From the NCBI GenBank assembly GCA_038087015.1, contig JASBNA010000047.1, positions 248,001 to 312,000 on the forward strand: a stretch of 64,000 bases of DNA. Reading direction: 5' to 3'. Of this stretch, positions 1 through 64,000 are shown one piece after another. Below the pieces are notes generated by a model. That model did not search any database and was not told the DNA's origin. It saw only the letters and a list, made by a program, of their open reading frames with translations. The translations under genes and the position numbers were made by a program. The stretch is from Cerrena zonata. Lineage: Eukaryota; Basidiomycota; Agaricomycetes; Polyporales; Cerrenaceae. Numbering within the stretch: position 1 is the stretch's first letter; every line of letters starts with the position of its first letter.

Positions 1-563
1 CAGGTAATTGTGATGGATTGACCTCCCGAAATGTACCAATACTGATTGACTCCCCTCAATTCAAGGGGTATTGAGTTTCGTAAGGCAACCTTGGACGCCG
101 ATGCGACCACGCATCAAACAACTTTCTGACTCATTGCAAATTGATTAGGGATCCCTTTCCAAGGATTTCCCACTATCATCAAATTGTTCTTCGAAGTACC
201 GTTCACTTACATTAAGAAAGCAACGACAGCTGAAGACTGCCAAAACCAACTTGATCAACCAATATCGTACCACTCATAAACCGTAGTGACCATAATACAC
301 TGTAGTGACCATAGTACACTGTAGTTACCATAGTACACTGTAGTGATAATACGCAGTAACGTGGTTAAAGTACCTCAACTAGTTGAGTAGGGAGTGAATT
401 TGCAGCCAAAAAACACGCAGCGGTACGGGTTCCATCATTTGGAAACCTGGGACCCGCGCACGACCAGATCAAACACGAATCGAAATCAAAACAAGCCGGC
501 GTCTAATTCATCAACTACACTTAGTCAATTGATATTCTACTTAGTCAATTACACTTACTTACC
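1..563. other. Left-edge intergenic region upstream of DYN1
   Basis: I see no gene in this stretch. It holds the DYN1 5' flank and a 19-bp tandem repeat annotated separately. A short open frame at 394-585 begins at GTG, overlaps the DYN1 start in another frame and has no family features, so it is not called. Confidence 0.6.
283..350. repeat. 19-bp tandem repeat, about 3.5 copies
   Basis: Three near-identical 19-base units begin at 283, 302 and 321, and a decayed fourth follows at 340. The unit reads GTAGTGACCATAGTACACT with one substitution in copies 1 and 3. It lies about 215-280 bases upstream of the DYN1 start and has no recognised factor site. Confidence 0.85.
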
Positions 564-3500
564 ATGGAGGAGAGTGAAACGGTGACGCCCAATGCGGTGT
601 TGGAGTTCATCCACAATTTAACCTCGATAAATGACTCCCATTTGATCCAGACATCGGCCACCAATGAATATTTAACTAATTATTTAGCAAATTATACTCC
701 AGATTCTTTATACCTACTTAAATTTAATGACGATGGGTATCATTTATCCAATGATTTACAATCTTTCGAAGGCGATTTGACTAAATTGACCAATTTAATC
801 ATATTAATCAAACAAAAGGGTCAATTAATATCGAAAACTTCATTAATTGATCAAATTAATATAATTAATATCCCAATGGCTAAACTTTTAAATGAAGAAG
901 AAAAAGATTCAAATAATGAATCATTTGAAAAATTAAGATTCTTAATAAACCTTGGGATCTCTCCGTATTTCGACTTGCTAACTAATAATTCAAATAATGA
1001 ATCTTCTTTTAATATAACCAAGAAAAAATTTAATGAATTATCGCTATCTTTACAACATTTACAACAAAAGATTCAAATTCCTGATTTAATCATATCAACC
1101 CATCCAAAAATCGTTCAACTCTTAAATTCGGATAAAATTAATGAAGAAGAAGAAGAAGAAGAATCTTTAATTCATGATACGGTTTTTTTAAATGAATTAA
1201 CTAATATTGTTAATAATTGGATTAAACAAATTCAATCAATTACAAACTTAAATCATAATCCTTTAGATGGTGATTCCATCTTAGAAGAAATCCAATTTTG
1301 GAAATCAATGGAATTAGCTCTTTTATCAATAAATCAACAAATTTTATCTGCTGAAGTTAAAAATTCAATTAAATTTTTGAATGAATCGAAAAGATTTCAT
1401 ATAACTCTTAGTTTCCAAAATGATATTGGTTTAAATGATAAATTAAATGAAACTAAAATTTATAATTCTTTATTAAAAGATTTACCAATTGATGATTTAA
1501 TTCATATTTCAAATAATTTAAATGATTCTTCAAATTTAATTAAATTTGAATCAGTCATTATAAATATTTTTAATCATTTAAAAAAATTGAAAAATTTGAA
1601 TTCTTTCCCAATTATTAGATCAATCGAATTAATCGAGTTAGTTTTAAATGATTTAACTAAGAATTTTTATAAAATTTTATCAAATTATTCCTTAATGACA
1701 ATTGACTTTAATCAATTTATTAAAATTTATAATAATTCAATTTTAAAAATCTTTAATTTAATTGATTCAAATATTAAATTTATGATTAATTTAATCAGAG
1801 AATTATTAAGAAAAAGACAAGAAAAATTTATAATTGTTAAAATTAATCAAGATTCTTTTAATGAATTACGTGATAAAATTCAATATTTAATGAATTTTAG
1901 ATTAAAACATGAAAATTTATTAACTACTCTATCAAATTTATTGCCTTCAAATATTGATTTTTCAAATAAAATCATCGATACTTATAATAAAGTTATTATA
2001 CCTATAAATCCTTTAGATTTATCAAATCACGGTAAATTAATTTGGAATCAAAATGAAAATACTTATTTGGAATGTTTCAACAATTTAGAAAATTTAATAA
2101 TTGATAAATTGAATTCAATTTTTAATAATTGTAACAATTTCAATGATTTTATTTCAATTTTTAATAAATTCAAAAAATTTAATACAATGAACAATTCGAA
2201 TAATCTTCTTTCGTTAATTAGTGATGAACTAAAATTAAAAATATTATCCATTGTTAATAAAGAATTTGAAAAATTAGTTGAATTAAATTTGAAAAAACAA
2301 AATCAAATTATATCCTTTTTCAATTCGAAAGAATTTAATGATCCAATAATTTCGAAAATAATTTGGAATTTAAGTTTGACTAATAAATTGAATAATTATT
2401 TAATTTATCTTAAGCTTCTTCTTGGTTCAAATTGGAATAAGTATTCTTTAGGTAATAAGCTTGATTTAGAAATTTCAAGTTTAATTGATAATTTAAATCC
2501 TGATAAAATTTTCAATAAATGGTTAGATGATTTAATGTCTTTGAGTTCTAAAAATAATTATAAATTCAATTTTAGTGGTCCAATCATAAAAATTGATGAT
2601 CAAAATAGTGAGTCTTTAGATTTGATTGTTAATTTTGATTCAAATTTAATTAATTTATCAAACCAGTTAAATCATTTAAGCTCTTTTGGTTTCAAAATTC
2701 CAGTTAATCTATTAATTCAATTTAAAAAAATTAATAGATTACACCCATTTATTGTTACTTTAATTGAACATATAGAAATATTAAGAACAACTTCAGATAT
2801 TGAATTAGAACAAACAAATTATGGTAAAAAATTCGGATTCTTATTAGAATATCAAAAACAAATAATTTTATTACATTTGAAAGAAATTCTTTCCATTGAT
2901 TGGATTCATATATCTCAAGCTTATGATTTGCAAAATATTTCTAATGATTCAAAAGAAAATGATTCAATTGATATCAAAAATGAGGATATAATAGAAATTA
3001 AATCTTTGAATAATTTAACAATTTTCCAAGATGAAATTTATAAATTGTATTCTCAATCAAATAAAATTTTAAGATTTTATCAATTCTTATATAATGATAA
3101 ATTACCCAATTTGTTGACTTGTGATTTTAATCAATCTGAAATTAATAAAGTGATCGATTCAATTCAAGCAAAGATTATTAAATTAAGTTATGAAAACTTT
3201 AATGATTTTGATAAATTCATACAGATAATAAATAGTGATATTCAAAATGTTTTGATTGAAAAATGTCAGCAAAAATTAAATTCTTTTAATGAAGCTTTAA
3301 TATCTAGTGATTCATCCGACGTTTTGCCTAAAGGAAATCATTCAATTCTATTTCAAAACCAATCTTTTATACTATCCCCTCCTTTAGAAGATACTAAACA
3401 AGCTTGGTATTCAGAATTTAACAAATTTTTTGATATAATTGAAAATCAATCAAGAATTCAAATTGATGGTAAAATTGAAAAATTCAAAATCACCTCCAAT

Positions 3501-6500
3501 AGCTCAATTACTGTTGATATACTTCGCAACTTGAAAATTATAGATGAGCTAATGAATAATAGTTTATCATACTTTGAGAAATGGCTTGTTTTAGAAAACC
3601 TATGGGATTTGGATTTAAATACCGATGATGAATTTAACAAGTTGTTCGGCAATGTTGTGGAACCAATTACAATTGATGATTGGTTACAAGTTTTTAACAA
3701 GATTATTAACTTGAGATCTTTATTTGATAGACCTGAAAATTTCTTCACCATCAACAACTATTTACAAATTGATTTTGCTAAAGTACAATCAAGAACTGTG
3801 ATGAAATTTGATAACTTTCAAAATACTTTATTAAATAAATTTGCTCTGTCATTTCAAATTGATTTGATCAATTTTAATAATGATTTATTGAATGCTCGAA
3901 ACTTATTAGAACCAGCTTTGAATATTCAAATGATGACTCCTAAATTAATAACTGTTCTTGAAAATCATTTCCATTACAAAACCAGCATAAATAGCATTCA
4001 AGAAAAAATTTCAAGTTTCAACAAAGGTCAAACTTTACTTCAAAAAAGAAAATTCAAAGCTCCTCAAGATTGGATATTCGTTGAACAACTCGAAAACAAT
4101 TTTTCTATTGTGAAAACATTACTAGAAAGAAAGGATAAAATTATTGAGGCCAATAATGAAATTATAGTCTCTAAAGTAAAATCTGAGGCAATTAAAATAA
4201 ATGAAGAGATAAAAAAATTGATAGGCGACTGGTTCAATAAAAAACCAATTTCTGGTAATTTGAATCCTTCGAATGCTATAACAAACTTAATTGCATTTGA
4301 AGAAAAAGTTGGCCATTTGGACAAAAGTAAAACATCAGTCTTAAAAATTTCTTCAAATTTGAAAATTCCAATTGAAATTGAAGAAGATTTGTTTGACATC
4401 GTTGATGAAATTGAGGATCTTAAATCTGTTTGGTCTTCTATAAATACATTATGGGAAGACTTAGAGAGAGTCAAGTCTTCGAAATGGTCAGAAGTTCAAC
4501 CAAGAATCTTAAGACGCCAATTAGATGATGTCTTGATGAACTCTCGCTCATTACCAACTAAAGTCCGTCAATACGCCGCATTTGATGAAATACAGAACCT
4601 TATCAAATCTTACTTGAAAAACTTTTCTTACATTAATGATTTGAAAAGTGATGCTATGAAAAAACATCATTGGAAACAATTACTAGATCTGGTGGGCTTC
4701 GAAGATTTGATTGTCGAGAGTTTAAAGGTCGGTGACGTATTCAATTTGAATTTCCAATTAAATGAAACTATTATCAAGTCAATTTTGGTCCAGGCTAATA
4801 ATGAGCAAACTATCGAAGATAACTTACTTCTCATCAAAAAAGAATGGTCGACGATTACCTTCGAAATGTTCAACTACGAAAATAAATGTCGTTTGATCAA
4901 AAATTGGGATAAATTATTTGATCAATGTGATAGTGATTTAAATACCTTAGCGAGTATGAAAAATTCTCCTTACTATAGTAACTTCGAGCAAAAAATCATT
5001 TCCTTGGAAGACCAATTGAACAGATTATTCATCTTGTTAGATACATGGATCGATGTCCAACGACAATGGGTTTATCTCGATGGTGTATTCGGGAATAAAA
5101 ATAACGATATGAAAAATTTATTGCCAGTTGAGTCGACAAGATTCACAAATATTACCTATGAATTCTTCGGAATTTTGAAGAAGGCGAACAAATATAACTT
5201 AGTCTTGGATGTATTGTTAATCAGTGATATACAGCCAGTTATGGACAAATTTTTAGAAAGTCTTGTCAAAGTTAGAAAATCTTTAACTGACTATCTTGAG
5301 AAACAAAGAGAACTATTTCCTAGATTTTACTTCGTCGGGAACGAAGATCTATTGGAGATTATTGGTAGTGCCATTGATATCAACCGTATAAATAAACACT
5401 TTAAGAAGATGTTTTCGGGTATTACCTCTGTTGATTACCAAAATGAAAGCTCTACAATAGTTGCCATCAATAGTGAACAGGAAGAAAAGCTTCAATTATC
5501 TACCCCTGTATCTTTGATCAAGTATCCTAGGCTTAATGAATGGTTAAGAGAGTTAGAATTAGAGATCAAGTTTACACTTTCAAAATCAGTGAAGAATTGT
5601 TTGAAAGATTTTACTGAATGCTTCAGAAACGATCAATTTGACGGTTTAAGAGAATGCATAAAGCTCTATAGCACCCAGGTATTAACTCTTACTCTTCAAA
5701 TTTTTTTCACATCAACTACTGAAAAAGCTATCTCGGACAATTCTTTAGCTAAAACTGTTGAAGCATATGGAAGATTGATCAACGTGATGTCGACTCTTAT
5801 ATCATCAAACTCGTTTGAAAATAAAGAAAGAAAGAAGCTCGAGTGCTTAGTTATTGAAATGCTTCATAAAAGAGACATTTTATTATCTTTGCATAGTACA
5901 AGTACCCAAGAGGAATTGCAGTCTATTTGGAATGTTCAACAATTGTTTTATTATAATACCGATTCCACTGACCTCGTTACTAACTTAAAAATAAAACAAG
6001 CTGGTGCTGAGTTTACATATGGATATGAATATTTGGGGATTCCAGATAAACTTGCTTATACTCCATTGATAGATAAATGCTTCTTAGCCATGACTCAAGC
6101 TTTAGATCAAAGATTGGGAGGATCTCCATTTGGTCCTGCTGGTACAGGTAAGACCGAGCTGGTTAAAGCCCTAGGAAATAACTTGGGTAAAATGGTATTA
6201 GTATTTTGTTGCGACGAAGCTTTTGATTTTCAATCAATGGGAAGAATCTTCTTAGGTTTATGTAAAGTGGGTTGTTGGGGCTGTTTTGATGAGTTCAATA
6301 GGTTAGATTCGAGGATTCTTAGTGCAGTCTCATCCCAAATTGAAAACATTGAACTTGGGTTAAGTGGAAAAAGTGAACAAATAGAAATCTCAGGTAAGAG
6401 CTTAACTGTCAACCCTGAAACAGGTATTTTTGTGACTATGAATCCTGGTTATGTTGGTAGATACGAGTTACCAGAAAATTTGAAAAAACTTTTTAGAAAT

Positions 6501-9500
6501 TTCTCCATGGAAAAGGCTGATAGTGAAATCATTGCTGATGTATTACTAACATCTCAGGGATTTGTTAATTCAAGAAAACTAGCTTCCATTGTTGTCCCAT
6601 TTTTTATCGGTATAGAGGAAAAGACGTCCAAGCAATCTCATTACGACTTCGGGTTAAGAACTTTGAAGAGTACTTTGAATAAATGTGGACTGATAATGAG
6701 ATCGTTGCCCTCCAACATGTCGGATTCATTATTATTTGAATCCAAATTAGTCCTCCAGAGTATCAGAGAGACAATTGCTCCAAAATTAATCAAAGAGGAT
6801 GAAGTGGTATTACTTGACTTGATTGACGAATTTTTCCCCAATGTATCGTACGATAACCTTGATCATACCAATCTAATGACTGAACTAGACACTATTGCCA
6901 AGAGAGATGGTCTTACAGTAACTGAAAATTGGGCCAATAAATGTTTGCAATTGTCCCAGATGCAAAGCAACCACCACGGCTTAATGTTAGTAGGTTCTGC
7001 TGGTTCAGGAAAGTCCGTTATATATAAGCTGGTCCTAGAAGCATTATCTAAATTAGATGGAAGTGATTATTTAACTTTTGTTATTGATTGTAAAGTTATT
7101 TCGAAAGATGAAATTTATGGTTATTTAGATGTTGTGACAAGAGATTGGACGGACGGTTTATTTACCAGTATTTTAAGAAGGATCAAAAGTAATTTGAGAG
7201 GTGAGTTGTCTAAAAGAATATGGATCGTGTTTGACGGTGATATTGATCCTGAATGGGCTGAAAATTTAAACAGTGTTTTAGATGATAACAAGTTATTAAC
7301 CTTACCAAATGGTGAAAGGCTCGAATTACCTCCTAACATCAGACTATTGTTTGAAGTAAACAGCTTGAAATATACTACATTGGCAACTATTAGTAGATGT
7401 GGTATGATTTGGTTTGATTCGTCATTAGTATCTACAAATGCGTTGTTCCATAAATTCACTCATGAGCTCTCTACTGTTGCTATAGATTTGGATGAAGAAT
7501 ATCTTAACGATATTTCCAATACTGAAATCATTGATATTCAAAAATCATTAGCTGCTGATATTCTCAATATAACTAGTTCAAACTTATTTTCAAAAGTGGC
7601 AGCTGAAGCTGAAAATTTAAACCATATTATGCCTTTCACAATTCATAGGGTTATTGGTGCTTTCTGCACTTTGCTAAAGGTTTACTGTCGTCGTTTTGTC
7701 ACTTATAGAGCAGTAAATAAAACCATTCCCATCGACGGTAGCGAGAAATATATAAAAATGGCAATTATTTTATCATTTATTTGGTCTTTTGCTGGTGGAA
7801 GTTCATTAAGTGACCGTGAAGATTTCGGGAGATCCATTTCTTTATTCGAAGAATTCAATGGAATAGGCGAGTTACCTGATAAGGATTGTGCATTTATTGA
7901 TTATGATATATCTTTGCCGGAGTGTCAATGGGTTAGCTGGACTAGGATCGTTGGAGTGAAAGATTTAGAACCTCAACATATAACTAATCCAAATACGGTG
8001 GTTCCGACCTTAGATACCGTCAGACACGAGTCATTAATATATTCTGTTTTAAATGAACATAAAACATTATTACTTTGCGGTCCACCTGGTTCCGGTAAGA
8101 CAATGACTTTATTGGAAGCTTTAAGAAAGTCTCCTAACCTTGACGTCTTACCTTTGAACTTCTCCAAAGACACCACTCCGAAGTCAATGATGACCTCTTT
8201 AGAGCAATATTGTCATTATAAGAAAACAAATAATGGTGTCGTCCTCACGCCTAAAGTGAATGGTAAATGGGTAGTGGTATTCTGCGACGAAATAAACTTG
8301 CCAGGAGTTGATAAGTACGGTACTCAGAGAGTCATTTCACTCTTGCGACAAATGGTGGAGAATGGTGGGTTCTGGAAAGTCAAGGATAAGCAATGGGTGA
8401 CATTATCTAATGTTCAATTTGTTGGTGCCTGTAATTCTCCTAATGACCCAGGCCGTCATCCTCTATCAGACCGTTTACTTCGTCATGTTAGTTTGATTAT
8501 GGTTGATTACCCAGGGTAAAAATTCTTTGAGACAAATTTACCAGTCCTTTACTTTGGCTGTTCTTAAATGTGCCCCCGACCTCCGTACTTATAGTTCATC
8601 GGTGACGGATGCTATGATCGAGATATATCAAAAAACCTAAGGATAAGCTAACCTCAGAATTGCAGGATCATTATATATACTCTCCTCGTGAATTGACAAG
8701 ATGGACAAGAGGTATATTGGAAGCTCTTAGGGCAGTGGAGTATCAATCCTTAGATGACCTTATCAGGTTGTGGTATCATGAAGGTTTGAGACTATTTTAT
8801 GATAGACTAGTGAAGGACGAAGAACGTGATTGGACAAAAACCATATTCAAGCAAACAATTGAGCAATTTTTCCCGAACATAGATGTTGATAATGTTACAA
8901 GAGAACCTGTTCTCTATTCTAATTGGTTGACTTCGAAGTATGAGCCAGTAGATGAAGTTGAGTTAAGGTCTTTCGTCTCCGAGAGGTTGAGGGTCTTTAG
9001 CGATGAAGAGATTGATGTGAACTTGGTGCTTTATGGAGATTTATTAGACCATTCTTTAAGAATTGATAGAGTTTTAAGACAACCTCAAGGCCATATGATT
9101 TTGGTTGGACCCTGCACAAGTGGAAAAACAACTTTAGCAAAATTTGTTGCCTGGATCAACGGTTTGAAAATAATTCAATTAAATGTTAGCAGAAAGTACA
9201 CGCTTGAAGATTTTGATGCTACACTCAGATCTATACTTTTAAGATGTGCAAACGGTGAAAAGGTATGTTTCCTTATTGATGAATCAAGTATTCTTGAAAC
9301 TTCATTTATTGAACGAATGAATACTCTATTAGCTAATGCTGAGATTCCAGGTTTATTTGAAGGAGATGACTACAGTCACCTTATGAATTTATGCACAGAA
9401 CAATCTCATAGTCAAGGTTTATTATTAGACTCAAACGAAGAATTGTATGAATGGTTCACCAAACAAATTTCGGAGAATTTGCATGTGGTCTTTACAATAA

Positions 9501-12500
9501 GTGACATGCAAAATTCTAACAAACCACAAGTGATATCTTCACCTGCACTATTCAATAGATGTGTTTTGAGTTGGATGGGTGATTGGTCAAATAATTCTTT
9601 GTTTGAGATTGGATCCCGCTTAATTGAACCCGTTCCCCTTGACTTATCAAGCTATTCAATTCCTGAATCTTATGATAGTGACATCTTTTCTGACATCACT
9701 GGATTCAGAGACGTTATTGTGGAAGGTGGTCATTTTTTTCCATCGTGTCGTCATAGATTATGAAAGTACCTTGAATCATTTCAAGACTCCGAGTCAGTTC
9801 ATGGGCCTTAATCAAAAACTTCATTGAAATATTCACAAACAAGCAGTATGAATTAGAAGAAAACCAAAGACACATTAGTATCGGTCTTGATAAATTGAGA
9901 GAAACGGTAATTCAAGTCAATGAATTAAAGCATCATCTCTCGAAGAAAAAAGAGTATTTGGCGTTAAAAGACCAGGAAGCAAAAACTATGTTGAATAAAA
10001 TGCTTACTGATCAAAATGAGGCCGAACGTAAGCAAGAATTCTCTGTTGCCACGCAAGAGGAGTTGAGTAAGCAAGAAGTTGAAATTGAAATGAGAAGATC
10101 AGAAGTAATGAAAGATTTAGAATTAGCTGAACCTGCCTGTTATTGAAGCACAGCGAGGAGTTCAGAACATCAAAAAGCAACATCTTACAGAAATTAGGAG
10201 TATGTCAAACCCACCAGCTGCTGTCAAAATGACAATGGAAGCTGTTTGTATATTGATTGGTTACGAGGTATCTAGTTGGAGAGATGTTCAACTAATTGTT
10301 CGTCGTGATGATTTTATTGCTAATATCGTCTCATTTGACAACCTGCTGCAATTGACTCCAGATGTTAGAAGATATATGGATAAAGTCTATCTCTCTAGGG
10401 AAGGGTTTAACTTTGAAACAGTTAACCGTGCCAGTAAAGCTTGTGGTCCCCTTTTACAATGGGTTCAAGCTCAAATGGCATATTCAAGTATATTAGAAAG
10501 TGTTGGTCCTTTAAGAGATGAAGTCATTGCTTTGGAAGCACAAACAAAGAATACCAAAGCTCAATTAATTGCTGTGGATGAAATGATTCAGGAGCTTGAA
10601 GATAGTATCGAAAAATACAAGGATAGCTATAGTGGCCTCATTAGAGAAGCTGAAAATATTAAGCTCGAAATGAGCTCTGTTGAAAAGAAAGTCAATAGAA
10701 GTATGAAGTTGATAGATAATTTAACAAGTGAAAGATATAGATGGAAATCCAGTATAGATAAATTCGGAATCGAAAGAGAAAGATTAATTGGTAATTCTCT
10801 ATTAGCTGCTGCTTTTCTAGTCTACGCCGGAACCTTCGATCAAAAGGGTCGTGAATTATTGATTTCAGAATGGAAACTGAAATTGACGAATGCAAACATC
10901 CCATTCGATAATTCATTGTCAGTTTCCGGATATTTGGCAAATGGTGGTGAAATCTTGAGGTGGCAAAACAGTGGATTGACCAATGATACACTCAATTTTG
11001 AAAACTTCACTATCATGAAATCAACAAAAATTCCATTAATTATTGATCCTTCATCACTGATAGTGAATGTGATCACCGAATCAAATCTTCCTAAAAAAAC
11101 CACTGTTACAAGTTTCTTGAATGAATCTTTTGTGAAACAACTTGAAAACTCTTTGAGATTCGGTGGAATAATTTTGATCAAAGATGCCGAATATTATGAT
11201 CCTATACTCGATCCGGTTCTTAGGCACGAAGTTCATAGAAATGGGGGTCGTATGGTTGTGAAGTTAGGTGATCAAGAAATTGATTTTTCTGAAAATTTTA
11301 AATCAATTTTATTCACAAAAGACTCTCTGATTGCTTTATCATCATTTGTTGCTGCAAGAACCTCGGTGGTAAATTTCACAGTAACTAGTGGTAGTCTTGA
11401 AGATCAAATCTTGAATACTACTTTACAGTTCATAAGACCAGATATCCAAGAAAAGAGAAATCAATTGGTGAGTTCGAAAGGTGAATATAAGGTTCGGCTC
11501 TATAACCTTGAGGAAGAACTTTTAGCCTCTTTGAGTGATACTTCAGGCAATATTCTAGATAATGACTACGTTGTCGAGACTTTGGAAAGATTGAAGGCAG
11601 AGGCCACAGAGATAGATTATAAGATCAGCGAATCGGATGAGATTATGGCAACAGTTGACGAAGTCAGAAACAAGTATGATGATGTTGCCAAACATTCAGT
11701 AAAAATTTTCAATGTCTTGAAGAGCTTAACTTCATTCAATAAATTTTATGCCTTTTCTTTAGATACTTATACTTCAATTTTCACCTCTGTTTTGAAGAGC
11801 AGAGTCAAGAACTTAGAAATTGAAGAATTTATCAAAGAGCTTTATAAAGAGACCTTCAGTGTTGTTATTCCTTCATTATGTTACTCTGATAAAATCAGTT
11901 TTTCATTAGGCTTGTTACTCAGTTTTCAAAGATTGGAAATTGGTCAACAATTTGCCAATACGCTTTTGACCATTTTCAAAGCAATTATTAATAAAAACTA
12001 TGATAAAGATATTAAAATGATTCTCATGGAAAGCATTGCTGGCTTTGACAAAGGATCAATGTTTGAAAGTGAGGAAGAAATTGAAAGCGTTTTTGTTCAG
12101 AATCCAGAAAATGAAACCTTAAATGTGTTGAAACCGTTAATACAATCGTTGAGAAAATGTAATACCGAAAGGAAAGATGCCTTTATGGATGCTTTTATAG
12201 AATTATGTTCCTTTTTATTTACTGGCTCTGTTCCATTCAGTTCTAAATATGAGCTCAAGGACTGGGTAAAGGAAAATTGGAAGCCAATTCTTTTGGCATC
12301 TCCCGAAGGATACGATGCCACATTTAAAGTTGAGCAACTTGCTAACGAGCTAAATAAAAAGTTAGTTATTGTTTCTATGGGGTCTAAGGAAGGTGTTGAG
12401 ATTGCCAACAAGGAAATTGATCAAGCTATGAAAAAGAATAATTGGGTATTAATACAAAACATTCAAATGTCCACCAGCTGGTTGAATTTCTTAGAGAAAA

Positions 12501-13225
12501 AGATTGAAAATGTTTCTATTGAATCGGGATTCAGGATTTTCATGACTTGTAATTTATTGTCTAATAACATTCCAATTGGTTTAATCAATTCTTCCAAAGT
12601 ATTGACGTTTGAAAATCAACCAGGATTAAAGAATGTTGTGTCTGAAACTTTTAAATCAATTCCAAATGAATTAATGAAGATTGAAGTTAGTGAATTTAGA
12701 CATGTTTGCTTCTTATTGGTTTGGTATCACAGTGTCATCCAAGAAAGACTTAGATATTCACCAATTTCTTTTACTCAACTGTACGATATAAATGATTCTG
12801 ATTTCACTGCTGGATTAACTGTGATCAAAAAATTATTTGAACCATTGATTTCAAAAGGAAGAACCAACGTTGATCCAAATACTATTCCATGGCATGAACT
12901 ACAATATTTGATTGGTGAGATTACTTATGGTGGTAAGATCAATGTCAAAAGTGACTTTGAATACTTTGTTACTTTGAGTAAAGCTTTATTCAAAGTCGAA
13001 TCTTTTGAAAATGATTTCAATTTGATTGATAATGAATTATCTAATAAGCACAATATAAAATTGAAATTCCCTGAAGGTATTAGTACCGAGGCTTACACAA
13101 CATGGATATCCAAATTACCTAATAAGACACCATTAAGCTGGATTGGATTAGAAGAAGAAGTTGACGTTTTGGTCCGTGAAAGTGAGGGCCAAAATGTTGC
13201 ATCAAAAGCGATTGAGTTTATTTAA
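564..13225 (+). CDS. DYN1: Cytoplasmic dynein heavy chain, five apparent single-base insertions
   Basis: This is the motor subunit of cytoplasmic dynein, which pulls astral microtubules to position the spindle and nucleus. The tail is about residues 1-1750. Walker A motifs of AAA1 (GPAGTGKTE, about residue 1857), AAA2 (GSAGSGKS, about 2144), AAA3 (GPPGSGKT, about 2506) and AAA4 (GPCTSGKTT, about 2848) follow. The stalk coiled coil is about residues 3090-3390, and AAA5-6 and the C-terminus complete the motor. The frame shifts by +1 five times: the G run at 8514-8516, the A run at 8630-8635, the T run at 9733-9739, about 9807-9812 and about 10136-10138. Dynein sequence continues without loss across each. 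Removing five bases gives 4218 residues, close to the family length (S. cerevisiae about 4092). No site has intron signals. I read one gene with local consensus errors; a recent pseudogene is the alternative. Confidence 0.93.
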
Positions 13226-13500
13226 TGTGAAATGTTAACCAGAAAAAACACTAAAAACAAAAAAAAAAAAAAAAGATAGCATAGTATTTAAGCATATATT
13301 TTTAATGAAACTTATAGAATGATAAATCTAAAACATGTAGTTCTACAAAAGGTGAAGTAATAAGCAGTCGATATATTTTACAATGCGTATTTTTTTTTTA
13401 TTAAGGTTTAAATACAAAAATTAGAAAGAAAAATTCATAAGAAACTAATATACTAAATTTAATCGATTAATTATTTGAAATAAGTAATCAACTAAATAAT
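13226..13500. other. Convergent 3' flank of DYN1 and RPS19
   Basis: This AT-rich spacer lies between two convergent genes and contains an A run near 13260 and a T run near 13390. Nothing else is recognised; it presumably holds both 3' ends. Confidence 0.5.
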
Positions 13501-14330
13501 TTATTCGTCTTCTTCTAAAGTTTGAGCGGCAATACGATCTAAATCTCTTTGACCGTTTTCAGAGATTCTTCTACCACCTTTAGCAGATTTTTCTAAGACA
13601 CCAATTTTTTCTAAAGATTGCAAGACTCTTCTGTTAATAGAACCAGAAGCGTCAGCGTGTCTGTGAGGTCTGAAACCTCTGTTGATGGCACCACCGTATA
13701 ATTTGTTTAATTTACCAACACCAACTTGTTTTCTTAAGTAAATGTGTCTGGCGGCAGAAGCAGCTCTTTTGTAGTACCAAGTTTCAGCTTCTTGAGGTGG
13801 TAATTCATTACCGGCAGAAGTTTTGACAAGGTCAACGTAACCTGGAACTTCTAATTTACCTTGACGTTGCAAGAATTGGGCGTAAGCGTTGATGAAATCT
13901 TGAGCTGGAACGTCTCTAAATAATCGTTAGTATTAGTTCAAAAATTTGCATAAGCTCTCGGATCCATGTGTAATGACTCGACAATATGAAACAAAACTCT
14001 ACTTGATCAACTTCTCCATCTTAATATGGCTGTCTACTAAATTTGGGACTTGGTCTGGCACTTTCAGTCACTCATAACTTAAATCATGGCTTCTTCCTCT
14101 CATCTCAACATCTTCGGCCAAACAACCCTCCATTCTGTAATCTCTTATTCTTGTTTCTCTTCCTTTCGTACTTTTCATTTTTTTTTTCATTTTTTCATCA
14201 GATTTTTCACTTTCCGATATCGATCTCTTCAAATCTTAATCAAGCCGTTCTCTCGTTCATTTCATACATCTGATCATTCACATCTCCAAGCTCTTGCGAT
14301 TAAAACATACCTGACGGAAACACCTGGCAT
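13501..14330 (-). CDS. RPS19: Ribosomal protein eS19 (Rps19), two exons
   Basis: This is a small-subunit ribosomal protein needed for late 18S rRNA maturation and 40S assembly. Exon 1 is 14311-14330 (ATG plus 17 bases, encoding MPGVSVR up to a split Arg codon). Exon 2 is 13501-13915. The intron, 13916-14310 (395 bp), begins GTATGT, has TACTAAC at 13926-13932 and ends TAG. The spliced product is 144 residues, the family length, and contains QRQGKLEVPGYVD, YKRAASAARHIYLRKQVGVG, DASGSINRRVL and ISENGQRDLDRIA. The tiny first exon with an early intron is typical of yeast ribosomal-protein genes. Third-position codon choice is strongly biased, as in highly expressed genes. Tbf1-type and Cbf1-type sites lie upstream. 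Confidence 0.97.
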
Positions 14331-14535
14331 TTTGTCTATGGATTTATATGGAACAAGTATATAAAAGCTTCAACTAAAATTTTCTAGTTTTTTTTTTCTC
14401 TCAACAACCCTCACTAATTTTTTTTCCTGGTGGATTTCTCAGTGCACTTTGTTTTGGTGATGGAGTAGATTTTTTTTCGCAGTTTGGCCTTGGAAACCCA
14501 CCTAACCTGCAAAACCGCCAGTGCGCGAGCGCGAG

Positions 14536-14541
14536 TTAGGG
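14536..14541 (+). promoter_or_regulatory. Tbf1-type site (TTAGGG) upstream of RPS19
   Basis: TTAGGG followed by C lies about 206 bases upstream of the RPS19 start. In Candida-clade yeasts Tbf1, rather than Rap1, is known to drive ribosomal-protein genes through such motifs. The assignment here is inference from motif and distance. Confidence 0.5.
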
Positions 14542-14611
14542 CATGTACTCAGATATACGCGGGCACGCCAGCGGTTTACGCGTGGACCCGAGCGAAAGCA
14601 GTCATGGAAGT

Positions 14612-14617
14612 CACGTG
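14612..14617. promoter_or_regulatory. Cbf1-type E-box (CACGTG) upstream of RPS19
   Basis: TCACGTGC contains the palindromic CACGTG core bound by Cbf1. It lies about 282 bases upstream of the RPS19 start and about 70 bases beyond the Tbf1-type site. Cbf1 partners Tbf1 at ribosomal-protein promoters in Candida albicans. Confidence 0.5.
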
Positions 14618-14732
14618 CTTTAAATTGTTCAGAAATTGTGACTTTGATAAGGGCATGGCTGCAATTTTAATAAACTACTTGAATAGGTCTAATGGAATAA
14701 GTTTATTTAAATAGGAATGTATCTATAGATGA

Positions 14733-16577
14733 CTAAGCCCAGAGACTGCTCAACGGCTTGCGATTGAGACAATACTGTTCCATTTCCTTGAGATAGGATT
14801 CTATGAGCCAGAACGATGTAGAAGAGTCGATGGAGGATTGATTTTCATCGTAGTTTTTAAGTTCCGTCATGTCCCAGTTTCTAGGGGCAGTCCCCGGAAC
14901 CGTATTAATGGAGGATGCCGCAGCGTAGGTGAGTTGAAGATATTCCCTCTTTCTGTATAATGGGTCACCAAAAAAGGAGGAAGGAAGTTTATAAGTGGAT
15001 GCAGATGCTAAATTGGATTTAGCTAATTGTCTAGAGAGTTCATTAGCAGTTTTCGTAAAGTATATTTCAAGTTGTTTTTCGAAAAAATTTCTAATTTCTC
15101 CATTTTGTATAATACTCCAGCCTTTCTCCACACTGAGTTTGCTTATATTCAAGTATAGTTCATGAGGATCGTCACGGGGGGAGGCAATATGATTGATAAA
15201 AGATGTAGCATTGTGATAAGCGTATAGGTTTGCAATCTCCATGACCTGAGAATATTCATAATGTAAGTCAGTGACTCCAAAACATTTGACAATGTATTCT
15301 GCAATATCCATGTTTTCTCCACTAAGTGAGTCTACTAATTTATCAACAACAGTTAACGAAAAGGACTCTTTTTTCTTCAGAAATGATTCATTCAACATTT
15401 CCAGATCTAAATACTCAGATAAAGGTGATAGGAGTTTTATATCAAAACCAAAATGTTTCAAATTTGGCATTTGTGAAAGTCCTGTAAATAAACTCTTAAA
15501 TCTTGCTTGGTAGGTTTTGGAATCACATATGGTCCAGCCAGTTCTTGTATCTAAAACTCCGCTTCTTCTATCAGCCATCCGTATATTAAAACTAGTCAAA
15601 TTAATGAAATGCGATTGAAATGATTCTAAAAATGTTAAAACACTTTCATATATCAAACAACAAGATTCATTGACGAAAAGATTCAATTCTTTGAGTCTGT
15701 TCGCTTTCTTATGGCTGAATAGCTCTTGCACCAATTCACAGCATTGGTCAAAACTATAGTTTGGCTCTAACTGATTGAAATCGCAAAATAGGTCTAATCT
15801 TTCAATTCTTGTTAATAAATTAACAACCCCATGTACATTAATCAACGTACTAAGACTAATTGATAACATGTTAAGACTTTCGAGATTACTGTAGGCATCG
15901 CTATCAATTGGCACTGAATTAGAGTCAGTGACGGCTCTATCCAAAATTTTCAAACATTCAATTCGAGGAAATAATCGAATGTCACCACTTCTTAAAACAT
16001 CATTACCACATTCAAGTGTCTTTACGTAATTACAGCAGGATATCAATTCACGGTACCTACTTTTGGGAAACCGTTCACCAACAACACCCAGTTTATAACT
16101 TGATTTTGCTAAATCAGCTTTAGAACATTCAGTAAAATTAGTGTTCAAAATTTCCTTCATAAACATTCGTTCATAAGTCTTGGAATCCGAAAACATTTCA
16201 AATCCCCCGGGATTTTCCAATAGAGTATCAACTTCATTACACCTAACCAAACTGAGATATTCAAAGAGAATCGGTGCTAATTTGACCCGAAAATATACGC
16301 AAGTACTTGATAAAGAAATCAAATCATCATACACTTCGGCAACCCCATACTTGTAGCGGTTATTGCTGAACAAATACTGGGGAATATCTGATTTGAATTG
16401 GTTCTGGGTAAAATCAATGGTTTTGTAGGTTAAATGGGAAATGATCTCATGTAGTATTTCGTTTGGCAAAGACGTTAAGGAAGGTTTCTCAATGAAACCG
16501 ATTGTTTTTGACTGGTTGATTGCTTCAAATTCGATCAGTTCACTGGTTTCTCCCTTACCAGCAGCGAATAGATTCAT
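14733..16577 (-). CDS. F-box protein, 614 aa
   Basis: Near the N-terminus, SLPNEILHEIISHL (about residues 36-49) is a typical F-box start. Such proteins use this segment to bind Skp1 and recruit a substrate to an SCF ubiquitin ligase. The remainder has irregular leucine-spaced segments (for example LESLNMLSISLSTL and LKELNLFVNE) like the degenerate leucine-rich repeats of fungal F-box proteins. No catalytic domain, signal peptide or membrane segment is visible. The start is the first ATG of the frame, at 16577. The substrate and the orthologue in model yeasts are unknown to me, and families like this expand in CUG-clade yeasts. Confidence 0.75.
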   Translation of the reverse strand: MNLFAAGKGETSELIEFEAINQSKTIGFIEKPSLTSLPNEILHEIISHLTYKTIDFTQNQFKSDIPQYLFSNNRYKYGVAEVYDDLISLSSTCVYFRVKLAPILFEYLSLVRCNEVDTLLENPGGFEMFSDSKTYERMFMKEILNTNFTECSKADLAKSSYKLGVVGERFPKSRYRELISCCNYVKTLECGNDVLRSGDIRLFPRIECLKILDRAVTDSNSVPIDSDAYSNLESLNMLSISLSTLINVHGVVNLLTRIERLDLFCDFNQLEPNYSFDQCCELVQELFSHKKANRLKELNLFVNESCCLIYESVLTFLESFQSHFINLTSFNIRMADRRSGVLDTRTGWTICDSKTYQARFKSLFTGLSQMPNLKHFGFDIKLLSPLSEYLDLEMLNESFLKKKESFSLTVVDKLVDSLSGENMDIAEYIVKCFGVTDLHYEYSQVMEIANLYAYHNATSFINHIASPRDDPHELYLNISKLSVEKGWSIIQNGEIRNFFEKQLEIYFTKTANELSRQLAKSNLASASTYKLPSSFFGDPLYRKREYLQLTYAAASSINTVPGTAPRNWDMTELKNYDENQSSIDSSTSFWLIESYLKEMEQYCLNRKPLSSLWA

Positions 16578-16887
16578 TCAAGACGTTATCCAAGTATATC
16601 TTAGTCTTAAGATGACTAATAGTCATCAATCTCAAGCCAGACTCAAAGCAAAGACTTAAAAGACAACCATCCTGCATATCTTAAAAGCGAATATTTCACT
16701 ACAAAATACAAAGACAAAGGACTCTATAAAAAACCCAGACTAACTTATATTTCATATATTATACATTAAACACAAATTACAGAGTTTATTAAAGGGGGAT
16801 GAGGTTATATATTCATTAAAATTAAAGATAAATGATGATAAAAGATTTAAAAGTAGAAAAATAATTAACAATGTAGAGCTAATTAAC
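16578..16887. other. Spacer between the F-box gene promoter and RPL18 3' end
   Basis: This 310-base AT-rich spacer serves as the F-box gene 5' flank and the RPL18 3' flank. I see no gene, RNA or notable motif in it. Confidence 0.5.
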
Positions 16888-18050
16888 TTATACTTTGAAA
16901 CCTCTTGATCTTCTTCTACCTCTAGCTCTTTCGAATTTAGTACCAGTAGATAAGATTCTTGGAGCTTTGTGGGAGTGAGGACCGAAACCAAAGTGTCTAA
17001 CGGCTTCTCTGGCGTTTCTTGGACCTCTGACAATCAAAGTGTTTTGACCTTTTGGAGATCTTAAAGCTAATTGATCCAAAGTGATAGCTTCACCACCATT
17101 TTTCAAGATGGTAGCTTTAGCACCAGCGGTGAATCTTAAAGCAGCAACGGTAGCTTTTGGGAATTTTAATAATCTGTTATCGTCAGTAACGGTACCAACA
17201 ACAACAATGGTTTTTTCAGAAGCACCTTTTTGGTTTAAAGCACGAGCAATTCTGGAAACAGAAACTGGTGGTCTGTTAATCTTAGATAAGAATAAAGATC
17301 TTAAGATAACTTTGTTGAATGGAGCATCAGTACGACCTAATTAAAATAAGTTAGTATATGTAAAAAGGTTTCGAAAAACTTCTGCTCAGAAGACGCACGA
17401 TAACACATTTAATAAAAATGATTATGCACTCGCAGAACATAAAGACATCTCCACCAACCTCTTTCATTCTCGAATCACCGAGGAGAGATTGGCTTTCATT
17501 GGGAGATGCTTCAATATTTGTTTGGAATATGTCAACTCAAGAATGCGTTGTTACAGCACGACATGAAAATTCGGAAAATGCTTCGCTTTTACTTGTAGTA
17601 CCGCTACCCAACCGAAAAACCACAACATATTCGTTCATATCTCCATGAACTAAATGATAAGTCAGTCTTTTCAAAGCTTGCACCGATATCCAAGAACGGT
17701 CACGACGTGCTTGCACCAACACTATCCTTCAGTCGACACTCATCAAACTGTTCTTTAATCTATTATTTCCACCACTAAGTCTTTCATTTCCCTTCATTTC
17801 ATCCAATTTGTGAGTCCCGAATCTCAGTTCTCATCAAATGTGATTAAAATGCCATCTTCATTAAGAGAGCCGAAACTTGCATTGCAAGCTTCAACCCCCC
17901 TTGAGCATGTTTCCTTTAAATTTTCAATGTATACATACGAGCTAAGAAAGAGTATAATTTGACTAATAACTTCAAGTAAACGTTATCAGATTTTGGAGCG
18001 GTTCTGTGACCGGATCTAACGTGTTGTTTGGTGGTGTGATCTCTACCCAT
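16888..18050 (-). CDS. RPL18: Ribosomal protein eL18 (Rpl18), two exons
   Basis: This is a large-subunit ribosomal protein. Exon 1 is 17939-18050 (37 codons plus one base, starting [20 protein letters not shown]). Exon 2 is 16888-17336. The 602-bp intron, 17337-17938, starts GTATGT, has TACTAAC at 17350-17356 and ends TTAG. The join restores [12 protein letters not shown] exactly, and the product is 186 residues, the known family length. It ends with the basic [13 protein letters not shown] tail. Codon use is highly biased, as expected for an abundant protein. The promoter to the right shares site types with RPS19. The intron contains no candidate RNA that I can support. Confidence 0.97.
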
Positions 18051-18243
18051 TTTGAATTGTTGACCTTGCTAGCTGAAGAAGAGAAGTAGGAAGTTAATGA
18101 TTTTTTTTTTTTCAACAGAAAACCCGAGTATTAATTTCCTCACTGTGCGATGAAGTGAAAATTTTGTGTGCAACCAAACAATTTTTCTTTTTTTTGCCTC
18201 GTTTTTTTTTGCAAGTTGAAAAAGTTTTGCGAGCGAGGGCAAA

Positions 18244-18252
18244 AGCCCTAAA
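18244..18252 (+). promoter_or_regulatory. Tbf1-type site (AGCCCTAAA) upstream of RPL18
   Basis: AGCCCTAAA fits the Tbf1 consensus ARCCCTAA. It lies about 195 bases upstream of the RPL18 start, nearly the same distance as the TTAGGG site at RPS19 (206 bases). Confidence 0.55.
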
Positions 18253-18270
18253 CTTCCGGCACATGACATA

Positions 18271-18278
18271 TCATGTGA
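18271..18278. promoter_or_regulatory. Cbf1-like site (TCATGTGA) upstream of RPL18
   Basis: TCATGTGA differs from the Cbf1 consensus TCACGTGA at one position. It lies about 20 bases beyond the Tbf1-type site, the same order of sites as at RPS19. Confidence 0.4.
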
Positions 18279-18484
18279 TCAGGATTAACACCCGTGCCTC
18301 ATCCTTCTCTATTAGATACGGTAAGCACTTTGTCTGACTGTTATCAAAAGATTGATTTTGCCCCAGACTCTTACGTTCCAGACCGACTTGACAGACTAGT
18401 GGTAGTACATTAAGTGAATTTAGGGAGAGATTGAAAAAGGGACTGTCAATCAGCCGGAGAATATATATAGTAAAACTGTCGAGA

Positions 18485-19516
18485 ATGACTCAATTGACTC
18501 CAATAAAGGGGTTTACAAATACTCCGGTATCAAGAACTATTTGCATTCTGATTACGGTGATAGCGTTGAGTCTATCGATATTCCAATTAAAGCACTACTT
18601 CCAATTAGCAATAGATCCCTTTTTGATAGAATACTCTCAATACTGGAGGGTTTTGATCTATCAATTTGCGGTGATTAATGAATCTGATTATATGCTAATC
18701 ATAATATTATGGTTTCATTTCAAAAATTTGGAAAGATTCTATGGGTCGAGGAAATACTTGTCTTTGACTACGATCTTTGCATTGTACAATTCGCTTATTT
18801 GTGTTGTTTTAATGAGTCTAGGTCAGTTAATTATTAATTTATTTTATTTCATTATTGACACCTATATTTTAAGAAATAACACTGTACCTTCCTTCAATTA
18901 CCGGGATACTGTATTCAACCAAATAGTTCCTGGTCCTTTAGGTGTATTATCATCACTTTATATGTGCTATGGATCATATGTTCCAGTATCGTATCATTTC
19001 AAGATCCTTTTATCGAATCCTTTTAAAGGAGAAACAACTAATGACCCAACCACTCCTACTAACAATGGCAATATGGAGCTTACTTTAACCAATCACTTTC
19101 AGATTCATATCATTTACACCTTGCTCCTTTTAAACAATGGATTTGCATCCATAATCCCTTGCTTGGTAGGAATTGGTATTGGGAAATTATACAGTGAAGA
19201 TCTATTGCCTGGGGCTGGAACATGGTTATTACCATTCCCTTTGGTTAAATTATTCATAAGCCCGCGGAAATTCTTCAATTCTTTAGCCACTTACGTCAAT
19301 ACTGGATTCAGAGGTGGTTATAGAGCAGTGGGATCAAATGATTCTAATCCTTCTAATTTAACACAAGATAATAACAATAATGCTCAAAATGAAAATGAAG
19401 ATGATCAAGAAGAAACTTTAGATGAAATAAGGAGTAATGAAAGCCAACATGAAATTAGAGCAGAAACTCCAGTACGACCTTTTGGAAGTCAATTACTTGA
19501 TACGTTTAGGTCTTAA
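18485..19516 (+). CDS. Rhomboid-like polytopic membrane protein, Dsc2/UBAC2 type
   Basis: The protein is 343 residues from the ATG at 18485. An in-frame ATG 18 codons upstream adds residues unlike the family, so I prefer the inner start. The N-terminal GFTNTPVSR motif followed by a hydrophobic helix (ICILITVIALSLSIF), a WRV-type motif and further helices resemble Dsc2/UBAC2 rhomboid pseudoproteases. Those sit in a Golgi/endosomal membrane ubiquitin-ligase complex in yeast. The C-terminal 60 residues are acidic and Asn/Gln-rich, and I cannot see a clear UBA domain there. A generic Der1/rhomboid-fold protein is the alternative. No protease Ser/His pair was identified. Confidence 0.6.
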   Translation: MTQLTPIKGFTNTPVSRTICILITVIALSLSIFQLKHYFQLAIDPFLIEYSQYWRVLIYQFAVINESDYMLIIILWFHFKNLERFYGSRKYLSLTTIFALYNSLICVVLMSLGQLIINLFYFIIDTYILRNNTVPSFNYRDTVFNQIVPGPLGVLSSLYMCYGSYVPVSYHFKILLSNPFKGETTNDPTTPTNNGNMELTLTNHFQIHIIYTLLLLNNGFASIIPCLVGIGIGKLYSEDLLPGAGTWLLPFPLVKLFISPRKFFNSLATYVNTGFRGGYRAVGSNDSNPSNLTQDNNNNAQNENEDDQEETLDEIRSNESQHEIRAETPVRPFGSQLLDTFRS

Positions 19517-19652
19517 TGTCTTTAGCATCAATATTTATATATTTACGCCTACTGCTTTTTCAAATTAACGAAAAAAGTTCTTGGTCATTAATGTATTATG
19601 TGAGTCGATCACTAAGATGTAATGCTGATCTAAAGTTTATATACAAATTAGA

Positions 19653-20317
19653 CTAAATTTTTAAGTTTTTAGTACCTTCTTCAGCGGATTTTAAATTTCT
19701 TCTTCTTTCAACATCCCAATTGTATAGTCTTGCGGTATTTACTTCCATAGTGGTGATGTTTTCCTTAAGAAACTCTAAATCTTCTTTGACTAACTTAAGT
19801 TGAGTTTGATTACTACTTAATCTAGTATTTAACAATTCGACTGCTTCATCAAGAGGGTATTCCAACATTACATCTGCACCTAACCATAAGAAAACTGAAT
19901 CCAAGTTTTCGGTGTCAATACTAGCCCTGGTGTATAAAGTATCATTTAGTTCATAGTTTGTTTCAATGACTTTATCTTCTTCATCTTCATCGTTTTTCTT
20001 CTCTTTAATATAGTTTATAATATCCAAATTTTTTTCGATATCTGGTATTTTGATTTTTAAGTCTCCCAATTGTTGTCTTTTAGATAATTCCATATACTTG
20101 TATTGTTGCAAACGTTCTTGAAACATACTCATTACTTTTTCAAACTCTTCATCTGGATTCTTGATAACATTTTCAACTTTATCTATAAATGGAGCCTCTG
20201 GAATACCACGAGGATTTGTGTTTTTAGGTCTTTTTTTCTTAGTTAGTATAATGATTTTTAAACTATTTATCTGAAGGCAGGGTTACACCAATGAACATAC
20301 TTGAGAAACTCAGCCAT
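19653..20317 (-). CDS. PAC10: Prefoldin subunit 3 (Pac10/Gim2), two exons
   Basis: This is a subunit of the hexameric prefoldin (GimC) chaperone that hands nascent tubulin and actin to the TRiC chaperonin in the cytosol. Exon 1 is 20301-20317 (17 bases, MAEFL plus a split Lys codon). Exon 2 is 19653-20229. The intron, 20230-20300 (71 bp), starts GTATGT, has TACTAAC and uses an AAG about 13 bases after the branch site. An AG only 4 bases after the branch motif must be skipped to keep the frame. The 197-residue product includes NPRGIPEAPFIDK, LWLGADVMLEYPLDEA and TMEVNTARLYNWD, and ends EEGTKNLKI, matching Pac10. Two coiled-coil arms flank the beta-hairpin segment. Confidence 0.93.
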
Positions 20318-20732
20318 TGCTGTTATTATAATACTTTATTGATTGGAAAAGCTAACAGATCAAAATGTATTGACGTTCTGTTGAACGAAGTTATATCGCG
20401 ACATCTCAAAAAAAAAAATTGAATAAAAATGTCGTGAAATGTCTCTTTGCTACTAGAGTCTTTTTACTGCAAAAAGTTGTAAGAATCCCCGTTTTGTTTA
20501 AGTCTATAGGGCAACCATGATATATACCCACTATAATAAAGAGGTAGGTCTATTGGATAGTATCATTTGTAAGTCAGGTGGTATCAGTAAAGTTTTTCCC
20601 TTTGTTTTAGCTTAATTTTTACAAATTGTGCAAACAATCTACATAATTGTACTCATTTAAGTAAAAGAGCAAAAACATTGTCATTTATCATAAACAAACA
20701 CTATATTAAAGATCAGAGTTGTATTAAACAAT
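20318..20732. other. Spacer between the PAC10 promoter and THI4 3' end
   Basis: This 415-base AT-rich spacer is the 5' flank of PAC10 and the 3' flank of THI4, both on the minus strand. I see no gene or recognised site. Confidence 0.5.
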
Positions 20733-22488
<1,756 letters not shown>

Positions 22489-23802
22489 TTATCTACTTTT
22501 CTTACTGAACCCCTTGAAGTATCTCTCTCTAAAATTTTTAATATGGTTTACTTTCAAACCATTGATGGTTTCACCTTTGAAATCATCACCTCTTTTAACA
22601 TAAACCAAGAGTCTTCTAGACCATTTATTAAATTCTTGTTCTAAATTATAGACCAATTCTAATTTTTCATGTTGAGGTAAATTATGAACTTGGAAATCAT
22701 CATTTGCAGTTGGCATCCAAAATGCTAAACGACCACCCACGGGTAATCTAAATGCAGCAAAATTTAATAAATCTTCTAACAAGTTGGACAATTCGTAAGC
22801 TTTTTTGGGTGGAATGTAATCTTTCCTTAAATGGGCTTTTTCACCATCAATAATAACTTTTTCTCTTCTTGCAGCTTTTTCAGGATTATTAATTCCACAA
22901 ACTTTAAGACCCTCCCTAACACCGTAGGGCGGATCACAGACGATAGTATTTATAACGAAATCAGAACGGACGGCATTGTTAGTGAAATCCATGGTGAGTG
23001 CATCAATAAAATTCAAAGATGTATTATATTGTTTGAAATTGGATTTTATATTACATTGTTCACTTTTCCCTTTAATCATACGAGCATCGATATCAGATCC
23101 AAGAGCTAAACCACCAAAGTTGGCAGCAGCAACCAAGAAGGAACCGGTTCCAGTGAATGGATCATAAACAATCTTGCCTGGACCAACTTGACCAATGTTA
23201 CAACTGACCAATGATAATTCGGCATCAAATGAGGTTGTACCAATATATTTTCTACGTTTTAAATCGTATTTATCTAAAACGTTGGCCGATCTTGCACTTA
23301 ATTGAATTTCTCTACCAAACCATAAATTAATTGGGGTTGTTGCCTTTTCGTTACCAGATACATGATATTCTTCTAGAACACTGAATATGACATCGGGGTT
23401 CTTCATACGAATTGGCCCTTCAAATGCTAAATATGAAAATGACTCAATGATCTCACATTTTTGCTTATTAGATCTGGATCCCATGTATGTAACAAAATCA
23501 AATTTAAATGAAACTTGTTTGTAGTCTTCAAACTTATCCAGTGATCTCTTTTGAACATCCTCATGTAATTCTTCATAAGTAGACCCTTGACCCCACAACT
23601 CATATATTCCTTTAGCAAGAATAGAACGCTCTAAAATCTTACGAGCCTCTTCATCGTTATTTAACTTCACTATTAAAAATGGATTGGTCTCATCGTGATG
23701 AGATATGTCTAGCTTGATCCCATGATAATCCGCCAAAGACTCAAGCTCCGCTTGTCTGAAATTCGGATATGCCTGTGCAAATGCTATTATATACTCCTTC
23801 AT
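22489..23802 (-). CDS. TRM11: tRNA guanosine-N2 methyltransferase catalytic subunit Trm11
   Basis: With Trm112, Trm11 makes m2G10 in tRNAs. The 437-residue protein has an N-terminal THUMP-like part and a class I methyltransferase domain. SAM motif I is VYDPFTGTGSFLVAA (about residue 212) and the catalytic motif IV is CDPPYGVREG (about residue 288), the NPPY-type loop typical of N-methyltransferases acting on exocyclic amines. The length agrees with the family (433 in S. cerevisiae). The start is the first ATG and gives the conserved opening MKEYIIAFAQAYPNFRQAELES. The C-terminus is basic (FRERYFKGFSKKSR). Confidence 0.95.
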   Translation of the reverse strand: MKEYIIAFAQAYPNFRQAELESLADYHGIKLDISHHDETNPFLIVKLNNDEEARKILERSILAKGIYELWGQGSTYEELHEDVQKRSLDKFEDYKQVSFKFDFVTYMGSRSNKQKCEIIESFSYLAFEGPIRMKNPDVIFSVLEEYHVSGNEKATTPINLWFGREIQLSARSANVLDKYDLKRRKYIGTTSFDAELSLVSCNIGQVGPGKIVYDPFTGTGSFLVAAANFGGLALGSDIDARMIKGKSEQCNIKSNFKQYNTSLNFIDALTMDFTNNAVRSDFVINTIVCDPPYGVREGLKVCGINNPEKAARREKVIIDGEKAHLRKDYIPPKKAYELSNLLEDLLNFAAFRLPVGGRLAFWMPTANDDFQVHNLPQHEKLELVYNLEQEFNKWSRRLLVYVKRGDDFKGETINGLKVNHIKNFRERYFKGFSKKSR

Positions 23803-24791
23803 AACGAAAATTATATCTAGTCTCTTTAACCCTGTTTATTCTTATTCAATGAATAACTGAAGCTCTTCACTCAAAATTTTTTTTTTGTTCTTTTTTTCCT
23901 TTCCATCTCCGATGCCGACTCCAGAATGGGGACATGACTCTTCAATTTTCATGATATCTTTCTCGAAAGTAGCTCCAAATCACACGGAAACCAACTGAAA
24001 TCGGCTCCTTCAAACACAACTCCTTTATTCCAGTAGTAGCTTAACATTGGAGTCTGCTAATTTAGCAGCAAATCCCGGCGAAAACACCCGTACATTTCCC
24101 AAAACCTCGAAGAGTTTGTGGTATTCACACACGACCAGCCAGCCGCCGATGGCGCTACCCTTTTTTCAAGTGGACAAAAAAAAATCATCAGCTTCTTATT
24201 ACTCTTTCTTTTACTTTATCCTATCCAAGTATTTCGAATCCATCCTTTCCAGTTCCAAGACTTCCAGGTTGTGAGTTCATTTCGATCATTTACTGAGCCA
24301 ATTCAATTTTCCATTAGTTTGTACGATTGATTTTTGGTTTTTGAGTGATTAATTTGATTTTACAATATATTCCATCCATTGTATCCTTCTATTCCCTGAA
24401 TAGGTTGAGAGTTAATTTTATTTCAATTCTCAATTGAAATTGTGTTTTTGAATTGTTTTGTTAACACTAGGATACATTTCGTTGTATTTTTTTTGATTTT
24501 TTTTTTTTTTTTTTTTTTTAAGTTTGAAGTGGAATTTGTCAGCTTTATTAAACTAACTTTTCAATATAATCCCTTGTATTGAACCGTTACATAGATTGTT
24601 TAGCTTTATACGTTTCCATATCTTCAATAAACTCAGATTGATTAAAGAGTCATCAAATTAGTTTACAGTCGTAATCTGTTTATAAAGTTTTTCTTTTGAT
24701 ACTTAGTATTTTAAATAGATTGATCCATTTCCTTTCATTTCCTTTAGTTGGATTCAATTGTGTGTACCAGATAATCATCTAATCAATTAAA
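23803..24791. other. Divergent TRM11/HRP1 promoter and HRP1 leader
   Basis: This 989-base spacer is pyrimidine-rich toward HRP1. It contains a 23-base T run at 24497-24519, a likely nucleosome-poor element, and AT-rich sequence that I read as a long HRP1 5' leader. Open frames at 24047 and 24118 overlap each other, lack family features and are not called. Confidence 0.5.
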
Positions 24792-26350
24792 ATGTCTGCT
24801 TACGACGACGACGAAGCTCTCTTCGAAGATATCTATGGTGATGACGAACAACCAACCACCACTACTACTGCTGCAGAAGGCTCCAAAGACTCTCTGGCTT
24901 CTGATAAAAACGAGACTGACAAGCCTGCAGACGCAGACGCTTCTGCCCCTGATGCTGCAAATAAAGATGAAACTCCTCAATCTTCATCTATACCCTTAGC
25001 GGCCCCTTCTATTCCTCCAATTCCTAATATTCCATCAAATCCACTGCAAGATCCATCTTCTACACAACAACCTATTGATCCGCTGCAAAATCCTCAGTTA
25101 TTCCAACAATTCCAACAGTTCCAACAACAACAACAACAACAACAACAACAGCAACAACAGCAGCAACAACAACCAGTAGCACAACAGCAACCTGTTCAAA
25201 TGGCACCTTCACCTTGGGTAAGGAAAGTGGTAAGATGTTCATTGGTGGTCTCAACTGGGAAACTGATGAAGAAAAATTGAAAAGTTACTTTTCACAATTC
25301 GGTAATGTTGTCGAACAAACTATTATGAGAGATGCTGCTACTGGTAGATCTCGTGGGTTTGCCTTCTTGTCATTTGACAATCCAAGTTCTGTTGATGCAG
25401 TTATTCTGAAAGAACATATTTTGGATGGTAAGTTGATTGATCCCAAAAGAGCCATTGCAAGAGAAGAACAAGATAAAGTTGGTAAAATCTTTGTTGGTGG
25501 TATCGATCCTATGGTCACTGAAAAAGAGTTTAATGAATTTTTCTCTCAATTCGGGCACATTGTAGATGCTCAATTAATGATAGATAAAGATTCTGGTAGA
25601 TCAAGAGGTTTTGGGTTCATTACTTATGACTCTGCTGATGCTTGTGATAGAGTTACTGTTAATAAGTATTTGTCCTTGAGAGGTAAAGCTATGGAAGTTA
25701 AAAAAGCTGAACCTAGAAATATTCATAATAGAAATGAAATGCAAGCAAGACAAAATAGAACCCAACCATCTATGCAATATCCTTACGGTTCGCAATATGG
25801 TGCTCAATATGGTCAAATGCAAGTACCTGGTGCTCAAAATGCCGCTTATGGCCAGACTATCAATGGTATGAGTCCAGAGATGATGCAAGAATATTGGCAA
25901 AGAATGCAACAGTGGTACATGTTTCAACAACAACAACAGGGCCAAGATGGTGCTTCTAATGAAGGTCAAAATGATGATAATGCACATCAACCAGATCAAC
26001 CAGATCAACAACCTCTCAATCCTCAACAACAAGCTCCGGTAGAACCTCAAGAACAAGAACAAGAAAGACCAAAACAACTTTCCAAGTCTAACTCCCAATC
26101 AAATTCTTATTCAGATTCTAACTCTAATTCCGGAAATCATAATGGCCGTGGATACGGCCATCATGGAAATGGAAATGGTAATGGGAATGGGTACTCTTTC
26201 AGAGAAAAAAGAAATTATAACAGTGTCCCAAGAGGTCCTAGACGTGGTGTTCCATCCGGTCCAGGTGGAGGAAGAGGGGGAGGTAGAGGAGGCTACCAAA
26301 ATAGAAGCCGTGGTTACCATCCTTACAGTAGAGGTGGAAGAAGAAACTAG
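24792..26350 (+). CDS. HRP1: mRNA 3'-end processing hnRNP Hrp1/Nab4, one apparent frameshift
   Basis: Hrp1 is the cleavage factor IB subunit that binds UA-rich efficiency elements during cleavage and polyadenylation and shuttles with mRNA. The acidic N-terminus (MSAYDDDEALFEDIYGDD) leads into a Gln run (DNA 25121-25171). RRM1 follows (MFIGGLNWETDEEKLKSYF, with RNP1 RGFAFLSF), then RRM2 (KIFVGGIDPMVTEKEF, with RGFGFITY), then a Gln/Asn tail and a C-terminal Arg/Gly domain of the kind methylated by Hmt1. The frame changes at about 25213-25218 (CCTTGGG), where one T appears to be missing; adding it joins PSPLGKESGKMFIGG. The repaired length is 519 residues (S. cerevisiae 534). I treat it as a consensus error. 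It is convergent with DBP10. Confidence 0.93.
25121..25171 (+). repeat. CAA/CAG trinucleotide tract in HRP1
   Basis: A run of mixed CAA and CAG codons encodes about 17 consecutive glutamines just upstream of the HRP1 frameshift. Such tracts vary in length between strains. Confidence 0.9.
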
Positions 26351-26544
26351 GTGTGTTTTTTTGATATCTCAATACGACAACTTGAAAATCTAAAAAATTG
26401 AATAAAAAGATAAATAGTTTTCAAAAACGAAAAAAAAAATTACAAGGTTGTAAAAGTATTTAAATATAGTAATATTATATGTTCTATCTATATAATTATC
26501 TAAAATACAAATTCTTATGAATGAATATTAGGTTTAAAAATGAT

Positions 26545-29366
26545 TTACCTACGTTTCTTAGTAGGACGGGCATTTTTTGCTCTTCTCTTTTCCTTGAGTT
26601 GTCTTGCCTTTCTAATATCCTCAGTAGATTTCAATTCTTGTTTTTGACCTGGCCTGTTGAAACCCTTCACTTGGACACCAGAATCAAGAGCCTTTTCAAC
26701 CTTCTTCTTTTGTTTATGATAATCGTCTCTGTACTTATCTGGTCTTTTAGGTGCTTCTACCTTCTTATGCTTGAATTTTCTATTGTCAGTATTAGATGCA
26801 TCTCTGGACTCATTTGATCCAGCTCTTACAGACAGAATATTTCTATTTTTCTTCCATTCATCAAATTTACCAGAACGGTAGGTAGCTGGTATTCTTTGAC
26901 CACTTTCACCGATAATGTATTTCTTATCAGTAGATTGAGAGTTGACGTAATTACCTTTCTTTTTATCCCATCTCATAACTTGTTTGTTTGCCTTAAGTTG
27001 TTCATCATCTCCCAAATCAAATGTTGCGCTTGCAGCATCATTAGCAAATGAAGAGCTTAAATTAAGTTGCTGATCTTGAATGACTGAAGCAGGAGCATAG
27101 TGGCTCATAAAAAATTGGGGGTCCTTAAATGATTTCTTTTCCTTCTTTTTCTTGTCGTATAATTCATCAGCATCTTCGAAAGCATTTTGAATTTCATCTT
27201 CGTCAGCTCCAACCATTTGATTTGCAGAGTATCCAATTTCACCTTCATCACCCTTTAGGATTTCATTCTCGATACCATGAGTTAAACCGGCTATTCTTTC
27301 TTTTTCTAACAATTCCTTTCTTTCTTTAGCTCTTCTCTGTATAGGAGCAATTTGTTTTCTTCTTTTATGCATGAAATTAACCAAACTATCTTCTTCTCTT
27401 TCACGACCTTTCTTTGAAAATTCAAAGACTGTTTCCTTAACATTTCTATTCATAAGCTTAGCTAAGAATTTTTCCTTTTCTTTTTCTAAGTTTGGACCAA
27501 ACAATAAATGTTGTTCATCCCAGGAACCAGTCTCCATGATTTCTTTAGATCTTTTCAACGATTCTTGGGAAGCAGCTTGTCTGGTACGGTAATACAATTT
27601 TTCACCTTTAGTTGAAACATCTTTAATCATTCTTAATTCATAATGATTTCTCAATAGGTTCTCGAACAACTCAACAAAGGTTTCGAGTTCTAATCTGGGA
27701 ACGGAACCTAAAACCAATCTATCAGTATATGAAACCTTAGGCTCGACATAACTATCACCTTTGGTCTTTTTCAATACCTCGCACTTGGCTTCATGCATTG
27801 AAGTTAAATAGACTTTCTTACCTAAAAATAATTCCAAATCAAGTAAATATGGTAATTCTTTTTCATTGACAATTGAATATGCCCAACCTTTGTTACCAGC
27901 TCTAGCAGTTCTACCAACTCTATGAATAAAGATCTTGGAAGAACTTGGTAAAGTAAAATTGATAACGTTTGCCAAAACTGGGATATCGATACCACGAGCA
28001 GCAACATCAGTCACAACTAAAATATGTGTGAGACCAATTCTAAATTGATATAATTGATTCTTTCTTGCATGTTGATCTAATGAACCGTAAATAAAAGATA
28101 CTAAGTAACCAGCATCTCTCAACAAAGTTGTTATATATTCAACATGATGTTTAGTAGGAACGAAAACAATAGTAGAGTGAGGTGATGGTAAAGCATTAGC
28201 TGGAGGTAATCTTTCCTTTTTAAACTTCTTTCTTTTTTTAGAATTACTATCATCATCTTCGTCATCAGAATCAGCAGTCTTTTTGTTCATATCTGTTAAC
28301 TTTTTCAATTGCTCTGGAGTTCCCAAGGGCATTTTGATAACTTCTTGTAAAACATAAAGCAAATTAGCTTCTCTTTCTGACTTTTTCGTTGTGAAAAATG
28401 CCATTTGTAATTGTTCTGAAATTTTCGATTCTGCATCTAATCTAACCAAAACTGGGTTTGTTAATCCTGCTTTAGCAAAATCTATTAAGGATCTAGGTAA
28501 AGTAGCAGAGAATAACAAAGACTGTCTTGATGAAGGCAATGCGGCAATCAATTCATTTAATTGTTCGGCAAAACCCATTTCGAATAATCTATCAGCTTCA
28601 TCAAACACAATATATTCGACCGTTTTCAAATCAAGGGCCATTTCAACCTTTCAAATGCAAGAAACGACCCGGAGTGGCAACAATGATGTCAGGGTTTGTC
28701 ATCATTGATGAAAATTGTTCTTCTAAAGAATCACCACCAATTAAGACGATGGATCTCAAATCAGTACCTTTACTGAATTCCTTGACTTGCTTGAAAGTTT
28801 GTAAAGCCAACTCTCTTGAGGGAGATAAGATAATGGCTCTAGCACCAACTTTAGGACTATGACTCTTTAATTTTTCAACCACTGGTAAAGTAAATGCAGC
28901 GGTTTTACCGGACCCAGTTCTTGCCATACCGACAACATCTCTATTTTCCATCACCAATGGGATAGTCTTACGTTGAATAGGAGTTGGCTGTCTAAAACCT
29001 TTCTTCGATATATTTGTCAATAAGAATTTGGAAAACCCAAATGATTGAAATGAACCATTCTTAGCCTTTTTGGCTTGGGGATTATTAAATGCAAAATATG
29101 AGGACATATCTTTAGCTTCATTCGAATCATCTTCATCATCGCTTAATTCCAAAGAAGGGAAGGCCTGCTTGGGTTGAGCTTTCTTGTTCATTTGTCTTTT
29201 GTTTCTTCTTTGTCTGTTTATCATCTTCACCTTCATCATCACTGGAGATGACATCTTGAATATCCTCATTGTCAGAAAAGTCACTTTCAGATTGGGATCC
29301 TGATCAGAATCAGCCTGCGTCTAAGGCCAAGGAGCCAGCAATATCATAATCTTCTTCGTCGGACAT
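26545..29366 (-). CDS. DBP10: DEAD-box RNA helicase Dbp10, several apparent frameshifts
   Basis: Dbp10 is a nucleolar helicase for 60S subunit assembly. The start ATG at 29366 gives [16 protein letters not shown]. Helicase motifs in order are the Q motif ([14 protein letters not shown]), [43 protein letters not shown] and [14 protein letters not shown]10-type C-terminus ends in [13 protein letters not shown]. The frame breaks at 28641-28643 (one extra G), joining RFLHLK to [12 protein letters not shown]. Compensating shifts near 29296-29300 and 29318-29323 bracket a short out-of-frame segment in the acidic N-terminus, and another lies in about 29175-29230. Repaired length is about 940 residues, in the family range. 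Several breaks lie in base runs, so I favour sequence errors over pseudogenisation. Confidence 0.92.
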
Positions 29367-29678
29367 TCTTCAACTAACCTTTATCTTACGTAGCTAAGCT
29401 AATAATCTAATAGAGGTATTTGAATTTTTTTTTTCAAGCATCTCATCCCCCAGAATATTTTTTTTTTTTTTTTTTTTTAGCGAGAGCTGCTGCCAAAAAC
29501 TAATACTGGTAGATCAGTCCTATTATATCATAAAGTTACACACGTACTACAGCTAGGATACTATTACTTACTATTACCATAGAAATTGGTATATTAAATC
29601 AAAGGGTAACTAATATACATGATGGAGGAGAACTGAAGAAAATGACCAGAGGATAAATCTAAATTAAGAATGGAAGGT
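29367..29678. other. DBP10 promoter and APS1 3' flank
   Basis: This 312-base spacer has two long T runs (about 29428 and 29460-29479) on the DBP10 side, likely promoter poly(dA:dT). Nothing else is recognised. Confidence 0.5.
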
Positions 29679-30141
29679 TTAAGCCAAAATATTATCGAAT
29701 TCATCCATACTTTCTAGTTCGTCCTGTTGACTGACTTTCCTCAAGACTTCTTTCTTGGATGACTCTTGCACGTAACCATCTAGCAATAGTTCATCTAGAA
29801 TATTGTATGCTCTGTTAAAACCAAAGATAATATCCAACTCACAAACATTACCGTATAGTTTGTCCATCTGTTCAACAAAACGATGTATAACCTCTAAAGC
29901 CAACAATTCGTTATCCGAGGAATCAATACCCGTGATGAAAAAAAGAGAGGCATAACGACGATAGACGATTTTCATATCTTTGTATTCTAAAACATTGCAC
30001 ATTTTGGCTCTTCTGGATAAAATTAAAGGTCGTGAGCTCCCTCATCATCTTAGACTTTTCCTTCTGCGGTATGGTTTGGTACCATTTGGATAACCTGACT
30101 TTACCTTGTCTTGATAATAAGAATAAAAATTGAACAGCCAT
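29679..30141 (-). CDS. APS1: AP-1 clathrin adaptor sigma subunit Aps1, one apparent frameshift
   Basis: Aps1 is the small (sigma) subunit of the AP-1 adaptor, which sorts cargo between trans-Golgi and endosomes with clathrin. The ATG at 30141 gives MAVQFLFLLSRQGKVRLSKWY, the sigma-subunit opening. The frame breaks at the A run 30025-30027 (one extra base), and removing it joins LTTLILSRRAKMCNVLEYKD. The remainder has RRYASLFFITGIDSSDNELL, IHRFVEQMDKLYGNVCELDIIF and YVQESSKKEVL, the longin-fold core. Repaired length is 153 residues (S. cerevisiae 156). AP-1 rather than AP-2 or AP-3 is chosen from the RRAKMCNVLEYKD block. An in-frame ATG lies 7 codons upstream. Confidence 0.92.
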
Positions 30142-30572
30142 ATTCAGTATACGTTTATTCAACCAACTAGCGATTCGAAGATGATGAATTCGAAATTAGT
30201 GAAGCCAATTCAACAGTGATAACAATGAGGATCTCGCGATACACGTATAGAAGATCAAAAAGAGAATAATTCCAGCTGATCAATCAACCTTTGACAATTG
30301 AATTCGTGTTTATTTTCAATTTGATTTTTTCCCACGGCAAAGTCGTGGAAGAACACAAGATTTGTGTTGATTGCAAAATAAGTTTATAAGGACATTAATT
30401 GAACTCTATAAGCCAGTACATAATATATAAAAGGATAAAAGAAATGGAAATGAATACATAAATAAGAATATAGACAAGAAAAAAACAGAAAAGAAAAGTT
30501 AGAGAAATATGGAATGGGAGGTCAAAAAAAAAAAGGAAAAAGATAAAGGTCATATGCAAGAAGTGAAAGGAA
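30142..30572. other. APS1 promoter and MNN2-like gene 3' flank
   Basis: This 431-base AT-rich spacer contains several purine-rich stretches (30470-30550). I see no gene in it. Confidence 0.5.
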
Positions 30573-32504
30573 TCATTCCAAAGTACTAATGGTCGATCTT
30601 AAAAAGTCTAAATGTTCATTAATTTCTTCACACAATTCTGTTCTGTCGACATTTTGATAAAGTTTGACATCAATTTTCAATTCACAAAGTAAGAATTTCA
30701 TATTAGTCCATTGAGTTGTTTCAAAATCAATACCAGTACGAAGCTTCATACCAGTACCATATAATCTAATTCTTCCACCCTTTTTATTAAAAATTTTTTT
30801 AGATTTTTTCAATTCCCAAGGATCTAATTTAGGATAGTTTGCATGTACAAACAAAATTCTAGGACCCTTTTGTAACAATAAATCTTTTGATATCATTTTA
30901 TCTCTTTCTTCTGGAGATTTTGTTGCTAAGATTTTATTTTTTTCATTAATTTCGAAATCCTCAACAGGATCATACTGACCCATACCAGTGCCTTGGAAAT
31001 TATGATCAGAATCGAAATAGCCAAAAGCATTTAAGAATTTTGCCACTTGATAAAAAGGTTTACCAAGGGCAACGGTAGCGGCAAGAAAGGTTTCTTTATC
31101 GCCTTCACCATCCGAGCCTTGAGAGAAAAGAGGATAGAAATGAGTTGGACCATATAAATTATAGTATAATGCAAGGATTAATGCTTTTGTATGAGTTTTC
31201 TTAGAAATCATTAATTGGCCCGATTCCGAAGTTGGATCAGGAATTGCACCTTGACGTTGATGCAAAGGAGTTTTAGATAAATCGATTTTCCCATTATTAT
31301 TAAAATATTCAGAATTTTGTGGGATATCTTTATAAAGACCCTCGTATTCATTATAGATTGGTAGTAATTCAGAATTACTAATTTTTCGACCAGCAATTTG
31401 ATAATAATCAGGAGAAGTAGCTCTTTTCCAAAAATCTGGCCACACAATGAGACCATTTGATAAAAAAGGTTCCTGTTTAAACAAAGAATCGGGCAAATGA
31501 ACCGGAATGTTATCACTGTCCAATAATAAGACATTTTCAAAACTCAGAACTAAAATAGCTAAAGCTTTATACTGGAAACCTTTAAATTCAAATTTATCAA
31601 CATAAGAAGATTGACGATGAGGTTCCAAACCAGAAAGAACATGAGGTAAGTAAATACAACGAGCATTTAAAGCTGGGAAAACTCTTGCACATAAATCAGG
31701 TTCATATTCATCTAATTTAGGAACAAGAACTTCAATAGGTAATTCCGAGCCCATTGCACGAATTGATTTAATTGAAAGAAGAGTAAGCCAATTGAATTTC
31801 CCACCACCAACAAAGACAATCCCATCTCCTTTGAATAATTGATCCGGGGCATTTTCAGGTAAATGATCAATTACATATTTATGAGATTTTACCATTGATT
31901 CAAGCTCACTATCACTTAATTGAAGAAAACGAGAAAGATATTCTTCAGTGAACACCGGGTCTTCATTATTTCCCGGCCTGGTATCATATCTAGCATGATA
32001 AATTCTTTCCTTTGTTAAATAATTTTGTAAAGATTTAATTTTTGGTTTACCTTCATATAAAATTTTGAAAACTTTATTGAAAAATTCATAACCATTGGTT
32101 AATTTACCATTATTTGGGTCAATTTTTTTCTGAGAGTCACTTATTAATCGAAGTTTTGTATCTGAAGTATCATCATCTGAATCGATTTCGTTATTAGAAT
32201 CATTAGAATCATTATTAGTATCAATAATTTCATTATTTGAATTGGCATAGGAAATGGTTTTCCTTCTGAAGGAGGCAATTAATGAATCGGGTAAAGTCCA
32301 TATCCAAGAAGTATGTTCTGGATTACTTATTTTTGAATTTGAAGATGCAGAAGAAGTATTATCATCGAATAAATATGAATCGAATGAATTAAAATGATGG
32401 AAACTTAAAAAAATCACCAATAAAATTAAGATTGATAAGACGAATGAAAACCTGTGACGGCGGCGAGGAGTTAACATTCTTATCAAACTATTAAACCCAC
32501 CCAT
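30573..32504 (-). CDS. MNN2/MNN5-family alpha-1,2-mannosyltransferase
   Basis: This Golgi enzyme family adds alpha-1,2-mannose branches to the outer chain of N-glycans. The 643-residue protein is a type II membrane protein with a short basic cytosolic tail (TPRRRHRFS), one helix at about residues 19-38, and an Asn/Asp/Ser-rich stem to about residue 130. The luminal GT domain contains FVGGGKFNWLTLLSIKSIRAMG and the metal-binding DxD in ENVLLLDSDNIP (about residue 328). FSQGSDGEGDKETFLAA and GTGMGQYDP are further family blocks. Candida-clade yeasts have several MNN2 paralogues, and I cannot assign which one this is. The neighbouring gene is a second, unrelated Golgi mannosyltransferase. Confidence 0.9.
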   Translation of the reverse strand: MGGFNSLIRMLTPRRRHRFSFVLSILILLVIFLSFHHFNSFDSYLFDDNTSSASSNSKISNPEHTSWIWTLPDSLIASFRRKTISYANSNNEIIDTNNDSNDSNNEIDSDDDTSDTKLRLISDSQKKIDPNNGKLTNGYEFFNKVFKILYEGKPKIKSLQNYLTKERIYHARYDTRPGNNEDPVFTEEYLSRFLQLSDSELESMVKSHKYVIDHLPENAPDQLFKGDGIVFVGGGKFNWLTLLSIKSIRAMGSELPIEVLVPKLDEYEPDLCARVFPALNARCIYLPHVLSGLEPHRQSSYVDKFEFKGFQYKALAILVLSFENVLLLDSDNIPVHLPDSLFKQEPFLSNGLIVWPDFWKRATSPDYYQIAGRKISNSELLPIYNEYEGLYKDIPQNSEYFNNNGKIDLSKTPLHQRQGAIPDPTSESGQLMISKKTHTKALILALYYNLYGPTHFYPLFSQGSDGEGDKETFLAATVALGKPFYQVAKFLNAFGYFDSDHNFQGTGMGQYDPVEDFEINEKNKILATKSPEERDKMISKDLLLQKGPRILFVHANYPKLDPWELKKSKKIFNKKGGRIRLYGTGMKLRTGIDFETTQWTNMKFLLCELKIDVKLYQNVDRTELCEEINEHLDFLRSTISTLE

Positions 32505-32825
32505 TTATGCTGAAAATTGAAATCTGATTATCAGTTAACCATTGACAATCGAAAGGACGCGTTTCTCTTTGAGAGTTACCACTGAATAACCACAAGAAAT
32601 AAATAAAAATGCAGAGCCTCTACCACTATAAGCTGATATATGCTTTTAAACCCAGAAAATGTGCTTATACAACTGGTTCTTAAGGAGCTAGTTGTCTTGT
32701 TTTTGGTTTAAATGTTCTTTTTGTTTTTTTTTTTTTTTTTTTCGCCCAACGGTTTTTTCACGCCTTTACATCGGGTATCCGCTGATTATGCTATTGTTAT
32801 ATAGGTACACTATGTCTATTTAAAG
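32505..32825. other. MNN2-like gene promoter and KTR-like gene 3' flank
   Basis: This 321-base spacer contains a 17-base T run near 32725. No gene is seen. Confidence 0.5.
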
Positions 32826-33977
32826 CTAGTATGAGTTGATTATATCTAGAATATGACGGGTGCAACTCAAGAAACTGTCGGTGAAGTCTTCGTTTGGGTT
32901 GCAACTACATTTATTTTGCAAATGGAGTTGAGCCAGTTGAGGACATTGTAGATAAGGAGCATGATAATAGCCAATATCACCAAACCACCAAAGATCATTT
33001 GGAGTTAGAAATAACAGAATTGCCAAAGAATGGATCGGGGCATCGCCCCATCTTTCATAGAAAAACCCTCCTGTTTGATCTAGATAATTGAAAAAATGAT
33101 TATATTGATCATTATCAAAGATTGATAAATCGGCAATTTCAAAATTTGACCAAAAATGGCATTCATTATAAGAGGTTAATGTATCGTCATTTTGAACAAA
33201 TTCCAAGAGTGGAGGATTGTAGTCGATATTTTCTTTAATGAATTGTTTAAAATGAAACCATAAAGAAGGAATTGTTTTGGAATATTCAAAGATTGTCATT
33301 GTAAAACCATATTTTTTATTATTCAGCTTCATGAATTGGAAAACATCATAATTTATATCACAATAGAGTTTAATTCCCGGTTCTAATCTCCAATAATACT
33401 GATATTTGGCAACCAATTCATGCCGATAGAAAAATCCCAGATAATATCTACACATAAAACGATAAGATTCACTCAAAGCATAAAGAACATTTTCATTAGC
33501 CATCAATTCCCGCTGTTCAGCTGCAAATGTTTGGTTGACCCAATCTGGATAGGACCATTGTTCCGGAGAGATCTGGCCAAAATTGAACCGGCCCCGAGGA
33601 ATGTAATCCACGATCGTGTTAACAAAATCAACACTGAAAGGTTTATCATTTAAAAAAGTCCAATCGTACCCGTAACGGTGGTTGAACCGATCTTGCACAC
33701 TCTGGATGGTTTCCAATAATTCATAAACATCCTGATTACGACAAAGCACCAAAAATGTAGCATTTTGTAAATTCGTCAGAGCATTCTTATTTATCACCAA
33801 AGGATTAGCCAATATACCCGGAAGTGACTGCTCAATATACTCTAAAATACCGTCTGGCTGATAAACAAAAGCACCATCTTCAACTACTTCTGCAATCAGA
33901 TCCGCTTGCTCTTCGTGTTTCCTATACAAGCAATAGAACACCACCCCCAATGCAAGCACCACCAAATGAAATCTCAT
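32826..33977 (-). CDS. KRE2/MNT1/KTR-family (GT15) alpha-mannosyltransferase
   Basis: GT15 enzymes are Golgi type II membrane proteins that extend O-linked and N-linked mannose chains. The 383-residue protein has an N-terminal anchor (MRFHLVVLALGVVFYCLYRK) and a short stem. The catalytic domain has FLVLCRNQDVYELLETIQSV, FNHRYGYDWTFLND and YWRLEPGIKLYCDINYD, with the conserved Glu of the EP motif near residue 199. FHKDP is not expected in this family and is absent. CHFWSNFEIADLSIF and GGFFYERWGDAPIHSLA follow. It is shorter than Kre2 (442) mainly in the stem. The paralogue is not resolved; KTR4/MNT4-type members are possible. Confidence 0.92.
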   Translation of the reverse strand: MRFHLVVLALGVVFYCLYRKHEEQADLIAEVVEDGAFVYQPDGILEYIEQSLPGILANPLVINKNALTNLQNATFLVLCRNQDVYELLETIQSVQDRFNHRYGYDWTFLNDKPFSVDFVNTIVDYIPRGRFNFGQISPEQWSYPDWVNQTFAAEQRELMANENVLYALSESYRFMCRYYLGFFYRHELVAKYQYYWRLEPGIKLYCDINYDVFQFMKLNNKKYGFTMTIFEYSKTIPSLWFHFKQFIKENIDYNPPLLEFVQNDDTLTSYNECHFWSNFEIADLSIFDNDQYNHFFNYLDQTGGFFYERWGDAPIHSLAILLFLTPNDLWWFGDIGYYHAPYLQCPQLAQLHLQNKCSCNPNEDFTDSFLSCTRHILDIINSY

Positions 33978-34824
33978 CGTTATCTACCCGGTCAACAAAG
34001 ATGCTTGCTTTAAAATTTATCGATCTAATTAGTGCACCACCCACACCCTTACCATGCCCTCACGCTTACAGTCCATACGCTTACTCACAGTCCATACGCT
34101 TACTCACAGTCCATAAGCTTACTCACAGTCCATACGCTTACACCTTACACACACAGTCCACGTTCTAAGCACTCCATAACCGATAAGCTAACCGTCAAAC
34201 GTGGTTTGCGTGGGCCCAAGTCCTATTCTTAGAGCAAGAAGGCGGTGTCAGTTTAGCAAGAATAAGGGTCCACTCTCCTCTTGTACCTCGTGTTCTTCAC
34301 AATGCTTTTGACACGATGAGCTTTCGTCTAAGCTTAAACCTAGTCAGACTGGTGAACTGGTGGGAAGTACCCCATGTCTAAGATGGGTCCCGGTGGAGCA
34401 CCCGTGCACCACACACTAACAAAACGAAAACAAAAAAAGGCTAAAAACGAAAAAAAAAAAAAGGATTCAATGAGCGAAAAAGAAAGAAAAGAAGGACCTG
34501 ATGAGAAAAAAAACAAAGCAAGAGAATCATAACTACCACTCTTCCTGTTTAAAAGAACATTCTATTACTTCAGCTAAGTTCTAGCTACCATTTGCATATT
34601 CACCAGTAATTAGGGAAGCATACCGATACTGTCTCGTTGTTTCCAGCAGTTTTTCCTCTGTTTTTACTTTTGATTCTAACTAATTTTTTTTTTTTTGTTA
34701 GTATATTATCTAATTAATAATTAATTTTTCAGCTAAACCGTATGCGGCTAGATAACAACCCGTATACCACGACAAGAGACTAAATAGCACCGGGATTCCT
34801 AGGATTAATGATAAAGGTGCCACC
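33978..34824. other. Divergent KTR-like / KCS1 promoter region
   Basis: This 847-base spacer is CA-rich near the mannosyltransferase, with a tandem repeat listed separately. It has T-rich stretches near 34684-34697 on the KCS1 side, and I see no gene. Confidence 0.5.
34069..34144. repeat. 19-bp tandem repeat, four copies
   Basis: Copies of CAGTCCATACGCTTACTCA begin at 34069, 34088, 34107 and 34126. The third has one change (CGC to AGC) and the fourth diverges at its end. It lies 90-170 bases upstream of the mannosyltransferase start. Its sequence is unrelated to the 19-bp repeat at 283. Confidence 0.9.
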
Positions 34825-36712
34825 ATGGATCATGTATTAACGATACCCCAGGCGGTGGCGGTTGAAAATAAAGAAAAGACTGATTCAAACAATGTACATA
34901 CAAGCCAACTAGCCACGTCTAATAGTGAGGAAGAATCCATAACAACCACCACCACCAATGATCAGCCGCTAGTGACCGGGAGGAAGGCAGCACGGTCATT
35001 ACGGTTGTTTCGAGGAGATGCTATTGATTTGGGGGAGTTGATTGATTTAGAGAAGAAGCAAGAAGAAGACGAGCAAGATAAATTGACATCACCCATAAAA
35101 CCAGAAGTGCCCCATACTCCCGACCCCCAAGGCGAAAAGACGCCAGTCTCATCAGCAACGTACTTCCCGCATACTCCAGCCGAAGACGAAACCAATAAGG
35201 GAGGGGCCAGTTCGATATCCACCCCAAACCCAACCATAACCATCAAAGACCATGACCAATCCACCACACTTGAATATCTACCAAACGAAAATTTGACCAA
35301 AGAAGTGACCCAGCGATTAACGGCAGACGTGGAGTTCGATCACTCGCATAATGGAGAAATCACCAAGATCCAACGAGGATTAAAAGATTTCACCATGAAA
35401 CCGGGTAAAAATAAAAAGAATGTCAAATTTGATAAACAAGTATTCCCCTTAGCGGTCGAGTTAAGACCGTTTAAGAATAAGGTTGGAGGACACACTGCGA
35501 TCTTTCGCTTTAGTCGGAAAGCAGTTTGTAAAGCATTAATGAATCGAGAAAACTTATGGTACGAAGCGGTTGAATTCAGACATCCAGAGTTATTAAAGTA
35601 TATGCCTAAATACATCGGAGTGTTAAACGTTCGCTATTCCAGTATTATAAATGAAGAACAAGAAGAATCACCACCCACTCCCATGTCATCACCCAAAATA
35701 GCCGCTGAAAACCAAGAAGATGATCTACCTCCAGAAGTGGTGCTTGATGATAATCGACACATGATTCCCGAATTACTATGGAAACAGTACAGTCCGCTGA
35801 TACACGAGTATCTTGAAGAGAACCATCAAGAAGAGGATGCTAATTTGGGCTCAACATCCATTAATACTGATTTACAAGCCCAAGTGATCCAAGAAGTGTT
35901 TCCAACAACCAACGATGAAATGTTCACCATGGACGAAGATATCGCTCCGGCGAATATGAAAAAACATACCCGATTCGAGCGGTTTATCTTATTAGAAGAT
36001 CTCACCGCCGATATGAATAAACCATGTGCATTGGATTTGAAAATGGGGACCAGACAATACGGAGTAGAAGCAAATGAAAGAAAACAAAAACTGCAAAGAT
36101 TAAAGTGCAAACAAACCACCAGCAGAAAATTGGGGGTTAGAGTATGTGGATTACAAGTATGGGAACTGCAAAGACAAAAATTCTTTCACCAAGGATAAAT
36201 ACTTTGGACGTCAAATTGCCAGAGGTTTCCAATTTGCCAAAATATTGGCAAAGTATCTCTACGATGGTTATACCACTCATAGCATCCTAATCAAAATCCC
36301 AGGAATAATCAATCAACTACAAGAGCTATACCAATTTTTCATCAACCTAGACGGTTATAGAATGTATGGTCTGTCAATCTTACTAATGTACGATGGTAAC
36401 CTCGATAACAACTCCTCAGTCAAGGTTCGAATAATCGATTTTGCTCAACTGGTCATAAAAGAACTGAATCTCAAAGGTATTAGTCTACCTCCAAAGTTCT
36501 CAAACCTACCCGACATGGGCTACCTAAGAGGATTAACTTCTTTAATCACCTACTTCAAGTTGATTTTTAAATTATTGAGTGGGCACGCTTTTGTCGACCC
36601 GCAAAACGCAGCCTCCGTCCTACGCTCTCACCACTACAAAACTACCTGCAAGTGGTTGGACGACTACGATAACCTCATGGAAGACGATCCGTTCAACACC
36701 TACCTATCCTGA
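34825..36712 (+). CDS. KCS1: Inositol hexakisphosphate kinase Kcs1, one apparent frameshift
   Basis: Kcs1 phosphorylates InsP6 to the pyrophosphate InsP7, acting in phosphate, vacuole and stress signalling. The N-terminal 250 residues are low-complexity. The IPK-type kinase domain has FSRKAVCKALMNRENLWYEAV, the signature PCALDLKMGTRQYG (PxxxDxKxG) and the DYYxTRDKYFGR-like TKDKYFGRQIARGFQFAKIL. SILLMYDG and the metal-binding IIDFAQ come next. The frame breaks at about 36184-36187 (TTTC, one extra base), joining FF to TKDKYFGR. The repaired length is 628 residues, shorter than S. cerevisiae (1050) because of the N-terminal extension there. A CTG codon at 36091-36093 aligns with a Ser I recall in the S. 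cerevisiae protein. Confidence 0.93.
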
Positions 36713-36911
36713 ATACGACGACGATGATGGTATAAGTGAGTAGATTTAATTCAATTACATCATTTTTTTTTTTAGCAGTTTTTTGTTTTGTTTTTTTTTT
36801 CTTCTTTGTAGCGCGCATGGTCCACATACACGACCGCACCAAAAATTTAAATGCCTCAAAACAGGGTTTGTTCATTTGAAACAACTAACCTAATTATAAT
36901 AGTAACCATTA

Positions 36912-37058
36912 TCAACAATCGAGGGATATGGTCATGATATCACCAATAAAGCCACCAGATTCAGATTCTAAGGTACCCATTGTAGATCCACCCCTTGGAT
37001 AATAGAAATCCCTCGCTGCTCTACAACCTGCTCTACAACCTGCCCTCGAACTCCCCAT
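36912..37058 (-). CDS. Possible small protein, 48 aa (weak)
   Basis: From the first ATG at 37058 the frame encodes 48 residues starting MGSSRAGCRAGCRAARD and ending TISLDC. The Arg-Ala-Gly-Cys segment comes from an imperfect DNA repeat, which argues for caution. It runs divergently from the A run at 37176-37210 and opposite the candidate at 37451. I recognise no family. The open frame extends 12 codons upstream without an ATG, so a spliced start is possible. Confidence 0.2.
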   Translation of the reverse strand: MGSSRAGCRAGCRAARDFYYPRGGSTMGTLESESGGFIGDIMTISLDC

Positions 37059-37174
37059 TGGAAAACCGGATTTCCCAATACTGCAATACGTCAAAGACTA
37101 AAACAGCATACAAAAATTCCACCAACAAATAATTCAAAAAAAAAAAAAATTTAACTAGAGGAAAAACTTAAGAG

Positions 37175-37175
<1 letters not shown>

Positions 37176-37210
<35 letters not shown>
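37176..37210 (+). repeat. 35-base poly(A) run
   Basis: Thirty-five consecutive A residues occur here, the longest homopolymer I see in the window. It lies about 20 bases upstream of a TATA-like ATATATAAAC (37231-37240) and could act as a nucleosome-excluding promoter element for the small gene at 37451. Its exact length may be unreliable. Confidence 0.85.
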
Positions 37211-37212
<2 letters not shown>

Positions 37213-37230
37213 CCGCTAAAAGGCACCAAC

Positions 37231-37240
37231 ATATATAAAC
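37231..37240 (+). promoter_or_regulatory. TATA-like element for the small ORF at 37451
   Basis: ATATATAAAC lies 211-220 bases upstream of the ATG and directly after the poly(A) run, followed by a CT-rich tract. This is the usual order of a strong yeast promoter. Confidence 0.4.
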
Positions 37241-37438
37241 TCGAAATTCCTCTGCTCTGTCTCTTCTCTTTTCTTTCTTTACTGATTATATATTTTCTAT
37301 TGCTGCTACTAGGTTTATATTCTAATCACATCGGTCGTCTCAAAGGTATCATTATATCTGGCTTGATTCAAGTGCTGTCAAAGTGCTTGTATTAACTCGT
37401 TTTTTTTTTTTTTTTTCTCTGTCCCTCCACTCACTAGA

Positions 37439-37447
37439 ATGAAGTAA
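37439..37447 (+). promoter_or_regulatory. Two-codon upstream ORF before the small Cys-rich gene
   Basis: ATG AAG TAA stands three bases before the ATG at 37451. If it lies in the mRNA leader, it would lower or regulate initiation at the downstream start. Confidence 0.35.
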
Positions 37448-37450
37448 AAG

Positions 37451-37657
37451 ATGCCTTTTTTAACTAAGAAAAAATCAACATCCTCTACTTCGTCTGCGTC
37501 TTCAGCAGGAAACTACACTAGTCAACCTAGCTCATCATTTGTTAAGTTTGACGAAAAGAAAGATTACGTTCGTCGTTGTTCAATTAAAGGTTCATGTGGA
37601 GACGGCTCAAAACATTGTCCTACGTCAGTCTCATTCTGTTTAGGGTCTAAGCATTAA
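37451..37657 (+). CDS. Candidate small Cys-rich protein, 68 aa
   Basis: The frame encodes MPFLTKKKS, then a Ser/Thr-rich stretch to about residue 30, then a charged segment and a C-terminal third with four cysteines (RRCSIKGSCGDGSKHCPTSVSFC). No signal peptide or membrane helix is visible. The promoter layout (poly(A) run, TATA-like element, CT-rich leader) and the T-rich 3' flank suggest a transcribed gene. A minimal upstream ORF, ATG-AAG-TAA, occupies 37439-37447 and ends three bases before this ATG. I recognise no family. Cross-species conservation would decide whether it is real. Confidence 0.45.
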   Translation: MPFLTKKKSTSSTSSASSAGNYTSQPSSSFVKFDEKKDYVRRCSIKGSCGDGSKHCPTSVSFCLGSKH

Positions 37658-37841
37658 TTTTGATTTTCTTTGTTTGTCTTTATATTCAGTTCTAATGTAT
37701 TATTTACTCGGGTTACCTACAATTTTTGGTTATAATTGTTATATTCAATAAAAAAGTTTACTGTTTAAGTTGCGGGAATTAATTTTTGCTGTAAAAAATT
37801 AACAAGTAAAAAATTCGCAGACAAAAAGAGAAGTTTGAAGG

Positions 37842-37917
37842 CTAAAAGGTTAACAAAAAGGTTAACAAAAAAAGGTTAACAAAAGAAGAAGTTTAACAAA
37901 AGAAGAAGTTTAAACAA
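37842..37917. repeat. Short imperfect tandem repeats
   Basis: GGTTAACAAAA-type units occur three times, followed by two copies of an AGAAGAAGTTTAACAAA-type unit. Purine-rich slippage is the likely origin. Confidence 0.6.
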
Positions 37918-38408
37918 ACTAAAGAAAGATCGTGTTGCGACACAATCTGGGCACGCACACGTCCCGCTTGTACTAGGCTACAAATTTGAAATTATTCTAC
38001 CAAGTAATTGTTGGAATAATTGTAGAGTCGAAATTTAATCATGACTTGATCATTCAATTTCAACTGAACACATTATTCTCTTCTTGTTCTGTCAGGCTAG
38101 AGAGTACGCACACACTAGGAGCTTTGTAAGGTCGGCATGTACGATCAATGTAAGTACCTGAATTAGCATAAAGAAGAAGTAAGTACTTGTTTGAGAGCAC
38201 CGCTGCGAGCGGTGGATTTATACAAAAAAACCGAAGAGAGGCAAGTTCGTGGTCGTGCACCGGCACCGGAGGGGGGGCCGACATTTACGCTGATGAAGGG
38301 TAATTTCCAGTATCTCGCCGGTTGAACCAAAATAAACCCCAACTAGTTAAACTACATTATCTTATTCAGTCAACTACTTTATCATATTCTGGTCAACTAC
38401 TCAACAGC

Positions 38409-38666
38409 ATGTCAGACTCACCCGCATCGTCCAGTGCCACCGGCTCGAACACTTTTGAAAAACAACGCGATTTGCTTTTACAGGAAATCACCACCAACTT
38501 GGATTCGGTGGTTAATAATTTGGAAATCTTGAATCGTAACTTGAACACTAGTGTTCAAGTTGGTAAAGAATTCGACAACGTTGGTAGATTATGGAATTTA
38601 TTTTATGATGGAATTAATGATTTACAAAAAAGACAATCTTCTGATGAATCCTCCCCACCCTCGTAA
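38409..38666 (+). CDS. DAD1: DASH/Dam1 complex subunit Dad1
   Basis: Dad1 is a subunit of the ten-protein DASH ring that couples kinetochores to microtubule plus ends. The 85-residue protein has the family core FEKQRDLLLQEITTNLDSVV, NLEILNRNLNTSV and VGKEFDNVGRLWNLFYDGI, all helical with heptad spacing. The start at 38409 is chosen because the conserved part begins soon after; a longer frame to 38322 adds unrelated residues. The dehydrogenase gene follows 112 bases downstream on the same strand, without functional relation. Confidence 0.95.
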   Translation: MSDSPASSSATGSNTFEKQRDLLLQEITTNLDSVVNNLEILNRNLNTSVQVGKEFDNVGRLWNLFYDGINDLQKRQSSDESSPPS

Positions 38667-38778
38667 ACTCCGATTGATGATAAGGTGGAGGATCGGATTC
38701 AATACCCGGGAATGCTTATTTAAACTGGTGATTCTTTTATTGAATTTTAATTTTTGCAAGATTTGTTAATCGTCAAGT

Positions 38779-39957
38779 ATGAAAGCTATCATTTATAACG
38801 GGAATCGTGATATAGAGTATACTACTACTCACGAAATTCCTAAAATTAACCATCCAACTGAAGTTAAAATAAAAATCGATTATTGCGGAATATGTGGTTC
38901 TGATTTACATGAGTACTTGGACGGTCCCATTTTCATGGCCCCCGAGAAAAATTCCATTACAAATGCTCCTTCCAAAGGTCAAATTATGGGCCATGAAATG
39001 TCCGGAACCATTGTGGAAATCGGCGACCGCGTTGAAAACTTACTGGTTGGCCAATCGGTGGTGGTCGAGGCATTGAGCTCTTGTAATGATAAATTCCGCT
39101 ATAATAATCAATCTTCTAAATGTTCGGCTTGTATCGATGGCATTTATAATAATTGTGACGAAATTGCCTTCAATGGTTTGGGATTATGTGATGGTGGATT
39201 CAGTGAATACGCTATAGTGGGCCAGGAACACGTTGTTCCGTACGATCATACTAAGATTCCAGCCTCAATTGCCGCTTTGGCTGAACCCCTTAGTGTTTCA
39301 TGGCACGCAGTAAGATCTTCAGGATTTAGTTCAAATTTTCAGGCTTTAGTATTAGGCGCGGGCCCAATTGGTTTAGCTACAATTCTTGCTTTAAAAGCTC
39401 AAGTCGATAATTTAAATCAAATTGTCGTCATGGAACCAGCTTTGGCTCGTCGTAAATTAGCTGAAAAATTCGGAGTTACCACGTTTGATCCTTCTTCTTA
39501 TTCTGCTAACGACGTTGATGAAATCGTTACTCATTTGAAAAAATTATCTCCTGACGGGTTCGGTTTCCATCGTTCGTTCGATTGTTCCGGGATTCCTTTA
39601 ACTTTTAATGTGGCTTTGAATGCTTTAAGAACCGGGGGGAAAACTACTCAATTGGCGATTTGGCCAAATAAACCAATTGATTTTTATCCAATGTCAGTGG
39701 TTTTACATTCGACTTCCATCACCGGTTCGTTAAGTTACATAAGAAAAGATTTCGAAGAAGTATTGGAGGCTCTCAGTAAAAATACAATTCCTTTACAAGA
39801 TGCAAAACAACTTATTACTGCAGTGGTTTCGATCGATAAAGGGATCGAAAAGGGATGGCTCGAATTATTAGCTAATAAAAATAAACATATCAAAATCTTA
39901 ATCACTCCAAAAGAAAATATAGAAATGATTACAAGTATTCAAAATAAAGTTGAATAA
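38779..39957 (+). CDS. BDH1: BDH1-like medium-chain alcohol dehydrogenase
   Basis: This is a zinc-dependent medium-chain dehydrogenase most like (R,R)-2,3-butanediol dehydrogenase, which interconverts butanediol and acetoin with NAD. Catalytic zinc ligands are Cys36 in CGICGSDLHEY and His in GHEMSG; HEYLDGPIFM is a Bdh1 hallmark. Four cysteines for the structural zinc are present in SSCND, KCSAC and NNCDE. The Rossmann motif is VLGAGPIGLATI. The 392-residue length agrees with Bdh1 (382). By neighbourhood this corresponds to C. albicans IFE2, as I recall its map. Substrate is inferred from family only. It converges on the next gene with a 23-base gap. Confidence 0.88.
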   Translation: MKAIIYNGNRDIEYTTTHEIPKINHPTEVKIKIDYCGICGSDLHEYLDGPIFMAPEKNSITNAPSKGQIMGHEMSGTIVEIGDRVENLLVGQSVVVEALSSCNDKFRYNNQSSKCSACIDGIYNNCDEIAFNGLGLCDGGFSEYAIVGQEHVVPYDHTKIPASIAALAEPLSVSWHAVRSSGFSSNFQALVLGAGPIGLATILALKAQVDNLNQIVVMEPALARRKLAEKFGVTTFDPSSYSANDVDEIVTHLKKLSPDGFGFHRSFDCSGIPLTFNVALNALRTGGKTTQLAIWPNKPIDFYPMSVVLHSTSITGSLSYIRKDFEEVLEALSKNTIPLQDAKQLITAVVSIDKGIEKGWLELLANKNKHIKILITPKENIEMITSIQNKVE

Positions 39958-39980
39958 TCTTTAAATATATTAAATGCAAA

Positions 39981-41639
39981 TTATTTACGTGTTAAATTCT
40001 TATGTAATGAATCTATCTTAACCCGTTTACTTAATCCAACCCGACTTGGTAGTCTAGCCTGGTTGATTCTTGAGCACATTTCTCTCAACGAAACATTCTT
40101 TCGCTTTTTCGTATTCACAACTTTCTCCTGAAAATCTGGTGATTTTTCGGATTTGCATCCATCCCTTGATTCCTCCTCGGCCGTAAATCTACCTGCAAGA
40201 TCTATTTCATCGCTTATTTCCGGCCCGACACAATTCTCTTTAGATTCATCTATGTATTCTTTAGATTGATTTATACTTTCTTTAGGCTCATCGGTTACTT
40301 TTTCATAATGATCAACGACTTTAGGTTGATCAGCTTCTTTAAATTGATCAGTTTCTTCGGATGCAGACTCATCTGAAGTCTCTGGCTGTGCCTCATCTGA
40401 TTCACAAATTTCTCCTGTATCCTTGGTCGTACCGTAAAGATCATCATCATCAATCACAATGGCTTGTTCCCGAGAATTACTCGAGGTTTTGTTGTCTATC
40501 CTTTCATCTACTACCTCATTTAAGGATTGGGTCTCGTCAATTCCTTCATAATACTCCTCATTGGGTCTGTTATAAGGTGGCTCATCTACCTCATGCACCG
40601 ACCCATATTCATGCTCTGTATTGTAATGACTTTGTGAACTATGAACAAAAACCTCTTCGTTCCCTAGTTGCGAATCATAATAATATTCTTGTGATTCAAC
40701 ACCTAGCGATTCGTATTGAGATCGAGAACGTAATTGTTGTGATGCCTTTTCAAAATTGGGGATTGCGTCAGTTTGGTCAACCGTATCAAACGTTTCATCA
40801 ATTGGTACCCGTGAAGTAGAATATCTTGAAGAAAAATTCGAAGAAATTGTAGGCGATAGAAATTCCGGCTCCTCTTCACTATTTGCAATTTCATCGGCTT
40901 CATCATCTATATCATGTCGAATAACAAATTTTGGGGGCTCCTGAGAGACATTAGTGATTTCTGAAATTGACATTTTATTCCTAATGGAATTTTCATCCGA
41001 ATTGCTTTTTGTCTTCTCCAAGCCAGTTGGATTAGCATCTTTTGCATTCTCATCACTATTCAATTGGTCTTCACCGCTTTCCACGGGAATGCGTTCGTGC
41101 TCAGTAGATGGTTCAGCTGGTCCCGCAGCTTCTACTTCATGCAAACAGGTATCTGAACCCTTTGTAGGAGAAACAGAGTTATGTTGGCTCGTCCTCTGCA
41201 GCCCATTCGGTGTCGAAGAGAGAGATTGAGAAGAAGAGACTAGCTTCTTCAAATCAATTAGTCCACAAGAGGCACTCGAGGATTTATCTAATTTAGAATT
41301 GGACTTTGAAATATTTCCATCTATTTCCCCTAAGGGCACCCTATTACCACTGGATTGAAGTTGGCGGTTGCGACGTGATCTACCCACAATATCCAAAAAA
41401 TCCAAATCATCCAGCGTATTTTTCAAGCCATACACATGGAACGTTGAAGGTCGTTTTTTCGTTTTCGGCTGGTCGTTATTGGGTGTAGTCCCAGCAGAAC
41501 TTGGTCTTGCAACAGACGAAGCTTTGAATAAGTTTGAAATCAGATCAGTTTGGGCGGCTCGGTTATTCGTACGATTTTGGAAAAGAGAGGGCTTCGGTGG
41601 TGACCTCACATCCCACAAGTTATCGTCAAACCTTCCCAT
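39981..41639 (-). CDS. Uncharacterised acidic, low-complexity protein, 552 aa
   Basis: I do not recognise this gene. The N-terminus has MGRFDDNLWDVRSPPKPSLFQ and a conserved-looking segment, PSTFHVYGLKNTLDDLDFLDIVG. The middle is rich in Asp, Glu, Ser and Gln, with repeated EPKES/DESKEN-type units. The C-terminus turns basic: KKRKNVSLREMCSRINQARL followed by PSRVGLSKRVKIDSLHKN. The basic end and acidic middle suggest a nuclear, possibly chromatin-associated or DNA-repair-associated protein, but this is inference. No enzyme motif, signal peptide or membrane helix is seen. The frame is intact and starts at the first ATG. Confidence 0.75.
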   Translation of the reverse strand: MGRFDDNLWDVRSPPKPSLFQNRTNNRAAQTDLISNLFKASSVARPSSAGTTPNNDQPKTKKRPSTFHVYGLKNTLDDLDFLDIVGRSRRNRQLQSSGNRVPLGEIDGNISKSNSKLDKSSSASCGLIDLKKLVSSSQSLSSTPNGLQRTSQHNSVSPTKGSDTCLHEVEAAGPAEPSTEHERIPVESGEDQLNSDENAKDANPTGLEKTKSNSDENSIRNKMSISEITNVSQEPPKFVIRHDIDDEADEIANSEEEPEFLSPTISSNFSSRYSTSRVPIDETFDTVDQTDAIPNFEKASQQLRSRSQYESLGVESQEYYYDSQLGNEEVFVHSSQSHYNTEHEYGSVHEVDEPPYNRPNEEYYEGIDETQSLNEVVDERIDNKTSSNSREQAIVIDDDDLYGTTKDTGEICESDEAQPETSDESASEETDQFKEADQPKVVDHYEKVTDEPKESINQSKEYIDESKENCVGPEISDEIDLAGRFTAEEESRDGCKSEKSPDFQEKVVNTKKRKNVSLREMCSRINQARLPSRVGLSKRVKIDSLHKNLTRK

Positions 41640-42149
41640 TGGGCTGCTGATATTGGTTAGGCTCCTTGAAGGGTAAATCTATTTAGTTGCAAGATCTGTT
41701 TTTCTTTTTTTTTTTTTTTTTTTGAAAAGCTTCTGTTTGTTCCACTCGGGGTGTGCACCCACCACCATAACGCGTAATAAGAATATCAACACTTTTCAAA
41801 AGGCTACACCTACTACTTCTCTTCTTCATTGACCCGTTCATTACGTGAAACGTTAATCAGTACTAGATTATGCTTTACAGTATGTTTTTATTGAGGACTA
41901 TCCGTAATTGTCATATTTGTTGATTGTTTGAAACGGTCATGATATGATATCCGATTTACTTTAAATACACGAACTAGACTTTCGAACAAGTTGCAAACTT
42001 GGTACGTTTTTGAAAAGTTTATTGAAAGGATCTTATCCTCGTGATTACAACTCTATTGAATAGTTGGCTCTTAGTGATTGAGGAGCATACCAAAGTTATT
42101 CTGGTTCAGAGAGCTTTTTTTTATAAAAGCACTCAAAACTTAACCTGTT
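41640..42149. other. Promoter side of the TER1 gap
   Basis: This part holds the 5' flank of the acidic-protein gene (T run near 41703-41723) and probably the promoter of the RNA gene to the right. TATAAAAG at 42122-42129 is a candidate TATA element. I see no protein gene here. Confidence 0.45.
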
Positions 42150-42475
42150 CCTTGAGTTCCAAAGTTTTCTTTTACGTTATAATATCCAAACTTTAGCCAG
42201 TAGAGCTACGAGCAAAAACCTCCGTACATCTAGTATTTAGTTAGGGCAAAAAATTGGCTAAGCTAATAAGAGAATCAAGTAAAAGGGTAGTTGTTCTGGA
42301 ATTGCAAAAGTTTATCTTGATTGAGGGGTTGAATAAGTGCTGAATGCATTTAGTCAATAGTGTCGCGGCCATATAATTCAAGGATGGGTATTTCTCTAAG
42401 ATCGATAATTGATCTTAGGGTTGTCAAGGTTTTACAATCGGAGAAATGTTCAAATGGATAAATTCTCAAGAAATG

Positions 42476-42492
42476 CCGGTACCACATCCCGG
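42476..42492 (+). other. Candidate telomerase template
   Basis: The sequence CCGGTACCACATCCCGG begins and ends with CCGG. Read as a template with a 4-nt alignment overlap, it specifies a 13-base repeat, GGGATGTGGTACC on the G strand. This shares GGGATGT with the 16-base repeat I recall for Debaryomyces hansenii. It lies about 150 bases 5' of the pseudoknot, the correct order. Confidence 0.4.
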
Positions 42493-42638
42493 ATAGGATT
42501 ATTCAATGGTTCAGTATTGGAAACAGTAGCGGACCAGAGGGCAAAAGAGCTTTAGGCTTAGTCGACCCCTTTTTATAGTCAAGAGAAGACTGATGATTTC
42601 GGTGATGCAGCTAGTCCATTGATTCGATATTATGAAAG

Positions 42639-42704
42639 ATTGTCTATTATTTTCATTTTCAGCGGTTTTTCTTTTCAAAAGACAATAAAATAAACTATGA
42701 AAAG
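42639..42704 (+). other. Candidate telomerase pseudoknot
   Basis: Stem 1 pairs ATTGTC (42639-42644) with GACAAT (42681-42686). Stem 2 pairs CTTTTC (42671-42676) with GAAAAG (42699-42704). Five U residues (42666-42670) directly precede stem 2, and the connecting loop (42687-42698) is A-rich. This geometry suits the U-A-U triple helix known from telomerase RNAs. Confidence 0.5.
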
Positions 42705-43144
42705 AATGGGGATCAAGCCCATGTTAAAAGCGTGCATACTGGAGTTTGGAGTCTTTGGAAATCTTTTATTGGATCACCCACACACCGAGAGAATAACTTT
42801 ATATGGGAGACTACTGGGGGCTAATCAAAGATAGAATTGTTAGTAATGGGGTGCTTAAGATGGGGACAACCCGTCACAAGAATTCAATATTGAATAACGG
42901 TCTAAATGGTGAATTCAGGCTGTCCCTGAGGATAGATCAGTGTATGCTACTTTGCATATGCGATGAGTTTAAAATTTAGATCTCAGTGTTGAAAGATTGT
43001 GATCTTTCAAGTGTGTATTGGTAAAACCCGGATTTATAGTTTATGAAGTTTCTAAGAATTGATGAATGAGGTTTTCCGATGATACGGAAAGTGCCAATGG
43101 CATGATGTGAAGATAGTTTCGTGAATGACGGGTCTTTCGTTTTT

Positions 43145-43245
43145 GTATGTATGGTTTAAAAAAAAGAATAGGATAAAACAATACTAACGATAAATACGCA
43201 TTAATTCATCTATATACACCTATACGATGTAATACACAAATGTAG
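43145..43245 (+). promoter_or_regulatory. Splice-like 3'-end processing signal of candidate TER1
   Basis: A perfect 5' splice site GTATGT (43145-43150), preceded by an Sm-like GTTTTTG, is followed by a perfect branch motif TACTAAC (43182-43188). The first downstream AG is at 43244-43245, 57 bases from the branch adenosine. Normal introns in this window have an AG within about 10-20 bases. Confidence 0.55.
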
Positions 43246-43310
43246 TATTAAACAAATATCTATTAAAAAATACAATTGTATATAGAATTAAATGGCTAGA
43301 AGGACGTTTT

Positions 43311-44051
43311 TTACATGATAATACATTTGGCACAACCAGATTTTTCTTGAACTTCAGGAGTTTTGGTTGATTGTTCGGTTCTTTTGTTAGCAGTTTCAGC
43401 TTGCTCCTTTTTTGGTTCTTCCTTTGTTGGCTCTTCAGCTGGTTTAACCGATAACTTAGATGCAGTTTTAGCAAAAGTTTCACCTTGAACTTTAGCAATT
43501 CTTTTTTCTAAATCGCTTGGTTGTCTTGAACCGTCAGCACCGGCAAAAGTACCAGCCCCGTAAGGAGAACCCCCATGGACTTCTTCCATGTTAGCCATAT
43601 CTTCAAAAGCAGCGTAACCAGTTGGAACATAAATCATACCATGGTGAACCAAGAAACTCAACATGTTTCTAATGGTGACCTCTTGACCACCACCTAAAGT
43701 CCCGGTGGAAACGAAAAACCCGGCTGGCTTACCTTGTAAAGCACCTTGAGCCCATAAACCACCAGTGGCATCAAAAAATGCACTGAATTGTGCTGGAGCA
43801 TTACCATAACGAGTTGGACATCCAAAAAGGAAAGCGTCATATTTAGTCAAGCTTTCTGAATCGGCAATTGGAATCTCAGAATCCTTTGGTGGGGCATTGA
43901 TCATTTGAAGAACATTATCCGAAAGGGTTTCTTGCACTTGGAAAATGTCTACAGTGTCAGCCAATTTGGATTCAATCACCCCTTGTTGGATTGATTTGGC
44001 CAAGGTGTTAATATGGCCATAAGTCGAGTAAGTTATAATTGCAACCTTCAT
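43311..44051 (-). CDS. YCP4: YCP4-type flavodoxin-like protein with CAAX end
   Basis: This is a WrbA/flavodoxin-family FMN protein, a probable two-electron quinone reductase. The ATG at 44051 opens MKVAIITYSTYGHINTLAKS, the FMN phosphate loop. [32 protein letters not shown] and [20 protein letters not shown] are the other signature blocks. A Lys/Glu/Thr-rich linker from about residue 200 ends in CAKCIIM. CIIM is a CAAX farnesylation signal and C three residues before it could be palmitoylated, so a plasma-membrane location is expected, as for Ycp4. It is divergent from a soluble paralogue 610 bases away. Protein ends 92 bases right of the TER1 processing signal. Confidence 0.95.
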   Translation of the reverse strand: MKVAIITYSTYGHINTLAKSIQQGVIESKLADTVDIFQVQETLSDNVLQMINAPPKDSEIPIADSESLTKYDAFLFGCPTRYGNAPAQFSAFFDATGGLWAQGALQGKPAGFFVSTGTLGGGQEVTIRNMLSFLVHHGMIYVPTGYAAFEDMANMEEVHGGSPYGAGTFAGADGSRQPSDLEKRIAKVQGETFAKTASKLSVKPAEEPTKEEPKKEQAETANKRTEQSTKTPEVQEKSGCAKCIIM

Positions 44052-44661
44052 TTTTGTATAAGAAACCAATCAAAAAAAAAGAAGAATCAAAAGTTCAATG
44101 TCAAAATTATGAACAAAAACTGGAGATTACATCTTATTTAAAACATTTAAACGATGCTAGCCATCACACAAACCAGCTACCACCACTACACGAAAGGCAG
44201 GTACTCATCGGCACCCAACGCAAAACAAAAATAAAATTAAAAATACAACAGAAAACGAAAGAAAACAAAAGAAAGAAGGATGGCAAAAAGAAAAAGCAAG
44301 ACTAACACTAACAATTAGTACATATTACATCTCAATTACTCAATTCACATACCTTGAATAGCTTGCTAACCCTGCCACTTTGGTAATAATTACTAACCCG
44401 ATCATTTGATAAATATTACTAAAAAAATTAGTAAATGTACTGTCGCACTCTGAGATTAGTAAAAGCTTAGTTGTTTTTGTTAGTGTTTGTATTTTTTTTT
44501 TTTTTTTCAGTTTTGCTTGCATTTGATTGTGCGAATCTCGTTAAACTACGTCTTTCTGAGAAGGGTTCAGAAAGAACTCCCAATATATATAAGTAGGTTG
44601 AATTCCTGGTGGATTCACTTAATTTGCTTTTTTGCTATAACACATTACCCACACATTCACA
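44052..44661. other. Divergent YCP4/PST promoter
   Basis: This 610-base spacer is shared by two flavodoxin-like genes. It contains four TTACTAA/TTAGTAA sites (listed separately), an A-rich stretch on the YCP4 side and a T run near 44492-44508 before the PST gene. Open frames within it (44039-44305, 44340-44522) are low-complexity and not called. Confidence 0.6.
44390..44462. promoter_or_regulatory. Cluster of four Yap1/Cap1 response elements
   Basis: TTACTAA occurs at 44390-44396 and 44416-44422, and TTAGTAA (the same motif inverted) at 44428-44434 and 44456-44462. TTACTAA is the Yap1 recognition element, and Cap1 is the Candida orthologue acting in oxidative stress. The cluster is 200-270 bases upstream of the PST gene and about 340-410 from YCP4. 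Confidence 0.7.
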
Positions 44662-45267
44662 ATGGCTCCAAAAGTTGCAATTATTATCTACTCCATGTAC
44701 CACCACATCGCCACCTTAGCTGAAGCTGAGAAAAAAGGTGTTGAAGCTGCCGGTGGTCAAGCTGACATTTTCCAAGTTCCAGAAACTTTGAGTGACGATG
44801 TCTTGAAAGCTTTACACGCTCCAGCCAAACCAGACTACCCAATTGCTACCAATGACACTTTGGTCAACTACGATGCTTACTTACTCGGTATTCCAACCCG
44901 TTACGGTAACTACCCAGCCCAATTCAAAGCTTTCTGGGATGCCACTGGTGGTTTATGGGCCCAAGGTGCTTTACAAGGTAAAGTTGCCGGTGTTTTCATT
45001 TCCACCGGTACCTTAGGTGGTGGTCAAGAAACCACTGCCATCAACTCTTTATCCTGTCTTGTTCACCACGGTATCACCTATGTTCCATTGGGTTACAAGA
45101 ATGTTTTCGCCCAATTTGCTAACATTGAAGAAGTCAGAGGTGGTTCTGCTTGGGGTGCTGGTACTTTTGCCGGTGCTGACGGTTCCAGACAACCATCTAA
45201 AACCGAATTGGATGTTGCCGAAGTCCAAGGTAAAACCTTCTTCGAAACTGCCTCCAAATTATTTTAA
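44662..45267 (+). CDS. PST3: PST-type flavodoxin-like NAD(P)H quinone reductase
   Basis: This is a 201-residue WrbA-family FMN protein, expected to reduce quinones and protect membranes from lipid peroxidation. Family blocks are [53 protein letters not shown] and [20 protein letters not shown]. It lacks the CAAX tail of its divergent neighbour. Codon use is strongly biased, signalling high expression. In S. cerevisiae the counterpart is Pst2; the PST3 label follows its pairing with YCP4 in C. albicans as I recall, so the paralogue number is uncertain. Start: the ATG after a CACA-rich leader. Confidence 0.9.
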
Positions 45268-45437
45268 ATTGGTATGTCCATATGATCTCTTCAATTCTTT
45301 AAATATTACGAATAGAATATAAGTGTTTTTTTTTTTGCTTTTTGCAAAATGTAGACCTCCGTACATATCGCCATTTTCTGTTTCTAGCCGCTCATATTTG
45401 GCTGTGAAACCACCCTTATCGCTTCTTCTTCTTCAGT

Positions 45438-46127
45438 ATGCCAGTCCAGTCCAAGTTATTCGGTAGCTTGCCGCCTTTGAAGTTCACTTATCGTATGAAA
45501 TCCCCCTCGCGCTTCTTATCCGTATAGATAACTAACGTATCAGCCATTAACGAGATTGATGATGATCAATCGACTATAACCAACACACCGGTTAGAAATG
45601 ACCATGTTGACGCCAATACTACAAACGTAACTAGTTTTCTTGAAGAATCGGGGTTGTCTTGCTCTAAATGCGATCTATGTTTTGATAAATTATCTTGCCT
45701 TGCGATTCATAATAAGCTAATTCACACCCATTCAATCCAATTCTTCTGTCCAATTGAAGAGTGCAACACTCCGTGTGATTCAATTAGTCAGTTGACAAGT
45801 CATTGCAATCGTCACCAGTCCATACATCATTTGCAATGCCCCCAATGCCAGAAAGGGTTCAAGGATTCCAGAGTGTTCCAGATGCACATTTCAATTCATC
45901 TAATCGAATTAGAGGAAGAAGTAATCAGTTTGAAAGTCCCTGAATTCATTGAAACTGTTACTGGGAATGATTATGAGTCCCTCTTGGCCCAATTGGACTC
46001 GCTTTTTACTAAACATGTTTATGATTTGAAATCTTGGAATCATCAAGATAAATTCAATTGCCCCTCATGTGACATGTTTTTTACAAGTAAATTAAGATTA
46101 TCATTGCATAAATGTATTGAAAGATAA
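45438..46127 (+). CDS. C2H2 zinc-finger protein, two exons
   Basis: Exon 1, 45438-45492, encodes MPVQSKLFGSLPPLKFTY. Exon 2, 45544-46127, begins by completing a Pro codon and continues NEIDDDQSTITNTPV. The inferred intron, 45493-45543 (51 bp), starts GTATGA, has AACTAAC and ends CAG; without it no ATG serves the finger region. The 212-residue product has C2H2-like units: CDLCFDKLSCLAIHNKLIH, a CPIEEC...HCNRH unit, CPQCQKGFKDSRVFQMHISIH and a final CPSCDMFF...H unit that lacks a clear last His. No family is recognised. Nucleic-acid binding is inferred. Its stop codon abuts the PDX3 stop codon. Confidence 0.65.
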
Positions 46128-46943
46128 CTATGGAGCTATACGATTGACATCCCAAACATCTTCAATTGTTTCTCTAGTATAAGTAAATCTATCATGTAAT
46201 CTACTAACACGACCTTGCCAAAATTCAATTTCCAATGGTACTATTCTAACTCCTCCCCAATATTCAGGACATGGAATCTCATCATCTTTCAAATCTTTAA
46301 ATTTGTCCTGATAAAATTTATCTAATTTATCTAATTCATTTCTTTCAGATATTTTTTGAGACTGTGGTGAAGCCCAGGCTCCAATTTTCGATCCACGAGG
46401 TCTAGTATTAAAATAACGTTCACTAGTCTCTCTTGTGACAAATTCCATTAATCCTTCCACTCTAACTTGTCTTTGAATATGAGGCCAGAAAAATGTTAAT
46501 GATGCCCATTTATTAGTAGCAAGATCTTGACTCTTCTTCAGTTTATCCCAGTTGGAATAGATGATGAATCCATGATGATCCAATTCTTTCAATAAAACTA
46601 CTCTAGAACTAACTCTTCCCAGTGGTAGTCTTGCAGTACTAAAATTAGTCAGTTCTGGTAAAGTTGAACTACCAGCTGGAAGATTTCTCTTTGCTTCTTC
46701 AAACCATTGGTGAAATTGTTCGATTGGGTCTGGAGTTATATCCGCATCATTCAACTTACCTTTATCATACTGATAGGTTTCTGGTGCAAATATAATTGGT
46801 TTATCGGTTTCTCCATGAGTTGATTCACTTACCATATCGTTAACGTTATGTGTCTTAATTTGTGCTTGTAATGCGGTACTGGAAAATTGACGATATGAAA
46901 ATCTTAATGTTAATCTGGGATTACTCTTAATACACCTGAACAT
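46128..46943 (-). CDS. PDX3: Pyridoxamine-5'-phosphate oxidase Pdx3
   Basis: Pdx3 uses FMN to oxidise pyridoxine and pyridoxamine phosphates to pyridoxal phosphate. The 271-residue protein has an N-terminal extension rich in Arg/Ser (MFRCIKSNPRLTLRFSYRQF) that could be a mitochondrial presequence; S. cerevisiae Pdx3 is 228 residues without it. The catalytic part includes DPIEQFHQWFEEA, SSRVVLLKELDHHGFIIYSN, RQVRVEGLMEFV, RPRGSKIGAWASPQSQ and the C-terminal EFWQGRVSRLHDR, with the Arg/His pair that binds substrate. An inner Met (MVSESTHG) could be a cytosolic start. Its stop (46128-46130) directly follows the zinc-finger gene stop on the other strand. Confidence 0.95.
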   Translation of the reverse strand: MFRCIKSNPRLTLRFSYRQFSSTALQAQIKTHNVNDMVSESTHGETDKPIIFAPETYQYDKGKLNDADITPDPIEQFHQWFEEAKRNLPAGSSTLPELTNFSTARLPLGRVSSRVVLLKELDHHGFIIYSNWDKLKKSQDLATNKWASLTFFWPHIQRQVRVEGLMEFVTRETSERYFNTRPRGSKIGAWASPQSQKISERNELDKLDKFYQDKFKDLKDDEIPCPEYWGGVRIVPLEIEFWQGRVSRLHDRFTYTRETIEDVWDVNRIAP

Positions 46944-47124
46944 AAATCAATGGCAGTTATCCTCCTTATATGTGTGGAGGTGGTATGACAAAATTTCGAT
47001 TTTTTCAATTTTTTTTTTCTCTCTGCCTCTTAGTCACTCCATATTTTTGCTCACCTGCGAAATTATCCTACTTGCAGCAAGTAAAATGAATGCAAAAAAA
47101 TATCTATTAATCTATAAAGTATAC

Positions 47125-48888
47125 TTACTCATCATCACTTTCATCAAATCCGAATCCAAATGAAAACCCAACAGATTCTTGTTTTTCATCAGTGAGTTTC
47201 GTCCACATTTCACTTTTCCCGGTCTTTTTCATTAACTCGTTTTTCTCTAATTTGACTAATTTTTCTAAACCAGCCTCAAGTTCTTGTTTGTTGTCACCTA
47301 AGATCATTAATTGACTAAAAAGTTCAAATATTGGCATTGGAGGGAGTTTTTCACTGGTGATCTCTCCACAATCTTCTTCTTGTAAGTGAGGGTCTAATGA
47401 TTCGAATATAGAAGAGTATTCTCTTAATTTTGATAATGTTTCATTATTTATATCCTTATCTGATTTAAGAATCTCATCCATAACTAATTTAACATTTTTA
47501 GGTTTAAATCCACTTATTTGACCATGTTTATTCTTTAAAAAATTTAAGACTTTACATAACTGGGATTGTGGAACGAAATTTTGAGTTAAAGCAATGGAAT
47601 CATCAAGGTTAATAACTGAATGCCACCAACCAGCTGGAACATACATACATTCACCAGGAAACGTTATACCAATTTGACATGATTCTATTTTTAAAGAATC
47701 ATTGAAGAATCCCGATATAACCCATTCTGCAATACCCACTGGTGATGTTACTTCACTTTCTTCTTCATCGGTACCAACTCCCGGTGGAGTTGTTCCGGGA
47801 GGCAACATTACCCATAATTTGCGTCCCGATATAGCTGCATTCCACGCAGAAGTACTATTCGGGTCTTTGTGGAAGGTGGAACCAGATCTTTTGGGCCCAA
47901 TGATAAGCCAGGCATAATCTGGACGACAGGGTTTACTTGGAAAATGATTAAAAGTTTTGAAAAAATCTGGTTGGAAAATTTTTGGGGGAGCGTATTCTTG
48001 CTTTAAAGATTTCATTGCCATACTATTGCAATCAAATAAGTATAAAGGACTTTCATCTTTATTGTTGGCAAGATACTCCGAGTATAACTTCAATGGCCAT
48101 TGAACCACTTCTTGTCTAAATTTGACTTCAGGAAACCTTTCCAATAATTGATTCAAAGTCCAAACTGGCCATCTATTTCCATTTTCATTAGTTAATATAA
48201 ACGGCTTGTTTGACCAATTCTCATTAAACTCATTCAAAGTTAAGTGAGATTCAGCTAATCTGGCAATACGACCACTTGGTAGCAAAGTATGATCGAAATC
48301 TCCATTTAAAGAATCTTGATGGTATACTGATTCCTCTTTAATGATTTTGCTGAACAAAGTACTATAATCGACTTTTGAACATTGAAATGGACGATATAAA
48401 ATATCCGAACATAATAAATTGTCCTTTAGTTGTAATTTTGCTTCTTTTGACTCTTCAAGTCTTAAAAGTGTACAACGCCATGAACCTTTCCAAGGTAGTG
48501 TTTCTGATTGCTGATTGATTCTTTCCCCTTCAAGCACTTTATGGGTGTTCAACTTACGCCAGATCTCTTCATCATATAAATATGCATACATTATTCTTGA
48601 AGTATGGCTTAATCTCATCAATGATTTTGGATCTTGAATATAAGAAAATAACTCCATTAGCAATTCTTCAGGGAATCTCTCGAAATCACCCATTTGTTGT
48701 GATTTAGAAGGCTTGAAATCGATTGAATTGGCTAACAAAGAGTTCCCACCTGGCTTCACATTAAGTGGATGTCTCGCAGATACTGAAAATAGCGATACTG
48801 ATCTGTTATTGTCAGGGTATGATTTGCGGGCCCTTTTCACCAAGGGCCCCTCAGCTGAATCTGGTTTCATACTTTGTACTGGGCTCAT
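47125..48888 (-). CDS. F-box and JmjC domain protein, JMJD6-like
   Basis: The 587-residue protein combines an F-box (FPEELLMELFSYI, about residues 69-81) with a JmjC fold typical of Fe(II)/2-oxoglutarate oxygenases. Iron ligands are visible as HKD (about residues 339-341) and the later His in GWWHSVIN (about 421). The 2-oxoglutarate-binding Lys is probably that in GRKLWVMLPPG. Similar fungal proteins resemble JMJD6, a lysyl hydroxylase acting on splicing or chromatin proteins. The acidic C-terminus (GFDESDDE) and N-terminal KRARKSYP support a nuclear place. The F-box suggests coupling to an SCF ligase. Function in yeasts is not established to my knowledge. Confidence 0.87.
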   Translation of the reverse strand: MSPVQSMKPDSAEGPLVKRARKSYPDNNRSVSLFSVSARHPLNVKPGGNSLLANSIDFKPSKSQQMGDFERFPEELLMELFSYIQDPKSLMRLSHTSRIMYAYLYDEEIWRKLNTHKVLEGERINQQSETLPWKGSWRCTLLRLEESKEAKLQLKDNLLCSDILYRPFQCSKVDYSTLFSKIIKEESVYHQDSLNGDFDHTLLPSGRIARLAESHLTLNEFNENWSNKPFILTNENGNRWPVWTLNQLLERFPEVKFRQEVVQWPLKLYSEYLANNKDESPLYLFDCNSMAMKSLKQEYAPPKIFQPDFFKTFNHFPSKPCRPDYAWLIIGPKRSGSTFHKDPNSTSAWNAAISGRKLWVMLPPGTTPPGVGTDEEESEVTSPVGIAEWVISGFFNDSLKIESCQIGITFPGECMYVPAGWWHSVINLDDSIALTQNFVPQSQLCKVLNFLKNKHGQISGFKPKNVKLVMDEILKSDKDINNETLSKLREYSSIFESLDPHLQEEDCGEITSEKLPPMPIFELFSQLMILGDNKQELEAGLEKLVKLEKNELMKKTGKSEMWTKLTDEKQESVGFSFGFGFDESDDE

Positions 48889-49200
48889 CGTGGGATGCTA
48901 AAGCTATTGAAAACGAGTATTTTATTTAAACGGCTCAGCAAATTTAAGAGATGGGTTATGATCATAAATTTTTCACTTTTTTCGTTTGGTTGTTAAAGGT
49001 GGAACCATAGAAAATTACACAGAACACCATCGCATTTCTTTTTTTTTGTTTCATTGATCGGTGTATGGGTGTGATCCCAGTAATACAAGCAGTGGTTAAT
49101 TTACTAATATTAAATACATGAAGATAAAGATATATACAAGAATCCAGTGAATGAAGAGTAAGCTTAGAAATGTGTGTGATTAGGTGGGTTTGGTCTTATT
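48889..49200. other. F-box/JmjC gene promoter and MRPL32 3' flank
   Basis: This 312-base spacer between two minus-strand genes shows nothing beyond AT-rich sequence and short T runs. Confidence 0.45.
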
Positions 49201-49809
49201 TTACTTTTTAGGATGCTTGACATGTTGAGAATCGAATGGAAGAGGTTCTTCTCTCATGGGGATTGACAGACTGGCAGGCTTCTTCTTTGATTTACCTGGC
49301 TCCAGAGAAAGATATAAGATTCTATGATCAACAGGATCTAAATTCGATTGAGGAGGTTCGATGTATTCTTGTAATTGCTTCTTCTTTTCCTTTAAGAAAG
49401 TTCTAATTTCAGCAAAACAGTGCATACACATGAAATGGGATCTTTTAACGTGGCCACAGGCTGGACATCTAACTATATTGTTTAAAGGTTGAATTTGTTT
49501 ATCTCCTGGAGCGTATAATTTTTGTCTCCTCTTTCTATAAGAAGGATGTTGTTTTGGGGCAGCTCTTAAAATCATTCCGTTATCAATCATGAATGGGCTT
49601 TCTTCGGATTCGAGTTGTTTCTTCAATTCCTCCAATCTAGAATCAGTCTCGGTTTGTCCAGTTAAAAATTGGGGTAATTTGATGCTGATTGATGGTAATG
49701 ATAAACTTTCACAAGCACCAGTCCAGCCAAGTACTCTTGATCCCAAACTAGACGAGTGTGTTATGGAAGACACTATGCTATGGGTGTGTCTGCATGATAT
49801 GGATGCCAT
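49201..49809 (-). CDS. MRPL32: Mitochondrial ribosomal protein bL32m (Mrpl32)
   Basis: This is a large-subunit mitoribosomal protein whose N-terminus is removed by the m-AAA protease, a step that gates mitoribosome assembly. The 202-residue precursor has a presequence of about 70 residues rich in Ser/His/Arg. The L32 core starts at KQHPSYRKRRQKLYAPGD, and the zinc-binding cysteines are CPACGHVKRSHFMCMHC, which acts as the cleavage stop signal in yeast. Length agrees with S. cerevisiae (183) allowing for a longer presequence. It is divergent from CDC10 with 267 bases between starts. Confidence 0.93.
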   Translation of the reverse strand: MASISCRHTHSIVSSITHSSSLGSRVLGWTGACESLSLPSISIKLPQFLTGQTETDSRLEELKKQLESEESPFMIDNGMILRAAPKQHPSYRKRRQKLYAPGDKQIQPLNNIVRCPACGHVKRSHFMCMHCFAEIRTFLKEKKKQLQEYIEPPQSNLDPVDHRILYLSLEPGKSKKKPASLSIPMREEPLPFDSQHVKHPKK

Positions 49810-50076
49810 CTTGCTGCTGTTGTATACCTTCAGTTGTATCCTTCAAGTTTAATGGTTAAGTTTAAAGAGAACTTTGATGGATTTTTCAGTTTTTTTTTTT
49901 TCAGTGTTTGTGTGGTGCACACCCCGAGGAGTCGTGTCCAGAAGTCCCAAACCAATTCTGTCTGTGGACAAGTCAACGCGTTAAGATCAAAGCGAGAAAG
50001 AAAACAAGCTATACAAATAAACGAAGACTGAGCTGGTATCTTCATACTCTTTTATTAACAAGACGGTAGATAAAAC

Positions 50077-51090
50077 ATGTCCGAAGAACATATAGTGCAA
50101 CCAAAGAAGTATGTTGGTTTTGATACCATCACTACTCAAATTGAAAATCGATTATTGAAAAGAGGATTTCAATTTAATATCATGGCAGTTGGTAGAAGTG
50201 GTTTAGGTAAGTCGACATTACTTAATACGTTATTTTCATCACCATTAGCACAATCCCATGGTAGAAGATCAGTTAATGAACCAATTGAAAAAACCACCGA
50301 GGTTAAGATTAGTAACCATGTATTGGTTGAAAATAATGTTCGTTTGAATATTAATGTTATTGATACTCCAGGATTTGGTGATCAAATTAATAATGAAAAA
50401 TGTTGGGAACCGTTAGTTAAGTATATTAAAGAACAACACTCTCAATATTTAAGAAAAGAATTAACTGCTCAAAGAGAAAGACAAATTCAAGATACAAGAG
50501 TTCATTGTATATTATATTTTATTCAACCAAATGGTGAAAAATTGAAGCAATTGGATATTCAAGCTTTGAAAAAATTGAGTGAAATTGCTAACGTAGTACC
50601 AATTATTGCTAAAAGTGATAGTTTAACTTTAGATGAAAGAGCTGAATTTAAAAAACTATTACAAAATGAATTTATTAAATATAATTTTAATATTTATCCT
50701 TATGATAGTGAAGATTTATATGAAGATGAAAGACAATTAAATGAAGATATTAAATCTTTAATTCCCTTTGCTATTGTTGGATCAGATCGTGAAATTCAAG
50801 TTAATGGTGAATTGGTTAAAGGTCGTAAAACAAAATGGGGTGCAATCAATGTTGAAGATGTTTCTCAATGTGAATTTGTTTTTTTAAGAGATTTCTTAAC
50901 AAGAACTCATTTACAAGATTTAATTGAAACAACTAGCTTGGTTCATTATGAAACTTTTAGACTGAAACAATTAATTGCATTAAAAGAAAATGCATCAAAT
51001 CCAAATAGACAACTGGGAGCTACTTTGGGTTCTAGTAACCAACAAGCTCAAGTTCCTAACGGTACCCATAACACTGCTGCTGCTTACTAG
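50077..51090 (+). CDS. CDC10: Septin Cdc10
   Basis: Cdc10 is the central septin of the yeast octameric rod that forms the bud-neck ring. The 337-residue protein has P-loop GRSGLGKST (about residues 38-46), switch DTPGFGD, G4-type AKSD and the septin-unique element GRKTKWGAINVEDVSQCEFVFLRDFL. YVGFDTITTQIENRLLKRGF at the N-terminus identifies Cdc10 among septins, as does the absence of a C-terminal coiled coil (the tail is Asn/Gln/Ala-rich). KYIKEQHSQYLRKELTAQRE is nearly identical to the S. cerevisiae protein. Start: first ATG, with the conserved block beginning 10 residues later. Confidence 0.97.
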   Translation: MSEEHIVQPKKYVGFDTITTQIENRLLKRGFQFNIMAVGRSGLGKSTLLNTLFSSPLAQSHGRRSVNEPIEKTTEVKISNHVLVENNVRLNINVIDTPGFGDQINNEKCWEPLVKYIKEQHSQYLRKELTAQRERQIQDTRVHCILYFIQPNGEKLKQLDIQALKKLSEIANVVPIIAKSDSLTLDERAEFKKLLQNEFIKYNFNIYPYDSEDLYEDERQLNEDIKSLIPFAIVGSDREIQVNGELVKGRKTKWGAINVEDVSQCEFVFLRDFLTRTHLQDLIETTSLVHYETFRLKQLIALKENASNPNRQLGATLGSSNQQAQVPNGTHNTAAAY

Positions 51091-51320
51091 ATCTTTAGTT
51101 CTTTATATTTTTTTTTATAATTCATTAATATAGGCTGTTTTACTAACAAAATAAACTCACTAACAAAACTAAAAAAAGTTTAAAAAAAAAATAAAACGAG
51201 GCATGATAAGACTCCACACACGCACCAAAGCCCTTTTAAGGTCTCTGATAACACCCCCTTAGATAACTAAAAGTTTTGATATTCTTATTTACATGGATTT
51301 CTTTTAGTGTAGAAACATCA

Positions 51321-52583
51321 ATGCCAACTGCTTTCATTACTCTTTTAACCAGTGAACCTTACGTAGCTGGTGCGTTAGTACTTGCTCAAACCCTCAAGAA
51401 TGAGCTTCATACAAAACATAAATTAGCTATATTACTTGATCCAACCGGGATTTCTCCTAAATCGTTACAATTAATTAAACTGATCTATGATGATATTATT
51501 CCAATTGATGATAAGCTAATCAATGGATCCTTAAAAGAAGTGATTGCGAAATTGGGTAGAGATGAGTTAAATATTACCTTCACTAAAATATTATTATGGA
51601 ACCAAATACGATATTCCAAATTAGTTTATCTTGATAGTGATACTCTACCATTGAAGAATTTAGATCATTTGTTTGAATTGTATAAAGATACAGAAGCTCA
51701 TGAAATCGTGGCTAGTCCAGATATTGGCTGGCCAGACATTTTTAATAGTGGATTATTAATTTTAACCCCAGATGAGCAAATTCATAAAGAATTGGTTCTG
51801 TTTTCGGGTGTTCAGGATGCTTCCTTTGATGGTGCTGATCAAGGTTTGTTGAACGAATTTTTCCATTTAAAACCCAAAGAATCAAATTCAACTTCTAAGA
51901 AATGGATCCGTTTACCTTTTGTATACAATGTAACCCCTTCAGATAATTATCAATACTTACCGGCTTTAACCCGCTTCTTCAAAGATATAAACTTGTTACA
52001 TTTCATTGGCCGATTCAAACCATGGCATACCAAAGTGAATTCTTCAACTCTGGAATCGGATTCTAGATTACACGCTTTATGGTGGGAAAAATTTAATAAA
52101 TACTATACTGAAGAATCCGATCGTATTGGTTTATTGAATATCAACCTTGCTCAAGGTGAAGCTCATAAATTAAATTTTGGTAAATTGATCAATTCCTGGG
52201 ATACTAATGATACTCCGAGTCAACTCATCGAACCCTTTGATCAAACCACTTTGGAGGACGATTCCCAGCCTTCAAAAATCTTTCCTTGGGAACATAGAGA
52301 AGAAAAGAAACCAACTAGGATTTTCCATAAAGTTAATGAAGATACTCCAATTAGAAAACCCCCAATTCTCAAGTCTTCTCGAAAATCAGGAACTTCTACT
52401 TCTGCTTCTGCTTCTACTTCTGCTTCTGCTTCTGCTTCTGCTTCTACCTCTGCCTTGAAAAATAACTATGAGTTTAATACAAATCAAGACAACGACTTTG
52501 ATCCAGAAAAATCATTGGATGAAATCTCTAAATTACCAATCAAGTTGTTATCGAAGAAGAGAGAATCCGAATCGAAAAAATGA
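51321..52583 (+). CDS. GLG2: Glycogenin
   Basis: Glycogenin (GT8) primes glycogen by self-glucosylation from UDP-glucose. From the ATG at 51321 it is 420 residues. The GT8 domain is residues 1 to about 270, with AFITLLTSEPYVAGALVLAQ, the metal-binding DSD in KLVYLDSDTLPL, FNSGLLILTP and DQGLLNEFF. HFIGRFKPWH is the family's late motif. Acceptor tyrosines are expected in the region of YNVTPSDNYQYLP, but I cannot fix which. A Ser/Ala/Thr microsatellite lies near residues 356-378. The C-terminal LDEISKLPIKLLSKKRE is a candidate glycogen-synthase binding helix. The symbol follows Candida usage; paralogue identity is uncertain. Confidence 0.9.
   Translation: MPTAFITLLTSEPYVAGALVLAQTLKNELHTKHKLAILLDPTGISPKSLQLIKLIYDDIIPIDDKLINGSLKEVIAKLGRDELNITFTKILLWNQIRYSKLVYLDSDTLPLKNLDHLFELYKDTEAHEIVASPDIGWPDIFNSGLLILTPDEQIHKELVLFSGVQDASFDGADQGLLNEFFHLKPKESNSTSKKWIRLPFVYNVTPSDNYQYLPALTRFFKDINLLHFIGRFKPWHTKVNSSTLESDSRLHALWWEKFNKYYTEESDRIGLLNINLAQGEAHKLNFGKLINSWDTNDTPSQLIEPFDQTTLEDDSQPSKIFPWEHREEKKPTRIFHKVNEDTPIRKPPILKSSRKSGTSTSASASTSASASASASTSALKNNYEFNTNQDNDFDPEKSLDEISKLPIKLLSKKRESESKK
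52397..52455 (+). repeat. Ser/Ala/Thr-coding hexanucleotide microsatellite in glycogenin
   Basis: Repeats of TCTGCT/TCTACT encode alternating Ser with Ala or Thr between the glycosyltransferase domain and the C-terminal helix. Length variation between strains is likely. Confidence 0.85.
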
Positions 52584-53006
52584 TTCTGAATTCCAACTTC
52601 CACCCTCTTACATGTGTTTTTTACTTCCTTCTTTCTTTAGATATTCTTTTGCCTTCGTGTTTTAATTATTGTTTTCGACTAATCTTTAATATATAATCTT
52701 TATTAAGCAAGTTTTGCAACTAAAATCAGTGTCGTGTATAGACAAGTATCAACATCTAATATTGGAATATAACTTGAAATCGGTACTGTCATAAGAGACT
52801 AACATCGTACATCTTACGTGCCATAGTCAGATATTCGACTACTTTGAAATGGTTATCCACCAATGTATGAGCTTGAAAACTGTGGTGTCTTCTCTGTGTA
52901 TGTACGGATGTGAATCAATTCCGCCATTTCTTGATAAGAAAATTTTCAGATCTATCAAATATTAAAAAGACTTCGTGAAATTAAGAAACCCCATTGCTCG
53001 AGTACA
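52584..53006. other. Glycogenin 3' flank and DLD1 promoter
   Basis: This 423-base spacer has no gene. ATGTACGGATGT at 52900-52911 resembles the Rap1/telomere-like core TGTACGGATG, about 100 bases upstream of DLD1. Confidence 0.4.
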
Positions 53007-54707
53007 ATGAAGTCGTTGCTTTCAAGAGGAGCCGTTCCTCGGGCATTACGTCCTAGAATATCGACTCAGCTCAGAATGAAATCGGTTAAATCGACTCCGG
53101 CGAGATCAACTTCTAGTCTTGCGCTATTTGGAGGAATACTTATAAGCGGTTTGGCGACTTTTGGTGCTTACAAATTCGGACAACACCAAGCTCTTCTTAA
53201 TATTCCAGCAGACGTTTTCCCTCAAGGTTCCACCACTAAGCTCGGTGATATCAGTCCACCTACGTATTGTACTGATGAAGAGCTTTCCACAGCCATTGGT
53301 GAAGTTAAAAAAACGATTGGTGGTCATAAAGTATTTAATACCCCGGTAGAGATTGAATCTCATGGAACCAGTGAGTTCACCACGCATGCTCCGAAGCCTC
53401 ATCAACGCCCTAAGTATGTTGTATACCCAGAACTGACAGAAGACGTTGTTTCAATCATGAAAATCATGTATGAGTATAATGTGCCTGTTGTACCATTCAG
53501 TGGAGGAACTTCTTTGGAAGGACATTTTTTCTCTACAAGAAGTCAATCAGTGGTGGTTGATACCACCAAGATGAAGAAAGTCATTGCAATTCATGAAGAT
53601 GATTTGGATGCGGTTGTTGAAGCGGGAGTTAATTGGCAAGATTTGAATCAGCTTTTAGAACCGCATAATTTAATGTTTGGGCCCGATTGTGGACCGAGTG
53701 CCTTGATTGGAGGTATGGTCAGCACCAATGCATCAGGAATAAATGCAGCAAGATACGGGTCGATGGTATCGAACGTTGTCTCATTGACGGTTGTATTGGC
53801 CGATGGTACTGTTATCAAGACCAAACAAAGACCAAGGAAATCGAGTGCTGGGTATAACTTGGCTGGATTGATCGTTGGAAGTGAAGGAACCTTAGGGATT
53901 GTCACTGAAGCTACGGTTAAACTACACGTAAAACCGGTTAAGGAAACGGTTTGTGTAGGACAGTTTGCAACCGTTAGTGATGCTACTAATGCCGTGGCTC
54001 AGATATACCGTAAGGGATTGAATCCAAACGCTATCGAGCTATTAGATAAAGATATGATGCATTGTATTAATTATAGTGGATATTTCACCAGAGAGTGGTT
54101 AGAAGTCCCAACTATTTTTTTCAAAATAGGAGGAATTAATGATATAGTTGTTAAAGAGCAAGTTAAAGAAATTGAAAAAATCACTTCGAAGAACAATTGC
54201 CATGATTTTCTCTATGCCAAAAATGATGAAGAGAAGGAAGAATTGTTTTCAGCAAGAAAGAATGCATTTTTCGCTATATTAGACTATGGTAGAAATGAAA
54301 TTGATCCCAATGTCAGATTGTGGGTAACTGATATGGCAGTTCCATTATCTAAACTCCCACCAGTTTTAGCTAAATTAGAAAAAATGGTTAGAAATAGTGG
54401 GTTACAAAGTATTCTATTAGGACATGTTGGTGATAGTAATATTCACTTTGATATATTCTACACTGAGGAAACCAAAAACAAATGTGAAAAGATCATCAAC
54501 GAAATGATGCTCCTTGGTTTGGCTAATGAAGGAACCTCCAGTGGTGAACACGGAATCGGTAATGGTAAAAGAAGATATTTAGAATTGGAACTAGGTACCG
54601 AAACAGTTGATCTAATGAGAAGAGTCAAATTCGCCTTGGATCCTAAAAGAATATTAAACCCCGATAAGATCTTCAAAATAGACCCCGAAGATGACGGTGA
54701 GTATTAG
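53007..54707 (+). CDS. DLD1: D-lactate dehydrogenase (cytochrome), Dld1 family
   Basis: Dld1 is an FAD enzyme of the mitochondrial inner membrane that passes electrons from D-lactate to cytochrome c. The 566-residue protein has an Arg-rich presequence, a hydrophobic helix (SLALFGGILISGLATFGAY, residues 37-55) and the FAD-binding PCMH domain with PFSGGTSLEGHF and GLIVGSEGTLGIVTEATVK. The cap and C-terminal block end in LDPKRILNPDKIFKIDP. The metal/substrate motif usually written GHAGDGNFH reads GHVGDSNIH near residue 473, and EGTCTGEHG reads EGTSSGEHG. Such drift suggests one of several paralogues, possibly with different substrate preference. Confidence 0.9.
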   Translation: MKSLLSRGAVPRALRPRISTQLRMKSVKSTPARSTSSLALFGGILISGLATFGAYKFGQHQALLNIPADVFPQGSTTKLGDISPPTYCTDEELSTAIGEVKKTIGGHKVFNTPVEIESHGTSEFTTHAPKPHQRPKYVVYPELTEDVVSIMKIMYEYNVPVVPFSGGTSLEGHFFSTRSQSVVVDTTKMKKVIAIHEDDLDAVVEAGVNWQDLNQLLEPHNLMFGPDCGPSALIGGMVSTNASGINAARYGSMVSNVVSLTVVLADGTVIKTKQRPRKSSAGYNLAGLIVGSEGTLGIVTEATVKLHVKPVKETVCVGQFATVSDATNAVAQIYRKGLNPNAIELLDKDMMHCINYSGYFTREWLEVPTIFFKIGGINDIVVKEQVKEIEKITSKNNCHDFLYAKNDEEKEELFSARKNAFFAILDYGRNEIDPNVRLWVTDMAVPLSKLPPVLAKLEKMVRNSGLQSILLGHVGDSNIHFDIFYTEETKNKCEKIINEMMLLGLANEGTSSGEHGIGNGKRRYLELELGTETVDLMRRVKFALDPKRILNPDKIFKIDPEDDGEY

Positions 54708-56109
54708 ATTATGTTTATAGAGATAATATACTTCATTTGACTGCAAGTTACCCAAATCGGATATACCTCTAGACAAAGGAAGTGTCTCCATTGTCTTCGG
54801 AGAACTCCATCTCCACCTAAAATAAACAACCTGTAGCTAAAACAACCTACAAACAACTAGTATCATGAACAATTGATAACAAAATCAGCAGGCCAATGAA
54901 AATCGAGTCTCGAAGCTCAATGAATAAGACTTTGTTCGAGTTCCTGATACTTCTAAGTGCATAAGGGGGGTTGTTTAAATCAAACCCGAGTATCCCCCAC
55001 CTCAAGTCCCTAACTAACCCCAGAACCTTAATCTGATGAAGATCCTTCTCTTCGCATACTGACGAAGATCCTTCTCTTCCCATGTCAGTATCTTGATGTT
55101 ACGTTGTAAGACGAGAATACTCCCCATTGTGTGATTGTCGTGTGCACTTAATTTCAATTACATCACCCTTCTCCTTCTCCTTCCAGCTCTTCAGCAGGCC
55201 AAGCACCACCCAACGCCATCCGCGTGAGTTCCCAGTGGTGTATCGTCCCATCCACTTGAACCCGGTCGAAGAGACTCGAATAGATAAGCAGCTTTGGGTC
55301 TTTTAATTAATTAAGATTAACCCAAATTTTAGTCCATTGAGTAATTTCGGTGAGAAAAAAAAATTAACTTACTGAGAATTATCCGCTTGTTGCTACAACT
55401 TCTTCTTCTTCTTCTTCTTATCACTTCCAGAAGACTAGCATAGGATCCATTCTAATCCTTTATCTGTATCTTGCGTATTATCTAACCACCTTTGGAATCC
55501 AGAAAACCATCCCTTGCTCTCTGTGTTTCATTACGGATTTCATTCTTTGATCTTGTCAGATAACACTGAAAATTCCCATCCCAACGATAAAGCTAAATCT
55601 GTCTTTGCTTGATTCGTATATCCCGCTTCCCGCTTACCACAAGTTACTACTTATCGCTGGTACTATATAAGTAGTGTTTATCTCTGGTACTATATAAGTA
55701 GTGTCGAACGTGCCTTCTTATCAGTGATTTACATCCCAGCGCTCATCGCTTCCTTAGTGCTATAAGTGGTTTATAAACTTTCACTGCTGCTACTGCTGCT
55801 ACTGCTGCTTCAGGTCGCTCCATCGCCTGTCCCTTTCCTTCTTTCCTTGCTAAGTTGTTGGCCTGGTTGGTTGATCAGTTGTTCAGGCTATTCTTTTTTT
55901 TTTGGCTCTTTGTCTTTGTTCGTTTCCGCTTTTATCTTGTCTGAACCGATTATCAGCACAGAAAAATAAGAGAAACAAAAAAAAAAACTATACTTGCGAG
56001 GCCCTCCATTCACGACTTTCTCAGTTTTCACCCCTAATCTTATCATCTTATCTGAGATCTCAGTCTGCTTGTTTGTCTTACAACATTGGAATTTTTGGTC
56101 CGGCTTATA
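54708..56109. other. 1.4-kb spacer upstream of the Ser/Asn-rich gene
   Basis: No gene is supported here. It contains a TTC-rich stretch near 55400-55418, a 27-bp tandem duplication with TATA boxes (listed separately), CTG/CTA triplet repeats near 55786-55810 and a duplicated GAAGATCCTTCTCTTC element (about 55038 and 55064). A minus frame at 54847-55083 has no family features. Confidence 0.5.
55651..55704 (+). repeat. 27-bp tandem duplication carrying TATA boxes
   Basis: Two copies (55651-55677 and 55678-55704) differ at one base, and each contains CTATATAAG. This puts two TATA elements 27 bases apart, 405-460 bases upstream of the Ser/Asn-rich gene's ATG. Confidence 0.85.
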
Positions 56110-57507
56110 ATGACCAGTATGTCTTTCGGTACAGACCATATAGAATCCAGACTTGATTCGTTGGCAATCAATAATCACTCCAATACAAATAATAATGGTA
56201 ACGATGAAACTATTTATAATAATAATAATAATAAAACTCCAGTTATAAGTCCCTCAAGCTCGTTCAATGCCAATATGAAGACGTCTCCTACAAACTCGGG
56301 AGGATCCCGTCAATATCAGTACCATAACCTCAAGCCAAAAACATCCCTTCTATCGAGTTCGTTGGCTAACGAGCGTAAATCCAATCAAACTATAGGCTTT
56401 AACGTGGGCATGGGCTTGGGATTCCTGGCATTGAACAATAATAGTAATACGTCTCCATCATCGACAAACTCTAATCACTCGTCCATGTTAACCTCTCCTC
56501 TTAATAAAAATACTTTTAGTATAGATGAGGGCTTGAGTGATCACCCAGAACCAGAGTTACTTGCCTCTTCTGTTGGTAAAGAAGTCGACGGTAGATTAAT
56601 ACCGTCGTCTTCAACCATATCTTTATTGTCTTTAAATAATAATTCGGGAGCTAATAAATCAAATAATGACCAACAGTCTTATCTCCCTTCTCCAAAAGGC
56701 GATTTTTCCAACCAACTGCAATTCCATAATCAGATCACCCAACATCCTCAACCTCAAGCTTTCATTGATCGTAAAAATTCTTATAATAATATTGCCAGTC
56801 GAAATTCCATAACTCATTTAAATCAAATTAGATTACAACCTTATCAAAAATTTACATCTCCTCCTCCTATACAACAATCTGTTCCCCAGCATCAACAAAA
56901 TGATTTCATTTCATTTCAACCTCATGATACTTTCTCACAAAGTATTCCAATCAATAATAAGAGCAATAATCCTCTAATAGTGCCGGACTCTCCTAACTTA
57001 GATCCTACTTCTTTGGGAGGCTCCCCTTCCAGATTCTGGCTATCATCTCAAACTCCTCCGCGGTCCTTAGCAGGCTCGTTTTCGAGAAATTCCAGAACTC
57101 AATTATCTCAAATGCTGCAGCAATTTCACAACCAACCGCACAATCAACAAAATCAAATCTACTTTCAACAATTCTACAGAACTCAATCTCCAATGCCTAA
57201 TTCTAATAATAATGCAAAAAATTTTACTTTCACTGCTAATGCAAAAGCAATTGATATCGAAAGACAGAACGGTGATGTTTCTCCAAGCCTTAATCCAGTG
57301 CAGACTCCTTCTGAAGACCCTCCAATGACTCCGTTATACCTCAACGCAAATGGCCACGATAGCAAGGCCGAAGCTACTGGTTACTTTGACAGTGTGCGTC
57401 TTGAAGCGACTCCATCCAATGATCAAGATGAGAGTAGTAGTGATGACGAAGTTGAGTCAAACGGCCATTCAGAAACCAAGGTTCGTCCTGATGTCATCAT
57501 GAATTGA
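56110..57507 (+). CDS. Ser/Asn/Gln-rich regulatory-type protein, 465 aa
   Basis: From the ATG at 56110 (a second ATG follows at 56119) the frame encodes about 465 residues rich in Ser, Asn, Gln and Pro. The best conserved-looking part is LGGSPSRFWLSSQTPPRSLA (about residues 305-324), which I associate with fungal cytosolic phosphoproteins such as the Vhs2/Mlf3 pair, but only weakly. Many SP/TP sites occur (SPKG, TPPR, SPMP, TPSED, TPLY), suggesting proline-directed phosphorylation. The C-terminus is acidic (DESSSDDEVES). No enzyme domain, signal peptide or membrane helix is present. A long upstream region with duplicated TATA elements suggests regulated expression. Confidence 0.75.
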   Translation: MTSMSFGTDHIESRLDSLAINNHSNTNNNGNDETIYNNNNNKTPVISPSSSFNANMKTSPTNSGGSRQYQYHNLKPKTSLLSSSLANERKSNQTIGFNVGMGLGFLALNNNSNTSPSSTNSNHSSMLTSPLNKNTFSIDEGLSDHPEPELLASSVGKEVDGRLIPSSSTISLLSLNNNSGANKSNNDQQSYLPSPKGDFSNQLQFHNQITQHPQPQAFIDRKNSYNNIASRNSITHLNQIRLQPYQKFTSPPPIQQSVPQHQQNDFISFQPHDTFSQSIPINNKSNNPLIVPDSPNLDPTSLGGSPSRFWLSSQTPPRSLAGSFSRNSRTQLSQMLQQFHNQPHNQQNQIYFQQFYRTQSPMPNSNNNAKNFTFTANAKAIDIERQNGDVSPSLNPVQTPSEDPPMTPLYLNANGHDSKAEATGYFDSVRLEATPSNDQDESSSDDEVESNGHSETKVRPDVIMN

Positions 57508-57765
57508 TTGATTTAATGATATTTTTTTATGCTTTTTTTTTATTTTTTTATTTTATTTTTTTTTTTTTTTTAACTCTTGAACTCTTATTCTGGTTCTATA
57601 TTTAATCAACTTCAAAGTTCAATAGTATATGCATTTGTAGCCTTTACAGAAGATTTTGCAGTATTTTATCACGAGTAGAATGAGATGTCGCACGACTAAA
57701 ATTGGGATACTGTAAATTTTGAGTTAATGGCAAAATCCACTAGACCTAACAGTAGATCCTAGATC

Positions 57766-58453
57766 ATGTCAACTTACGAAGGTATGTGGTGATTCTACTT
57801 TCTATTCGAGTAATATCGACTAACCGACTACAAAAGACGACCATAATATAGCAACTACGACCAATCGTCGTAATAATAATCAACGAAATGGCCGACAACA
57901 TCAAACGCTTGCATCAGTAATTGATACATTTTTAACATCAGATAGCCAAAGTTCTAATGAGCCAGTAAGGGAGGCGTATACAAGTGCGTTGAGGTTAATG
58001 AACGATGAAGAAGGTTCATCAATGGCATCAAGATTACTTGAACTAATCCAAGATCGATCTGACGAGGATTTTGGGCTTTTCAATAAAGAGGAGGCTGGAG
58101 TATCACAAGAGTTCTTGGATTCTTTACCAAGAGTTAAAGTCAATGATTTAGAAAATAAGGATACAGCTGATTGTTCTATATGTACAAATAGATTTATTGA
58201 TGACGATTATCCATTGGTTGTTCGTTTACCATGTGATGCACAAACTGTTGTTAGTGGGAAAAAGGCTAAAGGTCATATTTTTGATTTGGAATGTATTGCA
58301 CCTTGGTTGAAAGTGAGTCCTACATGTCCATTATGTAGATTTGATGTACTTAAGGCGGATAAAAGAAGAAGAGAAAAATTAAAAGAAGAATTGAAAAAAG
58401 CACAAGAAGAGGATGAGGAGGAAGAAGACGACGATTGGGATGTTTACGGTTAG
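57766..58453 (+). CDS. RING-finger protein of the YBR062C type, two exons
   Basis: Exon 1 is 57766-57781 (MSTYE plus one base) and exon 2 is 57837-58453. The 55-bp intron, 57782-57836, starts GTATGT, has GACTAAC at 57818-57824 and ends AAAG. The 210-residue product opens MSTYEDDHN and ends DDDWDVYG, as S. cerevisiae YBR062C opens MSTYEE and ends DWGMYG, with an early intron also there. The RING is CSICTNRF...LPCDAQTV...GHIFDLECIAPWL...CPLCRFDV; an insert of about 9 residues (TVVSGKKAK) separates the third ligand from the His. A probable E3 ubiquitin ligase of unknown substrate. Confidence 0.9.
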
Positions 58454-58565
58454 ACTAGATATTAATAAAAGTAAAAAAAAAATCATCATTAATTAAGAAT
58501 GTTTATATACAGAGGGATGTAGAACGAAGTGAAACAAAAAGGACTATAAACAAGGATTAATTTTT

Positions 58566-59362
58566 TTATTTCTTTGCATCTTGATCGAAAAATTTCTTAA
58601 AATCTTCAGATTTTAATATTTGTTGAACCTTAGCAGATATAGGATCATCAAGATCAGCATAAGCTTCAGGTAATTTCAAGTCTTCACTGGTTAATTTATC
58701 TAATTTATCAACAAAGTCTAATCCTTCTCTAGTATGAATGGATGCCTTATATTCAACACCTTCAATTGCGTATTTATTTATGAAGGATAACCATAATTCA
58801 ATGACTTCTGGATTGGCATCAAATGCAGTTAATTTACATTGATAGGTCACTCTATGGAAATTTTCTTTTGATTTAGCTTGAGCAAACGGTGATCTAATAA
58901 CTGTATATAATCTTCTTTCAGTTTTCAATGGTTGGACATTTTTACATGGAATACCTAAATAAAATGCAGCTCTTCCAGCAAATTCAGAAGCTCTGGTTAA
59001 ACTTTCTTGATCAAAACTCTTGAACTTGATTTGAGCTGCTTGATGCCCATGGGTTTGTGGAAGTGTTATTGGTTTATACTTTAATAACTCAACATTTATC
59101 GGCATTGGTCTACCACTTAAAGGATCTATATTTTCACTCGATAAGTATTTAGGAGCATACTCAAACTCGTCATTCAATAAGCTCTCTGATATGCTTGTTC
59201 TTCTATTTGTTCCAATTGCTTTTTGGCAATATGCTCTTGGGGTGAATCAAACTTCTTTGCTGATTCGGCTGCCTTGTTACAAAGACCACTGAAACTAGAG
59301 AATCCTCGCTTTGGAACGCAGAGTCCCAACATTCTGCTTCTTGGTAACACGCCTCTTATCAT
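58566..59362 (-). CDS. RSM10: Mitochondrial ribosomal protein uS10m (Rsm10), one apparent frameshift
   Basis: This is a small-subunit mitoribosomal protein. The N-terminal part from 59362 encodes a presequence (MIRGVLPRSRMLGLCVPKRGFSS) and a helical linker ending EEQA. The frame then changes near 59180-59200, where one base appears to be missing, and continues ESLLNDEFEYAPK. The S10 core is seen in PINVELLKYKPITLP, IKFKSFDQESLTRASEF, YYLGIP-like FYLGIPCKN and VIRSPFAQAKSKENFHR. NPEVIELWLSFINKY follows. The repaired length is 265 residues. It is divergent from TRM7 and convergent with the RING gene (112-base gap). Confidence 0.9.
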
Positions 59363-59658
59363 CTTCACGTCTGTCGCTTAACAATTATATATCAAAAGCC
59401 ACTGGGTCCTTTGCAGTATCAAAGCTCTACTTTCCATTGAACAAATTTTTTCACTGGTTTTTGATATTGATTTTGGTGCACGACTGGGCTTTGGGTCTTT
59501 TTTTTTTTTTTTTTTTTGGATTCTCAGTGAGTGCGACAACCTGCAGGACATGGTGAAATGACTGAAAAATTATTGATTTGAAGATGAGCTAACCATTGGA
59601 CTTCAAAGAATACCCACTGGACGGCAGTTAACTATCTACAACGAGTGGCTCTTGCAGG

Positions 59659-60563
59659 ATGGGGAAATCAAGTAAGGACAAGAGAGATCTTTATTACAGG
59701 CGGGCCAAAGAAGAAGGGTGGAGAGCACGTTCAGCATTCAAGTTACTTCAGTTGAACGATCAATTCCAGCTTTTCAATGGAGTTAAAAGAGTAGTGGACT
59801 TGTGTGCAGCTCCAGGGTCATGGTCCCAGGTGTTGAGTCGAGAATTAAAGGCACCAGAGAACCCAGAGGATGTTAAGATTGTTTCTGTTGACTTGCAACC
59901 AATGACTCCAATCGATGGGGTTACAACGATACAAGCAGATATCACTCATCCCAAAACTCTACAGAAGATACTTGAAATTTTTGGAGGGGAGCCAGCAGAT
60001 TTTGTTTGTAGTGATGGTGCACCTGATGTTACTGGTTTACATGATTTGGATGAGTATATACAAGCACAATTGATTCTTTCTGCATTACAGTTAACTACTT
60101 GTATTTTGAAAGAAGGTGGGACATTTGTGGCCAAAATTTTTAGGGGTAGAGATATTGACTTATTATACAGTCAGCTCAGTTACTTGTTTGAAAAAGTCAT
60201 TTGTGCCAAACCAAGATCTTCTAGGGGTACGTCGTTAGAAGCTTTTGTTGTATGTTTGGGTTATAAACCTAGACCTGGATGGAATCCTCAATTGGAATTA
60301 ACCAAGTCTACCGAAGAGTTTTTCAAGATGCCGATATTGGTAAAAGCTATAATCTTGAGTATTTGGATTTGCCAGACCCGGAAGAAAGACTCATTGCAAA
60401 GTTTGTTGCATGTGGGGACTTGAACGATGTTGATTCGGATGCTACGTATACTTTAGATGCAAATTTCAAAAAAATGGCATTAGACCCGGTTCAAATGCCA
60501 ACTGCTCCTCCTTATAAAAAAGCATTAGAAATGAAAAGAAGAGGAGAGTTGGTTAGACGTTAG
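59659..60563 (+). CDS. TRM7: tRNA 2'-O-ribose methyltransferase Trm7, one apparent frameshift
   Basis: Trm7 methylates the ribose of positions 32 and 34 in the anticodon loop of a few tRNAs, with Trm732 and Trm734. The FtsJ fold is clear: [32 protein letters not shown] (SAM motif), [29 protein letters not shown] and [16 protein letters not shown] supply the K-D-K-E catalytic set. The frame breaks at the T run near 60320-60324, where one T appears to be missing, and resumes as [19 protein letters not shown]. The repaired length is 301 residues (S. cerevisiae 310). It is convergent with KRS1. Confidence 0.94.
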
Positions 60564-60688
60564 AATATTTTCTGTTTATGTACTTTAGTTTCAGTTCGCT
60601 TATTTATTTTTATATATATTTATCTTTATTAACTACATACAATTATTAGATATATACTTATGTATTAAGTTACAACAGAAACAACTAT

Positions 60689-62470
60689 CTAATTTTCTTC
60701 TTTTTCTTCACCTTTAACCAAAGCATCTGGTTTTAAGGTTGGGAATAATAAAACTTCTCTAATAGTATTAGAGTTGGTCAAGAACATGGCCAATCTATCA
60801 ATACCACAACCCCAACCAGCAGTTGGTGGTAAACCATATTCTAAAGCATTACAGAAGACTTCATCAACCATTTGAGCTTCGTCATCACCTTGAGCTTTTT
60901 GCCTGGCTTGTTCTTCGAATCTTTGTCTTTGATCAAATGGATCGTTCAATTCGGTATAAGCGTTAGCAATTTCTTTAGTAGCAACGAAAACTTCGAATCT
61001 TTCACATAACCCAGGGATTTTTCTATCCTTTTTAGCTAATGGAGACATCATTTGAGGATGACCAAAGATAAAAGTTGGGTTAATGGAAGCATCTTCTAAT
61101 TCACCAACTAATTTATCTAACATTCTAGCGTTAGTTAAAGGAGGAGAGCAATCTAATTTGTTATCAATTAAGATTTGTTTCAAGAATTTAGCAGTTTCTT
61201 CAGTGTGTAATTGATCTCCAGATGGGAATTTAACATTATAAACTTTTTCTAATTCTTCAATCATATTAATTCTCTTCCAAGGTCTAGAGAAATCTAAGGT
61301 TAATTCTTCACCTTGTGGGCCATCAGGGTGATATTTGACTTTATAATCACCGGTAATATCTTTAACCATTTCAGAAAATAACAATTCAGTCATATCCATT
61401 AAATCATAGACATCAGCATAAGCTTGATAGAATTCACAAGTGGTGAATTCAGGGTTATGGGTCATATCAATACCTTCATTTCTGAATTGACGACCAATTT
61501 CGTAAACTCTGTCCATACCACCAACAACTAATTCTTTTAAGAATAATTCTGGAGCAATTCTCATGAACATATCCATATTTAAATCGTTATGATGAGTAAT
61601 GAAAGGTTTAGCGGTAGCACCACCAGCGATAACGTTTAAAATTGGAGTTTCAACTTCAGTAAAATCTCTTGAATCCAAAAATTTACGAATGTAACTAATA
61701 ATTTTAGATCTAACTTTGAAACGATCTCTAACATCATCGTTAACAATTAAATCTAAGTAACGTTTTCTGTATCTAGCTTCTTGATCTTTGAAACCATAAT
61801 GTTCGGTAGGTAACATATGTAAACAAGGAGTTAATAATTGAATGGCAGTTGAAAAAACAGAAAGTTCCCCTTCACCACCTTTAGCAGGAGCAGTTCTACC
61901 TGGATAACCGGTAACACCAATGATATCACCTCTTCTTAAGTATTCATGCATTTGTTCGTATAATTCAACGGATTCGACATCTTGAGCTTGGGCCATAATT
62001 TGAACTTGAACACCATCACCTTTTAAAACATAAAATTTCAATTTGGAACCAGCTTCTCTTTTGGTCATGATTCTACCAGTGATTTTAACTTCAACGTCTT
62101 TTAAAGTTTCACCTCTTTTCAAATGACCGTATTTATTCAAGAACTCTGGAACAGTAATATTAAGACTAAACTTGTGAGGATATGGGTTGAAAGATCCTGG
62201 GTTAGCATCATGTTCTTTTCTCAATTCGTCAATTTGACGGGATCTGATTTCGTAATATTGATTTGGGTTCAAATCAGCCAATTGGTCCTTCTTTTTGGAA
62301 ACTTTAGGAGCAGAAGCAGCAGTTTTAGCAGCTTTTTCTGCTCTTTTGGCTTCAACTGCTCTTTGTTTTTGTCTTTTTTTCAATTCAGTTTTAGAAACTT
62401 GTTCTCCAGTAACATCGTCCAAATATGTTTTGGCAACTTGCTCGGTAACTTCTTTAACAGCGTCAGACAT
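60689..62470 (-). CDS. KRS1: Cytosolic lysyl-tRNA synthetase
   Basis: This is a class IIb synthetase charging tRNA-Lys. The 593-residue protein has a eukaryote-type Lys/Ala-rich N-terminal extension (about residues 1-65) and an OB-fold anticodon domain ([20 protein letters not shown]). The catalytic core has motif 2 in [22 protein letters not shown] and motif 3 in [13 protein letters not shown]. Length agrees with S. cerevisiae Krs1 (591). There is no mitochondrial presequence, so this is the cytosolic form. Codon use is strongly biased. The start at 62470 begins [11 protein letters not shown]. Confidence 0.97.
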
Positions 62471-62719
62471 CCTTGCTTATCCTTGAATTCTAATAGCAAA
62501 AGAAAAAGATGGTTCTTATCTTCAAATCACCGATGACTTCGTTCCTTTTTTCATAGTTTTCAACAAAAAATTTTTCGACTCATAAAAGCGATTATGTAAT
62601 AAACACCAAAAGCTTAGGTAATGGCGAAAAAAGAGGAAAATTGTTCAACGATGAAAAAAAAAGTGAAAATTTAAGCTGATGGCCCCAATACAAGAAGGAT
62701 TAGACTACAGTGAGTTAAG

Positions 62720-63727
62720 ATGCCATCGAGACAAAGCGGAAAGAGCTATAAGAAGCCAAGTGCCACTGTACTTCAGATCGAGGCCAGTGCGTTGTTTTCC
62801 ATCATCAAACACACCTCGGAAAACTATCCATCGTTATACTCGGGGGCCTTATTAGGGTTTGAAGATGATTCTGGGTTATTAGATATCACCCATGCTTATC
62901 CATATCCATACCCTGATCAGTATGAGGGAGGGTCGTTGCGTTCCAAGAGCGGGAACAGATATCAACAAGAGATCTTGGATACATTAAAGGAATTAGATCA
63001 TGGGATTGAATTTCAAGGATGGTTTCAATCAACCGTTAGTGGAAGCTATGCCACCAACCAATTAGTTGATTCCTTAGCACAACAACAGTTGAGTAATAAT
63101 AATGCATTTGTCTTGATTCATAATATGGCCTCGATTAACAAGGAGATTGAATTAAAAGCCATTAGATTGACTGAGAATTTTATTGGAGCTTATATCGACG
63201 GAAGATGGAAAACCAAGGATTTAGAAAATAACAAATTATCGTTTTTAAACATTTTCGAAGAAATTCCAATCAAGATTCACAATCAACACTTGGTTAATTT
63301 ATATTTATCAAACTTAGAAGAAAAAGATATTAAATCGCAAGAAGAATTTGAATTATTCAATTTAAATTCAAATCAAAATTCCACTGCTCAATTATTAGAA
63401 AGTTTATATAGTCAAATTGATTCCTATAATTTCGATCAAACCAATTTCAATTATTATCAAAGACAATTACAAAAAGAACATTCTAAAATTACTGCATGGA
63501 AACAACAAAGAAAATTAGATAATTTCGAAAGACAAAAGCGTGGAGAAGCCGAATTGGACCTTGACGAATGGCAATCGGTTTTCAGATTACCAAACGGTCC
63601 TTCAAGATATAATAATATCTTATACTCTCATACTATTGACGAATTGGCTGATGATCTTTTGAAAAAATGCGATGAAGAATTAACCAAGAGTTGTGCTATT
63701 GAAAGAAAATTAACTGCTCAAGATTAA
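62720..63727 (+). CDS. Translation initiation factor eIF3 subunit h
   Basis: eIF3h is a non-catalytic MPN-domain subunit of eIF3 found in many fungi and animals but absent from S. cerevisiae. The 335-residue protein has the MPN fold from about residue 15 (ATVLQIEASALFSIIKHTSENYPSL), followed by GALLGFEDDSGLLDITHAYPYP and FQGWFQST. The Jab1-type metal ligands (HxH and D) of deubiquitinases are not present, as expected for eIF3h. A helical C-terminus (YQRQLQKEHSKITAWKQQRK) ends in LAEEL-like DELADDLLKKC. The start is the first ATG. It is divergent from KRS1 (249 bases). Confidence 0.9.
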   Translation: MPSRQSGKSYKKPSATVLQIEASALFSIIKHTSENYPSLYSGALLGFEDDSGLLDITHAYPYPYPDQYEGGSLRSKSGNRYQQEILDTLKELDHGIEFQGWFQSTVSGSYATNQLVDSLAQQQLSNNNAFVLIHNMASINKEIELKAIRLTENFIGAYIDGRWKTKDLENNKLSFLNIFEEIPIKIHNQHLVNLYLSNLEEKDIKSQEEFELFNLNSNQNSTAQLLESLYSQIDSYNFDQTNFNYYQRQLQKEHSKITAWKQQRKLDNFERQKRGEAELDLDEWQSVFRLPNGPSRYNNILYSHTIDELADDLLKKCDEELTKSCAIERKLTAQD

Positions 63728-63929
63728 TCTGTAAATTATATATTAAATTAAGTTGTTATTTAGTTGTTTTAACTATGGTAAGTAAGTTGTAAGTTAAAGT
63801 AAGTTGTAAGTTAAAGTATCCATTTATCCTAACGCACTTATGACCGATTTTTTTGCTCTCAGCTGATACCCTTTTGAAAAAAGATCAAAGGTGATTTTTG
63901 ATAACAAGCAACTACTTTCTTTAATCAGG

Positions 63930-64000
63930 ATGGGTAAGCCAAAGGTACGTATAAGGAAGATCTGGATCAGATCCTGAATGGTACTAACCGGGTATTTAGT
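63930..64000 (+). CDS. 5' end of a spliced gene cut by the window edge
   Basis: Exon 1, 63930-63944, encodes MGKPK. A 55-bp intron, 63945-63999, follows with GTACGT, TACTAAC at 63982-63988 and TAG. Only the first base of exon 2 (64000) is inside the window, so the product cannot be identified. A start-proximal intron with perfect branch site is common in ribosomal and other highly expressed yeast genes, but that is only a hint. Confidence 0.7.

Follow-up and report, generated by a model that had tools for sequence, protein, structure and literature searches.

A gap between two protein genes

The window analysed here, a stretch of 64 kb, belongs to contig C47; the assembly as a whole has 171 contigs and totals 55.5 Mb. 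Within the window lies a gap (41640-43310) bounded by the start of a gene for an acidic protein and by the end of a flavodoxin-like gene whose best solved relative is Protoplast secreted protein 2 (Table 1); the name YCP4 for the latter is taken from an earlier note on this DNA. That note had described a 1.6-kb interval free of open reading frames, and using translation table 12 we confirmed that the longest ATG-started frame in the gap encodes 58 amino acids, with none of at least 60. It had also listed a template-like element, a pseudoknot, hairpins and a 3' processing signal in this order on the plus strand. Elements of these types are present in that order, and as no coordinates had been given for the template-like element, the one meant may differ from the template described below.

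Table 1. Features of the gap and the genes that flank it (positions in the window)
Feature	Position	Strand	Remarks
Gene for an acidic protein of 552 aa	39981-41639	-	No Pfam match; divergent from the proposed telomerase RNA gene
Candidate template boundary helix	42051-42058 / 42198-42205	+	8 bp; partition function p about 0.55
TATAAAA, possible promoter element	42122-42128	+	Sole + strand TATAWA match in 41640-42300; putative function
Template	42212-42253	+	42 nt; exact match to the terminal arrays on C24, C56 and C74
Long branched arm	42309-42591	+	In the template-pseudoknot interval; base helices p 0.58-0.93
Hairpin	42396-42418	+	Among the hairpins of the gap
Putative H-type pseudoknot	42639-42706	+	Best-scoring in 42254-43144
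Pseudoknot stem 1	42639-42645 / 42680-42686	+	7 bp
Pseudoknot U-rich loop	42646-42668	+	UUUUC could form 5 consecutive triples with AAAAG of stem 2
Pseudoknot stem 2	42669-42677 / 42698-42706	+	9 bp, U/A-rich; p 0.94
Pseudoknot A-rich loop	42687-42697	+	
Very stable branched domain	42873-43003	+	A shared stem bears two hairpins (42920-42935, 42940-42961); helices p 0.83-1.0
GUUUUUG, Sm-like site	43139-43145	+	Shares one nucleotide with the 5' splice site
Intron-like 3' processing signal	43145-43245	+	GTATGT 43145-43150; TACTAAC 43182-43188; first AG 43244-43245
YCP4/PST2-type flavodoxin-like gene	43311-44051	-	Converges on the proposed telomerase RNA gene

The tRNA scan found no tRNA gene, and the Rfam telomerase families gave no match at the gathering threshold in the window, nor in the gap up to an E value of 10; two snoRNA-like matches below the gathering threshold were judged to be due to chance. 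If the TATAAAA element is used, the RNA may start just tens of nucleotides before the template, and a start further upstream is equally possible. The candidate template boundary helix, which stops 6 nt short of the template, requires a transcript that starts upstream of 42051. Two complementary 12-nt stretches, ACTTTTCAAAAG and TTTTTGAAAAGT (41791-41802 and 42007-42018, 204 nt apart), are located in what is presumed to be the promoter or the 5' portion of the proposed telomerase RNA gene. Next to the gap, the YCP4 gene and a second flavodoxin-like gene (44662-45267) form an adjacent, divergent pair.

The template, the telomere arrays and the host

Used as a query against the assembly, the gap returned itself and 53 short matches (32-42 nt, 97-100% identity), all of them on C24, C56 and C74, where tandem 34-nt arrays were found, at three contig ends in total. 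Most of these matches were exact over 38-42 nt; the others were 97-98% identical or, at the array edges, shorter. The C-strand unit of the arrays is CCGTACATCTAGTATTTAGTTAGGGCAAAAACCT, and the G-strand unit, permuted, is AGGTTTTTGCCCTAACTAAATACTAGATGTACGG. The matching element in the gap consists of one 34-nt unit (42212-42245) followed by a 3' alignment part, GCAAAAAA (42246-42253), which repeats the GCAAAAA of the 5' end (42212-42218). It is longer than one unit and shorter than two (34 + 8 nt), with GCAAAAA at both ends. A telomerase RNA must carry the telomere C-strand sequence, and the plus strand of the window corresponds to this strand, the orientation being right for left and right contig ends alike.

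A pattern search of the 55.5 Mb with up to three mismatches detected 53 sites, 52 in the terminal arrays and one in the gap, the latter being the sole non-terminal copy found (such site counts are lower bounds); the same search with the pattern written backwards detected none. The next best 42-mer within the window, compared ungapped on both strands, differs from the template at 18 positions, so the exact match over 42 nt is not incidental. As evidence against chance this template match is decisive, while the splice-type pair, the fold and the pseudoknot differ in strength. The earlier note had proposed the gap as a candidate TER1 gene, a reading now supported by an exact, correctly oriented match to the assembly's own telomere arrays. 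Among the outcomes that it named as counting against this were telomere repeats matching nothing in the gap and a TER1 located elsewhere; the arrays match exactly, and the pattern search, with its lower-bound counts, found no other non-terminal repeat locus.

At least two fungi contributed to the assembly, which contains two telomere types, namely the 34-nt arrays and TTAGGG arrays, the latter at the ends of C11 and C18 and at the starts of C20, C35, C111 and C136 (eight contigs had matches). On C56, a 161-bp segment (586-746) that is 98% identical to the YCP4 gene of the window (43954-43794) directly abuts the telomere array, as if a telomere had been added to a broken piece of YCP4. Assignment of the 34-nt arrays to the second fungus was rejected on the grounds of this 98% identical fragment and of the location of the TTAGGG arrays on other contigs. 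Two TERT loci were also detected: C61 has an uninterrupted, full-length frame of 885 amino acids, and C6 has two matches side by side in a frame of just 188 amino acids, so that the C6 gene is interrupted, presumably by introns. An EST1 domain was matched within an open frame of 1082 amino acids on C15, and a second match to this domain in the assembly is on C29. The local G+C content is 0.33-0.37 in the window, at the loci on C24, C56, C74 and C61, and at the EST1 locus of C15, and 0.41-0.49 at eight loci on C1, C2 (two), C3, C6, C16, C20 and C29, but G+C alone cannot sort every piece, because the ends of C11 and C18 are AT-rich (0.27-0.28).

The C61 TERT gene has a CTG codon for residue 650, which belongs to the QGF-L-S motif and corresponds to Ser in the best solved TERT chain (6zdp); the other seven CTG codons of this gene are at variable positions and give little information. 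In the septin gene of the window, the two CTG codons align to Ala and, at a poorly aligned end, to Ser. This modest evidence suggests that the yeast host probably reads CTG as Ser, and the Ser reading at TERT residue 650 lends modest support to the CUG-clade affiliation implied in the earlier note. Public contigs encode a protein that is 97% identical to the yeast TERT (P0003) and another that is 88% identical to the acidic neighbour (P0002); the existence of both means that sequence from this species or from close relatives of it is available elsewhere. A weak 5.8S-like match (59 bits) was seen in an AT-rich part of C76 (58000-59900), which by eye is unlike an ordinary yeast 5.8S.

Yeasts do have interstitial telomere pieces, and the copy in the gap might be such a remnant: break repair would have inserted 1.2 units there, and the genuine telomerase RNA would be encoded at another locus or be absent from the assembly. 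The YCP4 fragment beside the telomere of C56, which is DNA common to a telomeric end and to the neighbourhood of the gap, is in keeping with that origin. However, the piece is made of one unit and a repeated end; A6 is found at its 3' end, whereas A5 is found in most units, a difference that can explain the variant lengths of 35 and 36 nt described below; no second non-terminal copy was found in the 55.5 Mb, though an intact TERT demands a template; and the piece is located 5' of a structured plus-strand region and a splice-type 3' end. We therefore regard a remnant as very improbable, and the gap as very probably the telomerase RNA gene (TER1), on the plus strand, of a yeast that probably belongs to the CUG-Ser clade.

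The arrays contain 50 units that are bounded by two CCGTACATCTAGTATTTAGTTA motifs. Their lengths are 34 nt (41 units, of which 38 have the main form and three a base change), 35 nt (eight of the 50, with six As) and 36 nt (one of the 50, with seven As). In the copying model that we propose, TERT would copy the template from nucleotide 42245 to nucleotide 42212, making one G-strand unit of 34 nt, and the new 3' end, ...TTTTTGC, would shift back and re-pair with GCAAAAAA at the template 3' end for the next round. When copying reaches the template border or stops one nucleotide short, the model yields a unit of 34 nt; when it ends within the T run, two nucleotides before the border, the product would re-pair in more than one register on the A6 tract, with 4-5 pairs, and units of 34, 35 or 36 nt would result. 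Several registers are expected because the A run is six long in the 3' copy and five long in the 5' copy. The A5/A6 asymmetry of the template ends can thus account for the three lengths, although the register model was built after the lengths were seen and therefore explains rather than predicts them.

3' end signals and predicted RNA structure

Statements cited here and below from PMC3603654, PMC4299874, PMC6115765, PMC6746865, PMC8211666 and PMC10100673 refer to excerpts of those papers.

The 5' splice site and the branch site near the end of the gap are both perfect, and together they are the only GTATGT/TACTAAC pair on the plus strand of the 64 kb (10-199 nt between motif starts); the minus strand has two such pairs, with 5 and 18 nt from branch to AG. 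The assembly contains 301 sites with the pattern GTATGT-N24-54-TACTAAC, some of which must be chance occurrences because the backwards control gives 92. For comparison we used 20 of the 301 sites, namely 17 listed on C13, taken as yeast on their G+C content of 0.32-0.40, and three listed on C14 (0.45-0.50), probably from the other fungus. In 15 of the 17 C13 sites the splice leaves an open frame of at least 40 codons, and the remaining two fail in this respect. The distance from the 5' splice site to the branch A is 42 nt in the gap versus 36-52 nt at the C13 sites. The distance from the branch A to the first AG is 58 nt in the gap versus 3-17 nt in all 17 listed C13 sites (11, 24 and 14 nt in the three from C14), more than three times the longest of the 17. 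The U2 RNA encoded on C63 carries the standard GTGTAGTA; the sole ground for assigning this gene to the yeast is its difference from the other four U2 genes, which are mutually similar.

Since ordinary introns also carry GTATGT/TACTAAC pairs, the gap might encode a non-coding RNA of some other kind, or hold an untranslated region with an ordinary intron, the telomere match being incidental. We find this scarcely credible, given the 42-nt exact match to the arrays, its distance of 18 mismatches from the next best 42-mer, the exceptional branch-to-AG distance and the absence of any ATG-started frame of at least 60 amino acids from the gap.

The precursor of the telomerase RNA would most likely receive its 3' end by the first splicing step at 43145, and the perfect branch site with a very distant AG would favour release of the 5' exon as the mature RNA over ligation, as in Schizosaccharomyces pombe. 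On these sequence signals, the mature 3' end is predicted at or just before 43144. In S. pombe, the spliceosome cleaves TER1 without ligating it, the Sm site and the 5' splice site have one nucleotide in common, and a strong branch site together with a long branch-to-AG distance leads to release after the first step (PMC4299874). Because other fission yeasts manage first-step spliceosomal cleavage of TER1 without the long branch-to-AG gap and the other traits just named (PMC4299874), the geometry seen here is suggestive rather than diagnostic. The Sm-like site, with its U-tract at 43140-43144, reads GUUUUUG followed by U, and deviates from the general consensus AU5-6GR (PMC3603654) at the first base, which is G instead of A, and at the last.

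The same U-tract would also suit a TER1 whose 3' end is made by termination and Sm trimming, the mode of S. cerevisiae, or by full splicing and then trimming; spliced TER1 forms occur in S. cryophilus and S. octosporus, and splicing followed by trimming has been considered for them (PMC4299874). On the other hand, the authors of that study finally found first-step release in both species, and the perfect splice signals right behind the U-tract, with the 58-nt gap, fit the requirements that they describe for S. pombe (PMC4299874). Moreover, loss of the spliceosomal mode is reported, in the excerpt of PMC6115765, for Saccharomycetaceae and not for the Candida group. We consider trimming in either form unlikely, while still giving it some weight, and prefer release by the first splicing step.

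The predicted fold of 42145-43144 has a z score of -3.9, and none of 20 shuffles was as good. Among the 250-nt windows of the plus strand, the lowest z scores were -5.0 (42840-43089), -3.7 (42240-42489), -2.7 (42340-42589) and -2.1 (42740-42989). For comparison, 112 control windows, from both strands of other stretches that were judged intergenic from the list of open reading frames, had a mean of -0.11 (SD 1.15) and a minimum of -3.57, with seven below -2. The minus strand of the gap also folds well (z down to -3.1). Folding was unremarkable in the windows of 41640-42289, and z was near 0 in those of 42440-42889, which hold the pseudoknot.

The putative pseudoknot has the textbook form and lies 3' of the template; 9 of 120 dinucleotide shuffles hold one of equal score somewhere, so that by itself it is not significant. 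Its stem 1 cannot show in the partition function, since pseudoknots are outside the model used. The long branched arm stands where S. cerevisiae has its Est1-binding arm and may be the counterpart of that arm, and the very stable branched domain could be a three-way junction near the 3' end. The pseudoknot and the 3' domain provide weaker evidence.

Comparison with known telomerase RNAs and telomeres

The template, very probably that of a genuine telomerase RNA gene, makes the locus remarkable among telomerase RNAs for template length. Known telomere motifs are said to be 5-30 nt long in the excerpt of PMC10100673, and in that of PMC8211666 a length of 28/29 nt is called the record within Saccharomycetaceae; the 34-nt unit exceeds both. 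A longer or equal unit may already be in print. We lean slightly towards the view that both the unit and the template are the longest known for any telomerase, with 34 nt copied per round, and that the A5/A6 mismatch acts as a built-in register slip that sets the mixed 34/35/36-nt telomere. The candidate RNA comes with its own matched telomere and a TERT frame, which makes it directly testable: the 42-nt template probes how far a single round of telomerase can stretch, its A-tract yields a simple prediction on the origin of repeat-length variants, and the 3' signal offers a clean case for whether a long branch-to-AG gap halts the spliceosome after step one. In 2018, the Saccharomycotina branches outside Saccharomycetaceae were said to remain without an annotated telomerase RNA (PMC6115765, excerpt); telomerase RNAs have been described from Candida and, in 2019, from the Yarrowia clade (PMC6746865).

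The locus shares with the TER1 genes of the Candida group an intergenic position, a template of more than one repeat, a long unit, and, at the 3' end, a 5' splice site and a branch site (PMC6746865; PMC6115765), but the unit differs in sequence and in length (34 nt versus 23 nt in C. albicans and C. tropicalis; PMC10433822), and the Sm-like site is GUUUUUG instead of GAU3-4G, the Candida form (PMC3603654). With TER1 of S. pombe it shares the one-nucleotide overlap of U-tract and 5' splice site, the strong branch site and the long distance from branch to 3' splice site (PMC4299874), whereas the telomere repeat and the template of S. pombe are unrelated to those of the gap. The telomerase RNAs of Tetrapisispora likewise have very long units, of two lengths attributed to an element that occurs repeatedly in the template region; however, these are units of 25-28/29 nt, in Saccharomycetaceae, and the element consists of dimeric ATC sub-repeats rather than of an A5/A6 tract (PMC8211666). 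The telomere of Metschnikowia aff. pulcherrima also has a long repeat, of 27 nt as printed, but it differs in sequence and length (PMC10100673). Finally, the G-strand unit contains GATGTACGG, which is close to GGTGTACGG in the K. lactis repeat and to TGTACGGATG in the C. albicans repeat, as these are printed in PMC10433822.
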